Assembly: GCA_947466965.1 (NCBI GenBank)
Contig: CANIFU010000001.1
Coordinates: forward strand, 1-61,884
Direction of reading: 5' to 3'
Source: Bacteroidota bacterium
GTDB lineage: Bacteria; Bacteroidota; Bacteroidia; 2-12-FULL-35-15
Length of the DNA: 61,884 nucleotides
Shown here: positions 1 to 61,884 of the stretch, piece after piece
Numbering within the stretch: the first letter of the stretch is position 1
Layout of the letters: every line of letters starts with the position of its first letter
Position numbers and translations under genes: made by a program
The notes under the pieces: generated by a model
What the model was told of the DNA's origin: nothing
The model's database searches: none
Seen by the model: only the letters and a program-made list of their open reading frames with translations

Positions 1-307
1 AATCATCTCCTTTTAAATGACCAATCAATTTACCATTGTATTCTTTGTCTGTTATATCAGTACAACTGATAGTAGTCATGTCTATTTCAAATGAACCACC
101 TGTAATATTTTTTCCGTCAGAAACAATGTTTCCTTTAGAAATTGCAACGCCACCTTCGTGCTGTCCGGTTACTTTTTTAGCTAACCAAGAAGCCGTGCTT
201 GCTTTGGTGTCAATTGAATAATTTACGGTAGATGCTTTTGGCGTTGTAAAAGCAAACGCTCCGATTGCAGCAGTTGCAATGAAGCCCAATGTCATTTTTT
301 TAATCAT
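1..307 (-). CDS. YceI-like periplasmic protein, truncated by window start
   Basis: The first 102 codons of a gene whose 3' end lies outside the window. It begins with a Sec signal peptide (MIKKM, then a hydrophobic stretch ending near TTPKAS). The mature part reads VNYSIDTKASTASWLAKK, then a glycine-rich turn and GGSFEIDMTTI, a pattern typical of the YceI lipocalin-like family, which binds isoprenoid or other lipids in the periplasm. The start is the ATG at 305-307; a second Met four codons later is possible. Family assignment rests on about half of the expected length of about 190 residues, so it is likely but not certain. Substrate unknown. Confidence 0.7.
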   Translation of the reverse strand, partial: MIKKMTLGFIATAAIGAFAFTTPKASTVNYSIDTKASTASWLAKKVTGQHEGGVAISKGNIVSDGKNITGGSFEIDMTTISCTDITDKEYNGKLIGHLKGDD

Positions 308-430
308 TTTTTTAGGTTTTTTTAAGTTTAACACTGCAAAGATATAAAATATATGTATATACATATAATGTTTAAACATATTTTAACAAAAATAGTTAAA
401 GCTGAATAGAATAAACAGGAATTATGCCTT

Positions 431-507
431 TTCTCGACTCCGCTCGAAATGACAGTAGTGCCGATCGAACTGACACTCAATATGGTCAGTTCGAGCGGAG
501 TCGAGAA
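431..507. repeat. Nested inverted repeat, candidate dispersed repeat
   Basis: Two perfect 17-bp arms (TTCTCGACTCCGCTCGA at 431-447 and its complement at 491-507) flank a second perfect 10-bp inverted pair (465-474 and 485-494). The GC content is clearly higher than in the surrounding AT-rich intergenic DNA. It lies between the convergent 5' side of the YceI-like gene and the 3' end of msrB. No long T run follows, so it is not a standard terminator. It resembles dispersed palindromic intergenic repeats (REP-like); copies elsewhere in the genome cannot be tested here. Confidence 0.55.
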
Positions 508-537
508 CCCATGCAGAATATAATAATTTTCGAGGGA

Positions 538-1026
538 CTACTTCTTAAATTCTATCGAAGCTGAGTTAATACAATATCTTAATCCTGTGGGAGCTGGGCC
601 ATCATCAAATACATGTCCTAGATGTCCTCCACATGTTGAACAGGTAATCTCCGTTCGGATCATGCCATGTGATTTATCTTTTATATAAACGACTTTTGCC
701 GAGTCTACCACATCCGAAAAGCTCGGCCATCCGCAACCGGCATCAAATTTCGTGTCTGATTTAAACAGTTCGGAACAGCATCCAGCACATACATACATTC
801 CTTTTTCGGTATGTAAATAGTATTTACCTGAAAAAGGCCTTTCCGTTCCTTTTTCGCGCAATACATTGTATTGTTCGGCACTTAGTGCTTTTTTCCACTC
901 TTCTTCTGTTTTTACTACTTTGTTTGAATCGTTCATGGGGCTTTTGTTTTTTTCTGAAGTATTCTGTCCAGTCCCATTACATGCAACTAAACTGAACGCA
1001 ACTAAAATGAAAATTGCATTTTTCAT
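538..1026 (-). CDS. msrB: Peptide-methionine (R)-S-oxide reductase, lipoprotein form
   Basis: Reduces methionine-R-sulfoxide in oxidised proteins, using thioredoxin-type electrons. The 162-residue protein starts at the ATG at 1024-1026, because this gives a lipoprotein signal ([16 protein letters not shown], lipobox Cys16); an upstream in-frame extension lacks a signal. The MsrB domain has the four zinc cysteines as CAGC and CSTC, the CGWPSF motif, and the catalytic cysteine in LRYCINS (about residue 152). The lipid anchor implies a role in the periplasm or outer envelope, repairing exported proteins. A TAAATTTG box on the minus strand (1090-1097) is the likely promoter. It is a single-gene unit. 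Confidence 0.93.
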
Positions 1027-1089
1027 GATATTTATTTCTGAAGTGTAAATATTAAACAATAAATAAATAATTATGTTTAGCGTACTGCA

Positions 1090-1097
1090 CAAATTTA
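1090..1097 (-). promoter_or_regulatory. Candidate -7 box for msrB
   Basis: TAAATTTG on the minus strand matches the Bacteroidota -7 consensus TAnnTTTG and lies about 65 nt upstream of the lipoprotein-type start of msrB. No well-spaced -33 TTTG was seen, so this is a modest call. Confidence 0.35.
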
Positions 1098-1120
1098 ATA
1101 AATGCAATCTTACAATGGAC

Positions 1121-1151
1121 TTGCAATCTTATCGATATTATTTTATCTTTG
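1121..1151 (+). promoter_or_regulatory. Candidate Bacteroidota promoter for the 1174 gene
   Basis: TTG at 1121-1123 and TATCTTTG at 1144-1151 match the -33 and -7 elements of the Bacteroidota housekeeping sigma factor with 20 nt between them. The -7 box ends 22 nt before the ATG of the downstream sorting-domain protein gene. Confidence 0.55.
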
Positions 1152-1173
1152 GTAAAACTAAGCTAAAAAAAAC

Positions 1174-2124
1174 ATGAAAAAAATCTACTTATTATTTACA
1201 TTATTCTCAACCGTTGTTGTTGCTGATGCGCAGGTATTCTGGACGGAAGATTTTGGTACTGGTTGTAATCAAGGACAATTAGCAAGTGCATATGCCGGCA
1301 CAAATGGAGCATGGACAATTTCATCAACAGGAACAAATGATGCTACTGCAAATACCTTTTATATTGGTGCGCAAGAAGCAGGAAATCCTGTTGGCGCTTG
1401 TGGAACGGGATGTGTCGGTTCTGTTGATGCGACCTTGCATATTGGTAATGTAGCAATTACTTTGTTATCCATTGCTGCTGATGGCGGAGCGTCTTATTTT
1501 TCAGGTGTTGCAAGTGCTTGTTCTCTTTTAGGGATTTGTGCAACCACCAATAAACGTGCTGAATCTCCTATCATTAATTGTACAGGTCAATCATCTATCT
1601 CGATCTCTTTTGCTTATCTTGAAAACGGTGCAACTACTTTGGATGATGCGAGTCTTTGGTATTCTGCTGATGGCGGAACTACTTGGTCGCTTTTAAATAA
1701 TATGGCGAAAACACCTCTAGGTGCTTGTGCTCCTCAAGGAATCTGGACAGCTTATTCTTTTTCTTTACCTGCAAGTGCAAATAATAATGCAACTGTGAAA
1801 ATTGGTTTTAACTGGACCAACAATGATGATGGTTTAGGAACAGATCCTTCTTTTGCTGTTGATGATATTTCCTTGTCTTCTCCGGCTCTTGGTGTTGCTG
1901 CTGAGACAGCTTCTTCTTTGGAAGTTTTTGCTACTGGTAATATTATAACTATTAAATCTATGGATGCATTAAAATTACAAGGTGTTTATGATGTGTTAGG
2001 TAGAACAATCTCCGCATCGCTTGAAAACAATACAATCAATATGGAAGCGCAACCTTCCGGAATTTATTTTGTAAGAGTGGAAGCAAAAGGGCAGTTATAC
2101 ACAAAGAAAGTATTTATAAAATAA
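1174..2124 (+). CDS. Secreted protein with T9SS type A sorting domain
   Basis: A 316-residue exported protein of unknown function. It has a signal peptide ending near VADAQ, a cysteine- and glycine-rich beta-sandwich-like body (about residues 20-230, with FAYLENGATTLDDASLWYS and a FAVDDISLSS strand, as in jelly-roll or MAM-like extracellular modules), and a C-terminal T9SS sorting domain (about residues 240-316, with VYDVLGRTI, PSGIYFVRVE and a basic KKVFIK end). It should be exported by Sec, then moved across the outer membrane by the T9SS encoded at 49-56 kb and attached to the surface. It is monocistronic, with a promoter at 1121 and a terminator at 2145. No enzymatic motif was recognised. 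Confidence 0.85.
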   Translation: MKKIYLLFTLFSTVVVADAQVFWTEDFGTGCNQGQLASAYAGTNGAWTISSTGTNDATANTFYIGAQEAGNPVGACGTGCVGSVDATLHIGNVAITLLSIAADGGASYFSGVASACSLLGICATTNKRAESPIINCTGQSSISISFAYLENGATTLDDASLWYSADGGTTWSLLNNMAKTPLGACAPQGIWTAYSFSLPASANNNATVKIGFNWTNNDDGLGTDPSFAVDDISLSSPALGVAAETASSLEVFATGNIITIKSMDALKLQGVYDVLGRTISASLENNTINMEAQPSGIYFVRVEAKGQLYTKKVFIK

Positions 2125-2144
2125 TTAGATTAACTCTGATTTTA

Positions 2145-2180
2145 AAAAAGCGTTCTGAATCATTTCAGAGCGCTTTTTTT
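2145..2180. terminator. Bidirectional hairpin terminator
   Basis: AAAAAAGCGTTCTGAA pairs with TTCAGAGCGCTTTTTT around a 4-nt loop, with one mismatch. The A and T runs on both sides allow it to end both the 1174 gene and the convergent comM transcript. Confidence 0.8.
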
Positions 2181-2221
2181 ATTGTACACTGTTATAAGTA
2201 CTTCCTTCTTTTAAACTCTTC

Positions 2222-3760
2222 TTACCCTGCCCAGCCTTCACGATCTAGACTGCGATATTGTATAGCTTCCGCCAAATGCTGCGTTTCAATATTTTCGCAG
2301 GTATCCAAATCTGCAATGGTGCGTGCAACTTTTAATATGCGGTCGTATGCCCTCGCAGAAAGCCCCAGTCTTTCCATCGCGGTTTTTAAAAGTTGATTTC
2401 CCGCCTCGTCAATTCTACATACTTCCCGAAGTTGTTTCGAGCTTATCTGAGCATTGCAATGCACCCCTTCATTTTCTTTATAGCGCTTTTCCTGAATTGC
2501 TCTTGCTTTAATTACACGGGCACGAACGAATTCGCTTTTTTCTGATTTACGTTCTGCCGCCAATTCATTATAGGATACGGGTGTTACTTCTACATGTATA
2601 TCAATGCGATCCAATAATGGTCCTGAAATTTTATTTAAATATTTTTGAACTGTTCCCGGAGGACAAACACATTGCTTCTCTGGATGATTATAATAGCCGC
2701 AAGGACACGGGTTCATAGATGCTATTAACATAAAACTGGCAGGGTATTCAACTGAAAATTTCGCTCTTGAAATCGTCACAACTCTGTCTTCCAATGGTTG
2801 ACGCATGACTTCTAATACTGTGCGTTTAAATTCCGGTAATTCATCTAAAAATAAAACACCATTATGTGATAAAGAAATTTCTCCGGGCTGCGGAACACCT
2901 CCTCCGCCAACTAAGGCAACATCAGAAATGGTGTGGTGAGGTGATCGGAAAGGCCTGATAGAAACTATACAAGTGTTCTTCCCCATTTTGCCGGCAACAC
3001 TATGAATTTTTGTAGTTTCCAATGATTCTTGTAAATTCATTGGCGGCAAAATAGAAGGGAGGCGTTTTGCCAACATCGTTTTACCCGCTCCCGGTGGTCC
3101 GATTAAAATTACATTGTGTCCCCCTGATGCCGCGATCTCCAATGCCCGTTTTATATTTTCTTGTCCTTTTACATCCGAAAAATCGAATTCTGTATTGTTT
3201 AATTTTGAAAAAAATTCGTCTTCTGTATTGATGATTGTTTGTTCTAATTGACAAACTCCATTAAAAAAATCAATAACTTCTTTTATGTTCTCTACACCAT
3301 ATACTTCAAGTCCGGCAACAATACCGGCTTCATTTGCATTTTGTTTCGGAAGAATTATACCTTTGAATTTTTCTATTTTAGCCTGTATCGCGATTGGTAA
3401 AACACCTTTTATTGGCTGCAGTCCGCCATCGAGTGAAAGTTCACCCATGATGATGTAGTCTCCTACTTTTTCAGGAAGAATTTGTTCCGATGCTGCCAGG
3501 ATACCTATAGCTATTGTGAGATCGTATGCAGAACCTTCTTTTCTGATGTCGGCTGGTGCCATATTAATGACAATACTTTTGCCTGGAATCTTATACCCAT
3601 TATTTTTAAGTGATGCGGCAATACGCTGCTGACTTTCCTTTACAGCACTATCGGGTAAACCTACCATTAAAAAATTTACTCCCGGATTGATATTCGTCTC
3701 AACCGTTACAGTTGTTGCGCTAATGCCATATACGGCACTGCCAAATGTTTTCACTAACAT
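2222..3760 (-). CDS. comM: YifB/ComM family Mg-chelatase-like AAA+ ATPase
   Basis: A 512-residue AAA+ protein of the YifB/ComM family. In naturally competent bacteria, ComM is a hexameric helicase that promotes branch migration during integration of transforming DNA. The order is typical: an N-terminal Lon-protease-like domain without the catalytic pair (1-170), the AAA+ core with Walker A GPPGAGKT (221-228) and Walker B VLFLDELPEF, a cysteine cluster (CPCGYYN and CVCPP, about 352-366), and a C-terminal Mg-chelatase domain. Length and motifs are complete. The ATG at 3758-3760 is supported by the family start MLVKTFGSAV. It stands alone. Involvement in competence here is inference. Confidence 0.92.
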   Translation of the reverse strand: MLVKTFGSAVYGISATTVTVETNINPGVNFLMVGLPDSAVKESQQRIAASLKNNGYKIPGKSIVINMAPADIRKEGSAYDLTIAIGILAASEQILPEKVGDYIIMGELSLDGGLQPIKGVLPIAIQAKIEKFKGIILPKQNANEAGIVAGLEVYGVENIKEVIDFFNGVCQLEQTIINTEDEFFSKLNNTEFDFSDVKGQENIKRALEIAASGGHNVILIGPPGAGKTMLAKRLPSILPPMNLQESLETTKIHSVAGKMGKNTCIVSIRPFRSPHHTISDVALVGGGGVPQPGEISLSHNGVLFLDELPEFKRTVLEVMRQPLEDRVVTISRAKFSVEYPASFMLIASMNPCPCGYYNHPEKQCVCPPGTVQKYLNKISGPLLDRIDIHVEVTPVSYNELAAERKSEKSEFVRARVIKARAIQEKRYKENEGVHCNAQISSKQLREVCRIDEAGNQLLKTAMERLGLSARAYDRILKVARTIADLDTCENIETQHLAEAIQYRSLDREGWAG

Positions 3761-3944
3761 AAAATTGAATTATAAAATTTCGGGAGTAGGTGGCAAATGT
3801 ACAAAAGTATCGGTTACTTCAATAGATTAATATGAATCGTTTTTTGTCACCGATTGCTAATAAAAAATTATTATTATTTTAAAAATTAATTTTTTCATAG
3901 TATATTTATCTTCATAAATCAAAAAATAACCAAACCCGACACAA

Positions 3945-5948
3945 ATGAAAAAAATTGCTACACTTACATTGGGATGCTTGCTTGCTTTTACCGCCACAAA
4001 AGCACAAACATTCTCAGATGATTTCGAATCCTATACCTCCGGTATTGCTTTAGGACCGCAGTCTCCTAATTGGAGAACATGGTCGTCAACTACAGGTGGA
4101 ACAGCAGATGATGCCAATGTTGTTACAACAGATAATCATACTGTTGCAGGATCAAAATCTGTTTATTTCTCCTCTACCAGCGCAACGGGAGGTCCTCAAG
4201 ATGTTATTTTACCGTTTACACCCTCTGCTCCTTTAACAACAGGGCAGTTTTCTTTTACTACTTGGTTTAAAGTGCCTACCAGCAAAACAGCATACTTCAA
4301 TTTTCAAGGAAATGCTACAATGGGTGGTATGTATGTTTTGGATTGTTTTATGACAGGTGGAAATGTTCAGATCCAAAATTCTGGGACTGTTGTTGCAACA
4401 GGTACGCACCCTTTTGGTGCATGGTTTGAATTAACTATCAATGCGAATTTTAATTCAAATTCTTGGGAATTATTAATCAATGGTGTATCTCAAGGTACAT
4501 GGTCCAATGCAAACAACCAAGTATGGGGAATCGATTATTATCCTGCTGATGCTGCTGCAAGTTTCTGGATTGATGATGTATCCTATAATGTTACACCGTA
4601 TACATTACCTGCATTAAACGCTGCGGGCAACATGTTGGATATTTCTAATGGACTAGTTGGTTCTGTGAGATACCCTGCTGTTAAGGTTAGAAATTTAGGT
4701 ACAGGAGTAATCAACTCATTTGATATTTCAATCACTCAAAATGGTGGTGCTCCTGTTGTTAAAAATGTAACTGGATTAACCTTGGCTTCACTGGCTTCAA
4801 CAATCCAAACGTACACTGTTCCCTTTACACTTGTAAGCGGAACAAATACCTTTGTTGCTACTATCAGTAATGTAAATGGGGCAGGTGCTGATGGTGATGC
4901 TTCAGATAATGTATTAACTACAATTGTTACTCCTGTAACACCTGCTGCCGGTAAAATGGTGGTTGCTGAAGAAGGTACTGGAACATGGTGTCAGTGGTGC
5001 CCTCGTGGTGCTGTTTACATGGATTTAATGGATACAAAATACAGTGGATATATAGCTCCGATAGCTGTTCATAATAGTGACCCAATGACTGTTGCTGCTT
5101 ATGATACGCCTATTGCTGCGCTAATTAGTGGTTATCCAAGTGCTTTGGTAGATCGTTTGCCAGAAATTGATCCAAGCGGAATTGAAACAGATTTCTTAAG
5201 TCGTATTGTTGTTGCTCCTAAAGCATTTGTTGTGAATACAGAAACATATAATACTACTACACGTGTATTAACTGTTACCGTTACAACAACTATACAAACA
5301 GCAATTACTGGTAACTATAAATTAGCTTGTGCCATTACAGAAGATGAAGTAACGGGTACCGGAAGTACTTATGCGCAATCCAATGCATATTCAGGTGGAG
5401 GTTCTGGTCCAATGGGTGGATTTGAATTGTTAGGGAATCCTGTTCCTGCTTCTCAAATGGTATACAATCACGTAGCTCGCGAAATTCAACCTGATTTTAA
5501 TGGTATTCCAAGTGCTTTTGGTACGAGTGCTGCTGCGGGTACTGTATTTACAAATACATTTACTTTCATTTTGCCTGCAACGTATGATGATACAAAAATT
5601 CATATCGTTAGTATGTTTATCGACCCAACAGGGAAGATTGATAATGCTGCCAGCATAAAAATCGCAGAAGTAACTACTGGGATTACTGAAAATGAAGGTT
5701 TTCAATTTGGACTTTTCCCAAATCCAACGAATGATTTAGCGTCTATTTCTTTAGATCTTAAAAAGGAATCAGAAGTTATGGTTACTATTTATGGAATAAA
5801 CGGTGTTCTTATTGGTAAAAAAGATTATGGTAAACTTTCTGGTGATATGTTGTTGCCAATTGATATGACTAATTTTACAGCTGGTATGTATTTCGTTGAT
5901 ATAACAGTTGACGGAAAAACAGCAGTAAAAAAATTGATTAAACAATAA
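3945..5948 (+). CDS. T9SS cargo with Omp28/thioredoxin-like CxxC domain
   Basis: A 667-residue secreted protein. Domains, in order: signal peptide (1-20, ending TKAQ); a concanavalin/LamG-like beta-sandwich (about 22-210, closing with SFWIDDVSYN); a CARDB-like or Ig-like segment (about 220-325); a domain resembling Omp28 and thioredoxin folds with EEGTGTWCQWCPRG (Cys pair spaced CxxC) and a YPSALVDR loop (about 335-600); and a T9SS type A sorting domain (about 590-667, with FPNPTNDLASISL and AGMYFVDI). The CxxC suggests a surface or secreted redox-active or metal-binding module, but activity is unproven. A TATATTTA element at 3901-3908 may be its -7 box. It ends at a strong terminator. Confidence 0.85.
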   Translation: MKKIATLTLGCLLAFTATKAQTFSDDFESYTSGIALGPQSPNWRTWSSTTGGTADDANVVTTDNHTVAGSKSVYFSSTSATGGPQDVILPFTPSAPLTTGQFSFTTWFKVPTSKTAYFNFQGNATMGGMYVLDCFMTGGNVQIQNSGTVVATGTHPFGAWFELTINANFNSNSWELLINGVSQGTWSNANNQVWGIDYYPADAAASFWIDDVSYNVTPYTLPALNAAGNMLDISNGLVGSVRYPAVKVRNLGTGVINSFDISITQNGGAPVVKNVTGLTLASLASTIQTYTVPFTLVSGTNTFVATISNVNGAGADGDASDNVLTTIVTPVTPAAGKMVVAEEGTGTWCQWCPRGAVYMDLMDTKYSGYIAPIAVHNSDPMTVAAYDTPIAALISGYPSALVDRLPEIDPSGIETDFLSRIVVAPKAFVVNTETYNTTTRVLTVTVTTTIQTAITGNYKLACAITEDEVTGTGSTYAQSNAYSGGGSGPMGGFELLGNPVPASQMVYNHVAREIQPDFNGIPSAFGTSAAAGTVFTNTFTFILPATYDDTKIHIVSMFIDPTGKIDNAASIKIAEVTTGITENEGFQFGLFPNPTNDLASISLDLKKESEVMVTIYGINGVLIGKKDYGKLSGDMLLPIDMTNFTAGMYFVDITVDGKTAVKKLIKQ

Positions 5949-5968
5949 TAGAAATTAATGAATACTTA

Positions 5969-6006
5969 AAATCCCGCTCCGTAAATTACGGAGCGGGATT
6001 TTTTTA
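5969..6006. terminator. Strong hairpin terminator
   Basis: AATCCCGCTCCGTAA and ATTACGGAGCGGGATT form a near-perfect stem of about 15 bp followed by a T run. It ends the 3945 gene. Its 3' T run overlaps the stop codon of the decayed minus-strand gene at 6004. Confidence 0.9.
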
Positions 6007-6360
6007 TTGTTTGCTCTTAGTTTTATAGCCGAATTCTTTTAATAACTCAAAAAAATCCATATCAAAAGCATCTGCACCAAAATAATGTTGGGCTTCTTCA
6101 TAGCAAGGTTCTTTTTTGGGAAATCCTCAAGGCCACTTGAATAACCCCTTTTTATTGGATTCAATTGTTTCACTGGATGAGCCAAGAGCAGAATGCATTA
6201 ATGTCTTAGAAAAGATATAAGTAAGAGCCAATTGTTTAGTTGGCATATCCTTTTTGGAATAGATTAGATTACCTAAAGCGTATCAACTTCGGAATGGTAT
6301 ATATTGACGCTTTTGGTTGTTTTGCTTCGTGAACTAACAATTAAATGCTCTATTAATTGA
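6004..6360 (-). pseudogene. Decayed gene remnant with stop codon and frameshift
   Basis: This stretch between a terminator and hepT has no intact gene, but the minus strand reads as eroded coding sequence. One frame runs from 6282 to a TAA at 6004-6006 and includes LALTYIFSKTLMHSALGSS and EEAQHYFGADAFDMDFFELL, interrupted by an in-frame TGA at 6127-6129 (in the context KWP-stop-GFPKK). A further stop in that frame lies at 6283-6285. Upstream, the coding-like sequence continues in another frame (IVSSRSKTTKSVNIYHSEVD), so one indel near 6276-6283 would rejoin them. The family was not recognised. It may be part of the same decaying insertion as hepT. Confidence 0.5.
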
Positions 6361-6362
6361 TT

Positions 6363-6701
6363 TTATTCCTTCAAGAGCAACTCAACTTCTTCTCTGAGTT
6401 TAGGAAGATGATTTATAACAATACTCCAAATCATATCATCTGATACTGAATCATACCCATGTATAATTCTATTTCTTGTATCAACAATTTTTCTTGAATT
6501 CGAAAGGATAGGAGCCGAATCTTTTGCAATTATTCGACTCATTGCTTCTCCAATTATTTCAATATTTCTTTCTATAGCTCTTTTGGTGCGCAAATCACTT
6601 TAGTAAGTAGCAAAAAGCTTTGGCCTGTCTGAGAAAAAACTTTCTATTTCATTAATTGAATTTAGAATGTCGAAGAGCCAAGTTTTAATTTCAATGTCCA
6701 T
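6363..6701 (-). pseudogene. hepT: HepT-like HEPN toxin, interrupted by in-frame TAA
   Basis: The full frame from the ATG at 6699-6701 to the TAA at 6363-6365 is 112 codons, the normal HepT (DUF86) length, but codon 34 is TAA (6600-6602, context LFATY-stop-SDLRTK). After it, the frame continues unbroken and carries the HEPN RNase motif RX4HXY as RNRIIHGY; the Tyr is the residue that MntA adenylylates in the studied system. The ATG overlaps the end of mntA by 11 nt, as in an operon. A 76-residue piece could start at a TTG (6591-6593), but would lack the first helix. Probably an inactivated toxin; readthrough or re-initiation cannot be excluded. Confidence 0.8.
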
Positions 6702-6993
6702 AGATGAGTAGACGTTGCTGGTTAATAACCTGTTTTAAATAAGGGTTCTTTATGGCCTGCTCTTCCAATAGGTCAACTCGTCTATGCAAAACATCCTCCA
6801 AAGAAAACTTTAAATCATAATAGTTGTCTGCATATTGGGCCATATCAATAGAATCAAAATCTACAATTAGGTCAATATCACTTGTAGAATTGTATTTCTC
6901 TGTTAATATTGAACCAAAAGCATATAGTCTTTTCACTTTGTGCTTATAACAAAGGATTTTGATGTCATTACTATATGTTTCAATTTCTGTCAT
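6691..6993 (-). CDS. mntA: MntA-like minimal nucleotidyltransferase antitoxin
   Basis: A 100-residue protein of the MNT family. In MntA/HepT toxin-antitoxin pairs, MntA transfers AMP to a tyrosine of HepT and so blocks its RNase activity. The nucleotidyltransferase signature GSX10DXD is intact: Gly27-Ser28 in YAFGSIL, then Asp39 and Asp41 in SDIDLIVDFD. The start is the ATG at 6991-6993; a TTG two codons upstream is less likely. Its 3' end overlaps the hepT start by 11 nt. The antitoxin is intact whereas its toxin has a stop codon, so this is probably a relic module. Confidence 0.88.
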   Translation of the reverse strand: MTEIETYSNDIKILCYKHKVKRLYAFGSILTEKYNSTSDIDLIVDFDSIDMAQYADNYYDLKFSLEDVLHRRVDLLEEQAIKNPYLKQVINQQRLLIYGH

Positions 6994-7008
6994 AAACAAA
7001 TATAAGGA

Positions 7009-7584
7009 TTATTTTTGGGAGGTTTCTACCAATCCAATCAAACAATGAATCACTTTTATATGTATTTCCTGCGCTCTATCTGCATACTCACTGTGGGGTG
7101 CACGGATTTCTACATCACAAAGTCCGGCCATTTTCCCTCCGTCTTTTCCCGTTAAACCAATCACATGCATTCCCTTTTCCTTGGCTGAAGTGATTGCTTT
7201 GATCACATTTGCGGAGTTTCCACTCGTACTTATTGCTACCAAAACATCTCCTTTATTTCCCAGTGCTTCAATGTATCTTGAAAAGACACTTTCATAGCCG
7301 TAATCATTTCCTACACATGAAAGATGCGATGGATCTGAAATTGAAATTGCTGGTAATGCTTTCCGGTCTTCTCGAAAACGTCCGCTCAGTTCTTCAGCAA
7401 AATGCATCGCATCGCACATCGATCCGCCATTACCGCAGGAAATTATTTTGTTCCCAGCATTAATCGAACTGGCAAGGAGCTTCCCCGCATTTTCTATTGC
7501 TTCGATGTTTTTTTTCTCCGAAATAAATTGATCTAAAATATTTTTGGCTTCCTTCAGATTATTTTCAATCAATGCTGTGCTCAT
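7009..7584 (-). CDS. gmhA: Sedoheptulose-7-phosphate isomerase
   Basis: Converts D-sedoheptulose 7-phosphate to D-glycero-D-manno-heptose 7-phosphate, the first step of ADP-heptose synthesis for LPS inner core or other glycans. The 191-residue protein has the SIS fold with [16 protein letters not shown] near the N terminus. His61, Glu65, Gln172 and His180 fall at the same numbers as the zinc ligands and catalytic residues of E. coli GmhA. It also has [10 protein letters not shown], the phosphate-binding loop. It ends 15 nt before mntA on the same strand. Other heptose genes are not nearby. Cytoplasmic enzyme. Confidence 0.93.
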
Positions 7585-7630
7585 AATTTTTTGGTTTTCG
7601 AAGCATAAAATTAAGTCTTTTGGGGTAACA

Positions 7631-7662
7631 TTTGAAATTATTGCTAGGAATTTATATATTTA
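7631..7662 (+). promoter_or_regulatory. Candidate Bacteroidota promoter for the 7697 gene
   Basis: TTTG at 7631-7634 and TATATTTA at 7655-7662, separated by 20 nt, resemble the -33/-7 pair (TTTG and TAnnTTTG) with one mismatch. They lie 35 nt before the ATG. Confidence 0.45.
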
Positions 7663-7696
7663 TCAAACTTTTTGAAATAATAAAAAACAGAATTGT

Positions 7697-8143
7697 ATGA
7701 AAAAAATAATTACAACAGTAGTATTAGTAATCGGTTTCACGGTAATTGGGAGCGCCCAAGGAACCAAAAAAGTGGAAGAAGAAAGCAATTGCTACACAAA
7801 ATGGGCTCAAAAATTTCAGGATCGTGGTGCCGAAGAAGTTGTTGACGGCAGTTTTGCTGATGTCATTATTTCTATTAGAAATGGGGGGGATGCTGAATGC
7901 TATAACGGTAAATGCGATGTAAAGGATGGTAAAGTAGTGGCAATGTATATTAAGTTAGAAGACGGTTCTTTTGAGCAGATCAAAAGAAAATCACGTTACG
8001 AAAACGTCCCTCTTATTATCACAAATGGAATGTCTAGTCCTCTATTAACAATGGAAAGCGAATTGATCAATGTGCTTTTTGTGAAAAAAATTAAACCTAA
8101 AAAAGCAGGTTTTGTTAAAGCTGCTGAACCTTCAGATGATTAA
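7697..8143 (+). CDS. Small secreted protein of unknown function
   Basis: 148 residues beginning with a signal peptide (MKKIITTVVLVIGFTVIGSAQ), so probably periplasmic or secreted. The mature part has three cysteines (SNCYTKW, AECYNGKCD), a central beta-rich segment (FADVIISIRNGGDAECYN, KVVAMYIKLEDGSF) and a basic, lysine-rich tail. There is no sorting domain. The family was not recognised. The TAA at 8141-8143 overlaps the stop of a coding-like minus-strand stretch (8140-8295). Confidence 0.75.
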   Translation: MKKIITTVVLVIGFTVIGSAQGTKKVEEESNCYTKWAQKFQDRGAEEVVDGSFADVIISIRNGGDAECYNGKCDVKDGKVVAMYIKLEDGSFEQIKRKSRYENVPLIITNGMSSPLLTMESELINVLFVKKIKPKKAGFVKAAEPSDD

Positions 8144-8295
8144 TTTATAAATCTGTTCATATTTTTAAAAGCACTTTCGTTTATACTGTAGGTCTTTTTC
8201 TTTTCAATTATTTTTTCGCAGTCAATTAATTCTGAATTCTTAATCGCTTGCATTCTATGGTTATCATTTCTTTTGGTACTTATATTTTTAAAATA
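8140..8295 (-). pseudogene. Possible remnant or small ORF opposite the 8144-8365 gap
   Basis: The 220-nt gap between two plus-strand genes is open on the minus strand from 8295 to a TAA at 8140-8142. It has coding-like composition (NSELIDCEKIIEKKKTYSIN). The only internal ATG is at 8251-8253, giving 37 residues. Two adjacent stops (8296-8301) separate it from more coding-like sequence upstream in the same frame (ITFGEREYLFYEK). This suggests an eroded gene, but it is short and no family was recognised. Confidence 0.25.
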
Positions 8296-8365
8296 CTATT
8301 ACTTCTCATAAAATAAATATTCTCTTTCACCAAAAGTAATTGTTCTATTTAAATACAAAAACAGT

Positions 8366-8578
8366 ATGAAATTAATACAGAAATTAAGTAAAGTAGATGA
8401 ACTTTATTTTACAAATGATTTTGAAGATGCTGTTATTAGATACTCAAAAAAAGACGGGTATTTTGTAAAGTTTAAAGGCAAATCAGAGTTTCCACAAGTC
8501 CATTCAAGTCAAATTGTTTTTGATGGATTGTGTGATAATAATGAAATATCAAAAAAGGAATATGAAGATTTTAAATAA
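8366..8578 (+). CDS. Small hypothetical protein, 70 residues
   Basis: A small, highly charged, probably cytoplasmic protein with no signal peptide or membrane segment. The sequence (VDELYFTNDFEDAVIRYSKK, then a DGYFVKFKGKSEFPQ strand) looks like a compact alpha/beta domain. It has codon use typical of the window and is followed by a good terminator, which supports it being a real gene. Family and function not recognised. Confidence 0.6.
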   Translation: MKLIQKLSKVDELYFTNDFEDAVIRYSKKDGYFVKFKGKSEFPQVHSSQIVFDGLCDNNEISKKEYEDFK

Positions 8579-8631
8579 AAATCAGTGTAATTCGCACTAG
8601 CTATTTTATAGAAAAGCGAAATGTTTTAAAC

Positions 8632-8665
8632 AAAAAAACATCCTGAGTCTTCAGGATGTTTTTTT
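8632..8665. terminator. Bidirectional hairpin terminator
   Basis: A perfect 15-bp inverted repeat (AAAAAAACATCCTGA and its complement) around a GTCT loop, flanked by A and T runs. It separates the convergent 8366 and 8686 genes and can serve both. Confidence 0.9.
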
Positions 8666-8685
8666 GTTATAGATGATCGTTTCTC

Positions 8686-11565
8686 TTATTTAGTCAAAAC
8701 CAATTTCTGAACTAATTTCTGAGTGTCATTTTTAATTGTTATCATATATGAACCTGCATTTAGATCAGCTACATTAAAGGAAGCAATTTGTCCTTGTACA
8801 GGATTTTCAAAAGATTCTGTTTTTACCAATCTTCCAGTTACATCGTTAATTTCAATAACAGTAACTGAATTCATTGTATATCCGAACTCAACGTTTACTG
8901 TTGCACTTGCAGGATTCGGGTAGATAGCAACTCCATTGTTTTCAGAAAGCGAAGAGATGCCTGTAAATGTTAATATAGTTGCAACAACCGGAACTCTTGG
9001 ACTAGTACAAGACACAGTAGGAGTAGTGATTTTCCAATCATAGTAGTAGTAATAAGCAGTACTACTTGTTGTTGATCCCGTGTAACCATTTGTAATTGAA
9101 ACAAATCCTGGAGTTGTATACGGGTATGTAACGCCAGAATTATTTCTTTTTAAAGCAGGTGCTGTACCTGACGATTGTGTCAATCGGTATCCTGTTCCAG
9201 GTGTTAGTGGGAAATTTAAAGTAATAACCGATGAGTCAACAGGAAGAACAGCTGTTGTAAATGAATTTAAAACAGTACCGGCTGAATTTTTTAATTGTAT
9301 TGTTTTAGCTCCTGTTGAAGTAGCATATACCTTTACCGATGTTAATGTACATGGTGCAAGTACATCAAAGTCAAGTCCAGCATTCAGATTACTTGAATTT
9401 GAACCTGCACCACTTGATCTACCACCGTTGTAAATTGAACCAGGATAGTTGGTTGTTTCGTCAACATAATAGTTGGTTGTTGAACTGATTACCGGTGTGC
9501 TGAATGCAGCTCCTGAACCAAGCAACGTTCCGCCTGTTGCAGCGTCATACCAATTGAATGTTCCTCCTGATCCAGCAGCTGAAATGTTAAAAGATGCAGG
9601 TCCAGGGCCTGCAGCGCCTGTTCCTGTTGGGCTAGGAGCAGCTAGTACAGATACCACTGTTGGTGCTGCTGTCCAGTTTTGACATAAGCCAGTTGTAGTT
9701 AAAGAATATGTTCCTGTTGCAGTAGGGTTAATAGATTGGGTAGTTGCCGTAAAACCTGCTGGACCGGTCCAACTATATGCAGCAGCAGCAGAACTTGTTA
9801 AAGTAAGCGTTCCTGCACATGAATTTGCACCTGAACTAGCAACTAAAGGTATTTCAGGTGGATTTAGAACGGTTGATACTGTTGGAGAAAGGTTGGAGCA
9901 ACCTGCTGCACTTGTAACCAATACATTGTAATTGGATGTTGAAGTAGAGGTAACAGATGCTGCTGTTGAACCGTTTGACCATAAATAGCTTGAATAACCC
10001 GGTTGAGCCGTTAATACAACAGAACTTCCTGTGCAATATGTATAAGGCCCTGGAATTACGTTCCCGGTGATTGTGCATGTACCTTCAACTGCAGTAACAA
10101 ACTGATCAGCTGCTAATGTTCCAAAGGTAGTTGTTCCACCAGCTGGCCATTCAATAACTGCTGAGGTGATTGTTGTGTTGGCTCCTAAACCGAAATGTAA
10201 TTGTAAGGAATTAGACGTTCCATAAGTTTCACCTGATCTCACTTCGCGAACTTGTGTTCCAAATGCACCAGTTATAATAACTTTTGCACCAATTGCATCG
10301 TGATTACTGATAGTACCTGTTAAATTAAAGGTGATAAAGTGATTCGAATTATTATTGTTCATCCACAATACATCTGCAGTTCCAGTTGGAGAATTGTATA
10401 CGTTACCATAAGAAGCAACCAAATCGATCGCGCCATCATGATTTAAATCTCCTGTTGCAAATGATAAAAAAGAAGCCATTGCACCACCAAAAACGCCTGA
10501 TAATGCTGTGTAAGTTCCATTTCCATTGTTGTGATACATAACTAAACCCGGGCCCGAAATTAAAATATCTAACCAACCATCATTATCAAAATCTTCAACT
10601 ATTGATTCAATTGCATCAAAAGAAGTTGAAAAACCTGATCCAGCGGTTACATCTGTGAAAACTCCCGAACCGTTGTTTTTAAAAATTTGGCTGTTTTCAC
10701 CATGATTTGTCATTACAACATCTTGATCACCATCATTATCTAAATCTCCAAAACTGGAGGTCCAACTTTGTTTAAAGTTTCCAGCTGGTTCAATACCCAA
10801 TGCAGCAGCATCTTCGGTAAATACTCCAGATCCATTATTTCTAAATAATCGATCTCTTCTTCTTTGGTCGGTATAACTTGATGTGGATTGACGGCAATGT
10901 GCAGTGTATAAATCTAAATCTCCATCATTGTCTATGTCGAGCCAAACACTTCCATAATTACCAGAATCATAAGGATCTCCTCCTCCATAAGTCAAACCTG
11001 GATTAATATTGGTGTTTATTAATGTTGTTGATGATGCTAATGTTCCACTGTTATTTTTATAAATTTTCATATAATCATTATCATCGCATACTGCTAGGTC
11101 TACCCAACCATCATTGTTAAAATCACCAAAAGTGATATTTTGAACGAAGTAAGATCCCGTTAAAGTAGTAGTCGTTTTGGCTATTGTAGTTCCTGTCCAT
11201 GATAGTTTTACAAGGTACATTGTTCCGTTACTTCCCGTTGCTACATCTTTCCAACCATTTTGGTCTACATCTCCAACTGCCATTCCCCATACATTTCCAG
11301 TTGCTATTGTCCCTAAGTTATAATGCGTATATGAACCATTTTGATTTTGCATATCAATTACGAGTGATTTTGATTGGTCCATTTTAACAATGTCATCAAG
11401 ACCATCGTTGTTGATATCAGATACTGAAATCGCACAGCCACTGTGTGTTGCTGTTGGAATTAAACTGTTTGAATTAGTGAAAGCTGTTTGTGCATGAGAG
11501 TTGATAAGCCCAATAGAACAAACTAATCCCAACATTAATGTCTTAGAGTAGGTAGTTTTTTTCAT
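8686..11565 (-). CDS. FG-GAP/ASPIC-UnbV surface protein with T9SS sorting domain
   Basis: A 959-residue exported protein. After the signal peptide (1-25, ending SHAQ) come several FG-GAP/VCBS repeats (about 40-415) with calcium-binding-like loops such as DINNDGLDDIV, DFNNDGWVDLAV, DIDNDGDLDLY and DLDNDGDQDVV. They are followed by an ASPIC/UnbV domain (about 425-490, with DAIGAKVIITGAFGTQ, VRSGETYG and AVIEWPAG), Ig/PKD-like segments (about 500-860), and a T9SS type A sorting domain (about 880-959, with IYPNPASATVNVEF and AGSYMITI). A beta-propeller adhesin-like or carbohydrate-interaction role on the cell surface is likely, but the ligand is unknown. Single-gene unit on the minus strand. Confidence 0.88.
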   Translation of the reverse strand: MKKTTYSKTLMLGLVCSIGLINSHAQTAFTNSNSLIPTATHSGCAISVSDINNDGLDDIVKMDQSKSLVIDMQNQNGSYTHYNLGTIATGNVWGMAVGDVDQNGWKDVATGSNGTMYLVKLSWTGTTIAKTTTTLTGSYFVQNITFGDFNNDGWVDLAVCDDNDYMKIYKNNSGTLASSTTLINTNINPGLTYGGGDPYDSGNYGSVWLDIDNDGDLDLYTAHCRQSTSSYTDQRRRDRLFRNNGSGVFTEDAAALGIEPAGNFKQSWTSSFGDLDNDGDQDVVMTNHGENSQIFKNNGSGVFTDVTAGSGFSTSFDAIESIVEDFDNDGWLDILISGPGLVMYHNNGNGTYTALSGVFGGAMASFLSFATGDLNHDGAIDLVASYGNVYNSPTGTADVLWMNNNNSNHFITFNLTGTISNHDAIGAKVIITGAFGTQVREVRSGETYGTSNSLQLHFGLGANTTITSAVIEWPAGGTTTFGTLAADQFVTAVEGTCTITGNVIPGPYTYCTGSSVVLTAQPGYSSYLWSNGSTAASVTSTSTSNYNVLVTSAAGCSNLSPTVSTVLNPPEIPLVASSGANSCAGTLTLTSSAAAAYSWTGPAGFTATTQSINPTATGTYSLTTTGLCQNWTAAPTVVSVLAAPSPTGTGAAGPGPASFNISAAGSGGTFNWYDAATGGTLLGSGAAFSTPVISSTTNYYVDETTNYPGSIYNGGRSSGAGSNSSNLNAGLDFDVLAPCTLTSVKVYATSTGAKTIQLKNSAGTVLNSFTTAVLPVDSSVITLNFPLTPGTGYRLTQSSGTAPALKRNNSGVTYPYTTPGFVSITNGYTGSTTSSTAYYYYYDWKITTPTVSCTSPRVPVVATILTFTGISSLSENNGVAIYPNPASATVNVEFGYTMNSVTVIEINDVTGRLVKTESFENPVQGQIASFNVADLNAGSYMITIKNDTQKLVQKLVLTK

Positions 11566-11623
11566 GATGAATAGTTTTTTATTTTTAATATTTGTTTAGA
11601 GATGAGTAAATTAACACAATTTT

Positions 11624-13576
11624 TTATGATTTTACAACTTTTTTGAATACAACTTTTGTTCCCGAATATATTTTAATATAATATATACCTGAACTTTCGG
11701 GTAAATACAAGCTGATGGTGGATTGGAAGCTTGTGTTTTGAAGCTGCGACTGCAATTTACCATTTGCATCGAACACTTCTATTGATTTGATGAGCGTTCC
11801 GTATGCTGCTGAGATAAAGACTTTCCCATCCATAGAAATTGTTGGCCACGCTTTTACTTCTTCTTTAGAAGAGTAGGTATTGACTCCGGTTGGTAAAAGC
11901 AGATTGATGATGCTGTCGCTTGCAATAAGAATCGGCTTTTGATCCGCTGCATTATACATTGTTTCAAACGTGTTGATCTCCGCTGTGCTATACGTGAACA
12001 TGTCTGCTACCCATTTTGGTGGCAGCGACTGATAATATACTTTGGATTTAACGCTGATATTACCAACGGCTGCTGCTAAAGGGACAGCAAAATGAACCCA
12101 ATCAGTTCCGCTTCCTTCAATACTTCCAACTTTGTTGAAATCAGTATCTGCTAAGGCATCATTAGATATCTGAACCGTATCATACACAGGAGAAGTCGTA
12201 GTAAATCCGGTTGGAGGAATTCTGTTATCTTTTAATAAAATAGCCGCTCTTTCTAATACAGAGGTGAAGTCACCATTAACATCTCCAGGAACCATTTCAT
12301 AAATCTGAGGAGTGTTTGATTGGTTAATAAAGTTGTGATGGCCTTCAAATGAAGGATTTTCTCCAATTACTCGTTGTTGGTTGTTGAAAATGCCGGATTG
12401 GAAAACCGTGTCGTTGTTTGAATCGGTTACAACAAATTGCAACACTGCTCTTCGTGTCGGATAACCGGATGGAAATTTGTGCCCTGCTTTGTTTTGAATT
12501 TTTACTTTAAAGAAAGCGGTATCTGAGGTAATGCTTACTAATTGCAAATCAAAGTTGATTGTTTTTGATTTTAACATGTCTGTTGTTGCAACAATCGTGG
12601 AATCAAAACTTTTATCGGGAACATTTATTCCTAATGTTCCTTTATTGTTTTTAATTAAGTTGAGCATAAAAAGATTTGCCCCTGCAAATACGTGCTGATT
12701 AAAAGGAGTTCTCGGTGTTAAGCCTGTGAATCCATTCGCTATAATGATTGGTTCGTTTACGGGAGGCATGTGGCACGTTTGACATTTGATATTGTTTGCA
12801 GGAAAGTCTGAGTTGATATATTCATGGTATGTTGCTTGTTCTACAAAATGCCCGCCTGTAAAACTACCGGCTAAATCAGAAGTTTCAGTAATGAGGGTAT
12901 GGCATGCCGAACAAAGTCGTGCTTGATCCATATGATTACTATAAACTGGTGTGAGTCCTTCATACAATTGCATTGGCCCTACAGAAGGTGCCGTAAACGG
13001 ACCGTATTCAACATGGTTGGTGTCGTAAGGAATGATTCCGGAAAACGTATAGCCGACAGAAGGAGCAATGGCATGACATCCGCCACATGAAACCCCATCG
13101 AGTCCCAATGAATCTGTAACAAGCTCCGCTAATCCATAATACGGATGACCTTTGAATTGAGAAGTATAAGCACCCATCGGAGCATGACAATCTAAACATT
13201 TGTTTTGAAGTGGTCCGGCATGTCCTGGATTGACAGTTATTTCATGGCTCACTTTTGCTCTCCAAAAGGGATCCTTTGCCGACAATGCCATCATTGAACT
13301 TTCCCATCTGTCAACTAGGTTAACGTCTTCGCCTGCTTCATTTATATTGGAAACAGTTGCCGAATCGTAACCGTGACATCCTCTGCAACTCGATGATGGT
13401 AAAAAGTATTCACCAGGCGCTATCGGAGCACGGGTAGGAATGCCTTGGTAAGCATCCAATTGTGTTTGTGTGTGAAATTTTTTTGCCGGACTTTTAGATG
13501 CAGCGGAGTTGATGAATTTGAATCCAACTGCAAAACCGATTATAATAGAAATGATAGTAATTTTTTTTATGCTCAT
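11624..13576 (-). CDS. Five-heme cytochrome c with T9SS sorting domain
   Basis: A 650-residue exported protein (ATG at 13574-13576; an 11-codon extension upstream lacks a sensible signal). A signal segment or anchor (about 1-25) is followed by five CxxCH heme-attachment motifs: CRGCH (Cys64), CLDCH (127), CGGCH (164), CSACH (222) and CQTCH (265). The pattern resembles multiheme cytochromes of the c554 type. The C-terminal half is beta-rich and ends in a T9SS-type sorting domain (about 575-650, with IEVFDANGKLQSQL and SGIYYIKIYSG). It should receive heme in the periplasm and be exported by T9SS, acting as an extracellular electron carrier or oxidoreductase. Substrate not identified. Confidence 0.85.
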   Translation of the reverse strand: MSIKKITIISIIIGFAVGFKFINSAASKSPAKKFHTQTQLDAYQGIPTRAPIAPGEYFLPSSSCRGCHGYDSATVSNINEAGEDVNLVDRWESSMMALSAKDPFWRAKVSHEITVNPGHAGPLQNKCLDCHAPMGAYTSQFKGHPYYGLAELVTDSLGLDGVSCGGCHAIAPSVGYTFSGIIPYDTNHVEYGPFTAPSVGPMQLYEGLTPVYSNHMDQARLCSACHTLITETSDLAGSFTGGHFVEQATYHEYINSDFPANNIKCQTCHMPPVNEPIIIANGFTGLTPRTPFNQHVFAGANLFMLNLIKNNKGTLGINVPDKSFDSTIVATTDMLKSKTINFDLQLVSITSDTAFFKVKIQNKAGHKFPSGYPTRRAVLQFVVTDSNNDTVFQSGIFNNQQRVIGENPSFEGHHNFINQSNTPQIYEMVPGDVNGDFTSVLERAAILLKDNRIPPTGFTTTSPVYDTVQISNDALADTDFNKVGSIEGSGTDWVHFAVPLAAAVGNISVKSKVYYQSLPPKWVADMFTYSTAEINTFETMYNAADQKPILIASDSIINLLLPTGVNTYSSKEEVKAWPTISMDGKVFISAAYGTLIKSIEVFDANGKLQSQLQNTSFQSTISLYLPESSGIYYIKIYSGTKVVFKKVVKS

Positions 13577-13596
13577 CTTTAAATATGTTAGACACA

Positions 13597-13604
13597 CAAA
13601 TATA
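13597..13604 (-). promoter_or_regulatory. Candidate -7 box for the cytochrome gene
   Basis: TATATTTG on the minus strand fits TAnnTTTG exactly and lies 20 nt upstream of the cytochrome ATG, between the dsbD terminator and the gene. No clear -33 element. Confidence 0.4.
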
Positions 13605-13666
13605 TACAATCACTAATACAATTAAAAGTGTTTTTTGTTTATACTCCATCTTGTAGTGATTGAAAT

Positions 13667-13699
13667 AAAAAAGTCCCGAATTCAATTCGGGACTTTTTA
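13667..13699. terminator. Terminator after dsbD
   Basis: AAAAAGTCCCGAATT and AATTCGGGACTTTTT form a perfect stem with flanking A/T runs. It begins right at the dsbD stop codon, so dsbD and the downstream cytochrome gene are separate transcription units. Confidence 0.9.
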
Positions 13700-15841
13700 T
13701 TAATTGCTAGAGCGTTTTTTAAATTCATTTATTCCTTCATCCAGCCAGGTGGTGTATTCAGGAATGCCTGACTTGTATCCTCTCGGATTTACAAGGAGTT
13801 GTTCATTATGATCGATCAAAATGTATAATGGTTGCGTACTTTGTTTATATAAGGTCTCTTCCATATATTTGAATTTATCCCCAACAGTGGTAATGTCCCT
13901 TTTTTGACCGAACCAAAAAACGTTCATGTAATCTTTCGGGTCTAATTCCGCTTTGTCGTCAACATATAACGAAACCAGAACAACATCGTTGTTCAATCGT
14001 TTTGTAACTCCGGCATCCGGCCAAATGAAATCTTCCGTTTTTCTACAGTTCGCACACTGGAATCCTGTAAAATCAATCATCAATGGTTTGCCAACTTTTT
14101 TTGCATAAGCCAAGGCATGATCGTAATCATTTTTAAAATGCACAATACCATTTTTGCTTGTATGAATAAATGGCGCGAATTCAGGGTCTATATTCGTATC
14201 GTGCGCATTGATTGCTGTTCCGGATCCTCCAAATCCATTGGGTGATTCCGAATTTTCATAGGCCGGTAAAACGCCACTGAACAATTTTAATGGCGCACCC
14301 CATAATCCTGGAATTAAATAAATTGTTACAAAAAAGGAGATGATAACAAAAAACAAACGTGTAACAGAAAGGTGTTTTGTATCGCTATCGTGAGATGTTT
14401 TAAAGCCACCTAATAGATAGATGGTCATTAATGCGAAGATCACAACCCAGAGTGAAATAAATACTTCACGTGTTAGTATTCCCCAATTATATGCTACGTC
14501 TACATTTGATGCAAATTTTAATGCCAATGCCAATTCTAAAAAGCCTAAAACAACTTTAACTGTATTGAGCCAGCCACCACTTTTAGGCATTGAATTAAGC
14601 ATGGAAGGGAAAAATGCAAACAATCCGAAAGGCAGCGCTAACCCGGAAGAAAATCCGAGCATAGCCCAAAAAGCACCGGACGTATTGCCGGATGTTGATG
14701 CGGCAACAAGCGCATTCCCAACCATAGGGCCTGTGCAGGAGAAAGAGACAACTACTAGTGCCAATGCCATGAAAAAGATTCCTGCAAATCCGCCTCTATC
14801 GCCTTGTGCATCAATTTTGTTAACAAATGCGGAAGGCAGAACAATTTCAAACGCTCCTAAAAAAGATGCTGCAAAAATCAGTAGTAAAATAAAAATAACA
14901 AAGTTAAAGCCTGCGCTAGTTGCAAATGTGTTAAGCGCACCACCACCCCAAATGGCAGATATGCCGAGTCCTAGTGTTACAAAAATCACAATAATTGACA
15001 AGGCATATAAAACCGCGTTCAGTTTTCCTTTTGCTTTTGTTTTACTTCTTTTGAGAAAGAAACTTACGTTCATTGGAATTAAAGGAAAGACGCAAGGGGT
15101 GAAAAGGGCTGCAAATCCCCATAAAAATCCAGTTAATAAAATTGACCACCATGCTTTCCCTTCTAGTGTTGTATCGTCCACCTCTGAAATTATATTGTTA
15201 TTTAAACCAGTTTTTGACGTGGTTGTAGGTAACCCTTTTACCAATTCTGTTTTTGATGATGTTACCTTTTTTGAATTAAATGCTTTTACAACTGCGCTTG
15301 AGTCGATGATGCAGTTGGTTGCTGAAGTAATTGTTTCTCCCGGAATAATTTTTACATCTTGTTTTTCACATGCCGCAGTTCCATTTAATTTAACTTCAAA
15401 CGGTGTAGCGGGAGGAAAAATACATTTTTCTTCAGTGCATGCTTGGTATTCGTATTTACCTTTAACAACTATTTCTTTGTTAGCTTTTAATTTAATTTTT
15501 TGTTTGAAGGTGACCGTTTTTTCAAAATAGGAAACTTCCATTTCAAAAACTTTGTCCATTGCCTTAATTGGTGCCCCTTCAGTAGGTTTTCCAACTGCTT
15601 CATAATCCTTGCTTTTGTCAACAAAAATGTTTGCAGGCATCGGGCCATCATCCCCTTTTAAATTGAGCGAATAAACATGCCAATGATCCTCGATAGTTCC
15701 GGTAAATTGTATTTCATAGTCACAATCACTGATTTTTTTTGAACTGATTTTCCATTTAACGGGATCAACAACTTGTGCCAGTGAATGACTAACAATAAAG
15801 AAGTTTATGATCAGAAGAAAAAATCTAAAAATGTATTTCAT
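13700..15841 (-). CDS. dsbD: Thiol:disulfide interchange protein DsbD
   Basis: Moves reducing power from cytoplasmic thioredoxin across the inner membrane to periplasmic proteins (disulfide isomerases, cytochrome c maturation). The 713-residue protein starts at the ATG at 15839-15841, giving a signal peptide (MKYIFRFFLLIINFF); a TTG six codons upstream is less likely. Domains: N-terminal DsbD-alpha-like domain (about 25-165, with a CTEEKCIFPP motif), a membrane domain of about eight helices (230-510) with the cysteines in FTPCVFPLIPM and SFSCTGPMVG, and a C-terminal thioredoxin domain (about 570-713) with FQCANCRK. All three redox pairs seem present. The neighbouring multiheme cytochrome fits a link to cytochrome c biogenesis, but this is inference. 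Confidence 0.95.
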   Translation of the reverse strand: MKYIFRFFLLIINFFIVSHSLAQVVDPVKWKISSKKISDCDYEIQFTGTIEDHWHVYSLNLKGDDGPMPANIFVDKSKDYEAVGKPTEGAPIKAMDKVFEMEVSYFEKTVTFKQKIKLKANKEIVVKGKYEYQACTEEKCIFPPATPFEVKLNGTAACEKQDVKIIPGETITSATNCIIDSSAVVKAFNSKKVTSSKTELVKGLPTTTSKTGLNNNIISEVDDTTLEGKAWWSILLTGFLWGFAALFTPCVFPLIPMNVSFFLKRSKTKAKGKLNAVLYALSIIVIFVTLGLGISAIWGGGALNTFATSAGFNFVIFILLLIFAASFLGAFEIVLPSAFVNKIDAQGDRGGFAGIFFMALALVVVSFSCTGPMVGNALVAASTSGNTSGAFWAMLGFSSGLALPFGLFAFFPSMLNSMPKSGGWLNTVKVVLGFLELALALKFASNVDVAYNWGILTREVFISLWVVIFALMTIYLLGGFKTSHDSDTKHLSVTRLFFVIISFFVTIYLIPGLWGAPLKLFSGVLPAYENSESPNGFGGSGTAINAHDTNIDPEFAPFIHTSKNGIVHFKNDYDHALAYAKKVGKPLMIDFTGFQCANCRKTEDFIWPDAGVTKRLNNDVVLVSLYVDDKAELDPKDYMNVFWFGQKRDITTVGDKFKYMEETLYKQSTQPLYILIDHNEQLLVNPRGYKSGIPEYTTWLDEGINEFKKRSSN

Positions 15842-15887
15842 GAGTAGGGTGTTTTTCAATTTTTTATTTGAACCGAGGTAAAGATAA

Positions 15888-15925
15888 AAAAATAGCCCCG
15901 AAAAATCAGGGCTATTATTAAATTA
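15888..15925 (-). terminator. Hairpin terminator for the 15979 gene
   Basis: AATAGCCC and GGGCTATT form an 8-bp stem around a 10-nt loop, followed on the minus strand by seven Ts. A TATCTTTA box on the minus strand (15879-15886), just past it, may be the dsbD -7 element. Confidence 0.7.
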
Positions 15926-15978
15926 TTATTTGTAATTGATAGCCAAATACTGTTAAAATGGCATTTGCATCAATTGAT

Positions 15979-16275
15979 CTAGACATTTACTTCGAGTATT
16001 CTGTGAATAGGAATAACTACTCCTTGTTTTAAAATGACACGTTTATCTGTAACTCCCCAAACAGTAGTATTTACTTGTTTTACGCCTTCCGAGTCTTTAA
16101 ATGTGATCTTTATTTTGTTGTGCTCCAGATTGCCTAATTTTAAAGCCCTGTCAAGTTCGGCAAATCTGTTTTTTATTTCTTCACTTGTAGTTAAAACATC
16201 TGTTTCCGGAAACTTAAGTCCACTAATGTTTTCTTTCTCTATCGAAACAGGATTTGAGTTAGTTGAATTTGTCAT
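15979..16275 (-). CDS. Conserved small hypothetical protein
   Basis: 98 residues, no signal peptide or membrane segment, probably cytoplasmic. A helical N-terminal part (EEIKNRFAELDRALKLGNLE) is followed by a C-terminal beta-rich part (KIKITFKDSEGV, NTTVWGVTDKRVIL, VIPIHRILEVNV) that looks like a small SH3/Sm-like barrel. Family and function were not recognised. It ends at its own terminator at 15888. Confidence 0.7.
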   Translation of the reverse strand: MTNSTNSNPVSIEKENISGLKFPETDVLTTSEEIKNRFAELDRALKLGNLEHNKIKITFKDSEGVKQVNTTVWGVTDKRVILKQGVVIPIHRILEVNV

Positions 16276-16362
16276 ATCAGAAGCGGTTAATAGTTAGAAT
16301 TAAATAAATACTGAATCGTTATACGTGCAAAATCAAAATGTGTTACACCATGTAGCTATTTT

Positions 16363-16902
16363 TTATACCTGACGAATATGGCTGAAATTATTTACTGCAT
16401 TGTAAAATTCATCCAGCTTTTGGCTCCCGATGCGGTATTTAAGCCCGTCTTTATCGGTGAGTTCTAATGCCTCATTTCCCTGAGTAAAAAAGCGAATCTT
16501 ATTTTTGTAGTGAAGGTTGTAAACAGGTCGATTTAAAAAGTATTTACTGTATTTTACTTTTTTTATTTCTACAATATTATTTAGGTTGATTTTTACTTTT
16601 CTTGATGTCCATAAGCCATCTAGGATTAAGTTGTCTCCAATAATCTTCGTGTGAATGTGCAATACAAAGATGAGTATTAAAGAAAGTAACATTAGGATGA
16701 TTCCCATCAAAAAAAATAACTGACCTGAATTACCATCTACTGGGGAACAGGGTAATTCCATCATTGCTAGGTCAACTGGTTTTGGGTTTTCGCTCCAGTA
16801 ATAAAGTATAAAACAAAACATCGCTAAAACAGTGCGCCATACTATTGACCACTTATTATAGCCCATGTATTGTTTCTCTTCGAATAGGATTTTCTCTTGC
16901 AT
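16363..16902 (-). CDS. Membrane protein with PH-like cytoplasmic domain
   Basis: 179 residues. Two membrane segments (about 19-36 and 64-85) are followed by a soluble domain (about 90-179) with beta strands and a final helix (LKYRIGSQKLDEFYNAVNNF), the arrangement of bacterial PH-domain membrane proteins. The first loop contains a single Cys (ELPCSPVDG). No catalytic motif. It begins 19 nt downstream of the tilS stop on the same strand and may be co-transcribed with it. Function unknown. Confidence 0.65.
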   Translation of the reverse strand: MQEKILFEEKQYMGYNKWSIVWRTVLAMFCFILYYWSENPKPVDLAMMELPCSPVDGNSGQLFFLMGIILMLLSLILIFVLHIHTKIIGDNLILDGLWTSRKVKINLNNIVEIKKVKYSKYFLNRPVYNLHYKNKIRFFTQGNEALELTDKDGLKYRIGSQKLDEFYNAVNNFSHIRQV

Positions 16903-16921
16903 ACTTTTTCAAAGTTAGGAA

Positions 16922-18265
16922 CTAAAGTCGTTCTGCAAAATAAATTTTTGTTGTTTTGTCTGTGATCTTAAAACGTTCGTCTATCCTCAAGCCGATAATC
17001 CATACTATTTTATTCTCAGAAGTGAGAAGCCATATCGTCTCCTTTTGAATCAATGAAAGTTTTTTGTCTATAAAAAAATCACTCAGTTTCTTTTTCCCTT
17101 TCATTCCTAGAGGATAAAAAGAATCTCCCTTTTTCCACTTTCTAATTTCAAGAGGAAATATTAATTTGTCGTAATCAATGTTCGCACAATTTAAAGATGT
17201 TTTTAATAAATGTTCCTGCGTCTTTTTTAAACTAAATGACATTTTAAGGTCAGCTGCTTTTAAGCTTTTTTGATTTTTTTTTACCGGATAGCTTTTATTT
17301 TTATGCGCTGAACTATTTATTTTTTTCTTAATAATATCTTCTACAATCAGATGTTCTCTGTCTTTAATTAATCGGTGAGTTGAAGAAAAAAATTGTTTCC
17401 CAGACTGCTCATTGAGAGAGAATACGATTTCTTCAATGGTTGAAGCATTGAATCCCAATGGATGTAAAAATTCAAATAAATAAGGTTCGACAGGGTTTAA
17501 TCGATTCAATTCTTTAATCGATATTCTGCTTGAATGTAAATCCTCTGATACTATTTTTTTTTGCTTCGCAGAAATTTCTTTTTTGTAAATCTTTTCAACA
17601 TTACTAAACCTCTTGATTTCATCAATTATGGTTTGATTAATTTTTGGGTTGAGCTCTTTAAGTAGCGGGATTAGTTGAAGACGAATTTTATTTCTTAGGT
17701 ATTTATCGGAAGCATTACTGCTATCTTCACGATGTTTTAATTTGTTATTTTTAGAAAAAGCAAGGATCTCATCTTTGCTCATGAAAAGTAATGGACGAAT
17801 TATCATTCCTTGTTTCGGTAATATTCCGTGAAGTCCTGAAATACCAGTTCCCCGAATGAGGTTAATGAAAAATGTTTCGATAGAATCGTCACGGTGATGG
17901 GCTGTTGCAATAAAGTTGTATTTGTATTGCGACCTAATTTCTTCGAACCAATTATAGCGCAATTCTCTCGCTGCTTGCTGAATAGAAAGTTTGTTTTTTT
18001 TAGAATAGGATGAGGTTTCGAAAGTAACGGAGTGAAGTTGAGCGTTATATTTCTCAGCAAGCTCTTCTACAAATGATTCATCCACATCGCTTTCTGCACC
18101 TCGCAATTGGAAATTGCAATGTGCTATACCAAATTTAAATCCTGCTTTGAAGAACAATTCACACATAGAAACAGAATCAATTCCTCCACTTACCGTCAAT
18201 AAAATTTTGTCGGTTGATTTGAACAGATTTTCTTTTTTGATGAATGTGTTAAATAAATGAAGCAT
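16922..18265 (-). CDS. tilS: tRNA(Ile)-lysidine synthetase
   Basis: Converts the wobble C34 of the AUA-reading tRNA-Ile(CAU) to lysidine with ATP and lysine, an essential decoding step. The 447-residue protein has the N-type ATP pyrophosphatase P-loop SGGIDS (26-31), the family motif FATAHHRDDSIETFFINL, then a TilS substrate-binding and C-terminal domain (GMKGKKKLSDFFIDKKL, WIIGLRID). It has normal length for Bacteroidota. It lies 58 nt downstream of pabB and is followed by the PH-like membrane protein. The ATG at 18263-18265 is well supported by alignment of the P-loop to the N terminus. Confidence 0.95.
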   Translation of the reverse strand: MLHLFNTFIKKENLFKSTDKILLTVSGGIDSVSMCELFFKAGFKFGIAHCNFQLRGAESDVDESFVEELAEKYNAQLHSVTFETSSYSKKNKLSIQQAARELRYNWFEEIRSQYKYNFIATAHHRDDSIETFFINLIRGTGISGLHGILPKQGMIIRPLLFMSKDEILAFSKNNKLKHREDSSNASDKYLRNKIRLQLIPLLKELNPKINQTIIDEIKRFSNVEKIYKKEISAKQKKIVSEDLHSSRISIKELNRLNPVEPYLFEFLHPLGFNASTIEEIVFSLNEQSGKQFFSSTHRLIKDREHLIVEDIIKKKINSSAHKNKSYPVKKNQKSLKAADLKMSFSLKKTQEHLLKTSLNCANIDYDKLIFPLEIRKWKKGDSFYPLGMKGKKKLSDFFIDKKLSLIQKETIWLLTSENKIVWIIGLRIDERFKITDKTTKIYFAERL

Positions 18266-18323
18266 GTTACAAATTTACACCTAAGGCTTTAGTATTTTAT
18301 TTAATTGTTATTAATTATAATTT

Positions 18324-19637
18324 TTATTCTAAAGATGCACTTAAAACTTCAAACATAGCTTTTGCTTTTAATAAGCATTCTTCATATTCTTGCTCGGCTT
18401 CTGCTTTTTCTGTGATTGCACTCCCTGTAATAAAAGACACATAATTGTTTTTGGCATTATACAATATACTTCTTATCACAACATTAAAATCAAAGTCTCC
18501 GTCAGGAGAAATGTAACCAACTGCGCCTGAATATAATCCACGCTTGGTTTTTTCATGTTGTTCGATAAGATGCATCGCGCTTATTTTAGGGGCGCCAGTC
18601 ATAGAACCCATTGGGAACATGCTACGAATTATGTTAGTGAAGGAAACGTTCTCTTTTAATTCACAACTAACTGTGGAGATCATATGATGAACTTGCTTGA
18701 AAGTATATATTCCAAATAATTCATCAACCGCAACAGTCCCTTTTTTTGCGATGCGGGATAAGTCATTTCGAACCAAGTCAACAATCATTACATTCTCACT
18801 TCTTTCCTTAATATTGTTAAACAATTCTTTTTTTAATTTTTCATCTTCCGAAGGAATGCTTGATCTTTTAATTGTTCCTTTTATTGGTTGAGAAATAATA
18901 CGGTTTGATTTTTTTTGGATAAAACGTTCAGGACTGGAGCATAATAAATAGTGTTCCTGAAATTTACAATACGCAGAAAATGGAGCGCCAGAAATTTCAT
19001 TTAATTTTTTATAAATATCGGGAGTTTTCAAAATTACTTTTTCAGCAAAAAACTCCTGACAAAAATTAATTTCATAAATATCGCCTTTGTGAATATGTTC
19101 TTTTAGTTGATTGAAGGAGGATATGTAGTCCACTTTTGTGATTTTTGACTGAATATTTATTTTTTCATTTTTCACATCTTTTTGAGAAGGCGAAGTTGAA
19201 AAACAAAAATCAACTATTTCCTTTGCTTCTTTTTCAGAAACAAATTCATCATCGAAATAAAAGCTTGCGCGATCCTTAATTTTTTCAAATACAACTTGCG
19301 GAGCAAAAAATTGAAGAAGTGGGAAATCATGATTGTCGCAGTTGGAGGAACTCAACGGCTCAATAGTATTTTTAAGATCGTAAGTAAGATAGCCAAATAG
19401 CCAGCCCTTCTTTGAATCATAAAATTCTTGCAATTTGATTAATGCATCTAAGGGGTTATAGATGCATAACTCCTGAGTAGCACCAATAGCAATGAGGACA
19501 GACGAAGAGAGATGACGTTTGTCGTTTATATTTACGTTTGAATCAAATACGCAAATTTGTTCAAAGCGTTTGTTAAGCCCTTCAATGTTGATGTTTAATT
19601 CACCAGAAGGAAGTATATAGTCTTGTTTTTTTAGCAC
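18324..19637 (-). CDS. pabB: Aminodeoxychorismate synthase component I
   Basis: Uses chorismate and ammonia (from a PabA glutaminase) to make 4-amino-4-deoxychorismate for folate. The 437-residue protein has the chorismate-binding domain (about 165-430): PIKGT (251-255), whose Lys is typical of PabB rather than TrpE; then ENVMIVDLVRNDLSRIAKKG, MFPMGSMTGAPK and the Glu-rich end EAEQEYEECL. The predicted start is a GTG (19635-19637). A TATCTTTA element sits only 3 nt upstream, so the true start or promoter needs care. No pabA or pabC lies adjacent. Could be bifunctional with TrpE, but the PIKGT motif favours PabB. Confidence 0.9.
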   Translation of the reverse strand: MLKKQDYILPSGELNINIEGLNKRFEQICVFDSNVNINDKRHLSSSVLIAIGATQELCIYNPLDALIKLQEFYDSKKGWLFGYLTYDLKNTIEPLSSSNCDNHDFPLLQFFAPQVVFEKIKDRASFYFDDEFVSEKEAKEIVDFCFSTSPSQKDVKNEKINIQSKITKVDYISSFNQLKEHIHKGDIYEINFCQEFFAEKVILKTPDIYKKLNEISGAPFSAYCKFQEHYLLCSSPERFIQKKSNRIISQPIKGTIKRSSIPSEDEKLKKELFNNIKERSENVMIVDLVRNDLSRIAKKGTVAVDELFGIYTFKQVHHMISTVSCELKENVSFTNIIRSMFPMGSMTGAPKISAMHLIEQHEKTKRGLYSGAVGYISPDGDFDFNVVIRSILYNAKNNYVSFITGSAITEKAEAEQEYEECLLKAKAMFEVLSASLE

Positions 19638-19875
19638 GTGTAAAGATAGTTTTTCGATTTTAATTCCGACAGAATCATTTTTGCCTTAAAATAAAAAGTT
19701 CTTAGCATCTTATTTTTCACCCACCACTCGAATGTATTTTATAATCATAGGTATCTGATGCGTTATTCCCTTTATTATTTAAGCTCTTCGGAGCAATAGT
19801 CAATATATGCATCTGCTTTTATTCCACCCAATTTTAGCGAATTAAGCTGTTCAAAAAGATAAAGTTTTCAACAAA

Positions 19876-19900
19876 GTGGTAAATTGTGGTAAAAAGTGGG
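19876..19900 (+). promoter_or_regulatory. MraZ operator repeats upstream of mraZ
   Basis: Three direct repeats, GTGGT (19876-19880), GTGGT (19886-19890) and GTGGG (19896-19900), lie at an exact 10-bp period, one helical turn. This matches the known MraZ operator, TGGGN repeats separated by 5 nt, that MraZ binds to repress its own dcw operon. The array starts 66 nt before the mraZ ATG. The rest of the 300-nt gap after pabB (19638-19875) shows no gene. Confidence 0.85.
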
Positions 19901-19941
19901 AAAATTGTTTTTATTTTTACACTTTAAACAATAAAACTTCA

Positions 19942-20427
19942 ATGAATAGTCTGTTTGGTGTATATGAATGTAATGCAGATGCGAAGGGTCGCGTGATGCT
20001 TCCTGTTGCGTTCAAGAAACAACTTACTAAAGACTTGAAAGGTGGTTTTGTGATGAAGCGAAGCATTTTTAGTAAGTCGTTAGAGTTGTATCCTATGGGA
20101 ACCTGGAATGAAATGGTGAAAGAAGTGAACAAGCTAAATAAGTTCGTGAAGAAGAATGTTGAGTTTATCAGGATGTTTAACTATGGTGTTGTACCTGTTG
20201 ATTTGGATGCTTCCGGACGTTTGTTGATATCGAAAGATATGATGTCGTTTGCTGGTATGAATAAGAATATTGTAATGGCAGCTGCAGGAGACCGAATTGA
20301 GATTTGGGATAAAAAAGCTTACGAGAAATTTATTAATAGCAGCACTGCAAACTTTGAAAAACTTGCTGAAGATGTAATGGGTGGAATCACTCCTTCAAAC
20401 AATGAAGACAAAGATGCAGTATCATAA
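19942..20427 (+). CDS. mraZ: MraZ, transcriptional regulator of the dcw cluster
   Basis: A 161-residue DNA-binding protein with two SpoVT/AbrB-like MraZ halves. The first (about 1-75) contains CNADAKGRVMLPVAFKK; the second (about 80-145) contains VDLDASGRLLISKDMMSFAG. It represses the dcw operon through the repeats at 19876. The start is the ATG at 19942, since MNSLFGVYECNADAKG is the conserved N terminus; longer starts would begin inside the operator. Its 3' end overlaps the rsmH start, showing translational coupling. Confidence 0.95.
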   Translation: MNSLFGVYECNADAKGRVMLPVAFKKQLTKDLKGGFVMKRSIFSKSLELYPMGTWNEMVKEVNKLNKFVKKNVEFIRMFNYGVVPVDLDASGRLLISKDMMSFAGMNKNIVMAAAGDRIEIWDKKAYEKFINSSTANFEKLAEDVMGGITPSNNEDKDAVS

Positions 20428-21310
20428 TCCTGTTCTTTTAAAAGAGTGTATAGATGGGTTGAATATTAATCCGGAAGGAATCTATGTTGATGTCACATTT
20501 GGTGGTGGCGGTCATTCTCGTGAGATTTTAAAGCATTTAACAACTGGTAAGCTATATGCTTTTGATCAAGATGAAGATGCTGTTAAAAACACTATTGATG
20601 ATGAGCGATTTGTACTTATCAAACAAAATTTCAGATACCTGAAAAATTTTTTGAAAATGTATAATGCACTTCCGGTTGATGGTTTGCTTGCTGATTTAGG
20701 TGTTTCTTCACATCAGTTTGATGAAGCAGAGCGTGGATTTTCTATTCGTTTTGATGCAAGATTGGATATGAGAATGGATCAGAATGCAAGCCAAACGGCA
20801 GCAGAAGTTTTGAATACATATAGTGAAGACGCGTTGAAGCATGTTTTTAGATTGTATGGAGAGGTTGATAATGCAGGTTATTTGGCTTCTATTATTTTTC
20901 ATAACCGAAAAGATAAGCAGATTGAAACGGTGAATGATTTGAAGACAATGATTCTTAAATGTGTGAAAAAGGGTAGAGAAAATCAATATTATGCGCAAGT
21001 TTTTCAGGCATTGCGTATCGAAGTCAATAAAGAATTGGATGTATTGCAAGATTTGTTGATTCAAAGCTTGGAGGTTTTGAAGCCTGGTGGGAGATTAGTT
21101 GTGATTTCCTATCATTCCTTGGAAGACCGACTAGTTAAAAATATAATGAGAAGTGGAAAGTTTGAAGGGGATATTGAGAAAGATTTTTACGGAAATCCGT
21201 TGACACCATTCAAGCAAATTACAAGGAAGCCGATTGTGCCTAGTGAAAAAGAGAATTTAGAAAATAGCAGAGCGAGAAGTGCAAAATTGAGAATAGCAGA
21301 AAAGAAATAA
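20402..21310 (+). CDS. rsmH: 16S rRNA (cytosine1402-N4)-methyltransferase
   Basis: Methylates N4 of C1402 in 16S rRNA using SAM. The protein of about 302 residues starts near YHNPVLLKECIDGL, with the SAM motif VTFGGGGHSREIL and the family motifs LADLGVSSHQFD, ERGFSIRFDARLDMRMD, PGGRLVVISYHSLEDR and NSRARSAKLR. ATG codons at 20402 and 20414 are both plausible, as is a GTG at 20381. The gene overlaps the 3' end of mraZ by 26 nt in another frame (14 nt if the 20414 ATG is used). It is the second gene of the dcw operon. Confidence 0.95.
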   Translation: MKTKMQYHNPVLLKECIDGLNINPEGIYVDVTFGGGGHSREILKHLTTGKLYAFDQDEDAVKNTIDDERFVLIKQNFRYLKNFLKMYNALPVDGLLADLGVSSHQFDEAERGFSIRFDARLDMRMDQNASQTAAEVLNTYSEDALKHVFRLYGEVDNAGYLASIIFHNRKDKQIETVNDLKTMILKCVKKGRENQYYAQVFQALRIEVNKELDVLQDLLIQSLEVLKPGGRLVVISYHSLEDRLVKNIMRSGKFEGDIEKDFYGNPLTPFKQITRKPIVPSEKENLENSRARSAKLRIAEKK

Positions 21311-21397
21311 ATATCTGTTTCAAAAAAAACTAAACATATATAAATTAAATAAAACAATTTTTTTCGATGAAACGAACATGTTGTTTTTTGTAAAAAA

Positions 21398-21811
21398 ATG
21401 GGGAATAAATTTAAAGAGCAAACAACAGTAGAAGAGCCTAACGTTTCAAAACCTGTCAAGGAAAATAAAGTGGTGCGTTCTGTTGCGAATGTTGTAAGTG
21501 GTAATTTTTTATCAAAAGAAACGACGCTTAAAAATTTACCATACATTTTTTTCTTGTCTTTCCTTGCTGTTTGTTATATCGCAAAAGGATATTACGATGA
21601 TGATCAGGTTAGAAAATTAAACCGATTGACAAATGAAAAAAAAGAATTGAAAACGCAATACATCGTTGTGAAAGATTCTTTAGTAATAAAGAGTAAACAA
21701 ACAGAAGTTGCAAAAGCATTAGCTGCACAAACATCTGGAATAAAGGAGTCGGTGGTGCCTCCTAAAAAAATTGTTGTAAAAATAGTTAATACAAACCCTA
21801 AAATAGATTAA
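21398..21811 (+). CDS. ftsL: FtsL-like division protein
   Basis: 137 residues at the position of ftsL, between rsmH and ftsI. It has a cytoplasmic N-terminal part (about 1-45), a single membrane helix (LPYIFFLSFLAVCYIAKGYY, about 47-66), then a short coiled-coil-like periplasmic part (VRKLNRLTNEKKELKTQYI) and a Lys/Val-rich tail. It would form the FtsQLB-type complex that activates septal peptidoglycan synthesis. Primary sequence is poorly conserved in this family, so the call relies on topology and order. The stop lies 4 nt before the TTG of ftsI. Confidence 0.85.
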   Translation: MGNKFKEQTTVEEPNVSKPVKENKVVRSVANVVSGNFLSKETTLKNLPYIFFLSFLAVCYIAKGYYDDDQVRKLNRLTNEKKELKTQYIVVKDSLVIKSKQTEVAKALAAQTSGIKESVVPPKKIVVKIVNTNPKID

Positions 21812-21815
21812 TACT

Positions 21816-23930
21816 TTGGAAGTTAAAAAAGACATACTGTGGCGTGTATATCTCATATATTTTTTTATATGCCTCTTTGGTATCGCCATTATTTCCAAAA
21901 TAGTTATCATCCAATTTTCTGAAGGAGATGCCCTAAGATCTCAGGCGGAAAAATTCTCAACACGCTTTTTTGATATCGAAGCGGTTCGCGGAAATATCTA
22001 CGATGCAAATGGAATTTTACTTGCTACTTCGCTGCCTTATTTTGAAGTAGGAATGGATGTAAATACCGAGGCAATTTCCTATGAGCTGTTTAAAGAGAAT
22101 GTAGATTCTCTTTCTGTTTGCCTTTCAAATTTATTTAAAGACAAGACCTACAAAGACTATAGAAAATTGCTTGTTAATGCAAGAAGAAGTGGTGATAGAT
22201 GGGTTGTGTTGCATCGCGATGTATCATATACTGATCTCCAGAAAATGAAAAAATTTCCAATTCTTCGCAGAGGAAAAAATCGTGGTGGTTTTGTTTATCT
22301 GCAAACAAATAAACGTGAGCGTCCTTTTCAGTTTTTAGCCGCACGTACAATTGGTAAAGTAAATGAAAATGGAACAGGAAAATCATTCGGGCTAGAGGTA
22401 GCTTTTGATAGTGTGTTGCTTGGTAAAAGTGGACAACGATGGATGCAGAAAATTGCTGGAAACGTTTGGCGTCCAATAAATGATGATAATGAAATTGATC
22501 CCGAAGATGGTGATGATATCGTTTCAACAATAGATATTAATGTGCAGGATGTGGCTGAGAACTCATTGATGAATTCATTGAGAAAACATGGCGCTGATCA
22601 TGGTTGTTTGGTTTTGATGGAAATTAAAACAGGAGAGGTTAAAGCCATTGCAAACTTGAAACGGACGAAAGATTCCACCTATGTAGAAAACTTGAATTAC
22701 GCTGTAGGTTCTGCTACGGTTCCCGGTTCTACTTTTAAACTTCCTTCATTAGTTGCCGTAATGGAGGATCATAATGTAAGCTTGAATGAAATTGTGGATA
22801 TCGGAAATGGGGTTTGCTATTACAGCAACGAAAGAGTTGCCGATTCTCATCCTCCTGTAAAAAGTAAAATTACTGTGCAGGAGGTTTTTGAATTGTCTTC
22901 CAATGTTGGTGTTACTAAAATTATTTCCCGCTATTATTCAAAAAATCCTCAGCAATATATTGACCGATTGTATAAGATGAATTTGAATGACCCTTTAAAT
23001 ATTCCAATTCCAGGAGAAGGGAAGCCATATATAAAAGATACAAAAGATAAAACCTGGTCTAAGATTTCTTTGCAATGGATCAGTTATGGTTATGAAACAA
23101 GAATCACTCCGTTACAGATCCTGAATTTTTATGCAGCTATTGCAAATGATGGTAAAATGATGCGGCCAATGTTTATAAAACAAATTACTAATCGTGGAAA
23201 GTCAATCAAAATTTTTGAACCAGAAGTTATTAATCCAGCAATTTGTTCTAAAGCAACCGCTCAGAAAGCAAGAAAAATGATGGAAGGTGTTGTAACAAAT
23301 GGAACAGCTAAAAGCTTGAGAGCTGCAGATTATCAAATTGCTGGAAAAACAGGTACTGCGCAAATGGGCATTGTTAATGGAAAGATGACGTATCAAGCTT
23401 CTTTTGTAGGTTATTTTCCTGCTGATAATCCTAAGTATGCATGTATTGTTGTTGTTAGTGCACCAAGTGGAGATTCTTATTATGGTGGTTCTGTTGCGGG
23501 GCCCGTTTTTAAGGATGTTGCCGATAAAGTTTATTCTACGAGTCTGGAAATTCATAAAGAGATTAATAACATTCAGCCTAAATATGCGCTTACTGCACCC
23601 AAAGTGAAGTGTGGTTACCAGCATGATATTGAAAATGTATTGAAAGTATTGAAAGTGAAAAATACTACAAATGATGAAAAGTCAGAATGGGTTTCTGCTT
23701 TATCAAACGATTCAATCTCTGTTTCTCTGTCATCTAAGTTTCCTGAAGAAACTTTGAAAAAAGGAATAGTTCCAAACTTATTTGGTATGACTGCACGTGA
23801 TGTATTGTTTTTGTTAGAGAACAACGGAATTCGCGTTCAACTTATTGGAAGTGGAGCTGTTGCAACGCAATCAAAAGCTGCAGGAACTCCTTTTGTTAAA
23901 GGTTCAAAAATAGTATTGCAGTTGATATAA
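21816..23930 (+). CDS. ftsI: Septal penicillin-binding protein 3 with PASTA domain
   Basis: A class B transpeptidase that cross-links septal peptidoglycan with FtsW. The 704-residue protein has an N-terminal membrane anchor (about 8-30), a PBP dimer domain (about 45-215), and a transpeptidase domain with the catalytic motifs STFK (Ser305), SSN (361-363) and KTGT (511-514). A C-terminal PASTA domain follows (about 645-704, with VPNLFGMTARDVLFLLENNG). Translation starts at TTG (21816): it gives the complete anchor MEVKKDILWRVYLIYFF, and no ATG is nearby. Confidence 0.95.
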   Translation: MEVKKDILWRVYLIYFFICLFGIAIISKIVIIQFSEGDALRSQAEKFSTRFFDIEAVRGNIYDANGILLATSLPYFEVGMDVNTEAISYELFKENVDSLSVCLSNLFKDKTYKDYRKLLVNARRSGDRWVVLHRDVSYTDLQKMKKFPILRRGKNRGGFVYLQTNKRERPFQFLAARTIGKVNENGTGKSFGLEVAFDSVLLGKSGQRWMQKIAGNVWRPINDDNEIDPEDGDDIVSTIDINVQDVAENSLMNSLRKHGADHGCLVLMEIKTGEVKAIANLKRTKDSTYVENLNYAVGSATVPGSTFKLPSLVAVMEDHNVSLNEIVDIGNGVCYYSNERVADSHPPVKSKITVQEVFELSSNVGVTKIISRYYSKNPQQYIDRLYKMNLNDPLNIPIPGEGKPYIKDTKDKTWSKISLQWISYGYETRITPLQILNFYAAIANDGKMMRPMFIKQITNRGKSIKIFEPEVINPAICSKATAQKARKMMEGVVTNGTAKSLRAADYQIAGKTGTAQMGIVNGKMTYQASFVGYFPADNPKYACIVVVSAPSGDSYYGGSVAGPVFKDVADKVYSTSLEIHKEINNIQPKYALTAPKVKCGYQHDIENVLKVLKVKNTTNDEKSEWVSALSNDSISVSLSSKFPEETLKKGIVPNLFGMTARDVLFLLENNGIRVQLIGSGAVATQSKAAGTPFVKGSKIVLQLI

Positions 23931-23994
23931 ATAAAGCGCCTGAAGTTTTTAATGAAAATGGAAGTATCTATTTAGCAAAGAGTAAAATGAATTT

Positions 23995-25458
23995 ATGAAA
24001 TTATTAAAAGACATATTATACAAAGCAGGAATAGTTGAAGTGGTTGGTTCTACCAATCTCGCTATTACTTCCCTAACCTTTGATTCACGTAATATTGAAA
24101 AAGATAGTTTATTTATTGCTATTAAAGGAACTCAGAGTGACGGGCACGTATATATCAACGATGTTATTTCTAAAGGTACTATTGCTGTATTGTGTGAAGA
24201 ATTTCCAGCTGAATTAAATGAGAAAATAACGTATGTGAAAGTGTTGGATTCTTCAGCTGCTTTAGGCATTGTGGCTTCTAATTTTTATGATAATCCATCC
24301 GAAAAATTAAAATTAATAGGCGTTACTGGAACGAACGGAAAAACGACTACCGTAACCTTGCTTTTTAATTTATTTAAAAAATTAGGATATAAGGTTGGAT
24401 TGCTTTCTACTGTAAAAAATCAAATCAATAACGATGTTCTCCTCTCAACACATACCACACCCGATGCAATACAGTTAAATGCGCTGCTTCGTCAGATGTT
24501 AGAGAAAGGATGTACACATTGTTTTATGGAGGTGAGTTCTCACGCAGTTGTTCAAAATCGAATTAATGGTATCCATTTTATTGGTGGTGTTTTTACAAAC
24601 ATTACGCACGATCATTTAGATTATCATAAAACATTCGATGCTTACATCAAAGCGAAAAAGCGTTTTTTTGATTTGCTTGGACGCAATGCATTTGCTCTTA
24701 CAAATAAAGATGACGCCAACGGAGAAGTGATGTTGCAAAATGCAAAAGCAACAAAAAAAACATATTCATTGCGATCGATGGCTGATTTTAAATGTAAAGT
24801 TATCGAAAATCAATTTAGTGGTTTGCTTTTGAATATCGATAATCAGGAAGTTTGGAGCAAGCTGATTGGCAGTTTTAATGCATATAATTTACTTGCAGTT
24901 TATGCAACTGCTGTTTTGTTGAAAGAAGATAAAACAAATGTTCTCACAACGTTAAGTTCTCTATCTTCTGTTGAAGGTCGTTTTCAATATATTAGAACAG
25001 ATAATGGAATAATCGGAATTGTTGATTATGCGCATACGCCGGATGCACTTCAAAATGTTCTAAAAACAATTTCAGATATCAGATCAGGTAATGAACAAGT
25101 AATATCTGTTGTTGGATGTGGCGGCGACAGAGATGCTTCTAAGCGTCCAATAATGGCTAAGATTGCTTGTGACTTAAGTAATAAAGTGATTCTAACTTCT
25201 GATAATCCAAGAAGCGAAGATCCCGATGCAATCATTAAACAAATGCAGCAAGGTGTTGATGCTGTTAATAATAAAAAAACAATTTCTATTACCGAAAGAA
25301 GTGAAGCAATAAAAACTGCATGTTCTTACGCAAAACCAGGAGATATTATTTTGATTGCTGGCAAAGGACATGAAAAATATCAGGAAATAAGAGGAGTAAA
25401 GCATGATTTCGATGATATGTTGGTGTTGCAGGATAATTTAAAATTATTTGAAAAATAA
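23995..25458 (+). CDS. murE: UDP-MurNAc-L-Ala-D-Glu:meso-DAP ligase
   Basis: Adds the third amino acid to the peptidoglycan stem in the cytoplasm, using ATP. The 487-residue protein has the three Mur domains: N-terminal (TFDSRNIEKDSLFIAIKG), central ATPase with GVTGTNGKTTT (about 109-119), and C-terminal with VVGCGGDRDASKRP. The motif DNPR (403-406) is the known determinant for meso-diaminopimelate rather than lysine, so this organism should have DAP-type peptidoglycan. It starts 64 nt after ftsI. murF is not in the cluster. Confidence 0.96.
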   Translation: MKLLKDILYKAGIVEVVGSTNLAITSLTFDSRNIEKDSLFIAIKGTQSDGHVYINDVISKGTIAVLCEEFPAELNEKITYVKVLDSSAALGIVASNFYDNPSEKLKLIGVTGTNGKTTTVTLLFNLFKKLGYKVGLLSTVKNQINNDVLLSTHTTPDAIQLNALLRQMLEKGCTHCFMEVSSHAVVQNRINGIHFIGGVFTNITHDHLDYHKTFDAYIKAKKRFFDLLGRNAFALTNKDDANGEVMLQNAKATKKTYSLRSMADFKCKVIENQFSGLLLNIDNQEVWSKLIGSFNAYNLLAVYATAVLLKEDKTNVLTTLSSLSSVEGRFQYIRTDNGIIGIVDYAHTPDALQNVLKTISDIRSGNEQVISVVGCGGDRDASKRPIMAKIACDLSNKVILTSDNPRSEDPDAIIKQMQQGVDAVNNKKTISITERSEAIKTACSYAKPGDIILIAGKGHEKYQEIRGVKHDFDDMLVLQDNLKLFEK

Positions 25459-25473
25459 TAAACCATAAAAACA

Positions 25474-26736
25474 ATGTTCTACTATTTATTCGACTTTTTA
25501 GATAAACAATTTGATGTTCCCGGAGCAGGAGTTTTTCATTATATCTCTTTCCGCGCTGCAATGGCTCTAATCGGATCTCTTTTAATTTCATTGGTTTTTG
25601 GAAAACGAATCATCAATCTACTGCATCGTAAACAAGTTGGTGAAACAGTGCGTGACCTTGGTTTAAATGGTCAGTTAGAAAAAAAGGGAACACCTACCAT
25701 GGGAGGTTTAATTATTTTATCTGCAATTGTTGTTCCTACATTGTTTTTTGCAAAACTTCATAATATATATATTATTCTATTGCTGCTTTCTACTGTTTGG
25801 CTTGGAGCAATTGGTTTTTTGGATGATTACATTAAAGTATTCAAAAAAAATAAAGCGGGATTAGCAGGTAAATTTAAAGTGCTCGGACAAATTGGTATCG
25901 GACTTATTGTTGGAATAACTCTTTATTGTAATGATGAAGTTGTTGTGAAAGAAAAAATATTTGCAGGTAAAATTCCAACAATGGATGTTGTTAGTACTTC
26001 CGAGAAAAATACTCAAATCGCAATTTATTCTGAAGAAGCAACCAAGTCTATGAAGACGACCATACCTTTTGTGAAAAATAATGAATTTGACTATTCTTCC
26101 CTGCTTTCATTTTTAGGTGAAGGATATCAAAAATGGGCTTGGATCATTTTTATTCCCTTTGTGATCATTATTGTTACCGCAGTATCCAATGGAGCAAATA
26201 TTACAGATGGTATTGATGGTTTGGCGACAGGCACATCCGCTATTATTGGAGTTGTTTTGGGCATTCTCGCTTACGTTTCGGGTAATACGGTGTTCGCTGA
26301 TTATTTGAATATCATGTACATTCCGAATTCTGGTGAACTGGTAATTTTTATTGCCGCTTTTGTAGGAGCTTGTGTTGGTTTCTTGTGGTATAATTCTTTT
26401 CCTGCTCAGGTTTTTATGGGTGATACTGGCAGTTTGGCCTTGGGTGGAATTATTGCTGTTTTTGCAATAGCTATTCGTAAAGAACTTCTTATTCCAATTT
26501 TATGTGGCGTATTTCTGGTTGAAAATGTATCAGTGATGCTTCAAGTAGCCTATTTCAAAAGAATGAAGAAAAAATTTGGAATTGAATATGCGCGCGAAAA
26601 TAGGCTTTTTAAAATGGCGCCTTTGCACCATCACTATCAAAAATTGGGAATGCATGAATCGAAAATAGTATCCCGTTTTTGGATCATAGGAATTATGCTT
26701 GCTGTTTTAACAATTGTAACATTAAAGTTAAGATAA
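25474..26736 (+). CDS. mraY: Phospho-MurNAc-pentapeptide transferase
   Basis: Transfers phospho-MurNAc-pentapeptide to undecaprenyl phosphate, making lipid I, at the inner membrane. The 420-residue protein is longer than the usual 330-360 because of an extra loop (about 150-215), common in Bacteroidota. About ten membrane helices are seen. Motifs: [22 protein letters not shown]-type Asp pair (about 112-122), [27 protein letters not shown] and the HHH motif [12 protein letters not shown]. Its stop codon directly abuts the ATG of murD. Confidence 0.96.
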
Positions 26737-28077
26737 ATGAAACGCTTAGTAATTCTTGGCGGTGGTGAAAGCGGTGTTGGTACTGCTGTATTAGCTCAAA
26801 AAAATGGATTTGATGTTTTCCTTTCTGATAAAGGAAAAATAAATGATACGTATAAAAATGTTCTTTCAAAATATGAAATTAAGTGGGAGGAAGAAAAGCA
26901 TACACTTGACTTAATCCTCAATGCTCACGAAGTAGTAAAAAGCCCTGGGATTCCTGATAAAGTTGATTTGATAAAAGCATTGATTGAAAAAGGAATACCT
27001 GTTATCTCAGAAATTGAATTTGCTGGTAGATACACAAATGCAAAAAAAATCTGTATCACAGGAAGTAACGGGAAAACAACTACAACATTGCTTATTTATC
27101 ACATGATGCAAAAAGCAGGTTTGAATGTTGGTTTAGCTGGCAATGTTGGAAAAAGTTTTGCATTGCAAGTAGCACAGAATGATTTTGATTTTTATGTGTT
27201 GGAGTTAAGCAGTTTTCAATTGGATGGCATGTTTGAATTTAAAGCCGACATAGCAGTTCTTTTGAATATTACTCCTGATCACTTAGACCGATATGATTAT
27301 AAACTAGAAAATTATGCAGACTCAAAGTTTAGGATCATTCAGAATCAAACAGAATTAGATGCATTTGTTTATTGTATTGATGATGAAGTGACATTGAATA
27401 AAATACGAACTAAAAATAGTAAAGCAAAACAATTTCCTATTTCTATAAAAAAACAATTAGAAATCGGAGCTTATTTAAACGAAAACAATCAAATAGTAAT
27501 AAATACAAATAACACAAATCCCTTATTTATGACAATACAAGAACTAGCACTACAAGGAAAACACAACATCTACAATTCAATGGCTGCAGGTGTTGCCGGA
27601 AAACTTGTAGAGATCAGAAAAGAAACTATTCGCGAGAGCCTTTCTGATTTTCATAACATCGACCATCGTTTGGAGTTGGTAGGGAACGTTCATGGTATTG
27701 AATTCATTAATGATTCAAAAGCAACCAATGTAAATTCTACATGGTATGCGTTGGAAAGTATGAATAATCCTGTTATTCTCATTCTTGGTGGAGTTGACAA
27801 AGGAAATGATTATTCAATGTTGACCGATCTTGTGAAATCAAAAGTGAAAGCTATTATTTGTTTAGGTACAGATAATAAAAAAATCATTAAGGCTTTTGCA
27901 GATGTCGTTGATACAATTTTAGAAGCAAAATCGGCTCAGGAGGCTGTAGCTCAATCATACAAAATTGGTAAAAAAGGCGATACTGTTTTATTGTCACCTG
28001 CTTGTGCTAGTTTCGATATGTTCGAGAATTACGAAGATAGAGGAACCCAATTTAAGCAAGCGGTAAGGGCTTTATAA
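26737..28077 (+). CDS. murD: UDP-MurNAc-L-alanine:D-glutamate ligase
   Basis: Adds D-glutamate to UDP-MurNAc-L-Ala using ATP in the cytoplasm. The 446-residue protein has an N-terminal Rossmann-like domain (VILGGGESGVGTAVL), a central ATPase with ITGSNGKTTTT (about 107-117) and LNITPDHLDRY, and a C-terminal domain with FINDSKATNVNST, LGGVDKGNDYS and LLSPACASFDMFENYEDRG. The residues known to bind D-Glu in E. coli MurD (Thr321, Lys348, Ser415) correspond to the Thr of DSKAT, the Lys of GVDKG and the Ser of CAS, all present. It follows mraY without a gap. Confidence 0.96.
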   Translation: MKRLVILGGGESGVGTAVLAQKNGFDVFLSDKGKINDTYKNVLSKYEIKWEEEKHTLDLILNAHEVVKSPGIPDKVDLIKALIEKGIPVISEIEFAGRYTNAKKICITGSNGKTTTTLLIYHMMQKAGLNVGLAGNVGKSFALQVAQNDFDFYVLELSSFQLDGMFEFKADIAVLLNITPDHLDRYDYKLENYADSKFRIIQNQTELDAFVYCIDDEVTLNKIRTKNSKAKQFPISIKKQLEIGAYLNENNQIVINTNNTNPLFMTIQELALQGKHNIYNSMAAGVAGKLVEIRKETIRESLSDFHNIDHRLELVGNVHGIEFINDSKATNVNSTWYALESMNNPVILILGGVDKGNDYSMLTDLVKSKVKAIICLGTDNKKIIKAFADVVDTILEAKSAQEAVAQSYKIGKKGDTVLLSPACASFDMFENYEDRGTQFKQAVRAL

Positions 28078-28111
28078 TGCTATTACGTTGTATTTTTTAA
28101 AAATTTAAATA

Positions 28112-28621
28112 ATGATGGAAAATAAAAACATTCAAAATTATAACGAAAAATTAAATCAGTTGCAATTGTCTCGTGAACCTGTTCGCTCTTCCGAAGATGA
28201 TCACCAATTAGAATTTATAGATGAAATAAATGGTATTGCATTTATTAATGATTCTAAATCCATAAGGCTTACCGCTACTCGAAATGCGTTGGAGTCTATA
28301 AATGCGTCTGTAGTTCTTATTATTGGTGGTGATGATAGTGATAATGATTATTCTGTTCTAGCTCAGCAGGTAAAGCAAAAAGTTGTTTCCATTATCTATC
28401 TGGGTGTTGCTAGCGAAAAGATTCTAAACAGTTATTCTGCTCATAAAATGCTCTTTGCGAAAGCATTGTCTATTAAAGAAGCCGTTCAGATTTCTTTTGC
28501 TTACGCCATTTCGGGTGATGTCGTTTTATTTTCTCCTGCTTGTGCTCATTCTCATTCTTTCGATAATTATCAAAGTCGTGGTAATGAATTTAAAAGTATC
28601 GTTAAACAAATTAAAGGTTAA
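28112..28621 (+). CDS. Orphan MurD C-terminal-domain paralogue
   Basis: 169 residues that align only with the C-terminal (rotating) domain of the upstream murD. Shared blocks include GIxFINDSK, ALES, GG-D--NDYS-L, LFSPACA and the RG near the end; a hand count gives 33 identities in a 59-residue stretch. There is no P-loop and no central ATPase domain, so it cannot be a ligase. Residues expected to bind D-Glu are replaced: the DSKAT Thr by Ile, the GVDKG Lys by Ser, the CAS Ser by His. About 35 charged residues precede the domain, with no membrane segment. It sits between murD and ftsW, 34 nt after murD. Function unknown; a regulatory or scaffolding role in precursor synthesis is inference. 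Confidence 0.85.
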   Translation: MMENKNIQNYNEKLNQLQLSREPVRSSEDDHQLEFIDEINGIAFINDSKSIRLTATRNALESINASVVLIIGGDDSDNDYSVLAQQVKQKVVSIIYLGVASEKILNSYSAHKMLFAKALSIKEAVQISFAYAISGDVVLFSPACAHSHSFDNYQSRGNEFKSIVKQIKG

Positions 28622-28686
28622 AGAATGATTTTAGAATTTAAATCCCTCCATTATTTTGGATTAGAATTCGACTAAAGAATTTAAAA

Positions 28687-29835
28687 ATGAACTTATTTAA
28701 ATACATAAAAGGTGATAAGGTAATTTGGACTGTAGTTTTACTACTATCACTATTATCCATTTTGGTTGTTTATAGTTCAGTGGTTGCTTTAGCATATCGC
28801 TATAAAAATGGCGATACTGGATCTTATCTGATTAAACATATTTTTATTGTTGCTACCGGTATATTCTTGATGTATCTTATTCATAAAGTAAAATATACCT
28901 ATTTTTCTAGAATCTCTCAGATTGCAGTTTTTCTTGCGGCACCTTTATTATTGTATACCTTATTGAAAGGTGTAAGTGCAGGAGATGCGTCCCGTTGGTT
29001 AGCAATTCCAGGAACTTCTTTAACATTTCAAACATCCGATTTTGCAAAGTTAGCATTGATTACTTATGTCGCTAGGATGTTATCAATTAAACAGGATGTA
29101 ATAAAAGATTTTAAGCAAGGCTTTTTGCCCGTCATTATTCCTGTTGTTATTATTTGTGCATTAATTTTTCCTGCAAATTTTTCTACCGCAGCTTTGTTAT
29201 TTTTGACTTGTCTGGTTTTAATGTTTGTTGGCAGAATGAATGCAAAACATTTATGGCTACTGATCGGATCAGGTGTTATTTTTATTGCATTTCTTGTGAT
29301 GATAATATTGAACTTCCCCGATGCAATTCCTCGCGGAAGAACGTGGAAAGCTCGTATCGAAAATTTCAGTAAAGGCGATAGCGAAAGTAATTTTCAGGCA
29401 GAACAAGCTAAAATTGCAATTGCTCGAGGTATTGTGCCACAAGGTCCTGGTAATAGTATTTCTAGGAATTTTTTGCCTCAAGCATCTTCCGATTTTATTT
29501 TTGCAATTCTAATTGAAGAGTGGGGTATCATTACAGCTATTAGTATTATATTCTTATATGTAGTATTACTTTTTCGGGGTGTTCGTATTGCCAATAATAG
29601 TGAACGTACATTCGGTAGTTTATTGGCAATTGGTCTTACATTTAGTTTGGTATTTCAAGCAATGATAAACATGGCTGTTGCTGTTAATTTATTCCCTGTA
29701 ACTGGTCAGCCTTTACCATTAATTAGTATGGGAGGAACGTCCATTTGGTTTACCAGTATTTCTCTTGGAATTATTTTGAGTGTTAGTCGTGAAAATGAAG
29801 TTAAAGCGGAAGGAGGAGAATTTGCAACCACTTAA
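28687..29835 (+). CDS. ftsW: SEDS-family septal glycosyltransferase
   Basis: The peptidoglycan polymerase of the divisome, partner of FtsI. The 382-residue protein has about ten membrane helices, with the SEDS motifs DASRWLAIPGTSLTFQTSDFAK (about 98-119), an arginine-rich loop TWKARIENF, QAEQAKIAIARGIVPQG and the FLPQASSDFIFAILIEEWG block, then LPLISMGGTS near the C terminus. Its end overlaps the start of murG. It is probably in the same operon as murD and the orphan domain gene. Confidence 0.95.
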   Translation: MNLFKYIKGDKVIWTVVLLLSLLSILVVYSSVVALAYRYKNGDTGSYLIKHIFIVATGIFLMYLIHKVKYTYFSRISQIAVFLAAPLLLYTLLKGVSAGDASRWLAIPGTSLTFQTSDFAKLALITYVARMLSIKQDVIKDFKQGFLPVIIPVVIICALIFPANFSTAALLFLTCLVLMFVGRMNAKHLWLLIGSGVIFIAFLVMIILNFPDAIPRGRTWKARIENFSKGDSESNFQAEQAKIAIARGIVPQGPGNSISRNFLPQASSDFIFAILIEEWGIITAISIIFLYVVLLFRGVRIANNSERTFGSLLAIGLTFSLVFQAMINMAVAVNLFPVTGQPLPLISMGGTSIWFTSISLGIILSVSRENEVKAEGGEFATT

Positions 29836-30931
29836 AATAATTATTAGCGGAGGAGGAACTGGCGGTCATATTTTTCCTGCTATCGCTATTGCTAACGCAA
29901 TTAAAAGTTTACGCCCTGATACAGAATTTCTTTTTGTTGGTGCGTTAGGGAAAATGGAAATGGAAAAAGTGCCTGCTGCAGGTTATAAAATTGAAGGTCT
30001 TTGGATTTCAGGTTTTCAAAGAAAACTATCTATGTCAAATTTGGCTTTCCCATTTAAATTAATCAGCAGTCTCTTCAAGGCAAAAAGAATTTTGAAATCC
30101 TTTAAGCCAGATGCTGTAATTGGAACAGGTGGTTTCGCAAGTGGACCAATGTTACAGATTGCTGTTCGAAATAGCGTTGTTACACTTTTGCAAGAACAAA
30201 ATTCGTATCCTGGAATTACAAATAAAATTCTTTCAAAAAAAGTTGACCGCATTTGTGTTGCATACAGTGGAATGGAAAAATATTTTCCGAAAGAAAAAAT
30301 TCTGTTAACAGGGAATCCTGTTCGTCAAGATATTTTATCGCTAGATGGGAAAAAAGAAAGAGGATTAGAATATTTTGGACTAAATACAAATAAAAAAACT
30401 ATCCTAGTCATCGGTGGAAGTTTAGGTGCTAAAACGGTGAACGAAAGTATTCTGAATTGTCTCGATGCATTTGAAAAAAATAATATTCAGTTAATCTGGC
30501 AAACGGGTAAAAGCTATTATGAAAATGCAAAATTAGCAGTAGCTAAATTTGAAAAGAATGGCATCACGGCTTTTGATTTTATTCAAAAAATGGATTATGC
30601 CTATGCGGTTGCTGATCTAGTTATTTCCAGAGCCGGTGCAAGTTCGGTTTCAGAATTGTGTTTGGTGAAGAAGCCCTGTATTTTAATTCCTTCTCCAAAT
30701 GTTGCAGAAGATCACCAAACAAAAAATGCAATGGCTTTGGTAACCTATAATGCAGCTCTTATTATTAAAGATGAGGAGGCACGTGAAAAGTTATGTGAAC
30801 AAACAATTGCACTAATTAATAATGAAGAACAATGTTATAAACTGTCCGAAAATATTGGAAAATTAGCATTTCAGGACTCTGCTATTACTATTGCAAATGA
30901 ACTGTTGAGCTTAATAAATAGAAAAAATTAA
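29822..30931 (+). CDS. murG: UDP-GlcNAc:lipid I N-acetylglucosaminyltransferase
   Basis: Converts lipid I to lipid II at the inner face of the membrane. The protein of about 369 residues starts IIISGGGTGGHIFPAIAIA, the diphosphate-binding loop, and contains VIGTGGFASGPML, LLQEQNSYPG, GGSLGAKTVNE, and VISRAGASSVSELC with PNVAEDHQTKNA. Predicted start: TTG at 29822, placed just after GGAGGAG and overlapping the 3' end of ftsW (in another frame). An ATG at 29795 or a GTG at 29780 would add 9 to 14 residues not seen in the family. Confidence 0.94.
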   Translation: MQPLKIIISGGGTGGHIFPAIAIANAIKSLRPDTEFLFVGALGKMEMEKVPAAGYKIEGLWISGFQRKLSMSNLAFPFKLISSLFKAKRILKSFKPDAVIGTGGFASGPMLQIAVRNSVVTLLQEQNSYPGITNKILSKKVDRICVAYSGMEKYFPKEKILLTGNPVRQDILSLDGKKERGLEYFGLNTNKKTILVIGGSLGAKTVNESILNCLDAFEKNNIQLIWQTGKSYYENAKLAVAKFEKNGITAFDFIQKMDYAYAVADLVISRAGASSVSELCLVKKPCILIPSPNVAEDHQTKNAMALVTYNAALIIKDEEAREKLCEQTIALINNEEQCYKLSENIGKLAFQDSAITIANELLSLINRKN

Positions 30932-30932
30932 A

Positions 30933-32342
30933 ATGAACTTGTCTAAAATTCATAGTGTTTATTTCCTCGGAATTGGCGGTATCGGCATGAGTGCACTTGC
31001 TCGTTATTTTAATGCAATGGGGAAAAGAGTCGCAGGCTATGATAAAACAAGAACCTATCTCACAGATGAATTAATGGCAGAAGGAATTCAAATTCATTTT
31101 GAAGATCACATTAGAAATATTCCTGCTTTTATAAAGGAACTACCTTATGATATTGATAATATATTAATTGTTTTTACACCTGCTGTTCCAAAAGACCATA
31201 GCGAGTATGTTTTTTTTAATTTAAATGGGTTTAATATTAAAAAACGCGCTGAAGTTCTAGGGATGATAACACAAACTGGACATACCATCGCTGTGGCTGG
31301 AACGCATGGTAAAACAACTACATCTTCTTTGATTGCTCATGTTTTAAAGTCAGCCGGACTAGATCCATCTGCTTTTTTAGGGGGGATTACACAAAATTAC
31401 AATACAAATTTATTGTTGAGCAAACAGCTGAAAGTCGAACACGTAGCTTCAGATAATAAGCATTTGATTATTGTTGAAGCTGATGAATACGACCGTTCTT
31501 TTTTAACGCTACATCCCGAAATAGCTGTTATTACTTCTGTGGATGCTGATCATCTCGATATTTATGGTGATGCCGGTCAGGTGGAAGAATCTTTTTCTCT
31601 TTTTGCAAAACAAGTTAAATCGAAACTGATTCTGAAAAAAAATATTGTTTCGAAAGTATTCGTAGATGGAATAACAACTTTTTCTTATGCTGTGAATGAC
31701 GAAGCTGCAGATTACTTTGCTCAGAATATAAGAATTGAAAATGGCCTTTATGTTTATGATATTATTACTCCCTCAACTGTTTTTAAAAATATAACATTGG
31801 GTTTGCCGGGTATACATAATGTAGAGAACTCTATAGCTGCAGTTGCAGTTGCTTGTCAGTTAAATGTTTCTGAAAAGGTAATTGGGGAATCATTGTCCTC
31901 ATTTAAAGGCGTGAGAAGACGTTTTGATTATCATATAAAAACAGATGCGTTAGTGTATATTGATGATTATGCGCATCACCCTGAAGAATTGAACGCTTCG
32001 ATTAGTTCAGCTAAAGAGATGTATCCAGGAAAAAAAATAACTGGGATTTTTCAACCGCATTTGTTTTCTCGGACCAGAGATTTTGCAGATGATTTTGCAA
32101 GAAGTTTAGATTTGTTAGATGAATGTATTTTGATGGAAATTTACCCAGCGCGTGAATTACCGATCACAGGAGTAAATTCACAAATGCTATTGGATAAAAT
32201 GAAGTTGCCGAATAAATGTATTTGTCAAAAAGAGAATTTACTAAAAGAACTAGCATCAAGAAATCTTGAAGTTCTTATGACAATGGGGGCCGGGGATATT
32301 GATACTTTTATTGAGCCAATTAAAAAACAACTGATTAAGTAA
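30933..32342 (+). CDS. murC: UDP-MurNAc:L-alanine ligase
   Basis: Adds the first stem amino acid, L-Ala, to UDP-MurNAc. The 469-residue protein has the three Mur domains with YFLGIGGIGMSALARYF at the N terminus, the ATP loop AGTHGKTTTSS (about 121-131), EADEYDRSFL, and DDYAHHPEEL in the C-terminal domain (about 340). Normal length. It starts 1 nt after murG and ends at the ftsQ start, so all are in one transcript. Confidence 0.96.
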   Translation: MNLSKIHSVYFLGIGGIGMSALARYFNAMGKRVAGYDKTRTYLTDELMAEGIQIHFEDHIRNIPAFIKELPYDIDNILIVFTPAVPKDHSEYVFFNLNGFNIKKRAEVLGMITQTGHTIAVAGTHGKTTTSSLIAHVLKSAGLDPSAFLGGITQNYNTNLLLSKQLKVEHVASDNKHLIIVEADEYDRSFLTLHPEIAVITSVDADHLDIYGDAGQVEESFSLFAKQVKSKLILKKNIVSKVFVDGITTFSYAVNDEAADYFAQNIRIENGLYVYDIITPSTVFKNITLGLPGIHNVENSIAAVAVACQLNVSEKVIGESLSSFKGVRRRFDYHIKTDALVYIDDYAHHPEELNASISSAKEMYPGKKITGIFQPHLFSRTRDFADDFARSLDLLDECILMEIYPARELPITGVNSQMLLDKMKLPNKCICQKENLLKELASRNLEVLMTMGAGDIDTFIEPIKKQLIK

Positions 32343-33149
32343 TTGAAAAAAATTAAGAAAATACTATTCGTTATTCTTTGGTCCATTTTGATCATCGGTT
32401 TGTTAGTTACATTGGGATTTGTTAACAAACAACAAGATGCACTACTGTGCGAGAAATTGAATGTTACTGTAAATCAAGAAAATGATTTATATTTTCTTGA
32501 TAAATTGGATATTATTAATTTGATTCGCGAAAGAGGCGATTCTATTATTGGTCAGCCGAAATCATCCGTGAATATTTCAGCAATTGAAAAGGCCTTAAAT
32601 AGCCACGCAAATATAGCCAATGCAGAAGTGTACATGTCTATTGATGGTGAAGTGAATGTGGAAGTTTTGCAAAGAAACCCTGTAGTTCGAATTATTAATT
32701 TGGACGGAGATAGTTACTATATTGATAGTGATGGTAAATTAATGCCCTTGTCGGATAATTATACGGCAAAGGTTATCATTGTAAACGGTATGATTTCAGA
32801 ACCTTTTATTAAACGCTACAAATATTCTATCATCGAAATCGGTAAAGATAGTTTGCTCAATACTACAAGTATGTTGGATGAAATTTATGCGATGGCAAAT
32901 TATATAAATGCGGATACGTTTTGGAGCGCTCAGATTCAACAGATATATATAAATAAAGAAAGAGATATGGAGCTTGTTCCTATAGTAGGTGATCAGAAAA
33001 TAATATTTGGCGACACAACCGCTATGGATGAGAAATTTAAAAAACTTTTAACGTTTTACCAGCAAGGATTAAATACAACCGGTTGGTGGGATAAATATTC
33101 GGTAATTAATTTAAAGTTTAAGAATCAAATCGTTTGTACTAAAAAATAA
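32343..33149 (+). CDS. ftsQ: FtsQ/DivIB-like cell division protein
   Basis: 268 residues: short basic cytoplasmic tail, one membrane helix (ILFVILWSILIIGLLVTLGF, about 7-26), and a periplasmic part with POTRA-like (about 45-110) and FtsQ-type domains (YIDSDGKLMPL, about 120-250). It recruits FtsL/B and FtsI to the septum. Starts with TTG (32343), directly after the murC stop; no ATG gives a complete anchor. Order in the dcw cluster supports the call. Confidence 0.92.
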   Translation: MKKIKKILFVILWSILIIGLLVTLGFVNKQQDALLCEKLNVTVNQENDLYFLDKLDIINLIRERGDSIIGQPKSSVNISAIEKALNSHANIANAEVYMSIDGEVNVEVLQRNPVVRIINLDGDSYYIDSDGKLMPLSDNYTAKVIIVNGMISEPFIKRYKYSIIEIGKDSLLNTTSMLDEIYAMANYINADTFWSAQIQQIYINKERDMELVPIVGDQKIIFGDTTAMDEKFKKLLTFYQQGLNTTGWWDKYSVINLKFKNQIVCTKK

Positions 33150-33166
33150 ATTATAATTATTATAAC

Positions 33167-34447
33167 ATGGAACCATCAGAAATTGTAGTCGGTTTAGATA
33201 TTGGAACAACAAAAATTGTTGTTATTGTAGGACGTAGAAATGAATTTGGTAAAATTGAAATTCTTGGTATGGGAAAATCCGAATCTTTTGGTGTTGCCAG
33301 AGGTGTGGTGCAGAATATCGATCAAACTGTTCAGTCTATTCAAACAGCTGTTGCTGAAGCGGAAGCTAAGTCTGGTGTTGACATTAAAGTTGTGAATGTT
33401 GGTATTGCTGGTCAACATATCAGAAGTATGCAACACCGAGGGATTAAAACCCGTTCAAGTATTGAGCAGGAAATTTCTCAAAATGATATCGATTCTCTTA
33501 TTGATGATATGTTTAAATTAATGATGGCACCCGGTGAGGAAATTATTCATGTACTACCTCAAGAGTATATCATCGACAATGAATCTGGAATAAAAAATCC
33601 AATTGGTATGTCCGGAATTCGACTAGAAGCAAATTTTCATATCATTACAGGACAGATTGCGGCAGCTAGAAATATTTATAAGTGTGTTCAAAAATCAGGT
33701 TTGGAAGTTTCCGAATTAACTTTAGAGCCTCTTGCTTCTGCCGATGCTGTATTGAGTAATGAAGAAAAAGAAGCGGGTGTTGTATTGGTTGATATCGGAG
33801 GTGGAACTACCGATGTGGCTATTTTTCAAGATGGAATTATTCGTCACACCGCTGTTATTCCTTTTGGTGGAAATGTGATCACTGAAGATGTTAAAGAAGG
33901 ATGTACAATCATTAAAAGTCAGGCAGAGCTTCTTAAAATAAAATTTGGTTCAGCTTTAGCAAGCGAAAATCAAGAAAATGAGATTGTATCCATCCCTGGA
34001 TTAAGAGGTCGTGCTCATAAAGAAATTTCTGTCCGTAATTTATCTGCAATTATTCAGGCGCGGATGGAAGAAATTGTTGAGCATGTTTATTATGAAATTA
34101 AACATTCCGGTTACGAAAAAAAATTAATTGCTGGAATTGTTGTTACAGGAGGTGGAGCGCAATTAAAACATGTTTCCCAGTTGATCGAATATATTACAGG
34201 AATGGATACTCGTGTTGGATATCCGAATGAACATCTTGCAAAAGGAAGTGAAGATGTTACGAGTCCTTTGTTTGCTACTTCTGTTGGATTAGTTATGAAA
34301 GGTTTGCAATCATTAGATAAACACAACAAGAAAATGGTTTCTACTGCTCTTGATAATGGACAAATTAAAGGACATTCAAAAGAAAGAACAACTAGTTTTT
34401 TTGATAAATTAAAGGGATTCTTTGATGAGGATGCTGCACAGAAATAA
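33167..34447 (+). CDS. ftsA: Cell division protein FtsA
   Basis: An actin-fold ATPase that tethers FtsZ to the membrane. The 426-residue protein has IVVGLDIGTTKIVVIVGR (phosphate 1 loop), the SHS2/1C domain (about 85-165), VLVDIGGGTTDVAIFQDG (phosphate 2), and VVTGGGAQLKH (adenosine loop). The C terminus ends with FFDKLKGFFDEDA, an amphipathic membrane-targeting helix. It starts 17 nt after ftsQ. A 195-nt gap before ftsZ holds no gene. Confidence 0.95.
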   Translation: MEPSEIVVGLDIGTTKIVVIVGRRNEFGKIEILGMGKSESFGVARGVVQNIDQTVQSIQTAVAEAEAKSGVDIKVVNVGIAGQHIRSMQHRGIKTRSSIEQEISQNDIDSLIDDMFKLMMAPGEEIIHVLPQEYIIDNESGIKNPIGMSGIRLEANFHIITGQIAAARNIYKCVQKSGLEVSELTLEPLASADAVLSNEEKEAGVVLVDIGGGTTDVAIFQDGIIRHTAVIPFGGNVITEDVKEGCTIIKSQAELLKIKFGSALASENQENEIVSIPGLRGRAHKEISVRNLSAIIQARMEEIVEHVYYEIKHSGYEKKLIAGIVVTGGGAQLKHVSQLIEYITGMDTRVGYPNEHLAKGSEDVTSPLFATSVGLVMKGLQSLDKHNKKMVSTALDNGQIKGHSKERTTSFFDKLKGFFDEDAAQK

Positions 34448-34642
34448 GTTCCTATATTGATTTGAAAAAGGAAGATTGACCCTCAATAAATAGAAAATTG
34501 AAGTAGAAATTAACATATCATGGTTAGTAACTATGAGCATAAGCGTTAAATCTACATTAAAATAAATCCCAATTTTAAAGCATCGTAAAATTAACATTGG
34601 TTAACAGCCAACTATATCAAACGTTTTAAATATAAAAACAAA

Positions 34643-36340
34643 ATGATGAAATTTGATTTATCTATCGACAACTCTTCAATAATTAAAGTAATCGGAGTAG
34701 GTGGTGGCGGAAGTAACGCCGTAAACCACATGTATAAACAAGGCATCAAAGGTGTTGATTTTATAGTTTGTAATACCGATCAACAAGCATTGGACATGAG
34801 TCCCGTTCCATTGAAAATTGTTTTAGGTGCAAGTTTAACTAAAGGTCGTGGTGCAGGATCTCTTCCTGAAGTTGGAAAAAATGCCGCTATAGAGAATATT
34901 GAAGAAGTAAAAGCGCTGTTATCAAATAATACAGAAATGGTTTTTATTACTGCTGGTTTAGGAGGTGGTACAGGAACTGGCGCTGCTCCGATCATCGCTA
35001 AAGCAGCTAAAGAAATGGGGATTTTAACAGTTGGTATCGTTACTATTCCTTTTGGATTTGAAGGCAAAAAACGTAAAGCCCAAGCAGATGAAGGTTTGCA
35101 AGCACTCAAAGAAAATGTTGATACATTACTTGTGATTAGTAATGATAAATTGCGTGAGATATACGGTAATTTAAAAGTGACGGAAGCATTCGGACATGCA
35201 GATGATATTTTAGCAACTGCTGCAAAAGGAATCGCTGATATTATCACAACTACTTTACAAATCAATACCGATATTAATGACGTAAAAACGGTTATGAAAG
35301 AAAGTGGTGTTGCTATTATGGGTTCTGCTATGGCAAGTGGCGAACACCGTTCATTACGTGCGGTTGAACAAGCAATGTCATCTCCTTTATTAAATGATAG
35401 TAATATAAAAGGTGCTCGCTATGTATTGGTGAATGTTACTTGTGGCGAAGATGAGATTACAATGGATGAGTTTGGAGAAATTACAGATTATATTCAAGAG
35501 GCTGCCGGTATGACTGCTGAAGTGATTAAAGGATATGGTGTTGACCCGTCTTTAGGTGATAAAGTGAATGTAACAATTATCGCAACTGGATTCAGTTCGA
35601 AAGAAGATGTTGGAATTCAAATTGAAAAAGCTCCAGCTAAAAAAGTGTTTTCTTTGTTGGATGAGCTTCAAGTTGAAGTTACACCTCTTGCCGAAGTTGC
35701 ACCTTCAGCAGAAATTGTAACGTTGAACCCTACAGAAATGACTTCTTATATCAAAGATGAAGTGACAAATGTTGTGAATGAAGTAAAGCCATTAACAGCT
35801 GAAATTATCGATGAAGAAATTACTTTTGTTTCTAATGAATCAAAACTATCGAATGATGTTTCTGCAGAAGAAGCTTTTGTTTTTTTCAAAGAAGATACCA
35901 CAGAAGAAATTGTTGAGCCTATTTTTGAACTAGAAGAAGAAAAACAACAGATAACTTTTGAATTTGATGTTACTAATAATATTGCTTCTTCTGAAGAATC
36001 AGTCTTTGTAAATTCATTTGAAGAGCCTGTTTCTTTTTCGGAGCCGATTCTTGAAAGCAAAGAAGAAAATACGTTTATTGCAAAAGTGCAGGATAATGAG
36101 CAATTGAAAAAATCTCAGGATCGTGTTGCAAAATTGAAAGAATTAAGTTTTAAATTAAAGTCTCCAAACGGTTTGTCTGAATTAGAAAATGAACCGGCTT
36201 ATAAGAGAAGAAACATAAATTTGGATGTCACACCTCATTCTTCTGAATCACAAATATCACGTTATACCTTATCCGAAGGTGATGATAAAAAAATTGAGAT
36301 TAAGCCCAACAATTCTTTTTTACATGATAATGTTGATTAA
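34643..36340 (+). CDS. ftsZ: Cell division protein FtsZ
   Basis: The tubulin-like GTPase that forms the Z ring. The 565-residue protein is long (E. coli 383) because of its C-terminal linker. The GTPase domain (about 1-320) has VIGVGGGGSNAVNHM, the tubulin signature LGGGTGTGAAP (about 107-116), and TIPFGFEGKKRKAQA. A highly acidic, Glu/Val-rich linker (about 330-540) follows, and a basic-then-acidic tail ends the protein; no clear conserved ZipA/FtsA-binding peptide is obvious by eye. It is followed by a terminator, marking the end of the dcw block. Confidence 0.95.
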   Translation: MMKFDLSIDNSSIIKVIGVGGGGSNAVNHMYKQGIKGVDFIVCNTDQQALDMSPVPLKIVLGASLTKGRGAGSLPEVGKNAAIENIEEVKALLSNNTEMVFITAGLGGGTGTGAAPIIAKAAKEMGILTVGIVTIPFGFEGKKRKAQADEGLQALKENVDTLLVISNDKLREIYGNLKVTEAFGHADDILATAAKGIADIITTTLQINTDINDVKTVMKESGVAIMGSAMASGEHRSLRAVEQAMSSPLLNDSNIKGARYVLVNVTCGEDEITMDEFGEITDYIQEAAGMTAEVIKGYGVDPSLGDKVNVTIIATGFSSKEDVGIQIEKAPAKKVFSLLDELQVEVTPLAEVAPSAEIVTLNPTEMTSYIKDEVTNVVNEVKPLTAEIIDEEITFVSNESKLSNDVSAEEAFVFFKEDTTEEIVEPIFELEEEKQQITFEFDVTNNIASSEESVFVNSFEEPVSFSEPILESKEENTFIAKVQDNEQLKKSQDRVAKLKELSFKLKSPNGLSELENEPAYKRRNINLDVTPHSSESQISRYTLSEGDDKKIEIKPNNSFLHDNVD

Positions 36341-36361
36341 TAGAATTGATTTATATAATAA

Positions 36362-36393
36362 ATAAAAAGTCCCGCTGATGCGGGACTTTTTAT
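36362..36393 (+). terminator. Terminator after ftsZ
   Basis: A perfect 14-bp stem (ATAAAAAGTCCCGC and its complement) around a TGAT loop, with a T run. It ends the dcw operon. Confidence 0.9.
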
Positions 36394-36470
36394 TTATTAT
36401 ATTTTAGATCAATCTTGAAATACGTTTGTTAAGTTCAGCATTTATTTTGCAATTTTGTTTTCTTATTCAG

Positions 36471-36502
36471 TTGCTCTTCTCGCTAAATTTTTCTTAACTT
36501 TA
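36471..36502 (+). promoter_or_regulatory. Candidate promoter for yqeY
   Basis: TTG (36471-36473) and TAACTTTA (36495-36502) are 21 nt apart and resemble the Bacteroidota -33/-7 pair with one mismatch, 48 nt before the yqeY ATG. Confidence 0.35.
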
Positions 36503-36550
36503 AACATTCAAACCTTGTCCTAAATTAAATTGGGATGTTAATCTTTAAAT

Positions 36551-36994
36551 ATGGCTTTAGAAGAAAAAATAAATGCTGATATCAAATCGGCGATGCTTGC
36601 GAAAGAAGCTTCCAAATTAGAAGCATTACGTGCTATTAAATCTGCAATTTTATTGTTGAAAACATCAGCCGAAGGGTTGAATGATGATACAGAAATAAAG
36701 GCGCTTCAAAAAATGGTGAAGCAGCGAAAAGAAACTGCAGATTTATATGTAACTCAAAACCGTAAAGATCTTGCGGATGTTGAACTTGCTCAAGCTTCTG
36801 TTATTGAAGCATATCTTCCTCAACAAATGGGTGAAGATGAAGTGAAAGCTGAAATAGCTAAAATTATTACTACTGTTGGAGCAACGTCTCCTTCAGATAT
36901 GGGAAAAGTTATGGGTGTAGCCTCCAAACAACTCGCTGGTAAAGCCGATGGGAAGCTTATTTCAACTATCGTTAAAGAGTTGCTAAGCAAATAA
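36551..36994 (+). CDS. yqeY: GatB/YqeY domain protein
   Basis: A 147-residue helical protein of the YqeY family, related to the C-terminal tail domain of the GatB amidotransferase subunit; it is thought to bind tRNA or assist aminoacyl-tRNA amidation, but its role is not firmly known. Features: LEEKINADIKSAMLAKE at the start, QKMVKQRKETADLY, EAYLPQQMGEDEV, and DMGKVMGVASKQLAGKADGK. Complete family length. It is a separate unit with its own terminator. Confidence 0.92.
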   Translation: MALEEKINADIKSAMLAKEASKLEALRAIKSAILLLKTSAEGLNDDTEIKALQKMVKQRKETADLYVTQNRKDLADVELAQASVIEAYLPQQMGEDEVKAEIAKIITTVGATSPSDMGKVMGVASKQLAGKADGKLISTIVKELLSK

Positions 36995-37021
36995 TAGAAT
37001 TGTGTTGGAATAAAATTAAAT

Positions 37022-37063
37022 AAATAAAAAAGGTGCTAAAATATTTTAGCTCCTTTTTTATTT
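37022..37063. terminator. Hairpin terminator between yqeY and the 37081 gene
   Basis: A long stem with GCTAAAAT paired with ATTTTAGC and A/T flanks, one T-T mismatch. It can stop both the yqeY transcript and the convergent outer-membrane protein gene. Confidence 0.75.
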
Positions 37064-37080
37064 AAGGATATCTTTTTCTT

Positions 37081-37923
37081 TCAAATAGGAAATTGCAGGC
37101 CAAGTGTAAGTATGTTTTCAAAGGCCCAGAAGTGATGATTTGCTTTCCCTTCACCAATTACTAATACGTTCGTATAGTTTGCAAAAGCGCTCTTTGCTGT
37201 GTACTCAATGAATATATATTTAAAGGCGTCATAGCGCAATCCTGCTTCAACTCCCATGCAATAACCTGCTACATGAAATTTATTATTCAGGTTCTCGCCG
37301 AATATTGTTACATCCGTTCGAGGTATAACCGGACCAGCTCCAATTTTAATAATACCATTCAACCAGTGTTTTTTATCCTTTGAAACAAGAAGCCGCTGAC
37401 GTTTTATAAAGTTTAACATCAAGAAATTTGCTCCGTCTGAATGTTCGAAATGTAAAAAGTCTATTGGACTGATCAACGTATCTTGATTAATTGTTTGCCC
37501 ATGAATGGTGCCTTCCACATGAAGTGTCTGGTAATCTTTCATGATGTATTTCGTATGATCGAAATTGATTTCGATTCCAAAATCTTTTTTGTTATTGAAA
37601 TAATATCCTAATCGATAAACATATTGTGGAATGGTTAGGTCAGTTCTTGTAATGTCTTTGAAGCCAGGACGATCAGTTGCTTCAACATCATAGATCGTAA
37701 AGTCATAGGATTTAGGAGTATTCTTTGTCTGATCATATGCTGTTGTTGTATTTTTAAAATGTATATCGCTTTTTGAAAACCAATCCTTATTGTAACCCCA
37801 TGAAAAATAAAATGTTCCTTTTCCTATTTTTGATTGAGATGGACAATCGCAAATGTCTTGTGAATATAAAGTAGAGTGGAATAACAAAAAAAATAACGAA
37901 GTAATTAATAAAATATTTTTCAT
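37081..37923 (-). CDS. Probable outer-membrane beta-barrel protein
   Basis: 280 residues from the ATG at 37921-37923, which gives a signal peptide (MKNILLITSLFFLLFHSTLYSQ); a longer in-frame extension has no signal. The mature part begins DICDCPSQSKIGKG and contains alternating amphipathic strands (YFSWGYNKDWF, YRLGYYFNNKKDFGIEIN, GVEAGLRYDAFKYIFIEYTA), ending ENILTLGLQFPI, a C-terminal aromatic-rich strand as in outer-membrane barrels. No sorting domain. It shares an ATGA overlap with the small upstream gene. Ligand unknown. Confidence 0.75.
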   Translation of the reverse strand: MKNILLITSLFFLLFHSTLYSQDICDCPSQSKIGKGTFYFSWGYNKDWFSKSDIHFKNTTTAYDQTKNTPKSYDFTIYDVEATDRPGFKDITRTDLTIPQYVYRLGYYFNNKKDFGIEINFDHTKYIMKDYQTLHVEGTIHGQTINQDTLISPIDFLHFEHSDGANFLMLNFIKRQRLLVSKDKKHWLNGIIKIGAGPVIPRTDVTIFGENLNNKFHVAGYCMGVEAGLRYDAFKYIFIEYTAKSAFANYTNVLVIGEGKANHHFWAFENILTLGLQFPI

Positions 37924-38099
37924 TTTTGGTCGTGTTCTTTTTTTTTCTTGTTGGTGATTCCTATAAGAATTAATACAGTCCAAGGCATGTAAAAAGGTGC
38001 TAGTGCTATTGCTGAAATGTTTGCAACCAAATTTAATACAAGTGTTATTAGTATTATTATTACTAATCCAATACATCCAACTTTAGTTATTCGATTCAA
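37920..38099 (-). CDS. Small membrane protein, 59 residues
   Basis: An in-frame reading from a TTG at 38097-38099 to a TGA at 37920-37922 gives 59 residues with two membrane helices (CIGLVIIILITLVLNLVA and FYMPWTVLILIGI) and a basic tail (KKKKEHDQK). The stop overlaps the next ATG as ATGA, a typical sign of translational coupling with the outer-membrane protein gene. A TATCTTTG box on the minus strand (38116-38123) lies just upstream. Short, TTG start, no family recognised; the topology and coupling make it a likely real gene. Confidence 0.55.
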   Translation of the reverse strand: MNRITKVGCIGLVIIILITLVLNLVANISAIALAPFYMPWTVLILIGITNKKKKEHDQK

Positions 38100-38115
38100 G
38101 CGTATATAATTTATA

Positions 38116-38123
38116 CAAAGATA
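38116..38123 (-). promoter_or_regulatory. Candidate -7 box for the 37920-38099 operon
   Basis: TATCTTTG on the minus strand matches TAnnTTTG exactly, 16 nt upstream of the TTG start of the small membrane protein. No clear -33 partner was seen. Confidence 0.45.
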
Positions 38124-38175
38124 ATTAAATCATTTTTGGTTAGTTTATTTTTTGACTGATAATTGTCATATTTTT

Positions 38176-38216
38176 AAAAACAAAAAACCCTTGAATTTTC
38201 AAGGGTTTTTGTTTTT
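38176..38216. terminator. Terminator after groL
   Basis: AACCCTTGAA and TTCAAGGGTT flanked by long A and T runs give a stem of about 19 bp with one bulge. It begins 15 nt past the groL stop. Confidence 0.9.
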
Positions 38217-38231
38217 ATTTAAAGCTAAGGA

Positions 38232-39881
<1,650 letters not shown>

Positions 39882-39958
39882 TTATTGGTTAATTTCTTAT
39901 TTATAATTTGTAATTCACTTTTTTAGATCCTTATAAGCTGAAATAATTCGTTATTGAA

Positions 39959-40261
39959 TTAAACGATTGCGAAAATATCGCTCTCGCGCATAATTAAATA
40001 ATCTTTCCCTTCTATCTGAACTTCTGTTCCAGCATATTTTCCATACAAAACCGTATCGCCTACTTTAACTTCCGGCTTGTTACCTTTTTCGTCTTTTTCG
40101 CTTATTGCAATCACTTTACCGCGTTGTGGCTTTTCTTTTGCCGTATCTGGAATAATAATACCGCTCGCTGTTTTTTCTTCAGCAGCAGCTGCTTCAACTA
40201 CCACTCTGTTTTGAGTTCCTGCAACTGGCTTGATGTTTACTTTTGAATTTGTTTTTGCCAT
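39959..40261 (-). CDS. groS: Co-chaperonin GroES
   Basis: The 10-kDa lid of GroEL. 100 residues with the family motifs [19 protein letters not shown] (shifted N terminus), [19 protein letters not shown] and [16 protein letters not shown], plus [13 protein letters not shown] at the end. It is the first gene of the groS-groL operon; the approximately 200 nt upstream (40262-40459) hold only the secG terminator and AT-rich sequence. Confidence 0.96.
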
Positions 40262-40393
40262 TGTGAATTTTTATTATTAATTGATTTAACTTAAGTTTTT
40301 TCAAATATTATTTTGCAGTTTATTGTTGTCAGAAATTATACCAATTAATCTATTTTGTTATAATGTAGACAATATTGCAGTATATGATGCGTA

Positions 40394-40440
40394 TAAAAAA
40401 AAATGTCAGAAACGTGAATGACTTTCTGACATTTTTTTTA
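40394..40440. terminator. Terminator after secG
   Basis: AATGTCAGAAA and TTTCTGACATT form an 11-bp stem around a 10-nt loop, extended by A and T runs on both sides. It lies about 20 nt past the secG stop on the minus strand. Confidence 0.88.
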
Positions 40441-40459
40441 AAATATAAGTTTGAATTTC

Positions 40460-40810
40460 TTATTCAGTTGGAGCAGGAGCAGCCGGTGCTGCTGGAACTG
40501 GTGCAGAAGGAGTAGGTACAGTAACATCTTCACTACTCATTTTTCGGGTTGTTGATTCAACTCCTGTACCATTTGTAACACCTTCTGCTGTTTTTGTAAA
40601 AGAGGTCGAAAGTACACTTAATACAAGCAACGATGCTGCTAATGTCCATGTTGCTTTTTCCAAGAAATCTGCCGTTTTGCGAACTCCCATTACTTGATTG
40701 GAAGATGCGAAAGAGGATGCTAACCCACCACCTTTTGAATTTTGTACTAAAACAACTAAGATTAATAGTATGCAAACTATTATTATTAATATTGATATAA
40801 TTGATCCCAT
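40460..40810 (-). CDS. secG: Preprotein translocase subunit SecG
   Basis: A 116-residue subunit of the SecYEG channel. Two membrane helices (about 4-24 and 52-70) flank [22 protein letters not shown], the SecG signature loop (KGGGL). The C-terminal tail is rich in Pro and Ala ([19 protein letters not shown]), longer than in E. coli but common in Bacteroidota. It starts 6 nt after the upstream 359-residue gene, so they are co-transcribed. Confidence 0.93.
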
Positions 40811-40816
40811 GGTAAA

Positions 40817-41896
40817 TTACTGCTTTTGTTGATTAATTAATTTTCTTAAACTTTTAATTTGGGATGCAAAGTAAAGTCTTTTTTCTGGATATTTCAAGCG
40901 TAAATTTTCATAGGCCTTAATTGCCTTTGCAAAATTCCCTTGCAGAACGTAAATTTTTGCCAGTGTTTCACTTATTACAGTAATGTCCTCGGCCACACTT
41001 TGCTTGGCCATGTTCACCGGACTAAAAAACGCTGTTTTCTGCCGGGTTAGTTTTGGTTCCTCTTTAATAAATTTGTCAATCAATTCAAATGCACTTAATT
41101 GATTTTCAGACTTTTCAGCTGTTTTTTCAGTCTCTGTGATTTCTTCGCTGCGTTCTTCCGATTTAAAATGTTTCAACCAATCCATGAAAGATAAAGGTTC
41201 ACTAGTAATATTTTGATCTTTATCAACGTTGGTTTCAAGTATTGGTTCTGAAATCGGTAAAACAAAATTTGATTCAAATGTTTCTGTTTTTTCCTCATTT
41301 TCCATTATTAAAGGAGTTGAGCGTAATTCAATTTCTATTTTTGCATCTATAATTTCTGATATATATTCCTTTTCAAGTCCATCCGTTCTGTCTTTAGTTT
41401 GTGCATTAATTTTTAATTCCTGTCCTGATATCGCTGAAATCGACTCCGTACTTTCCTCCTTTTTAACAAAAATAATAGTTTGTATGTCAGTTTCTTTTGT
41501 TTTTTCTTCAACCTCATTAACAACTATCTGCTCGGTATTTATCGAACCTATTGGGTGTTGTTCTACTTCTTCTTTTATCAAATTAATTAAAACTTCTTCT
41601 TCTATCTTCTCATCTATAGTCTTGTTAACTAATTCGATTGGAATATTGACCGCTTCAATTATAGTTTGCTTTGTAATTAAGCGATATAATACTTTTCTAT
41701 CTGTTGCATATACTGCTGTAATCCTTAATTGATTGTTGTAATGTATGCTGTTTGTATTATGCAAACTTTTTGCATAAAGTAATTGAGCTGTTTGGAAATA
41801 AGGGAAATTTTTAATCAGGTCGCCAAGCAAAACACTATCTGTTCCAGTCATTTTTTCCGGAGTTTCAACAAATGATATGAATTGCGCTTTGTTCAC
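40817..41896 (-). CDS. Hypothetical protein with C-terminal TPR-like repeat
   Basis: 359 residues, no signal peptide. The N-terminal part (about 1-90) has FPYFQTAQLLYAKSLHN, a helical pattern. A long acidic, Glu/Ile-rich and probably disordered middle follows (about 95-250), with LSFMDWLKHFK as an internal short motif. The C terminus (about 305-359, with ITVISETLAKIYVLQGNFAK and YENLRLKYPEK) matches a tetratricopeptide repeat pair. Starts with GTG (41894-41896), 8 nt after the lptE stop. Family function not known; it may scaffold envelope proteins. Confidence 0.75.
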   Translation of the reverse strand: MNKAQFISFVETPEKMTGTDSVLLGDLIKNFPYFQTAQLLYAKSLHNTNSIHYNNQLRITAVYATDRKVLYRLITKQTIIEAVNIPIELVNKTIDEKIEEEVLINLIKEEVEQHPIGSINTEQIVVNEVEEKTKETDIQTIIFVKKEESTESISAISGQELKINAQTKDRTDGLEKEYISEIIDAKIEIELRSTPLIMENEEKTETFESNFVLPISEPILETNVDKDQNITSEPLSFMDWLKHFKSEERSEEITETEKTAEKSENQLSAFELIDKFIKEEPKLTRQKTAFFSPVNMAKQSVAEDITVISETLAKIYVLQGNFAKAIKAYENLRLKYPEKRLYFASQIKSLRKLINQQKQ

Positions 41897-41904
41897 GTTT
41901 TATA

Positions 41905-42429
41905 TTACCAGTTATTTAATGCTTTGTTAAAAATGTCCTGTACCAATTGTTCGTTGATCTCTCTTGTTAATTGATCTTCAATTGACGATATGTTTTGATC
42001 GCTTGTATAATCGGCATATCTGGTAAATGATTGTTCGAAATTTTTTTTCTCATCAAACATACAAGAGTATTTTACACTCACTGTTATGGTCAATCTGTTT
42101 AATGCTGCTTGGTCAGAACTTTGAATCGCTATTGGTCCTGTAGTATAACCTGAAATACTTCCTTCAAAAACAAGATCTCCTCCTTTATTGACAAGCGATA
42201 AACGGGTTTGAGAACTTAGTTTTTCGCGTAAGGCCTCCGTAAATGTTTGACTCAATGTTGGTGGCGCTAGTGAAGCATTGTTCTGGAAATATTGCACCGA
42301 AACCGTTTTTGCTTCAGGTGGTACACTTCCTCCTGTAAAGGAATAATGAATTTTGCAACTCGAAAAAAGTATCAAGATACAAGATGCAAACATCCAGATG
42401 CGACTCGCTTTTAATTTTAACGTATTCAA
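41905..42429 (-). CDS. lptE: LPS assembly lipoprotein, LptE family
   Basis: LptE plugs the LptD barrel and helps insert LPS into the outer membrane. The 174-residue protein has a lipoprotein signal with lipobox FSSC (Cys25), then IHYSFTGGSVPPEAKTVSVQ, the usual start of the Bacteroidota LptE family, and ends with a helix (EQLVQDIFNKALNNW). The TTG start (42427-42429) gives the basic n-region MNTLKLKASR; an internal ATG (42391-42393) would lose it. No lptD nearby. Co-transcribed with the downstream TPR protein and secG. Confidence 0.9.
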   Translation of the reverse strand: MNTLKLKASRIWMFASCILILFSSCKIHYSFTGGSVPPEAKTVSVQYFQNNASLAPPTLSQTFTEALREKLSSQTRLSLVNKGGDLVFEGSISGYTTGPIAIQSSDQAALNRLTITVSVKYSCMFDEKKNFEQSFTRYADYTSDQNISSIEDQLTREINEQLVQDIFNKALNNW

Positions 42430-42501
42430 TTTTTTAAAAATATAACTTTATTTAGTTTATTAAAAGCACTTCTAAATCAAAAAAAAGTTTTAACTAATCA
42501 T

Positions 42502-43734
42502 TTATTTTATTCCGTATTCATTGATCTTACGATATAATGTTCTTTCAGAAATTCCTAATTCCTTTGCAGCATTTTTACGTTTACCCTTATGCTTTGTTAA
42601 TGCTTTTTTTATCATATCTTCCTCAATTTCATGAAGCGATAGTGTTTCCTCAACCATTTCCATTACAGGGATTTGGTTTTGTGAATGAATGTTGGGTGAG
42701 CTTGTATTGTATCCTAATTGAATGGCTGTTTCAGGTGATCCTACATCCTGAAATAATTTTTTTATGAGTTGGGCGTTTTCAGGTGGAAAATCCTGATTCA
42801 GTTGGTTGTCATTTTCAATTAAATCAACAACAATTTTTTTAAGATCTATCATCTCTTTCTTCATGTCAAACAATACTTTGTACAAAATATCACGCTCGCT
42901 GAAATCGTTGCTTGCTGTTGATGTGCTTGCAAATACAGGGAGTTGAGCTGTTTGGTGGATAGGCAGATATTTTATCATGATGTCTGCGCTGATGTCTCTG
43001 TTTTTTTCTATTACAGAAATTTGCTCCGTAATATTTTTCAATTGACGAATATTTCCCTGCCAATAATAATTTGAAAGAATTTGTTCTGCTGATGCATCTA
43101 ATTTAATTGTTGGCATCCTATATTTTGAAGAAAAATCAGCTGCAAATTTTCTGAATAATAAATGGATATCTTGTTTTCTATCCCTTAATGGTGGAACTAC
43201 AATTGGGACAGTATTCAAACGATAAAATAGATCTTCTCTGAATTTTCCTTTTTCTATCGCTTGCTGAATATTCACATTGGTTGCTGCAACAACACGCACA
43301 TCTGTTTTCAATACTTTTGAAGATCCTACTTTTATAAATTCTCCGCTTTCTAATACACGTAATAAGCGTGCTTGAGTTGCAACAGGCATTTCAGCTACTT
43401 CATCCAAAAATATTGTTCCTCCATTCGCAACTTCAAAATATCCTTTCCTTGCTTCATGAGCTCCGGTAAATGAACCTTTTTCATGCCCAAATAATTCCGA
43501 ATCAATTGTTCCTTCCGGAATAGCTCCGCAATTTACAGCTATATATTGACCATGTTTACGGGCGCTTAGTGCATGAATAATCTGGGGGAAAACTTCTTTT
43601 CCTGTTCCGCTCTCTCCTGTAATTAATGCCGTTAAATCTGTAGGAGCAACTTGCTTTGCTATGTCAATTGCTCTGTCAAGCAAAGACGACCCTCCGATAA
43701 TTCCAAAACGATTTTTTATTTCCTGAATAGTCAT
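42502..43734 (-). CDS. Sigma-54 interaction domain transcription activator
   Basis: An AAA+ enhancer-binding protein that remodels sigma-54 RNA polymerase. The 410-residue protein lacks a receiver or GAF sensor domain and starts with the AAA+ core: Walker A GESGTGKE (40-47), the sigma-54 loop GSFTGA (87-92, normally GAFTGA), Walker B GGTIFLDEV, an arginine finger region and LPLRDRKQD-like VVPPLRDRKQDI. A linker is followed by a C-terminal Fis-type helix-turn-helix (KNAAKELGISERTLYRKINE). It starts 3 nt after the miaB stop, so it is co-transcribed. Target promoters were not identified. Confidence 0.92.
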   Translation of the reverse strand: MTIQEIKNRFGIIGGSSLLDRAIDIAKQVAPTDLTALITGESGTGKEVFPQIIHALSARKHGQYIAVNCGAIPEGTIDSELFGHEKGSFTGAHEARKGYFEVANGGTIFLDEVAEMPVATQARLLRVLESGEFIKVGSSKVLKTDVRVVAATNVNIQQAIEKGKFREDLFYRLNTVPIVVPPLRDRKQDIHLLFRKFAADFSSKYRMPTIKLDASAEQILSNYYWQGNIRQLKNITEQISVIEKNRDISADIMIKYLPIHQTAQLPVFASTSTASNDFSERDILYKVLFDMKKEMIDLKKIVVDLIENDNQLNQDFPPENAQLIKKLFQDVGSPETAIQLGYNTSSPNIHSQNQIPVMEMVEETLSLHEIEEDMIKKALTKHKGKRKNAAKELGISERTLYRKINEYGIK

Positions 43735-43737
43735 TTT

Positions 43738-45168
43738 TTAAACTGCTTTACCAATTAATGTTCCTCCGGTACAACTATCAACCTTCACATTTACGTAGTC
43801 TCCTTTTTTATAATTCGCTTTCGGAAATACAACTACGCAATTTTGAGAATTTCTTCCAAATAATTCTTCCTTTGATTTTTTTGATGTGCCTTCTACCAAA
43901 ACACGGTGTACCTTTCCTACTCCCTCCTTTGTTCTGAATGCCGAATGCTTCAATTGTAATTCAACAATCTCTGCCAATCGTCTACTTTTAACTTCCGCAG
44001 GTACATCATCCGGATATTTTCGTTCCGCCAATGTTTTCGGACGTTCGCTATATGCAAACATATATCCAAAATCGTATTTTACTGCTTCCATTAATGATAA
44101 CGTATCTTGATGTTCTTCTTCTGTTTCAGAACAAAATCCGCTAATGATATCCATGGAAATACCCGCATCAGGTATTATTTTTCGGATCGCCTCAATTCTG
44201 TTTAAATACCATTCCCGGGTATATCCGCGATTCATCATTTCTAATATGCGAGAGTTGCCTGATTGAACAGGGAGATGAATGTAACTGCAAATATTATCAT
44301 GTTTTGCAATCATATGTAAAACATCATCAACCATATCTTTCGGATGCGAGGTGCTGAAACGCACTCTCAGATCAGTGTTGATCAGAGCAACACTTTCAAG
44401 TAATTGCGAAAATGTTGTTGCATTTTTTAATTCGTCTTCAGAAATATTTTCCTTTTTTAATCCTCCTCCTGTCCACAAATATGAATCAACATTTTGTCCC
44501 AATAATGTTACTTCTCTGTAGCCTTGTTCGAATAAATCCTGAGCTTCCTTTACAATAGTCTCCGGATCACGGCTTCTTTCTCTTCCGCGTGTAAAAGGGA
44601 CAACACAAAATGCACACATGTTGTCGCATCCTCTGGTAATACTTATAAATGCGGTAACCCCATTTGATCCTAAGCGGACAGGAGCGATATCTGCATAGGT
44701 CTCTTCTTTCGACAGAATTACATTAACCGCCTTTTGTCCCGTTTCTGCAATTTCTATCAATTCAGGTAAGCTACGGTATGCGTCTGGTCCAACAACAATG
44801 TCGACCAGTTTTTCCTGCTCCAGCAATTGAGATTTTAATCGCTCGGCCATACAGCCTAACACGCCAACTATTAAATCAGGATTTGTTTTTTTTGCTTTTT
44901 TATATTCTGTTAAACGTTTTCTTACGCGTTGTTCCGCTCCTTCGCGGATAGCACATGTATTTACGAAAATAACATCTGCTTCATTAAAGTCGGAGGTTGT
45001 TGTAAATCCTTTATCCTTTAAGATAGATGCTACTATCTCGCTGTCCGAAAAATTCATCGCACAGCCGTAACTCTCTAAAAATAGCTTTTTGCCGTTTGGA
45101 ACAATTGGCTTTTCAATCATCAAGGCTTCACCTTGTTTGCTTTCATCTATTACTTTATTCTCGCTCAT
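43738..45168 (-). CDS. miaB: tRNA-2-methylthio-N6-dimethylallyladenosine synthase
   Basis: A radical SAM methylthiotransferase that modifies A37 of tRNAs reading UNN codons. The 476-residue protein has an N-terminal UPF0004 domain with three cluster cysteines ([30 protein letters not shown]), a radical SAM domain with [14 protein letters not shown] (CxxxCxxC), and a C-terminal TRAM domain (about 405-470). An extra N-terminal stretch of about 25 residues precedes the domain. First gene of a run of miaB, the sigma-54 activator, lptE, TPR protein and secG. Confidence 0.95.
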
Positions 45169-45410
45169 TTTCTTTTTTTAATAGATTGCAAAGATAATTA
45201 AAATAAACGGGTGACAAAATGGCGCATTCTTATTTATTTTAATAAAAGTAAAAAAAATTATATATATATATTTATATATATATGTTTTGACAAAAACAAA
45301 TTTAATTTGCAAAAATCCTTTTTGATTTGTTTTCTTTGCAACGAATTTTGAGAGAATGACATCTCAAGAAGTATTTGTTTTTTCAAATTACCAAAAAAAC
45401 TAATCAGCTT

Positions 45411-47870
45411 ATGAGCAAAAATTTAGTGATCGTGGAGTCCCCTGCAAAGGCGAAAACAATTGAAGGATTTTTAGGTGAAGGATACACAGTTAGATCGAGT
45501 TTTGGTCACGTTCGCGACCTCGCAAAAAAAGGATTAGGGGTAGATATCGAAAATAAATTTTCTCCGAATTATGAAGTATCACCCGATAAATCAAAAGTGG
45601 TGAACGAATTAAAAGCATTAGCCAAAAAAGCTGAAGTTGTATGGTTAGCAACAGATGAGGATCGCGAGGGAGAAGCTATTTCTTGGCACTTATTTGAAGC
45701 GTTGAATTTAAATGAAAAAAACACAAAACGTATTGTTTTTCATGAAATAACCAAGCCTGCTATTAAAAACGCTATCGCAAATCCGAGAACAATTGATAAA
45801 CATTTAGTAGATGCTCAACAGGCCCGTAGAATCCTTGATCGATTAGTTGGTTTTGAACTTTCTCCTGTTCTTTGGAAAAAAGTCAGACCGTCTTTGTCTG
45901 CCGGACGCGTTCAATCGGTAACTGTTCGTCTGATTGTTGAGCGCGAACGAGATATTATGGCTTTCAATAGTACTTCTTCTTATAGAGTTACTGCAAATTT
46001 CATTGCTGGAAATGCTAGTGTTAAAGCAGAATTAACTACAAAATTTAAAACATTAGAAGAGGCTCGCACATTTCTTAAAAAATGTGAAGGCGCCGATTTT
46101 ACTATCGATAGCTTAGAAACAAAGCCCACTAAAAAATCTCCTTCTGCTCCGTTTACTACATCTACCTTGCAGCAAGAGGCAAGTCGTAAACTTGGATTCT
46201 CTGTTGCGCAAACAATGGTCGTTGCGCAACGTTTGTATGAAAGCGGAAAGATTACCTATATGAGAACGGATTCTGTTAATCTGTCTGGAACTGCTATAGA
46301 TCAGGCGAAAGAAGCAATCACAGGAAATTATGGTCCCAATTATCTAAACATCCGGCAGTACAAAACTAAATCAAAAGGCGCTCAGGAAGCACACGAAGCT
46401 ATCCGTCCAACATATATCGAAAAACAAACCATCGATGGTGATGCGGGTGAAAAACGTTTGTATGATTTAATCTGGAAGCGCACAATTTCTTCTCAGATGA
46501 GTGATGCCGAACTTGAAAAAACAACAGTCGTGATAACCGCTTCTGGTGCAACCGAAAAGTTTGTTGTACAAGGTGAGGTATTGAAATTTGATGGTTTCCT
46601 GAAAGTTTATCTTGAAGGAACGGATGACGAAGATGAAGAAAATCAATCAGGTATGCTTCCTCCGATGAAGGTGGGTGAAAAGTTGATAGTGAACGAAATT
46701 TCTGCAATGGAGCGATTTACGCACCATCCTGCCAGATATACAGAAGCGAGTTTGGTTAAAAAATTAGAGGAGTTAGGAATCGGCCGCCCTTCTACATATG
46801 CTCCTACAATCTCAACTGTTCAAAAACGTGAATATGTAGTAAAAGAAGACAAAGAAGGGATTCAGCGGAATTTCAATGTGCTTCTTCTGAAAGATAATAA
46901 GATAGCTGACGAAGTAAGAATAGAAGGAACTGGTGCTGAAAAATCAAAACTTTTTCCTACCGATATCGGAATGGTTGTAAATGACTTTTTGTTGGCTCAG
47001 TTTCCTCAAATCATGGATTATAATTTCACGGCAAAAGTGGAGGAGGAGTTTGATGAAATTGCTGAAGGGAAAATTCAGTGGACAACCATGTTGGCTGATT
47101 TCTACAAGCCGTTTCATAAAAATGTAATGGAAACTTCCGAACATTCTGAACGTGCTTCAGGTGAGCGGTTGTTGGGTATTGATCCTATCTCAGGCAAAAA
47201 TTTGTATGTGCGTATCGGCCGCTTCGGCCCTATGGCTCAACTTGGAGAAGGGAATGATGAAAACAATAAACCTAAATTTTCAAGCTTGAGAAAAGATCAG
47301 CGACTTGAAACAATAACTTTTCAAGAGGCGTTGGATCTTTTTAAATTACCTCGCGTTGTAGGTGTGTTTGAAGATAAAGAAATGGTTGTTGCTGTTGGTC
47401 GCTTCGGACCTTATGTTCGTCATAACAGCATTTTCGTATCCTTGAAAAAAGAAGATGATCCTATGACAATCTCTGATGATCGATGTATTGAGTTGATTCT
47501 TGCTAAACGTCAGGCTGAAATTGATAAATATATCAAAATATTTCCTGAGCAACCAGAAGTTCAATTGTTGAACGGAAGATGGGGCCCTTACCTTGTGATT
47601 GATAAAAATAATTTCAAATTACCCAAAGGCATAGATGCAGCTTCATTAACGTTGGAAGAATGCATGGCAATTGCTGCAGATCCTAAAAATGCAAGCAAAG
47701 GAAATAGATTCAAGAAAAAACAAGTAGAGAAAAAAATATTTAAAGCTACTAAAAAAGCAGCTCCGAAGAAAAAAGTGTTAGCCTCTGCAACCAAAAAAGC
47801 GCCTAAGAAAGCAGCAAAGAAATCGGCACCCAAAAAGACTGCTTTAAAAAAAGTAGCAAAGCAAAAATAA
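45411..47870 (+). CDS. topA: DNA topoisomerase I
   Basis: A type IA enzyme that relaxes negative supercoils. The 819-residue protein starts at ATG 45411 with the Toprim start KNLVIVESPAKAKTIEGFLG and WLATDEDREGEAISWHL. The catalytic tyrosine is Tyr283 in ITYMRTDS. The C terminus has three topoisomerase C-terminal repeats (GRFGPMAQLG, GRFGPYVRHN, GRWGPYLVI) instead of zinc ribbons, then a Lys/Ala-rich, histone H1-like tail (about 765-819) that should bind DNA. An upstream in-frame extension of 12 codons is less likely. The 240-nt gap before it is AT-rich with a TA repeat at 45250-45290. Confidence 0.95.
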   Translation: MSKNLVIVESPAKAKTIEGFLGEGYTVRSSFGHVRDLAKKGLGVDIENKFSPNYEVSPDKSKVVNELKALAKKAEVVWLATDEDREGEAISWHLFEALNLNEKNTKRIVFHEITKPAIKNAIANPRTIDKHLVDAQQARRILDRLVGFELSPVLWKKVRPSLSAGRVQSVTVRLIVERERDIMAFNSTSSYRVTANFIAGNASVKAELTTKFKTLEEARTFLKKCEGADFTIDSLETKPTKKSPSAPFTTSTLQQEASRKLGFSVAQTMVVAQRLYESGKITYMRTDSVNLSGTAIDQAKEAITGNYGPNYLNIRQYKTKSKGAQEAHEAIRPTYIEKQTIDGDAGEKRLYDLIWKRTISSQMSDAELEKTTVVITASGATEKFVVQGEVLKFDGFLKVYLEGTDDEDEENQSGMLPPMKVGEKLIVNEISAMERFTHHPARYTEASLVKKLEELGIGRPSTYAPTISTVQKREYVVKEDKEGIQRNFNVLLLKDNKIADEVRIEGTGAEKSKLFPTDIGMVVNDFLLAQFPQIMDYNFTAKVEEEFDEIAEGKIQWTTMLADFYKPFHKNVMETSEHSERASGERLLGIDPISGKNLYVRIGRFGPMAQLGEGNDENNKPKFSSLRKDQRLETITFQEALDLFKLPRVVGVFEDKEMVVAVGRFGPYVRHNSIFVSLKKEDDPMTISDDRCIELILAKRQAEIDKYIKIFPEQPEVQLLNGRWGPYLVIDKNNFKLPKGIDAASLTLEECMAIAADPKNASKGNRFKKKQVEKKIFKATKKAAPKKKVLASATKKAPKKAAKKSAPKKTALKKVAKQK

Positions 47871-48009
47871 GATGGCAGCCTGTTGCAATTCGTTTACCCT
47901 TTCTGGTTGCATTGTAAATTTGCGAATCCATATGTGTTTTTTTCTTTTTTTCCTTCTTTAATTAAAGTCAAAATGTTAGGCTAGATAATAATTTTTCGAT
48001 ATTTGTAAA

Positions 48010-49179
48010 ATGCAAGAATTTTTTACACCAATTGACCCCAATTATTTTGTTGGAGCAAAGCGATATGCTGCCACCTCCTATGGAAAGATCGTTAGTGCGT
48101 ATATTCAGGGAGGTGATTTCCCAGGTCTCGAAAATGTTCATTTAGCCATTGTGGGAGTTGAAGAGGATCGCCATGCTGTAAATAATGAAGGTTGCGGATT
48201 AGCAGCGGACTATGTCCGTGAAAATTTTTATAAATTATTTCAGGGAGATTATTCAGCAAAAATTGTTGATCTTGGAAATATTAAAAAGGGAAATACAATC
48301 CAAGATAGTTATTTTGCTCTTTCAGATGTTTTATCGCAACTTCTCAAAAAAAACATTGTTCCGATTATTGTTGGAGGTTCTCAGGATCTGACATTTTGCA
48401 ATTACCTGGCTTACCAGAAAATGGAGCAAACCATCAATATTGTTGCTGTTGATTCCTCCTTTGATATTGGTGAAGGAGATAAAACACTCGATTCACAAAG
48501 TTACTTAAGTAAAATAATTTTACACAAGCCTAACATTCTTTTCAATTTTAGTAATATCGGATATCAAACTTATTTTGTTGATCAGAATTCGATTGAGTTG
48601 ATGCAAAAATTATTTTTTGATACCCATCGATTGGGTAAAGTGCGCAAAAATATGGAGGCTGTCGAGCCAATTGTTAGAAATGCCGATGTGTTAAGTTTTG
48701 ATATTTCCGCCATCCGCCAAAGCGATGCTCCAGGAAACGGTAATGCTTCACCGAATGGTTTTTATGGTGAAGAGGCTTGTCAGATTTCACGCTATGCAGG
48801 TATGAGCGATAAATTATCTTCTATCGGATTTTATGAAATTAATCCGGCATTCGATACCAATAAACAAACGGCTCATATTGTTGCACAAATGATTTGGTAT
48901 TTTATTGATGGATTTTATAACAGAAAAAAGGACTATCCGATAGTAGATAAATCGGAATATACAAAATACCGCGTGTCCATTAAGGATCATGAGCATGAGA
49001 TTGTATTTTACAAAAGCAATAAAAGTGATCGCTGGTGGATGGATGTTCCTTATCCTATAAATCATCAACTAAAATTCGAACGCCACCATATGGTTCCGTG
49101 CTCCTATAGCGACTATGAAACCGCTTGTAGTGACGAAATGCCTGATAGTTGGTGGCAGACATACCAAAAGTTGGGATAA
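48010..49179 (+). CDS. Arginase-fold protein with lost metal ligands
   Basis: 389 residues similar to the ureohydrolase family (arginase, agmatinase, formimidoylglutamase). The family places metal ligands at GGDH, DxHxD and SxDxD. Here these read GGSQD (Gln125 in place of His), DSSFD (148-152, with Ser150 in place of His), and SFDIS (Asp231 kept, Ser233 in place of the second Asp). Three of the six ligands are therefore missing, so hydrolase activity is doubtful. A C-terminal extension (about 315-389) follows. It sits between topA and the T9SS genes; a role tied to T9SS is inference from location. Confidence 0.8.
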   Translation: MQEFFTPIDPNYFVGAKRYAATSYGKIVSAYIQGGDFPGLENVHLAIVGVEEDRHAVNNEGCGLAADYVRENFYKLFQGDYSAKIVDLGNIKKGNTIQDSYFALSDVLSQLLKKNIVPIIVGGSQDLTFCNYLAYQKMEQTINIVAVDSSFDIGEGDKTLDSQSYLSKIILHKPNILFNFSNIGYQTYFVDQNSIELMQKLFFDTHRLGKVRKNMEAVEPIVRNADVLSFDISAIRQSDAPGNGNASPNGFYGEEACQISRYAGMSDKLSSIGFYEINPAFDTNKQTAHIVAQMIWYFIDGFYNRKKDYPIVDKSEYTKYRVSIKDHEHEIVFYKSNKSDRWWMDVPYPINHQLKFERHHMVPCSYSDYETACSDEMPDSWWQTYQKLG

Positions 49180-49227
49180 ATAATCCCATTAAAGCTAACA
49201 CAAATTAACAATAAATTGTTTAAAAAT

Positions 49228-49257
49228 TTGTTTTTATTAAACTTATACTTAATTTAG
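49228..49257 (+). promoter_or_regulatory. Candidate promoter for the porP-gld operon
   Basis: TTG (49228-49230, in TTTG) and TAATTTAG (49250-49257), exactly 19 nt apart, resemble the Bacteroidota -33/-7 pair with one mismatch, 55 nt before the porP/sprF ATG. Confidence 0.5.
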
Positions 49258-49311
49258 CGACCTAACTTTAATAAAACAACAGTAAAAACTGTTCAATTTA
49301 AAAAGTACAAA

Positions 49312-50283
49312 ATGAGAAAAACCCTTACTATCATTGCGTTTTCAATTACAGGATTGGTGTCCGTTGCACAGCAAGATGCTCAATTCAGTATGAATATGTT
49401 TAATCGTTTAGCTGTAAATCCTGCTTATGCCGGAACCAACAAGGCCTTATGTGCAACAATTTTATACCGTGATCAGTGGGATAAATTTCCAGGAGCACCT
49501 AAAACAGGCCTTTTGAGTGTTGACTATGGTCAGATTGCTCATGGTGGTCTTGGTCTGACAATCGACCAGGATCAATTAGGATTTGATAAAACGTTAAAAG
49601 CTAAACTTGCTTATTCCTTCCATTTGAACCTTGGCGCTACAGGCGTTCTTGGTATAGGCTTGGATGCTGGTATGATTAATAAGTCAATGTCAGGTAATTT
49701 TATTGCTCCCGATGGAACATCAACAGTAGGTGGAGGAGGAACGGATAACGCTATTCCTTGGAGTGGTACATCTGCTACAACATATGACGTTGGATTTGGT
49801 CTATATTACACAAATAATAATTTATATGTTGGTTTGTCTTCGTTACACTTACCACAACAAACATTATCTAAAAAAAATGGAACTAGCACAACTGGCATAT
49901 CTTCAACTGCATATGATTTTACATATGAAGTTGCTCGTCACTACTATGTAATGGCAGGTTATAAATTTCAGTTGGGTACTCAGTTTGATTTAACTCCCTC
50001 TATTTTAACTAAATCAGATGCTTCTTCAACACAATTGGATATTAATTTATTAGCGAGATGGAATAAAATGGTATTTGTTGGCGTTTCATATCGTCTCACG
50101 GATGCAATTCCTTTAATAGTTGGAATGGAGTGGAAAGGATTTAAGTTAGGTTATGCTTATGATGTAACATTGTCGGCTTTAAAAAGCCATAGCAGTGGAT
50201 CTCATGAGATAATGCTTGGATACTGTAAAAAATTCGTTAAACCTGAGCGCAAGCAAGGTCATATGAATGTAAGATTTTTATAG
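49312..50283 (+). CDS. PorP/SprF family T9SS outer-membrane protein
   Basis: 323 residues; signal peptide (1-19, ending SVAQ) followed by the family start QQDAQFSMNMFNRLAVNPAYAG, then beta-barrel strands (YRDQWDKFPGAPKTGLLSVD, GVSYRLTDAIPLIVG, FKLGYAYDVTLS). In studied species PorP and SprF sit in the outer membrane and bind secreted adhesins or help T9SS export. It opens the T9SS block, 125 nt before gldK on the same strand. Whether it is PorP or SprF in the strict sense cannot be told. Confidence 0.92.
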   Translation: MRKTLTIIAFSITGLVSVAQQDAQFSMNMFNRLAVNPAYAGTNKALCATILYRDQWDKFPGAPKTGLLSVDYGQIAHGGLGLTIDQDQLGFDKTLKAKLAYSFHLNLGATGVLGIGLDAGMINKSMSGNFIAPDGTSTVGGGGTDNAIPWSGTSATTYDVGFGLYYTNNNLYVGLSSLHLPQQTLSKKNGTSTTGISSTAYDFTYEVARHYYVMAGYKFQLGTQFDLTPSILTKSDASSTQLDINLLARWNKMVFVGVSYRLTDAIPLIVGMEWKGFKLGYAYDVTLSALKSHSSGSHEIMLGYCKKFVKPERKQGHMNVRFL

Positions 50284-50407
50284 AAAAATATATTTTTGTA
50301 ACCTTAATTCAATAGTATCGTTTAAGCTACTCTATTTGCTTTCGAAATCATATTACTTCTGTAGGATGATTTTCTTCAAAAAGGAGTTTAATATAAAAAC
50401 AACAAAT

Positions 50408-51859
50408 ATGAAAAAGTTGCTCTTGTTAAGTTTTGTCGTTGCTCTCTTTAGTATGACTAGTTGTACTAAAAGTACCGGAGAACTTGTAGGTGTTAATCCT
50501 CGTGCCGAGTGGTTCGATATCGATCCGTTTGGTATGTTGTATATTCCTATGGGAAGTTACAATATGGGACCAAGTGATGAGGATACTCCTTATTCACATA
50601 CTACAAAGTCGAAAACAGTTTCTGTCCAGGCATTCTATATTGACCAAACTGAAATTTCGAATAACGAATACCGTCAATTTGTTTATTGGGTAAAAGACTC
50701 AATTGCTCATCGTGCATTATTTGAAGATGGTAGAGCTGAACATGGATATGAAACAGATGATTACGATCAACCCATTGATCCACCTTTGGTGAATTTTGAC
50801 GAAGAGATCGCATTCGACGAAACAGATGTAAGAGAGGTTCTTGAATTTATGTATTTGCCAGTTGAAGAGCGCTTCTACAAAAGAAGAGAAATTGATTCCC
50901 GAAAATTGAATTTTGAATATTACTGGATTAATCTTCGTATGGCTGCTCAAAAGTCTAATCGTTTTAAGCCTTCAAAATCACCTGATGATAAAGGACGTGA
51001 TTTTATAAATGGTTACCAAAATACAAGTGTTGGTGATAACAAAACCTTAGGTCACTATGACGCGAAAGATCAGGTTTCTGATGGTAGCGGTAACTATAGT
51101 ACTCGTGAACAAAAAGATAAAGACAGAAGTGTATTTATCGTAAAAGATATTATTAATGTCTACCCAGATACCTTAGCTTGGGTTCATGATTTTACATACT
51201 CTTTTAATGAGCCAATGACAAACATGTATTTTTGGCACCCGGCTTATGATGACTATCCTGTTGTTGGTGTTAGCTGGAAGCAAGCGCGTTCATTTTGTAT
51301 TTGGAGAACCCAATTGTTCAATAATTGGTTATTGATGAAAGGTCAGTCTTATGTGAATGATTTCCGTTTACCAACTGAATCTGAGTGGGAGTATGCTGCC
51401 AGAGGAGGAAACTCTTTGAGCCCTTACCCTTGGGGTGGTCCATATATCAGAAATGCATTGGGATGTTTCTTAGGAAACTTTAAACCAATGCGTGGTAGCT
51501 ATGTTGATGATGGTGGTTTTCATACTGTGAAAATAGCGTCTTACAATCCGAATGATTATGGTTTATATTGTATGGCTGGAAATGCTGCTGAATGGACCAG
51601 CAATGCATTTGATGAGTCAGCTTACGATTTCTCACATGATTTAAACCCTGATTATGTTTACGAAGCGCAAGATAATGAATCGAATGTTTTAAAACGTAAA
51701 GTTATCAGAGGAGGTTCTTGGAAGGATGTGGGGTATTACCTTCAAACAAGTACAAGAACATATGAGTATCAAGATACAGCGAAATGTTATGTTGGCTTCC
51801 GTTGTGTTCAAACATACCTTGGTCGTCAAAGAGGTGATGCTCCAGGTGAAGGATTTTAA
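50408..51859 (+). CDS. gldK: T9SS ring lipoprotein GldK (PorK)
   Basis: An outer-membrane lipoprotein that forms the periplasmic ring with GldN. 483 residues from the ATG at 50408, with a lipoprotein signal (lipobox MTSC, Cys20); a longer in-frame extension is unlikely. The body is an FGE-sulfatase-like domain (from about 45, with LYIPMGSYNMGPSDED, QTEISNNEYRQFVYW, RLPTESEWEYAARGG, GGSWKDVGYY and GFRCVQT near the end). Followed by gldL, gldM and gldN; order and length are typical. Confidence 0.95.
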   Translation: MKKLLLLSFVVALFSMTSCTKSTGELVGVNPRAEWFDIDPFGMLYIPMGSYNMGPSDEDTPYSHTTKSKTVSVQAFYIDQTEISNNEYRQFVYWVKDSIAHRALFEDGRAEHGYETDDYDQPIDPPLVNFDEEIAFDETDVREVLEFMYLPVEERFYKRREIDSRKLNFEYYWINLRMAAQKSNRFKPSKSPDDKGRDFINGYQNTSVGDNKTLGHYDAKDQVSDGSGNYSTREQKDKDRSVFIVKDIINVYPDTLAWVHDFTYSFNEPMTNMYFWHPAYDDYPVVGVSWKQARSFCIWRTQLFNNWLLMKGQSYVNDFRLPTESEWEYAARGGNSLSPYPWGGPYIRNALGCFLGNFKPMRGSYVDDGGFHTVKIASYNPNDYGLYCMAGNAAEWTSNAFDESAYDFSHDLNPDYVYEAQDNESNVLKRKVIRGGSWKDVGYYLQTSTRTYEYQDTAKCYVGFRCVQTYLGRQRGDAPGEGF

Positions 51860-51910
51860 TTTGTATTCTCTAATCTAAATAATAATTATTAATTTTTAAA
51901 TTGTAAAAAA

Positions 51911-52693
51911 ATGGGTGGTAAAAAATGGAAAAGTTTCATGGCCAAATTGTATGGATTTGGTGCGGCAATCGTTATTGTTGGAGCGATGTTTAAAATTATG
52001 CACTGGCCTGGTGCAGGACCAATGCTTGTTGTTGGTTTATCTACTGAGGCGGTTATTTTCTTTTTCTCGGCATTTGAGCCACCTCACGAAGATGTGGATT
52101 GGAGTTTAGTATACCCTGAATTAGCAGGTATGCATGGTGAAGAAGGTGAACATGCTAAAATTGAAGAAGATAAAGGTTCTTTAACTGAACAATTAGATAC
52201 AATGCTTGAAGACGCTAAAATCGGACCAGAGTTAATGGCGAGTTTAGGTGATGGATTGCGGAGTTTGAGTGATCAGGCTGGAAAATTAAACAACATTACA
52301 GATGCTTCAGTTGCTACAAATGAATATGTAACTAGTGTTCAATCTGCTGCTAAAAATGTTAGTTCACTTTCTGGTGCATACTCTAAAGCTGCTGAATCAT
52401 TATTGGGTCTTTCAGTTAATAATGAGGATAGTGCAAATTTAGGTGATCAAATCGTTAAGGTTTCTAAAAACTTGTCTGCTTTAAATGCATCCTATGAATT
52501 GCAATTGCAAGGATCAAATGATCATATGAAAGCAACTTCTAAATTCTACAGTGGACTAGAAGATTTGATGAAAAATCTTAATGATTCGGTTGATGATACT
52601 AAAAAATACAAAGAGCAGATCGGTCAACTTTCTACTAACTTAGAATCATTGAACACTATCTACGGTAACATGCTTACCGCAATGAGAAAATAA
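51911..52693 (+). CDS. gldL: T9SS motor protein GldL (PorL)
   Basis: The inner-membrane motor component that uses the proton motive force to drive GldM. 260 residues with two membrane helices (about 12-29 and 36-53) and a long cytoplasmic coiled-coil-rich tail. Lys28 (MFKIMHW) and Glu46 (STEAVIFF) lie in the membrane segments and are candidates for the conserved Lys/Glu pair needed for proton flow in studied GldL. It sits between gldK and gldM. Confidence 0.95.
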   Translation: MGGKKWKSFMAKLYGFGAAIVIVGAMFKIMHWPGAGPMLVVGLSTEAVIFFFSAFEPPHEDVDWSLVYPELAGMHGEEGEHAKIEEDKGSLTEQLDTMLEDAKIGPELMASLGDGLRSLSDQAGKLNNITDASVATNEYVTSVQSAAKNVSSLSGAYSKAAESLLGLSVNNEDSANLGDQIVKVSKNLSALNASYELQLQGSNDHMKATSKFYSGLEDLMKNLNDSVDDTKKYKEQIGQLSTNLESLNTIYGNMLTAMRK

Positions 52694-52787
52694 TTGGATC
52701 ACTCCTGTTATTTTTTTTGTTGGAGAAACCTTTTCTTCAACAGCGACTTATTAACTAAATATTAATCTATAGAAATAATATAGAACT

Positions 52788-54398
52788 ATGTCAGGTGGAA
52801 AAGAAACCCCAAGGCAGAAGATGATTGGTATGATGTACCTGGTGTTAACAGCACTCTTGGCGCTTAACGTATCAAAAGAGATTCTGAATGCCTTTGTTAT
52901 TATTGAAGAAGGTTTGATTATAACGAATGAAAATTTTGATGCAAAAAATGGATTGTTATACTCAAAGTTCGCAAAAGCTGTAGCGGAAAATCCTGATAGA
53001 GCAAAGCCTTGGCAAGTTAAAGCAATGAAAGTACAAAAGCAATCACAAGAGCTTTGTACCTTTATTGATGAGATCAAGAGCGAAATGTATCAGAAAATTC
53101 AAAAATTGGATAAAAGTGTTGCCGATACTTTTAAGTTGAAAAACTTGGACAGTAAAGACGAAAATAATATTCCAACCGAAATTATGATTGGTGCAGGTGC
53201 TGATCCTGAGCATGCTACTGGGAAAGCAAAGGATTTAAAAGAAAAGATCGAAAAGTTTAAGAAAGACATTACCGATCTTGTTCCTCAAAAAGACCGCGCA
53301 ACTTTAAAATTAGGCCTAAGCACGGAAGAAATGTATTCAATAGGTGATGAGAAAATGGTTGCTTGGGAAAGTAATTTATTTGCTCACAATCCGGTTGCTG
53401 CTGTTTTGAGTGTTTTAGCAAAAATTCAAAATGATATTAAAAATGCAGAAAGTGATGTTGTTTCAACCCTTTTACGAAATGTAGATGAAGCAACAATTAA
53501 ATTTGATAAGGTTCTTGCAAAAGTTGTTCCTGAATCAAATTATATTATTTCCGGTGAAGAATACAAAGCGGATATCTTTATCGCAGCTTATAACTCTTCC
53601 ACTAATCCTGAAATTTTAATTGGTGATGTTGATACTGCTACTGGTGTTATAAGAGGTGCGAGTACTAAATTAGACAAGTTTGAAAATGGCTTGGGTAAAT
53701 ACGTTGTTAATACTGGTGCAGAAGGTGAACAAGAATACAGTGGTGTTATCAATGTGAAGATGCAAGATGGAAAAGTAATTCCTTATCCATTTAAATCAAG
53801 TTACATGGTTGCAAAGCCATCAATGGCAATTTCTCCTACGAAAATGAATGTGTTTTATATTGGAGTTGAAAATCCAGTAGACATTTCCGTTGCTGGTGCA
53901 TCACCTACAAGTGTTACTGCAACCGTTACTGGTGGTGGTGGAAGCATCATCAACAGTGGACAAGGTCATTATATAGTGAAGGTAACTTCTGGGAATGAGT
54001 GCTCTGTGAATGTTTCTGTAAAAACAAAAGATGGTTCTAAATCTATGGGAGCCATGAAATTCCGTGTGAAAAAAGTTCCTAGTCCAAACGCTTCTTACGC
54101 TGGTGTTACCGGTGATGGAAAAGTTTCTAAAGGTGAATTAATGAATGCTGGTGGTGTGATCCCTAAGTTGGATGACTTCGTTTTCGATTTGAAATTCCCT
54201 GTTATTTCTTGGAATATGTCAATCTTTGTTAACGGTGTTTATGCTGATTATGCTGCAAGTGGCCCTAGTGCAACTGCACAGATGAAAGAAATCCTAAACA
54301 AAGTTAAACCAGGACAAAAAGTAATGATTGAAGAGGTGAAAGTTCAAGCTCCTGATGGAGTGAGAAAGATCCCTGGTTGTGTATTGAAAATCAAATAA
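52788..54398 (+). CDS. gldM: T9SS motor protein GldM (PorM)
   Basis: The inner-membrane partner of GldL whose periplasmic shaft contacts the GldK/GldN ring. 536 residues with a short cytoplasmic N terminus (SGGKETPRQKMIG), one membrane helix (MMYLVLTALLALNVSKEI, about 14-31) and a long periplasmic region: helical D1 (about 40-230), then beta-rich domains (D2-D4, about 235-536). Length is as expected. It starts 94 nt after gldL and is followed by gldN at 19 nt. Confidence 0.95.
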   Translation: MSGGKETPRQKMIGMMYLVLTALLALNVSKEILNAFVIIEEGLIITNENFDAKNGLLYSKFAKAVAENPDRAKPWQVKAMKVQKQSQELCTFIDEIKSEMYQKIQKLDKSVADTFKLKNLDSKDENNIPTEIMIGAGADPEHATGKAKDLKEKIEKFKKDITDLVPQKDRATLKLGLSTEEMYSIGDEKMVAWESNLFAHNPVAAVLSVLAKIQNDIKNAESDVVSTLLRNVDEATIKFDKVLAKVVPESNYIISGEEYKADIFIAAYNSSTNPEILIGDVDTATGVIRGASTKLDKFENGLGKYVVNTGAEGEQEYSGVINVKMQDGKVIPYPFKSSYMVAKPSMAISPTKMNVFYIGVENPVDISVAGASPTSVTATVTGGGGSIINSGQGHYIVKVTSGNECSVNVSVKTKDGSKSMGAMKFRVKKVPSPNASYAGVTGDGKVSKGELMNAGGVIPKLDDFVFDLKFPVISWNMSIFVNGVYADYAASGPSATAQMKEILNKVKPGQKVMIEEVKVQAPDGVRKIPGCVLKIK

Positions 54399-54417
54399 CC
54401 AAATACGGAGGTATATC

Positions 54418-55287
54418 ATGCAAAAATTAAAGATTCTTTTTTTAGCGTTGATTGTTGCTTTTGCTGCAATCGATGTCTGTGCTCAGGAAGTTCTAAAAGC
54501 ACCTAAATATCCTGATGGTGTTTATACAAAAGAAAACACTCGAACTCGAAGAGCAATTCCATATCCTACTTTGCGAGAAGCAGATGTAATGTGGAGCAAG
54601 CGCGTTTGGCGAGTTATTGATTTGCGTGAAAAAATCAATTTTCCTTTATATTTCCCTGATGAAAAAATATTAGATAGAAAAAGTTTATTTGATGTCATTG
54701 TTGATGGTGCAACTAAAGATGGTACAGTTACTTGTTTTGGTAGCGCTGCCATTGATGATGAATTCAGATACGACATGACAAAAAGTGAAATTGAAGGAAT
54801 GTTGGTTAAATGGGATTCTACTGCAGAAACGGAAGATCCGAATAACCCTGGTACTTATATTAAAGCACCTACAAAAGATGAAGTAGGCTCCATCCGTATT
54901 CAACAATATTGGATTAAAGAAGATTGGTTCTTCGATAAACAGCGTTCTGTGTTAGATGTTCGTATCATCGGTTTGTGTCCTTTGATTGAAAAGAAAACAG
55001 AGGGTGGTGAGTCTACTGGAACTTGCACTCCATTGTTTTGGGTTTATTTTCCTGAAGCTCGCCCGGTTTTTGCTAATCAGGATGTTTTTATGAGGCATAA
55101 TGATGCTGAAAGAAGAACGTTTGAAGATATTTTCTGGAAAAGAATGTTCTCAAGTTATGTTCGTAAAGAAAGTAACGTATACAATAGAGGTATTTTCGAT
55201 TACAAAGCTGGTTTAGACCTTTTAATTGAATCAGACCGTGTTAAGAATGATATCTTTACTTTCGAACATGATTTATTTCATTTCTAG
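54418..55287 (+). CDS. gldN: T9SS ring protein GldN (PorN)
   Basis: Periplasmic partner of GldK in the T9SS ring. 289 residues with a signal peptide (MQKLKILFLALIVAFAAIDVCAQ). The GldN body includes DVMWSKRVWRVIDLREKINF, QQYWIKEDWFFDKQRSVLDV and FWVYFPEARPVF, then DIFWKRMFSSYVRKESNVYN. The gene starts after GGAGGT (a Shine-Dalgarno-like site, unusual in this phylum). It ends at a hairpin terminator, closing the gldKLMN run. Confidence 0.95.
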   Translation: MQKLKILFLALIVAFAAIDVCAQEVLKAPKYPDGVYTKENTRTRRAIPYPTLREADVMWSKRVWRVIDLREKINFPLYFPDEKILDRKSLFDVIVDGATKDGTVTCFGSAAIDDEFRYDMTKSEIEGMLVKWDSTAETEDPNNPGTYIKAPTKDEVGSIRIQQYWIKEDWFFDKQRSVLDVRIIGLCPLIEKKTEGGESTGTCTPLFWVYFPEARPVFANQDVFMRHNDAERRTFEDIFWKRMFSSYVRKESNVYNRGIFDYKAGLDLLIESDRVKNDIFTFEHDLFHF

Positions 55288-55305
55288 ATATTATCTATAT
55301 TATTT

Positions 55306-55345
55306 AAAAAATCCTGCTTCGTTTAATTGGAGCAGGATTTTTTTT
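55306..55345 (+). terminator. Terminator between gldN and its paralogue
   Basis: AAAAAATCCTGCT pairs with AGCAGGATTTTTT around a 12-nt loop, followed by Ts. It separates gldN from the paralogue. Confidence 0.85.
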
Positions 55346-55405
55346 GCCTTTCACTGACAATAACATAATTGCTCCTTGCGTTCTAATAGAGAAAAGGAGG
55401 TCGCA

Positions 55406-56320
55406 ATGATACATTCATCGAATGTCAGAAATGAGAAGAAGCTTTTTTCTTGTTTCTTTTTTTTACTTTTCAATTTCTTTTTATTTTCCCCGTTTTTTTC
55501 TGCCGAACTTTCTGCTCAATGCAGACCTGTCGCCTCAGTAAAAAATCAACCGTTCGATCCTTGTGCCAGCAATCGGATTGCCCGCCCCTTTCCAATCTCA
55601 GCTGTATACGTAAGGGAATCTGATATTATGTGGAGTAAACGAACCTGGCGCGTGATCGATCTTCGTGAAAAATTAAATCTTCCAATTTATTACCCTGAAC
55701 AACCTAGCGTTTGTTTAATGAATTTATTTGATGTTTTTAAATGCGCACTTTTAAATGACAATCTTGTTGCGTATTCGAATCCAATCTTTGACGATGAGTT
55801 TACATCACCGATGTCAAAAGATGAAGTAAGGAATTTATTGGTTATATGGGATTCCACAAATCAGACAGAAGACGTAAACAATCCTGGCGATTATTTACAA
55901 ATCCCATTAAAAACTGAAATTACTGGATCATCCATCCGGCAATACTGGATCAAAGAGGATTGGTATTTTGATAAGCAGCGTTCTGTGATGGAAGCCAGAA
56001 TTGTAGGTATCTGTCCGCTTGTAGAAAAGGTTTCAGAAAGTGGGGATGTGCTGGGAATGAAACCATTATTTTGGATCTATTTTCCGGATGCGCGCCCCTT
56101 TTTAGCCCGAGCAGCAGTCTTTAATCGCCATAATGATGCTGAGCGAATGAGTTATGACGAACTATTCGTAAAACGCATGTTTTCCAGTTATGTGTATAAA
56201 GAATCGAATGTATATAACCGGTCAATTAGCGAATACCGAACAGGCTTAGATGTATTGCTGGAATCCGATGGAATTAAAGAGGAGGTTTTTAATTATGAAA
56301 GCGACTTGTGGCATTATTAG
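55406..56320 (+). CDS. gldO: GldN paralogue (GldO-like)
   Basis: 304 residues from the ATG at 55406, which follows an excellent AAGGAGGT ribosome-binding site, unusual in Bacteroidota. It has a signal peptide or hydrophobic segment (LFSCFFFLLFNFFLFSPFF, then LSAQC). The body repeats GldN motifs: DIMWSKRTWRVIDLREKLNL, RQYWIKEDWYFDKQRSV, FWIYFPDARPFLA, KRMFSSYVYKESNVYNRSI. It thus duplicates gldN, as GldO does in Flavobacterium johnsoniae, though the name is by analogy only. It overlaps the DUF2461 stop by 3 nt in convergent orientation. Confidence 0.88.
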   Translation: MIHSSNVRNEKKLFSCFFFLLFNFFLFSPFFSAELSAQCRPVASVKNQPFDPCASNRIARPFPISAVYVRESDIMWSKRTWRVIDLREKLNLPIYYPEQPSVCLMNLFDVFKCALLNDNLVAYSNPIFDDEFTSPMSKDEVRNLLVIWDSTNQTEDVNNPGDYLQIPLKTEITGSSIRQYWIKEDWYFDKQRSVMEARIVGICPLVEKVSESGDVLGMKPLFWIYFPDARPFLARAAVFNRHNDAERMSYDELFVKRMFSSYVYKESNVYNRSISEYRTGLDVLLESDGIKEEVFNYESDLWHY

Positions 56321-56976
56321 TCACAAGCTCTTCTAAGAAAAATATTTAAAGGCTGCATCGCTTTCATTATTTCAACACACAGATCAGGAAATTTTTTTGA
56401 TATCACTTCCGAATCTTTTAAGGACCGAATAGCGATGTAGCTTTTGAATTTAAGCAGTTCAATTTCGGGATGGCTTTTATCATATCCCTTTGGAACTGTT
56501 TTTAATTTATCTTCATCGGATAATGTTCCAAATTGTTTTTTAAAGGCTTTATCTTCAATTATTTTTTTAAACTCTGAGGCATTGTAATCGATTTCCTGAC
56601 GGATTGCGTTTATTTGTGGCGTGGGTGGCTGCCATAATCCTCCGGCAATAAAAGATTCCCCGGGCTGAAGTTGAATGTAATAACCTGCCGAAAATGATTT
56701 CTTTCCTCCAGGTGATATAAGTGCTCCGAAATTATTTTTGTAGGGGGCTTTGTTCTTCGAAAAACGTACATCACGATTGATTCTGAATGTACAATCTTTA
56801 GGTTGTAAATTTCCGATCGAAGAATCAAATTTCGCCATATTTAAAATTAGTTCTTCGACAAATTCTTTAAAATTGTTTTTGGCTACTTCATAAGTTGGCC
56901 GATGCTTGTCAAACCAATCCTTGTTATTATTCTTACTTAGTTTAGAAAGGAACGCTAATGTGGATTTTTCAATCAT
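56317..56976 (-). CDS. DUF2461 family protein
   Basis: 219 residues, no signal peptide, cytoplasmic. Has the DUF2461 (TIGR02453) pattern: LSKNNNKDWFDKHRPTYEVA near the start, TFRINRDVRFSKNKAPYKNN, and FSAGYYIQLQPGESFIAGGL. Biochemical function unknown for the family. It runs convergent to the GldN paralogue, with stops overlapping by 4 nt (56317-56320), and is preceded by an AI-2E family transporter gene on the same strand 14 nt upstream. Confidence 0.9.
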   Translation of the reverse strand: MIEKSTLAFLSKLSKNNNKDWFDKHRPTYEVAKNNFKEFVEELILNMAKFDSSIGNLQPKDCTFRINRDVRFSKNKAPYKNNFGALISPGGKKSFSAGYYIQLQPGESFIAGGLWQPPTPQINAIRQEIDYNASEFKKIIEDKAFKKQFGTLSDEDKLKTVPKGYDKSHPEIELLKFKSYIAIRSLKDSEVISKKFPDLCVEIMKAMQPLNIFLRRACD

Positions 56977-56990
56977 ACTGTTTTACTGTT

Positions 56991-58094
56991 TTAATTTTCT
57001 AATTCTTTAGTGAGTTGTTGAACAATCTTGAAGTTGTATAAAAATTCTTTAGCAACGATTCGAAGTATAGTATATACAGGAACTGCAATTATCATTCCTC
57101 CAATCCCTATTAAAGTTCCGGCTATCAAAATCACTAAAAAGATTTCGAGAGGATGCGCTTTCACAATGTTTGAAATTACTAAAGGTTGAAAAACAATAGA
57201 ATCGATTAATTGGACAACTAAAAAAACAAGCCCAATCTTATAAACCAGTGGAAGCAATTGCGAATAAAAATCCAATTCTAAATTGGAAGTAACTCCTATC
57301 AATATCCCAAATGAAGCAGCAATCAGAGGTCCTACATATGGAATAATGTTCATGATACCGGCAAACACACCAATTAATAAGCAATTTTTAACTCCAAGAA
57401 CACTAAGCGCAATTGTTGTTAATGTTGCCACAAAAAGCATGTCGAGCAATATTCCAATAAAATATTTTGTAAGAAGCTTTTTTGTTTGTTTTAATATATC
57501 TTTTATTGCTTCCAAGTGTTGGGGTGGTGTTAATAGCAATACCATATCATACATTAAGTGTTCGTCCTTCATAAAGAAAAATGCCATAAATAAAACAGAG
57601 AATGTTCCTCCGATTAAACCGGTTGTGAAGTTTACCATCCCTTGAGCATAGTCTGAAACTTCCTGGAATCCAATGATTGTTGAAAGTTTTGAAGCTACAT
57701 ATTTTTCGAACGATTGCCCATCTCCGTATTGAATCTGAAATTTTTGCAAATCGTAATTTAATTTGCTTAGAGGTTCTTTAAATGTTGCAGTGACTTCATT
57801 GGGGTTTATTCGGCTTATTATCCTTGCTTCTTCTACCACTAAAGGGATAAACATAGATACCAGTAGGCTCAAAATCACAACAATAATCGCTAATGCAAGA
57901 AGTGCAGAAACGCCATTCGGCATGCTGAACTTTTTAATTTTAATTGAAGAAAATAATCTGACAAGGGGTTGCCCTATCAATGATATTATTATTGCAATGC
58001 AAACATAAAGTACAATTGTTTTTAAATACCATGCTATCATTAAGGTAAGCAATATGCTCAATGCAATCAGGGAATATTTTAACTTATTTTGCAT
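56991..58094 (-). CDS. AI-2E family transporter
   Basis: A 367-residue inner-membrane protein of the AI-2E/PerM permease family, whose members export autoinducer-2, Na+/Li+ or unknown solutes. It has seven to eight membrane helices: SLIALSILLTLMIAWYLKTI, then ALLALAIIVVILSLLVSMFI, a soluble loop (about 95-150), and helices containing NIIPYVGPLIAASFGILIG and ILIAGTLIGIGGMIIAVP, as in the family. Substrate unknown. Probably co-transcribed with the DUF2461 gene. Confidence 0.88.
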   Translation of the reverse strand: MQNKLKYSLIALSILLTLMIAWYLKTIVLYVCIAIIISLIGQPLVRLFSSIKIKKFSMPNGVSALLALAIIVVILSLLVSMFIPLVVEEARIISRINPNEVTATFKEPLSKLNYDLQKFQIQYGDGQSFEKYVASKLSTIIGFQEVSDYAQGMVNFTTGLIGGTFSVLFMAFFFMKDEHLMYDMVLLLTPPQHLEAIKDILKQTKKLLTKYFIGILLDMLFVATLTTIALSVLGVKNCLLIGVFAGIMNIIPYVGPLIAASFGILIGVTSNLELDFYSQLLPLVYKIGLVFLVVQLIDSIVFQPLVISNIVKAHPLEIFLVILIAGTLIGIGGMIIAVPVYTILRIVAKEFLYNFKIVQQLTKELEN

Positions 58095-58173
58095 GGTTTA
58101 ATTTTAGTGATAAAGGTATTAATATTCACTATCAAAAACCAATCTGTTGTATATTTGTTCAATATTTGAAGTT

Positions 58174-59184
58174 ATGGATTCGTTAACACACATTGTTTTA
58201 GGAGCAGCTATTGGAGAAGCTGTGTTAGGAAAAAAAATCGGAAGGAAAGCAATGCTTTTGGGTGCTCTTGCTGATACGATTCCGGATTTTGATGTTTTTG
58301 CATCTCCTTGCTATACGCAGGCCCAGCAATTGTTGATTCATCGTGGAATAACGCATTCATTCTTTTTTGTACTGGTGATGTCACCTATTTTAGGATGGTT
58401 GTTCAGTAGGTGGTTTAAAAAAATAGAGGTTAGTTGGAAACGTTTGACATGTTTGTTTTTTCTTGGAATGTTTACGCATGTATTGTTAGATTCTCTTACT
58501 GCCTATGGAACAGGTTGGTTTGAACCATTTAGTGATTATAGAGTTTCATTTAACACAATTTTTGTAGCTGACCCATTTTATACCTTACCTTTTTTGACTT
58601 GTATTATAGTTGCATTTATAGCTAAAAATGGTTCTCAAAAACGTATTCAATGGAATAAAGCAGGTTTGTGGATAAGCGGTTTGTATTTAATTTTTACAGT
58701 AATCAATAAGTGGCATGTTCATGATGTTATGAAAACTTCGTTTGATAAAAAGAATGTAATTTCAGATGATTTTATAACAACACCTACTCCTTTAAATAAT
58801 TTCTTATGGATGTCTTATACACACGATAGTTTAGGGACCTGGATAGGATATTATTCTGTTTTCGATAAAACGAATGATGTGGATTATCATAGGGTATTTC
58901 GAAATGATTCCTTATTAAAACCATTTGCTTTAGATGCATCCGTTATACTTTTAAAAAGATTTTCGAAAGGTCACTATACGATTTCACAGGATGACTCTTC
59001 TGTTTATTTTAACGACATACGATTTGGACAGATGGCCGGATGGGATAATTCGGATGCTTCATTCCCTTTTTCATATGCGATGAATAAGAGTGCTGATAAT
59101 TCGATGGCATTGAACAGAGGAAAATTTAAGGTTCCCCTTTCCGGGGTATTCTCCTCTTTGGTAAAAAGAATCAAAGGGAAATAA
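58174..59184 (+). CDS. YdjM-type membrane-bound metal-dependent hydrolase
   Basis: 336 residues from ATG 58174 (an upstream in-frame extension lacks support). The N terminus matches the YdjM/DUF457 family: MDSLTHIVLGAAIGEAVLG, LGALADTIPDFDVF, HRGITHSFFFVLV and LGMFTHVLLDSLTAYG, with His and Asp residues expected to bind metal. Four to five membrane segments lie in the first 190 residues; a soluble C-terminal part follows (about 195-336). Function in vivo unknown, often linked to membrane stress or LexA-regulated genes in other phyla. Confidence 0.85.
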   Translation: MDSLTHIVLGAAIGEAVLGKKIGRKAMLLGALADTIPDFDVFASPCYTQAQQLLIHRGITHSFFFVLVMSPILGWLFSRWFKKIEVSWKRLTCLFFLGMFTHVLLDSLTAYGTGWFEPFSDYRVSFNTIFVADPFYTLPFLTCIIVAFIAKNGSQKRIQWNKAGLWISGLYLIFTVINKWHVHDVMKTSFDKKNVISDDFITTPTPLNNFLWMSYTHDSLGTWIGYYSVFDKTNDVDYHRVFRNDSLLKPFALDASVILLKRFSKGHYTISQDDSSVYFNDIRFGQMAGWDNSDASFPFSYAMNKSADNSMALNRGKFKVPLSGVFSSLVKRIKGK

Positions 59185-59192
59185 AAAATTAT

Positions 59193-59570
59193 TTATTTAG
59201 GATTTGCTTTGTATTTTACAAAAAGATTGATCCAGATGATTCGTGATAATCTGTAAACTATTGGAAGAAGAAGAATTAATAAGATGCTCAATGTTAAAAT
59301 AAATGGAACAGCTTCGATTAAAAAAACAACACAAAGTATTACGTACAATCCAATTCCGAACAAAACAGTAAGTGCATAACTTACATAGGTTGCTCCAAAG
59401 TAATAACCCGGTTCTCTTCTGAAATCTTCTTTGCATACAGGACAGTTGTCATTCAGTCTGCCAAATTTTTGTAAATCGTATGGGTTGCTTGTCTCAAAAA
59501 AATTTCCCTCGTGACATCGCGGGCATTTGTTTTTTAGAACACTATATAAAGCTGATTGGTTATAAGACAT
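59193..59570 (-). CDS. DUF983 family membrane protein
   Basis: 125 residues. Zinc-ribbon-like cysteine pairs (KCPRCHEGN and CPVCKED) precede two membrane helices (about 60-82 and 86-110), the DUF983 arrangement. Function unknown. It is convergent with the YdjM-type gene, with 8 nt between the stops. Confidence 0.88.
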   Translation of the reverse strand: MSYNQSALYSVLKNKCPRCHEGNFFETSNPYDLQKFGRLNDNCPVCKEDFRREPGYYFGATYVSYALTVLFGIGLYVILCVVFLIEAVPFILTLSILLILLLPIVYRLSRIIWINLFVKYKANPK

Positions 59571-59633
59571 GCTATAATATTTATGCTACAAATATACAGG
59601 TAAAACTAGGATTGTAATGGTACTATTTTAAAC

Positions 59634-60509
59634 TTATGTGGTACTTATCTTTTTGCGAAACTGTTCAGGAGTTTGGCCAGTCATTTTTTTAAAGAAACGA
59701 GAAAAATAAGAGTTGTCTTTATAGTTAAGTTTGTTACTAATTTGACTAATCGTTAAATCGGAATAAACTAAAAACCGTTTAGTTTCTAATACAATTCTCT
59801 CGTGTATTAAGTCGTTAACAGATTTATTTAGTAATTGATTAGTTGTTGCGTTTAATTGAGGCAATGAGATATTTAAATGGTCGGCATAATATGCAATGGG
59901 TAAATGTTCTTTAAAATTTTGTTCAATTAGTGATTCTAATTTTGGTATTAACGATGATTGAGAAAATGTTCTTTTGTTTAAAGCATTAAAATACCCATCA
60001 AACTTAAATAGTAATATGTCTAAATAAGAACGAAGTATGTTATTTTGATTCGTTGACTTATTGATACTCTCAAGATGTATCGTTTTAATAATTGGTAATA
60101 TGCTTGACAATTCATTTTTATATAGCACACCTTGTCTGATTTTATTTTCGGGTCTGTAAAAAGGTAAGTCCAGCAAATTATTTGCTTTTAAGTCCATTAA
60201 ATAAAAAGACGGATTGAAAAATAAAATAAATCCATCGGTGTCAGCGCTCAATTTCCACGAATGAATTTCAGATGGCGACATAAAAAATACACTTCCAGGT
60301 TGTATGTTATAATTTTCGGTATCGATGGTATGAATTCCCGTCCCTTTTGTAAAAATCATTAATAAATAAAAATCATGACTATGTGGTTTCGTAAGGAAAG
60401 GGTGTTCTTTTTGATGTTCTTGAAGTGTTTTTATATAAAAATCAGGCTGCGTATATGATGGCAGATTGAAATTTTTAAGATTGTAAACGGGAATCTTCTT
60501 TACAGGCAT
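59634..60509 (-). CDS. AraC family transcriptional regulator
   Basis: 291 residues. An N-terminal cupin sensor domain (about 35-145, with KPHSHDFYLLMIFTKGTG and PGSVFFMSPSEIHSWKL) is followed by an all-helical linker and a C-terminal AraC/XylS double helix-turn-helix (about 190-288, with SISQISNKLNYKDNSYFSRF-like signature and FKKMTGQTPEQFRKK). The inducer is unknown. It is divergent from the ABC-F gene; the 79-nt gap has a perfect palindrome (60528-60560) that may be its operator. Confidence 0.9.
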   Translation of the reverse strand: MPVKKIPVYNLKNFNLPSYTQPDFYIKTLQEHQKEHPFLTKPHSHDFYLLMIFTKGTGIHTIDTENYNIQPGSVFFMSPSEIHSWKLSADTDGFILFFNPSFYLMDLKANNLLDLPFYRPENKIRQGVLYKNELSSILPIIKTIHLESINKSTNQNNILRSYLDILLFKFDGYFNALNKRTFSQSSLIPKLESLIEQNFKEHLPIAYYADHLNISLPQLNATTNQLLNKSVNDLIHERIVLETKRFLVYSDLTISQISNKLNYKDNSYFSRFFKKMTGQTPEQFRKKISTT

Positions 60510-60527
60510 AAAATGCTTTTAATTAGC

Positions 60528-60560
60528 ACTAAAAATAGGCATTAGTTACCTATTTTTAGT
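60528..60560. promoter_or_regulatory. Palindromic operator candidate, 12-9-12
   Basis: ACTAAAAATAGG (60528-60539) and its exact complement CCTATTTTTAGT (60549-60560) around a 9-nt spacer lie between the divergent AraC and ABC-F genes. The right arm runs into the TACCTTTG -7 box of the ABC-F gene, so a bound protein would block or set its promoter. No T run follows, so it is not a terminator. Confidence 0.6.
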
Positions 60561-60567
60561 ACCTTTG
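60560..60567 (+). promoter_or_regulatory. Candidate -7 box of the ABC-F gene
   Basis: TACCTTTG matches TAnnTTTG and ends 21 nt before the ATG at 60589. It overlaps the last base of the palindrome; the -33 position falls within the left arm and spacer, where no TTTG is present. Confidence 0.5.
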
Positions 60568-60588
60568 CACCCTTAAATTTTAAAAATA

Positions 60589-61884
60589 ATGATTTCAGTT
60601 AATGCTGTTACCGTATCGTTTGGCGGGTACGATTTGTTTGATAATGTAAGTTTTTTGGTTAATCCGAAAGATAGAATTGGTCTTGCCGGAAAAAACGGAG
60701 CAGGTAAATCGACGATGTTAAAATTGTTGTCGGGCCTTCAAAGTCCTACAAAAGGGGAGATCTCCAAGCCAAACGATTTTCGAATTGGCTATTTGCCTCA
60801 GGATATGATTCATCAACACGGAAGAACCGTTTTTGAAGAAACAGCAACTGCTTTTGAGGAGATTCAAAAGTTGGAGGCTCGCTTAAACGTGGTTACGCAT
60901 GAATTGGAAACCCGTACCGATTATGAAAGTGATGCATACATGAATTTAATAACCGAATTAACGGATATTAATACACGGATGGATATTATTGGTGCAGGAA
61001 ACAGAGAAGAAGAAATTGAAAAAATATTAAAAGGGCTAGGCTTTGAGCGCACTGATTTCCATCGTCAAACGTCGGAATTTAGCGGTGGATGGCGTATGCG
61101 GATTGAATTAGCAAAAATTCTTTTGCAAAAACCAGACATACTTTTACTCGATGAGCCAACAAACCATTTGGATATAGAATCTATTCAGTGGTTGGAGGAA
61201 ACGATGCAAACATTTTCTGGATCGGTTATGTTGATTAGTCACGATAGGCAGTTTTTGGATAATGTAACAACACGCACAATCGAAATTTCAAATCAGAAAA
61301 TATACGATTACAAAACGAATTATTCCCGCTACCTCGTATTGCGTCAGGAACGTAAAGAACAACAAGAGAATGCCGCAAAAAATCAACAAAAAGTAATCGA
61401 TCAAACGGAAGCGTTAATTGATAAATACCGAGCAAAAGCAAGTAAAGCGGCATTTGCACAATCGTTGATCAAGAAGTTAGATCGAATGGATATCGTTGAA
61501 GTTGATGAAGGAGATACTACTGCAATGGCTTTTCGTTTTCCTCCTCCGGCTCTTTCTGGAAAAATTGTTGTTACTGTTGAAAATGCTGGGAAGGTTTATG
61601 GTAGTAAGCGTATTTTTAAAGATGCTAATTTTATTTTGGCAAAAGGAGAAAAAATTGCTTTGGTAGGAAGAAATGGTGAAGGAAAAAGTACGATGATGAA
61701 AATGATCGCGCAGCAAGTTGATTTTGAAGGGACTGTTCAATTGGGGCACAATGTTATGATGGGATATTTTGCTCAGGATCAGGCGGAGAAGCTAGATCCA
61801 AATAAAACAGTTTTTGAAACCATTGATGAGCTGGCTGTTGGTGATGTTCGAAAACAAGTGCGCACAATGTTGGGCTCTTTTTTA
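60589..61884 (+). CDS. ABC-F family ATPase, truncated by window end
   Basis: The first 432 codons of an ABC-F protein, whose members act on ribosomes (translation factors or antibiotic protection), not in transport. First ATPase domain: Walker A GKNGAGKS (about 34-41), a signature FSGGWRMRIELAK, Walker B LLLDEPTNHLD, and the switch His of LISHDRQF. The arm/linker follows (about 235-320, rich in Lys and Gln). The second ATPase domain begins with Walker A GRNGEGKS (about 361). No membrane domain. The 3' end lies outside the window. Divergent from the AraC regulator, which may control it. Confidence 0.93.
   Translation, partial: MISVNAVTVSFGGYDLFDNVSFLVNPKDRIGLAGKNGAGKSTMLKLLSGLQSPTKGEISKPNDFRIGYLPQDMIHQHGRTVFEETATAFEEIQKLEARLNVVTHELETRTDYESDAYMNLITELTDINTRMDIIGAGNREEEIEKILKGLGFERTDFHRQTSEFSGGWRMRIELAKILLQKPDILLLDEPTNHLDIESIQWLEETMQTFSGSVMLISHDRQFLDNVTTRTIEISNQKIYDYKTNYSRYLVLRQERKEQQENAAKNQQKVIDQTEALIDKYRAKASKAAFAQSLIKKLDRMDIVEVDEGDTTAMAFRFPPPALSGKIVVTVENAGKVYGSKRIFKDANFILAKGEKIALVGRNGEGKSTMMKMIAQQVDFEGTVQLGHNVMMGYFAQDQAEKLDPNKTVFETIDELAVGDVRKQVRTMLGSFL

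Follow-up and report, generated by a model that had tools for sequence, protein, structure and literature searches.

A stand-alone MurD C-terminal domain gene conserved beside ftsW in the dcw cluster of class Bacteroidia

Introduction

Why would a bacterium keep one domain of MurD as a separate gene, a few nucleotides away from a complete murD? The question is raised by a window of 61,884 nucleotides (the whole stretch of DNA that was analysed) from a Bacteroidota bacterium, in which the dcw cluster runs mraZ, mraW, an ftsL-like ORF, a penicillin-binding protein gene, murE, mraY, murD, the gene in question (hereafter solo), ftsW, murG, murC, an ftsQ-like ORF, ftsA and ftsZ. These names were given by sequence resemblance, with murE, mraY, murD, ftsW and murG as search references. 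The features on which the argument depends are as follows.

25474..26736, + strand: mraY, in family f73 the direct upstream neighbour of solo
26737..28077, + strand: canonical murD, the catalytic residues of its C-domain all intact
28112..28621, + strand: solo, the stand-alone MurD C-terminal-domain gene, 169 aa, ATG start, alternative start 28115
28112..28177, + strand: N-terminal tail of solo, residues 1-22, predicted disordered
28196..28606, + strand: MurD-C-like globular domain of solo, TIGR01087 columns 304-440
28687..29835, + strand: ftsW, the downstream neighbour of solo at almost every cluster locus inspected
29780..30931, + strand: murG, 3' of ftsW

Solo begins with a tandem ATG ATG (28112-28117), of which the second (28115) fits the starts of homologues better. 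It lies 34 bp from the murD stop and 65 bp from the ftsW ATG, and these gaps, together with the short spacing seen in relatives, bear out the tight murD-solo-ftsW operon proposed in a preliminary description of this DNA. Its GC and GC3 are the same as those of murD and ftsW.

A single domain of MurD

The only match of solo besides itself in its own 3.1-Mb genome is the C-domain of the adjacent MurD (45% identity, 139 residues, E 3.9e-33), just as the preliminary description had it when it aligned the 169-residue product with that domain alone; the 33 identities it counted from GIxFINDSK to YLG also stand, over a stretch that we recount as 58 rather than 59 residues. The TIGR01087 profile aligns over columns 305-440 of 441 only (4.7e-38, 131 bits, below the 212-bit cut-off), and the N-terminal UDP-MurNAc-binding and ATP-binding middle domains that define this MurD ligase equivalog are missing, in agreement with the earlier remark that solo has no ATP-binding domain. 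Pfam Mur_ligase_C (PF02875) recognizes the protein at 30.9 bits against a cut-off of 28.4, and the fold matches too. An AlphaFold2 model built on a 54-row alignment of solos (pLDDT 82.6, pTM 0.78) supplies the structure prediction proposed at the outset and matches MurD C-domains: a Foldseek search of the PDB places MurD structures at the top (3lk7, E 9.5e-13, TM 0.76 by query length), followed by other Mur ligases, MurT and the Mur-type subunit of plastid RNA polymerase. The tail has a pLDDT below 50 with one weak helix at residues 8-15, and its motif KIxNYHxKLN is conserved within the genus. Solo is therefore predicted to fold as a MurD C-domain behind a disordered tail of 20-45 residues.

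In the numbering of the E. coli literature, the solo of the window carries R302Q, T321I, K348S and S415H, while the adjacent MurD keeps all four residues; the last three changes had been recognized before (Thr to Ile, Lys to Ser, Ser to His), and R302, presumably an ATP contact in MurD, is added to them. T321, K348 and S415 of MurD hydrogen-bond the D-Glu moiety or its mimics (PMC3527612), so that where a MurD ligase holds D-Glu the solo of the window has I, S and H. Across 65 solos from 18 families, weighted by family, H301, E304, N316, P411 and G426 are invariant, most members retain D317 (87%), S415 (88%), Y422 (90%) and R425 (97%), and residues vary freely in the 348-350 loop (K348 21%, N350 29%). 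This pattern points to conservation of the fold and of the side with H301 and the NDS loop, but not of the amino-acid loop; the invariant residues may serve either the fold or a binding face. K348 is kept in the solos of f12, which also keep the NDSKATN and S415 motifs, and in some of those of f27. Every MurD C-domain examined has its own catalytic residues except in G043, where MurD itself (L036) has K348H (GGEEHGND), a change unusual in canonical MurD.

Going by the established structure of MurD, a lone C-domain offers no site for ATP phosphates or UDP-MurNAc, and catalysis by solo is therefore very unlikely.

Distribution, synteny and selection

Related genomes were searched between murD and ftsW, as had been suggested, and solo was found in 13 of 35 sampled congeners (52-79% identity) and in many families. 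Within the class, a true second copy of the domain occurs in about 84 of 395 genomes, about a fifth, from at least 21 families; this is a hand count from which six false cases were removed and in which part of the carriers were inspected individually. The six were weak second hits: in G040, G122, G119 and G320 they belong to larger proteins, and in G271 and G362 they appear to come from murDs interrupted by contig ends. Most sampled genomes are metagenome assemblies. Solo is absent from most of the class, and in genomes that are free of it murD simply adjoins ftsW. No convincing second copy was seen in other classes of the phylum (297 genomes of the phylum), where two genomes with two weak hits resemble split murDs.

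By hand tally, solo directly precedes ftsW in nearly all of the about 80 loci inspected, which come from 20 families, with murD, or mraY in f73, on its 5' side; the window and about 80 loci thus share a single MurD-C domain of about 160-190 aa directly upstream of ftsW. Among the fetched loci, the order murD-solo-ftsW was found in f1, f4, f5, f9, f10, f12, f13, f24, f27, f29, f30, f31, f37, f41, f44, f46, f55 and f75, and median gaps of 20 bp (murD-solo) and 15 bp (solo-ftsW) give it an operon-like spacing. The solo-ftsW pair lies on a contig other than that of murD in f42 (G076), and in f43 (G330) solo is 3' of murD with a next gene that is not ftsW. Some genomes have more than one copy. Two different solo genes stand in tandem between murD and ftsW at L166 (G358), a second and more diverged solo outside the dcw cluster lies beside an aldehyde dehydrogenase gene in f4/f46 (L038 in G038, L172 in G120, L178 in G182, L173 in G080), and further extra copies were seen at L171 (G076) and L174 (G407). 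At L006 346-1396 (G031) ftsW is broken into two frames that overlap, probably through a fault in assembly or sequencing.

Could solo be the visible end of a broken second murD? No N-terminal or central domain accompanies the copy in any relative examined, and murD and solo are in the same frame at 23 of about 64 loci, one third, which is the chance expectation; a split or frameshifted second murD is therefore excluded. The sequencing error that the preliminary description feared might hide an intact second murD is likewise not borne out.

Selection was estimated as omega by Nei-Gojobori counting, with many dS values above 1, so that the estimates are imprecise but all in the same direction. 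Between the window and its nearest congener (G025), omega is 0.105 for solo (dN 0.115, dS 1.09), 0.020 for the MurD C-domain and 0.037 for FtsW, and solo values are 0.05-0.22 in the listed genus pairs. In closer pairs of f12, solo omega is mostly 0.01-0.02 compared with 0.08-0.15 for the MurD C-domain of the same genomes. Five f12 loci at which solo is more constrained than the C-domain of its own MurD (L034, L127, L128, L133 and L134) keep K348. The comparisons indicate that selection maintains solo at the protein level. Neutral decay to a pseudogene is rejected by the intact frame, by these omega values and by the spread over congeners and families, and the earlier argument that a retained frame speaks for function and against decay gains the dN/dS estimate it had called for. 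The opposite outcome named there, absence from relatives with a neutral pattern, was not found. Its label “probably dead” holds for ligase activity only.

Origin and losses

When 23 solos and 28 MurD C-domains are put in one tree, a single branch (97/93) separates all solos from all MurD C-domains. Once f73 and MurD2 sequences are included, support for the corresponding branch is 91/84, and within the solo side the f73 solos group with those of f12 (97/84). Joining the genus solos to their own MurDs is rejected by the AU test when relatives from f41/f44/f29 are included (p 0.0016); without these relatives, a private origin in the window's genus (f1) is not rejected (p 0.58). Joining to own-family MurDs is rejected for f10 and f4 (p < 0.001) and is not rejected for f12 and f37. 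From the trees and AU tests together, a single old origin for all families is likely and is the best reading, with two or more origins possible. A recent tandem duplicate of this genome's murD is rejected by the first of these tests and by the grouping with other solos. The preliminary description had derived the domain from the genome's own murD, and an old lineage common to other families now takes the place of that idea; its view of a repurposed MurD domain is supported, as the protein appears unable to ligate by itself and is under selection.

The gene is dispensable. It is absent from most of the class and has been lost several times inside the genus, and the sister genomes G018 and G009 have decayed 3' solo remnants between murD and ftsW, of which the readable piece in G018 ends in DTYRSRGNEFKRVIKELRG.

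A family without canonical MurD

The most informative carriers belong to family f73, where solo is present in nearly all of the 61 genomes sampled. Its fetched loci read murE-mraY-solo-ftsW, then murG where the stretch reaches, and murD is missing from the cluster. The only full-length MurD-type protein is encoded elsewhere and is often fused to a MurL-type epimerase in one frame of 885-1138 aa (e.g., L186 in G323, L207 in G692 and L205 in G667). All four MurD2 C-domains examined in the family have K348R, the change described for L-Glu-specific MurD2 (PMC8788868). A MurL homologue was found in 22 of 22 f73 genomes, with scores below the cut-off of the Xanthomonadales model, and glutamate racemase (MurI) was found in 0 of 19, compared with 11 of 11 genomes from other families. 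It seems that f73 as a whole follows the L-Glu route of MurL and MurD2, which is listed for Gamma- and Alphaproteobacteria and Actinobacteria only (PMC8788868).

Since solo was kept in f73 after the loss of canonical MurD and of the racemase, its role, as judged from gene content, is independent of both: it needs neither canonical MurD nor racemase-made D-Glu. The earlier suggestion that solo may bind MurD is weakened in so far as it made MurD the specific partner.

What the protein may do

Our best guess, based on position and conservation, is that solo is a component of the peptidoglycan precursor/divisome machinery, a link that the preliminary description had also suggested. Strong constraint, a fixed place by ftsW and survival without canonical MurD together favor a protein that binds within the MraY-MurG-FtsW segment of the pathway. 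We tentatively propose, with a little less than half our confidence, that solo, without being an enzyme, acts by binding near MraY, MurG and FtsW, either as an adaptor or by regulating the supply of lipid II precursors. In this proposal, the MurD C-terminal domain would have gained a gene of its own between murD and ftsW at an early stage of class Bacteroidia. Its product would be non-ligating, having no P-loop domain, no UDP-MurNAc domain and, in the window's lineage, no D-Glu pocket. It would dock on a protein of lipid II assembly, on the side of MurD or MurD2, MurE/F, MraY, MurG or FtsW, and would there adjust or localize precursor supply. Of this, the fold (by homology and model), position, selection, origin, survival in f73 and losses in the genus are observed, and we infer that the protein works by binding, in which pathway and on which partner. 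An adaptor is plausible, given reports from several bacteria that Mur ligases associate with MurG, MreB and MraY (PMC6420597).

The main rival reading is that solo acts as a substitute lid, which would take the place of the mobile C-domain of MurD or MurD2 on the ATP-binding middle domain of that enzyme and fix an inactive or active state. Open and closed states of MurD differ in the position of the C-domain (PMC3527612), solo is MurD's own lid domain and adjoins murD in most carriers, and it keeps H301, N316, D317 and S318, which in MurD lie on the stretch turned toward the middle domain, while K348 and N350 of the D-Glu loop are lost. However, solo is also kept where canonical murD has been lost, and the partner there would have to be MurD2; R302 is replaced in the window's lineage. 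A MurD-solo tandem AlphaFold2 model (19-row alignment, no inter-domain error output) has a pTM of 0.62 and no confident docking, and among sites that track solo loss in the genus none was found in MurD and two weak ones in FtsW, compared with one and one in control clades, which gives no usable signal. Neither result points to a partner, and both weigh against the favored reading as well, as do the dispensability of the gene, the arrangement in G330 and the extra copies outside the cluster. We consider this reading unlikely, though worth holding in mind.

A further reading, quite unlikely in our judgement, makes solo a sensor for a bound nucleotide, amino acid or UDP-precursor, the level of which it would signal to MraY, MurG or FtsW. 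In its favor, the NDS loop and H301 are kept, as are S415 and Y422 in most families and K348 in f12 and some f27. However, the solo of the window is without T321, K348 and S415 and f73 is without glutamate racemase, so D-Glu cannot be the general ligand, and the phosphates of ATP are bound by the middle domain of MurD, which solo does not have.

We find it hard to credit that solo is only a relic or a translational spacer, a leftover duplicate kept for its place in the operon, for example by coupling ftsW translation to murD. Its repeated loss in the genus, the decayed remnants and the short intergenic gaps would fit such a role, but the dN/dS values disfavor it, as do the unbroken reading frames of some 20 families, the persistence of the gene in f73, the extra paralogues beyond the cluster in f4 and f46 and the solo-free genomes in which murD and ftsW are direct neighbours.

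Least credible of all, with hardly any of our confidence, is a free domain that gives MurD its D-Glu binding in some families: the f12 solos, with their retained motifs and constraint stronger than that on their own MurD C-domain, suggest it, but the MurD C-domains examined have catalytic residues of their own (apart from the K348H of G043) and the pocket is missing in most solos, including that of the window.

Relation to known systems

The binding component that we favor would differ from each known protein that it resembles. The MurD C-terminal domain (TIGR01087/PF02875; PDB 3lk7, 2jff, 5a5f) shares its fold, and the core motifs INDS, SPxC and YxxRGxxF are also in solo, with homology to the adjacent MurD over the 139 residues given above. 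In contrast, solo is a separate gene without UDP-MurNAc and ATP domains, has exchanged the D-Glu residues for others in the lineage of the window, and has its own disordered N-terminal tail and its own branch of the tree. MurD2, the L-Glu-adding ligase of the MurL pathway, is likewise a diverged MurD lineage and has K348R in common with some solos; MurD2, however, is a full-length ligase, whereas solo consists of a single domain and is present alongside MurD2 in f73. MurT/GatD is another case of a Mur-type protein with a new cell-wall role (weak structural match 6h5e, E 1.5e-5), but MurT keeps the ATP domain that solo is without and works with the amidotransferase GatD. The Mur-type subunit of plastid RNA polymerase (8ras chain Q, which we take to be the MurE-like subunit PAP11; weak match, E 1.0e-5) gives a precedent for a structural role, in a different system, from a different Mur family and in a protein larger than one domain.

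Pfam and NCBIfam contain no model for the stand-alone gene, a library of defence systems gave no match to it, and we found no description of it in a literature search in which subscription journals were poorly covered. The domain itself is known; what is new is a conserved, non-catalytic, separate dcw gene derived from the C-domain of MurD.

Significance

The dcw cluster is among the best-studied bacterial gene clusters, yet in about one of five genomes sampled from the class it includes an additional gene for which none of the family models used has a name. We are evenly divided on the full statement that solo is a non-enzymatic component of lipid II supply or of the divisome, made from MurD's lid domain, carried by some twenty families and, in one of them, still present after the loss of both canonical MurD and the racemase. 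That family is a natural experiment against which models that need canonical MurD can be tested. If solo is a binding subunit, it would provide a direct handle on the tie between precursor synthesis and FtsW.
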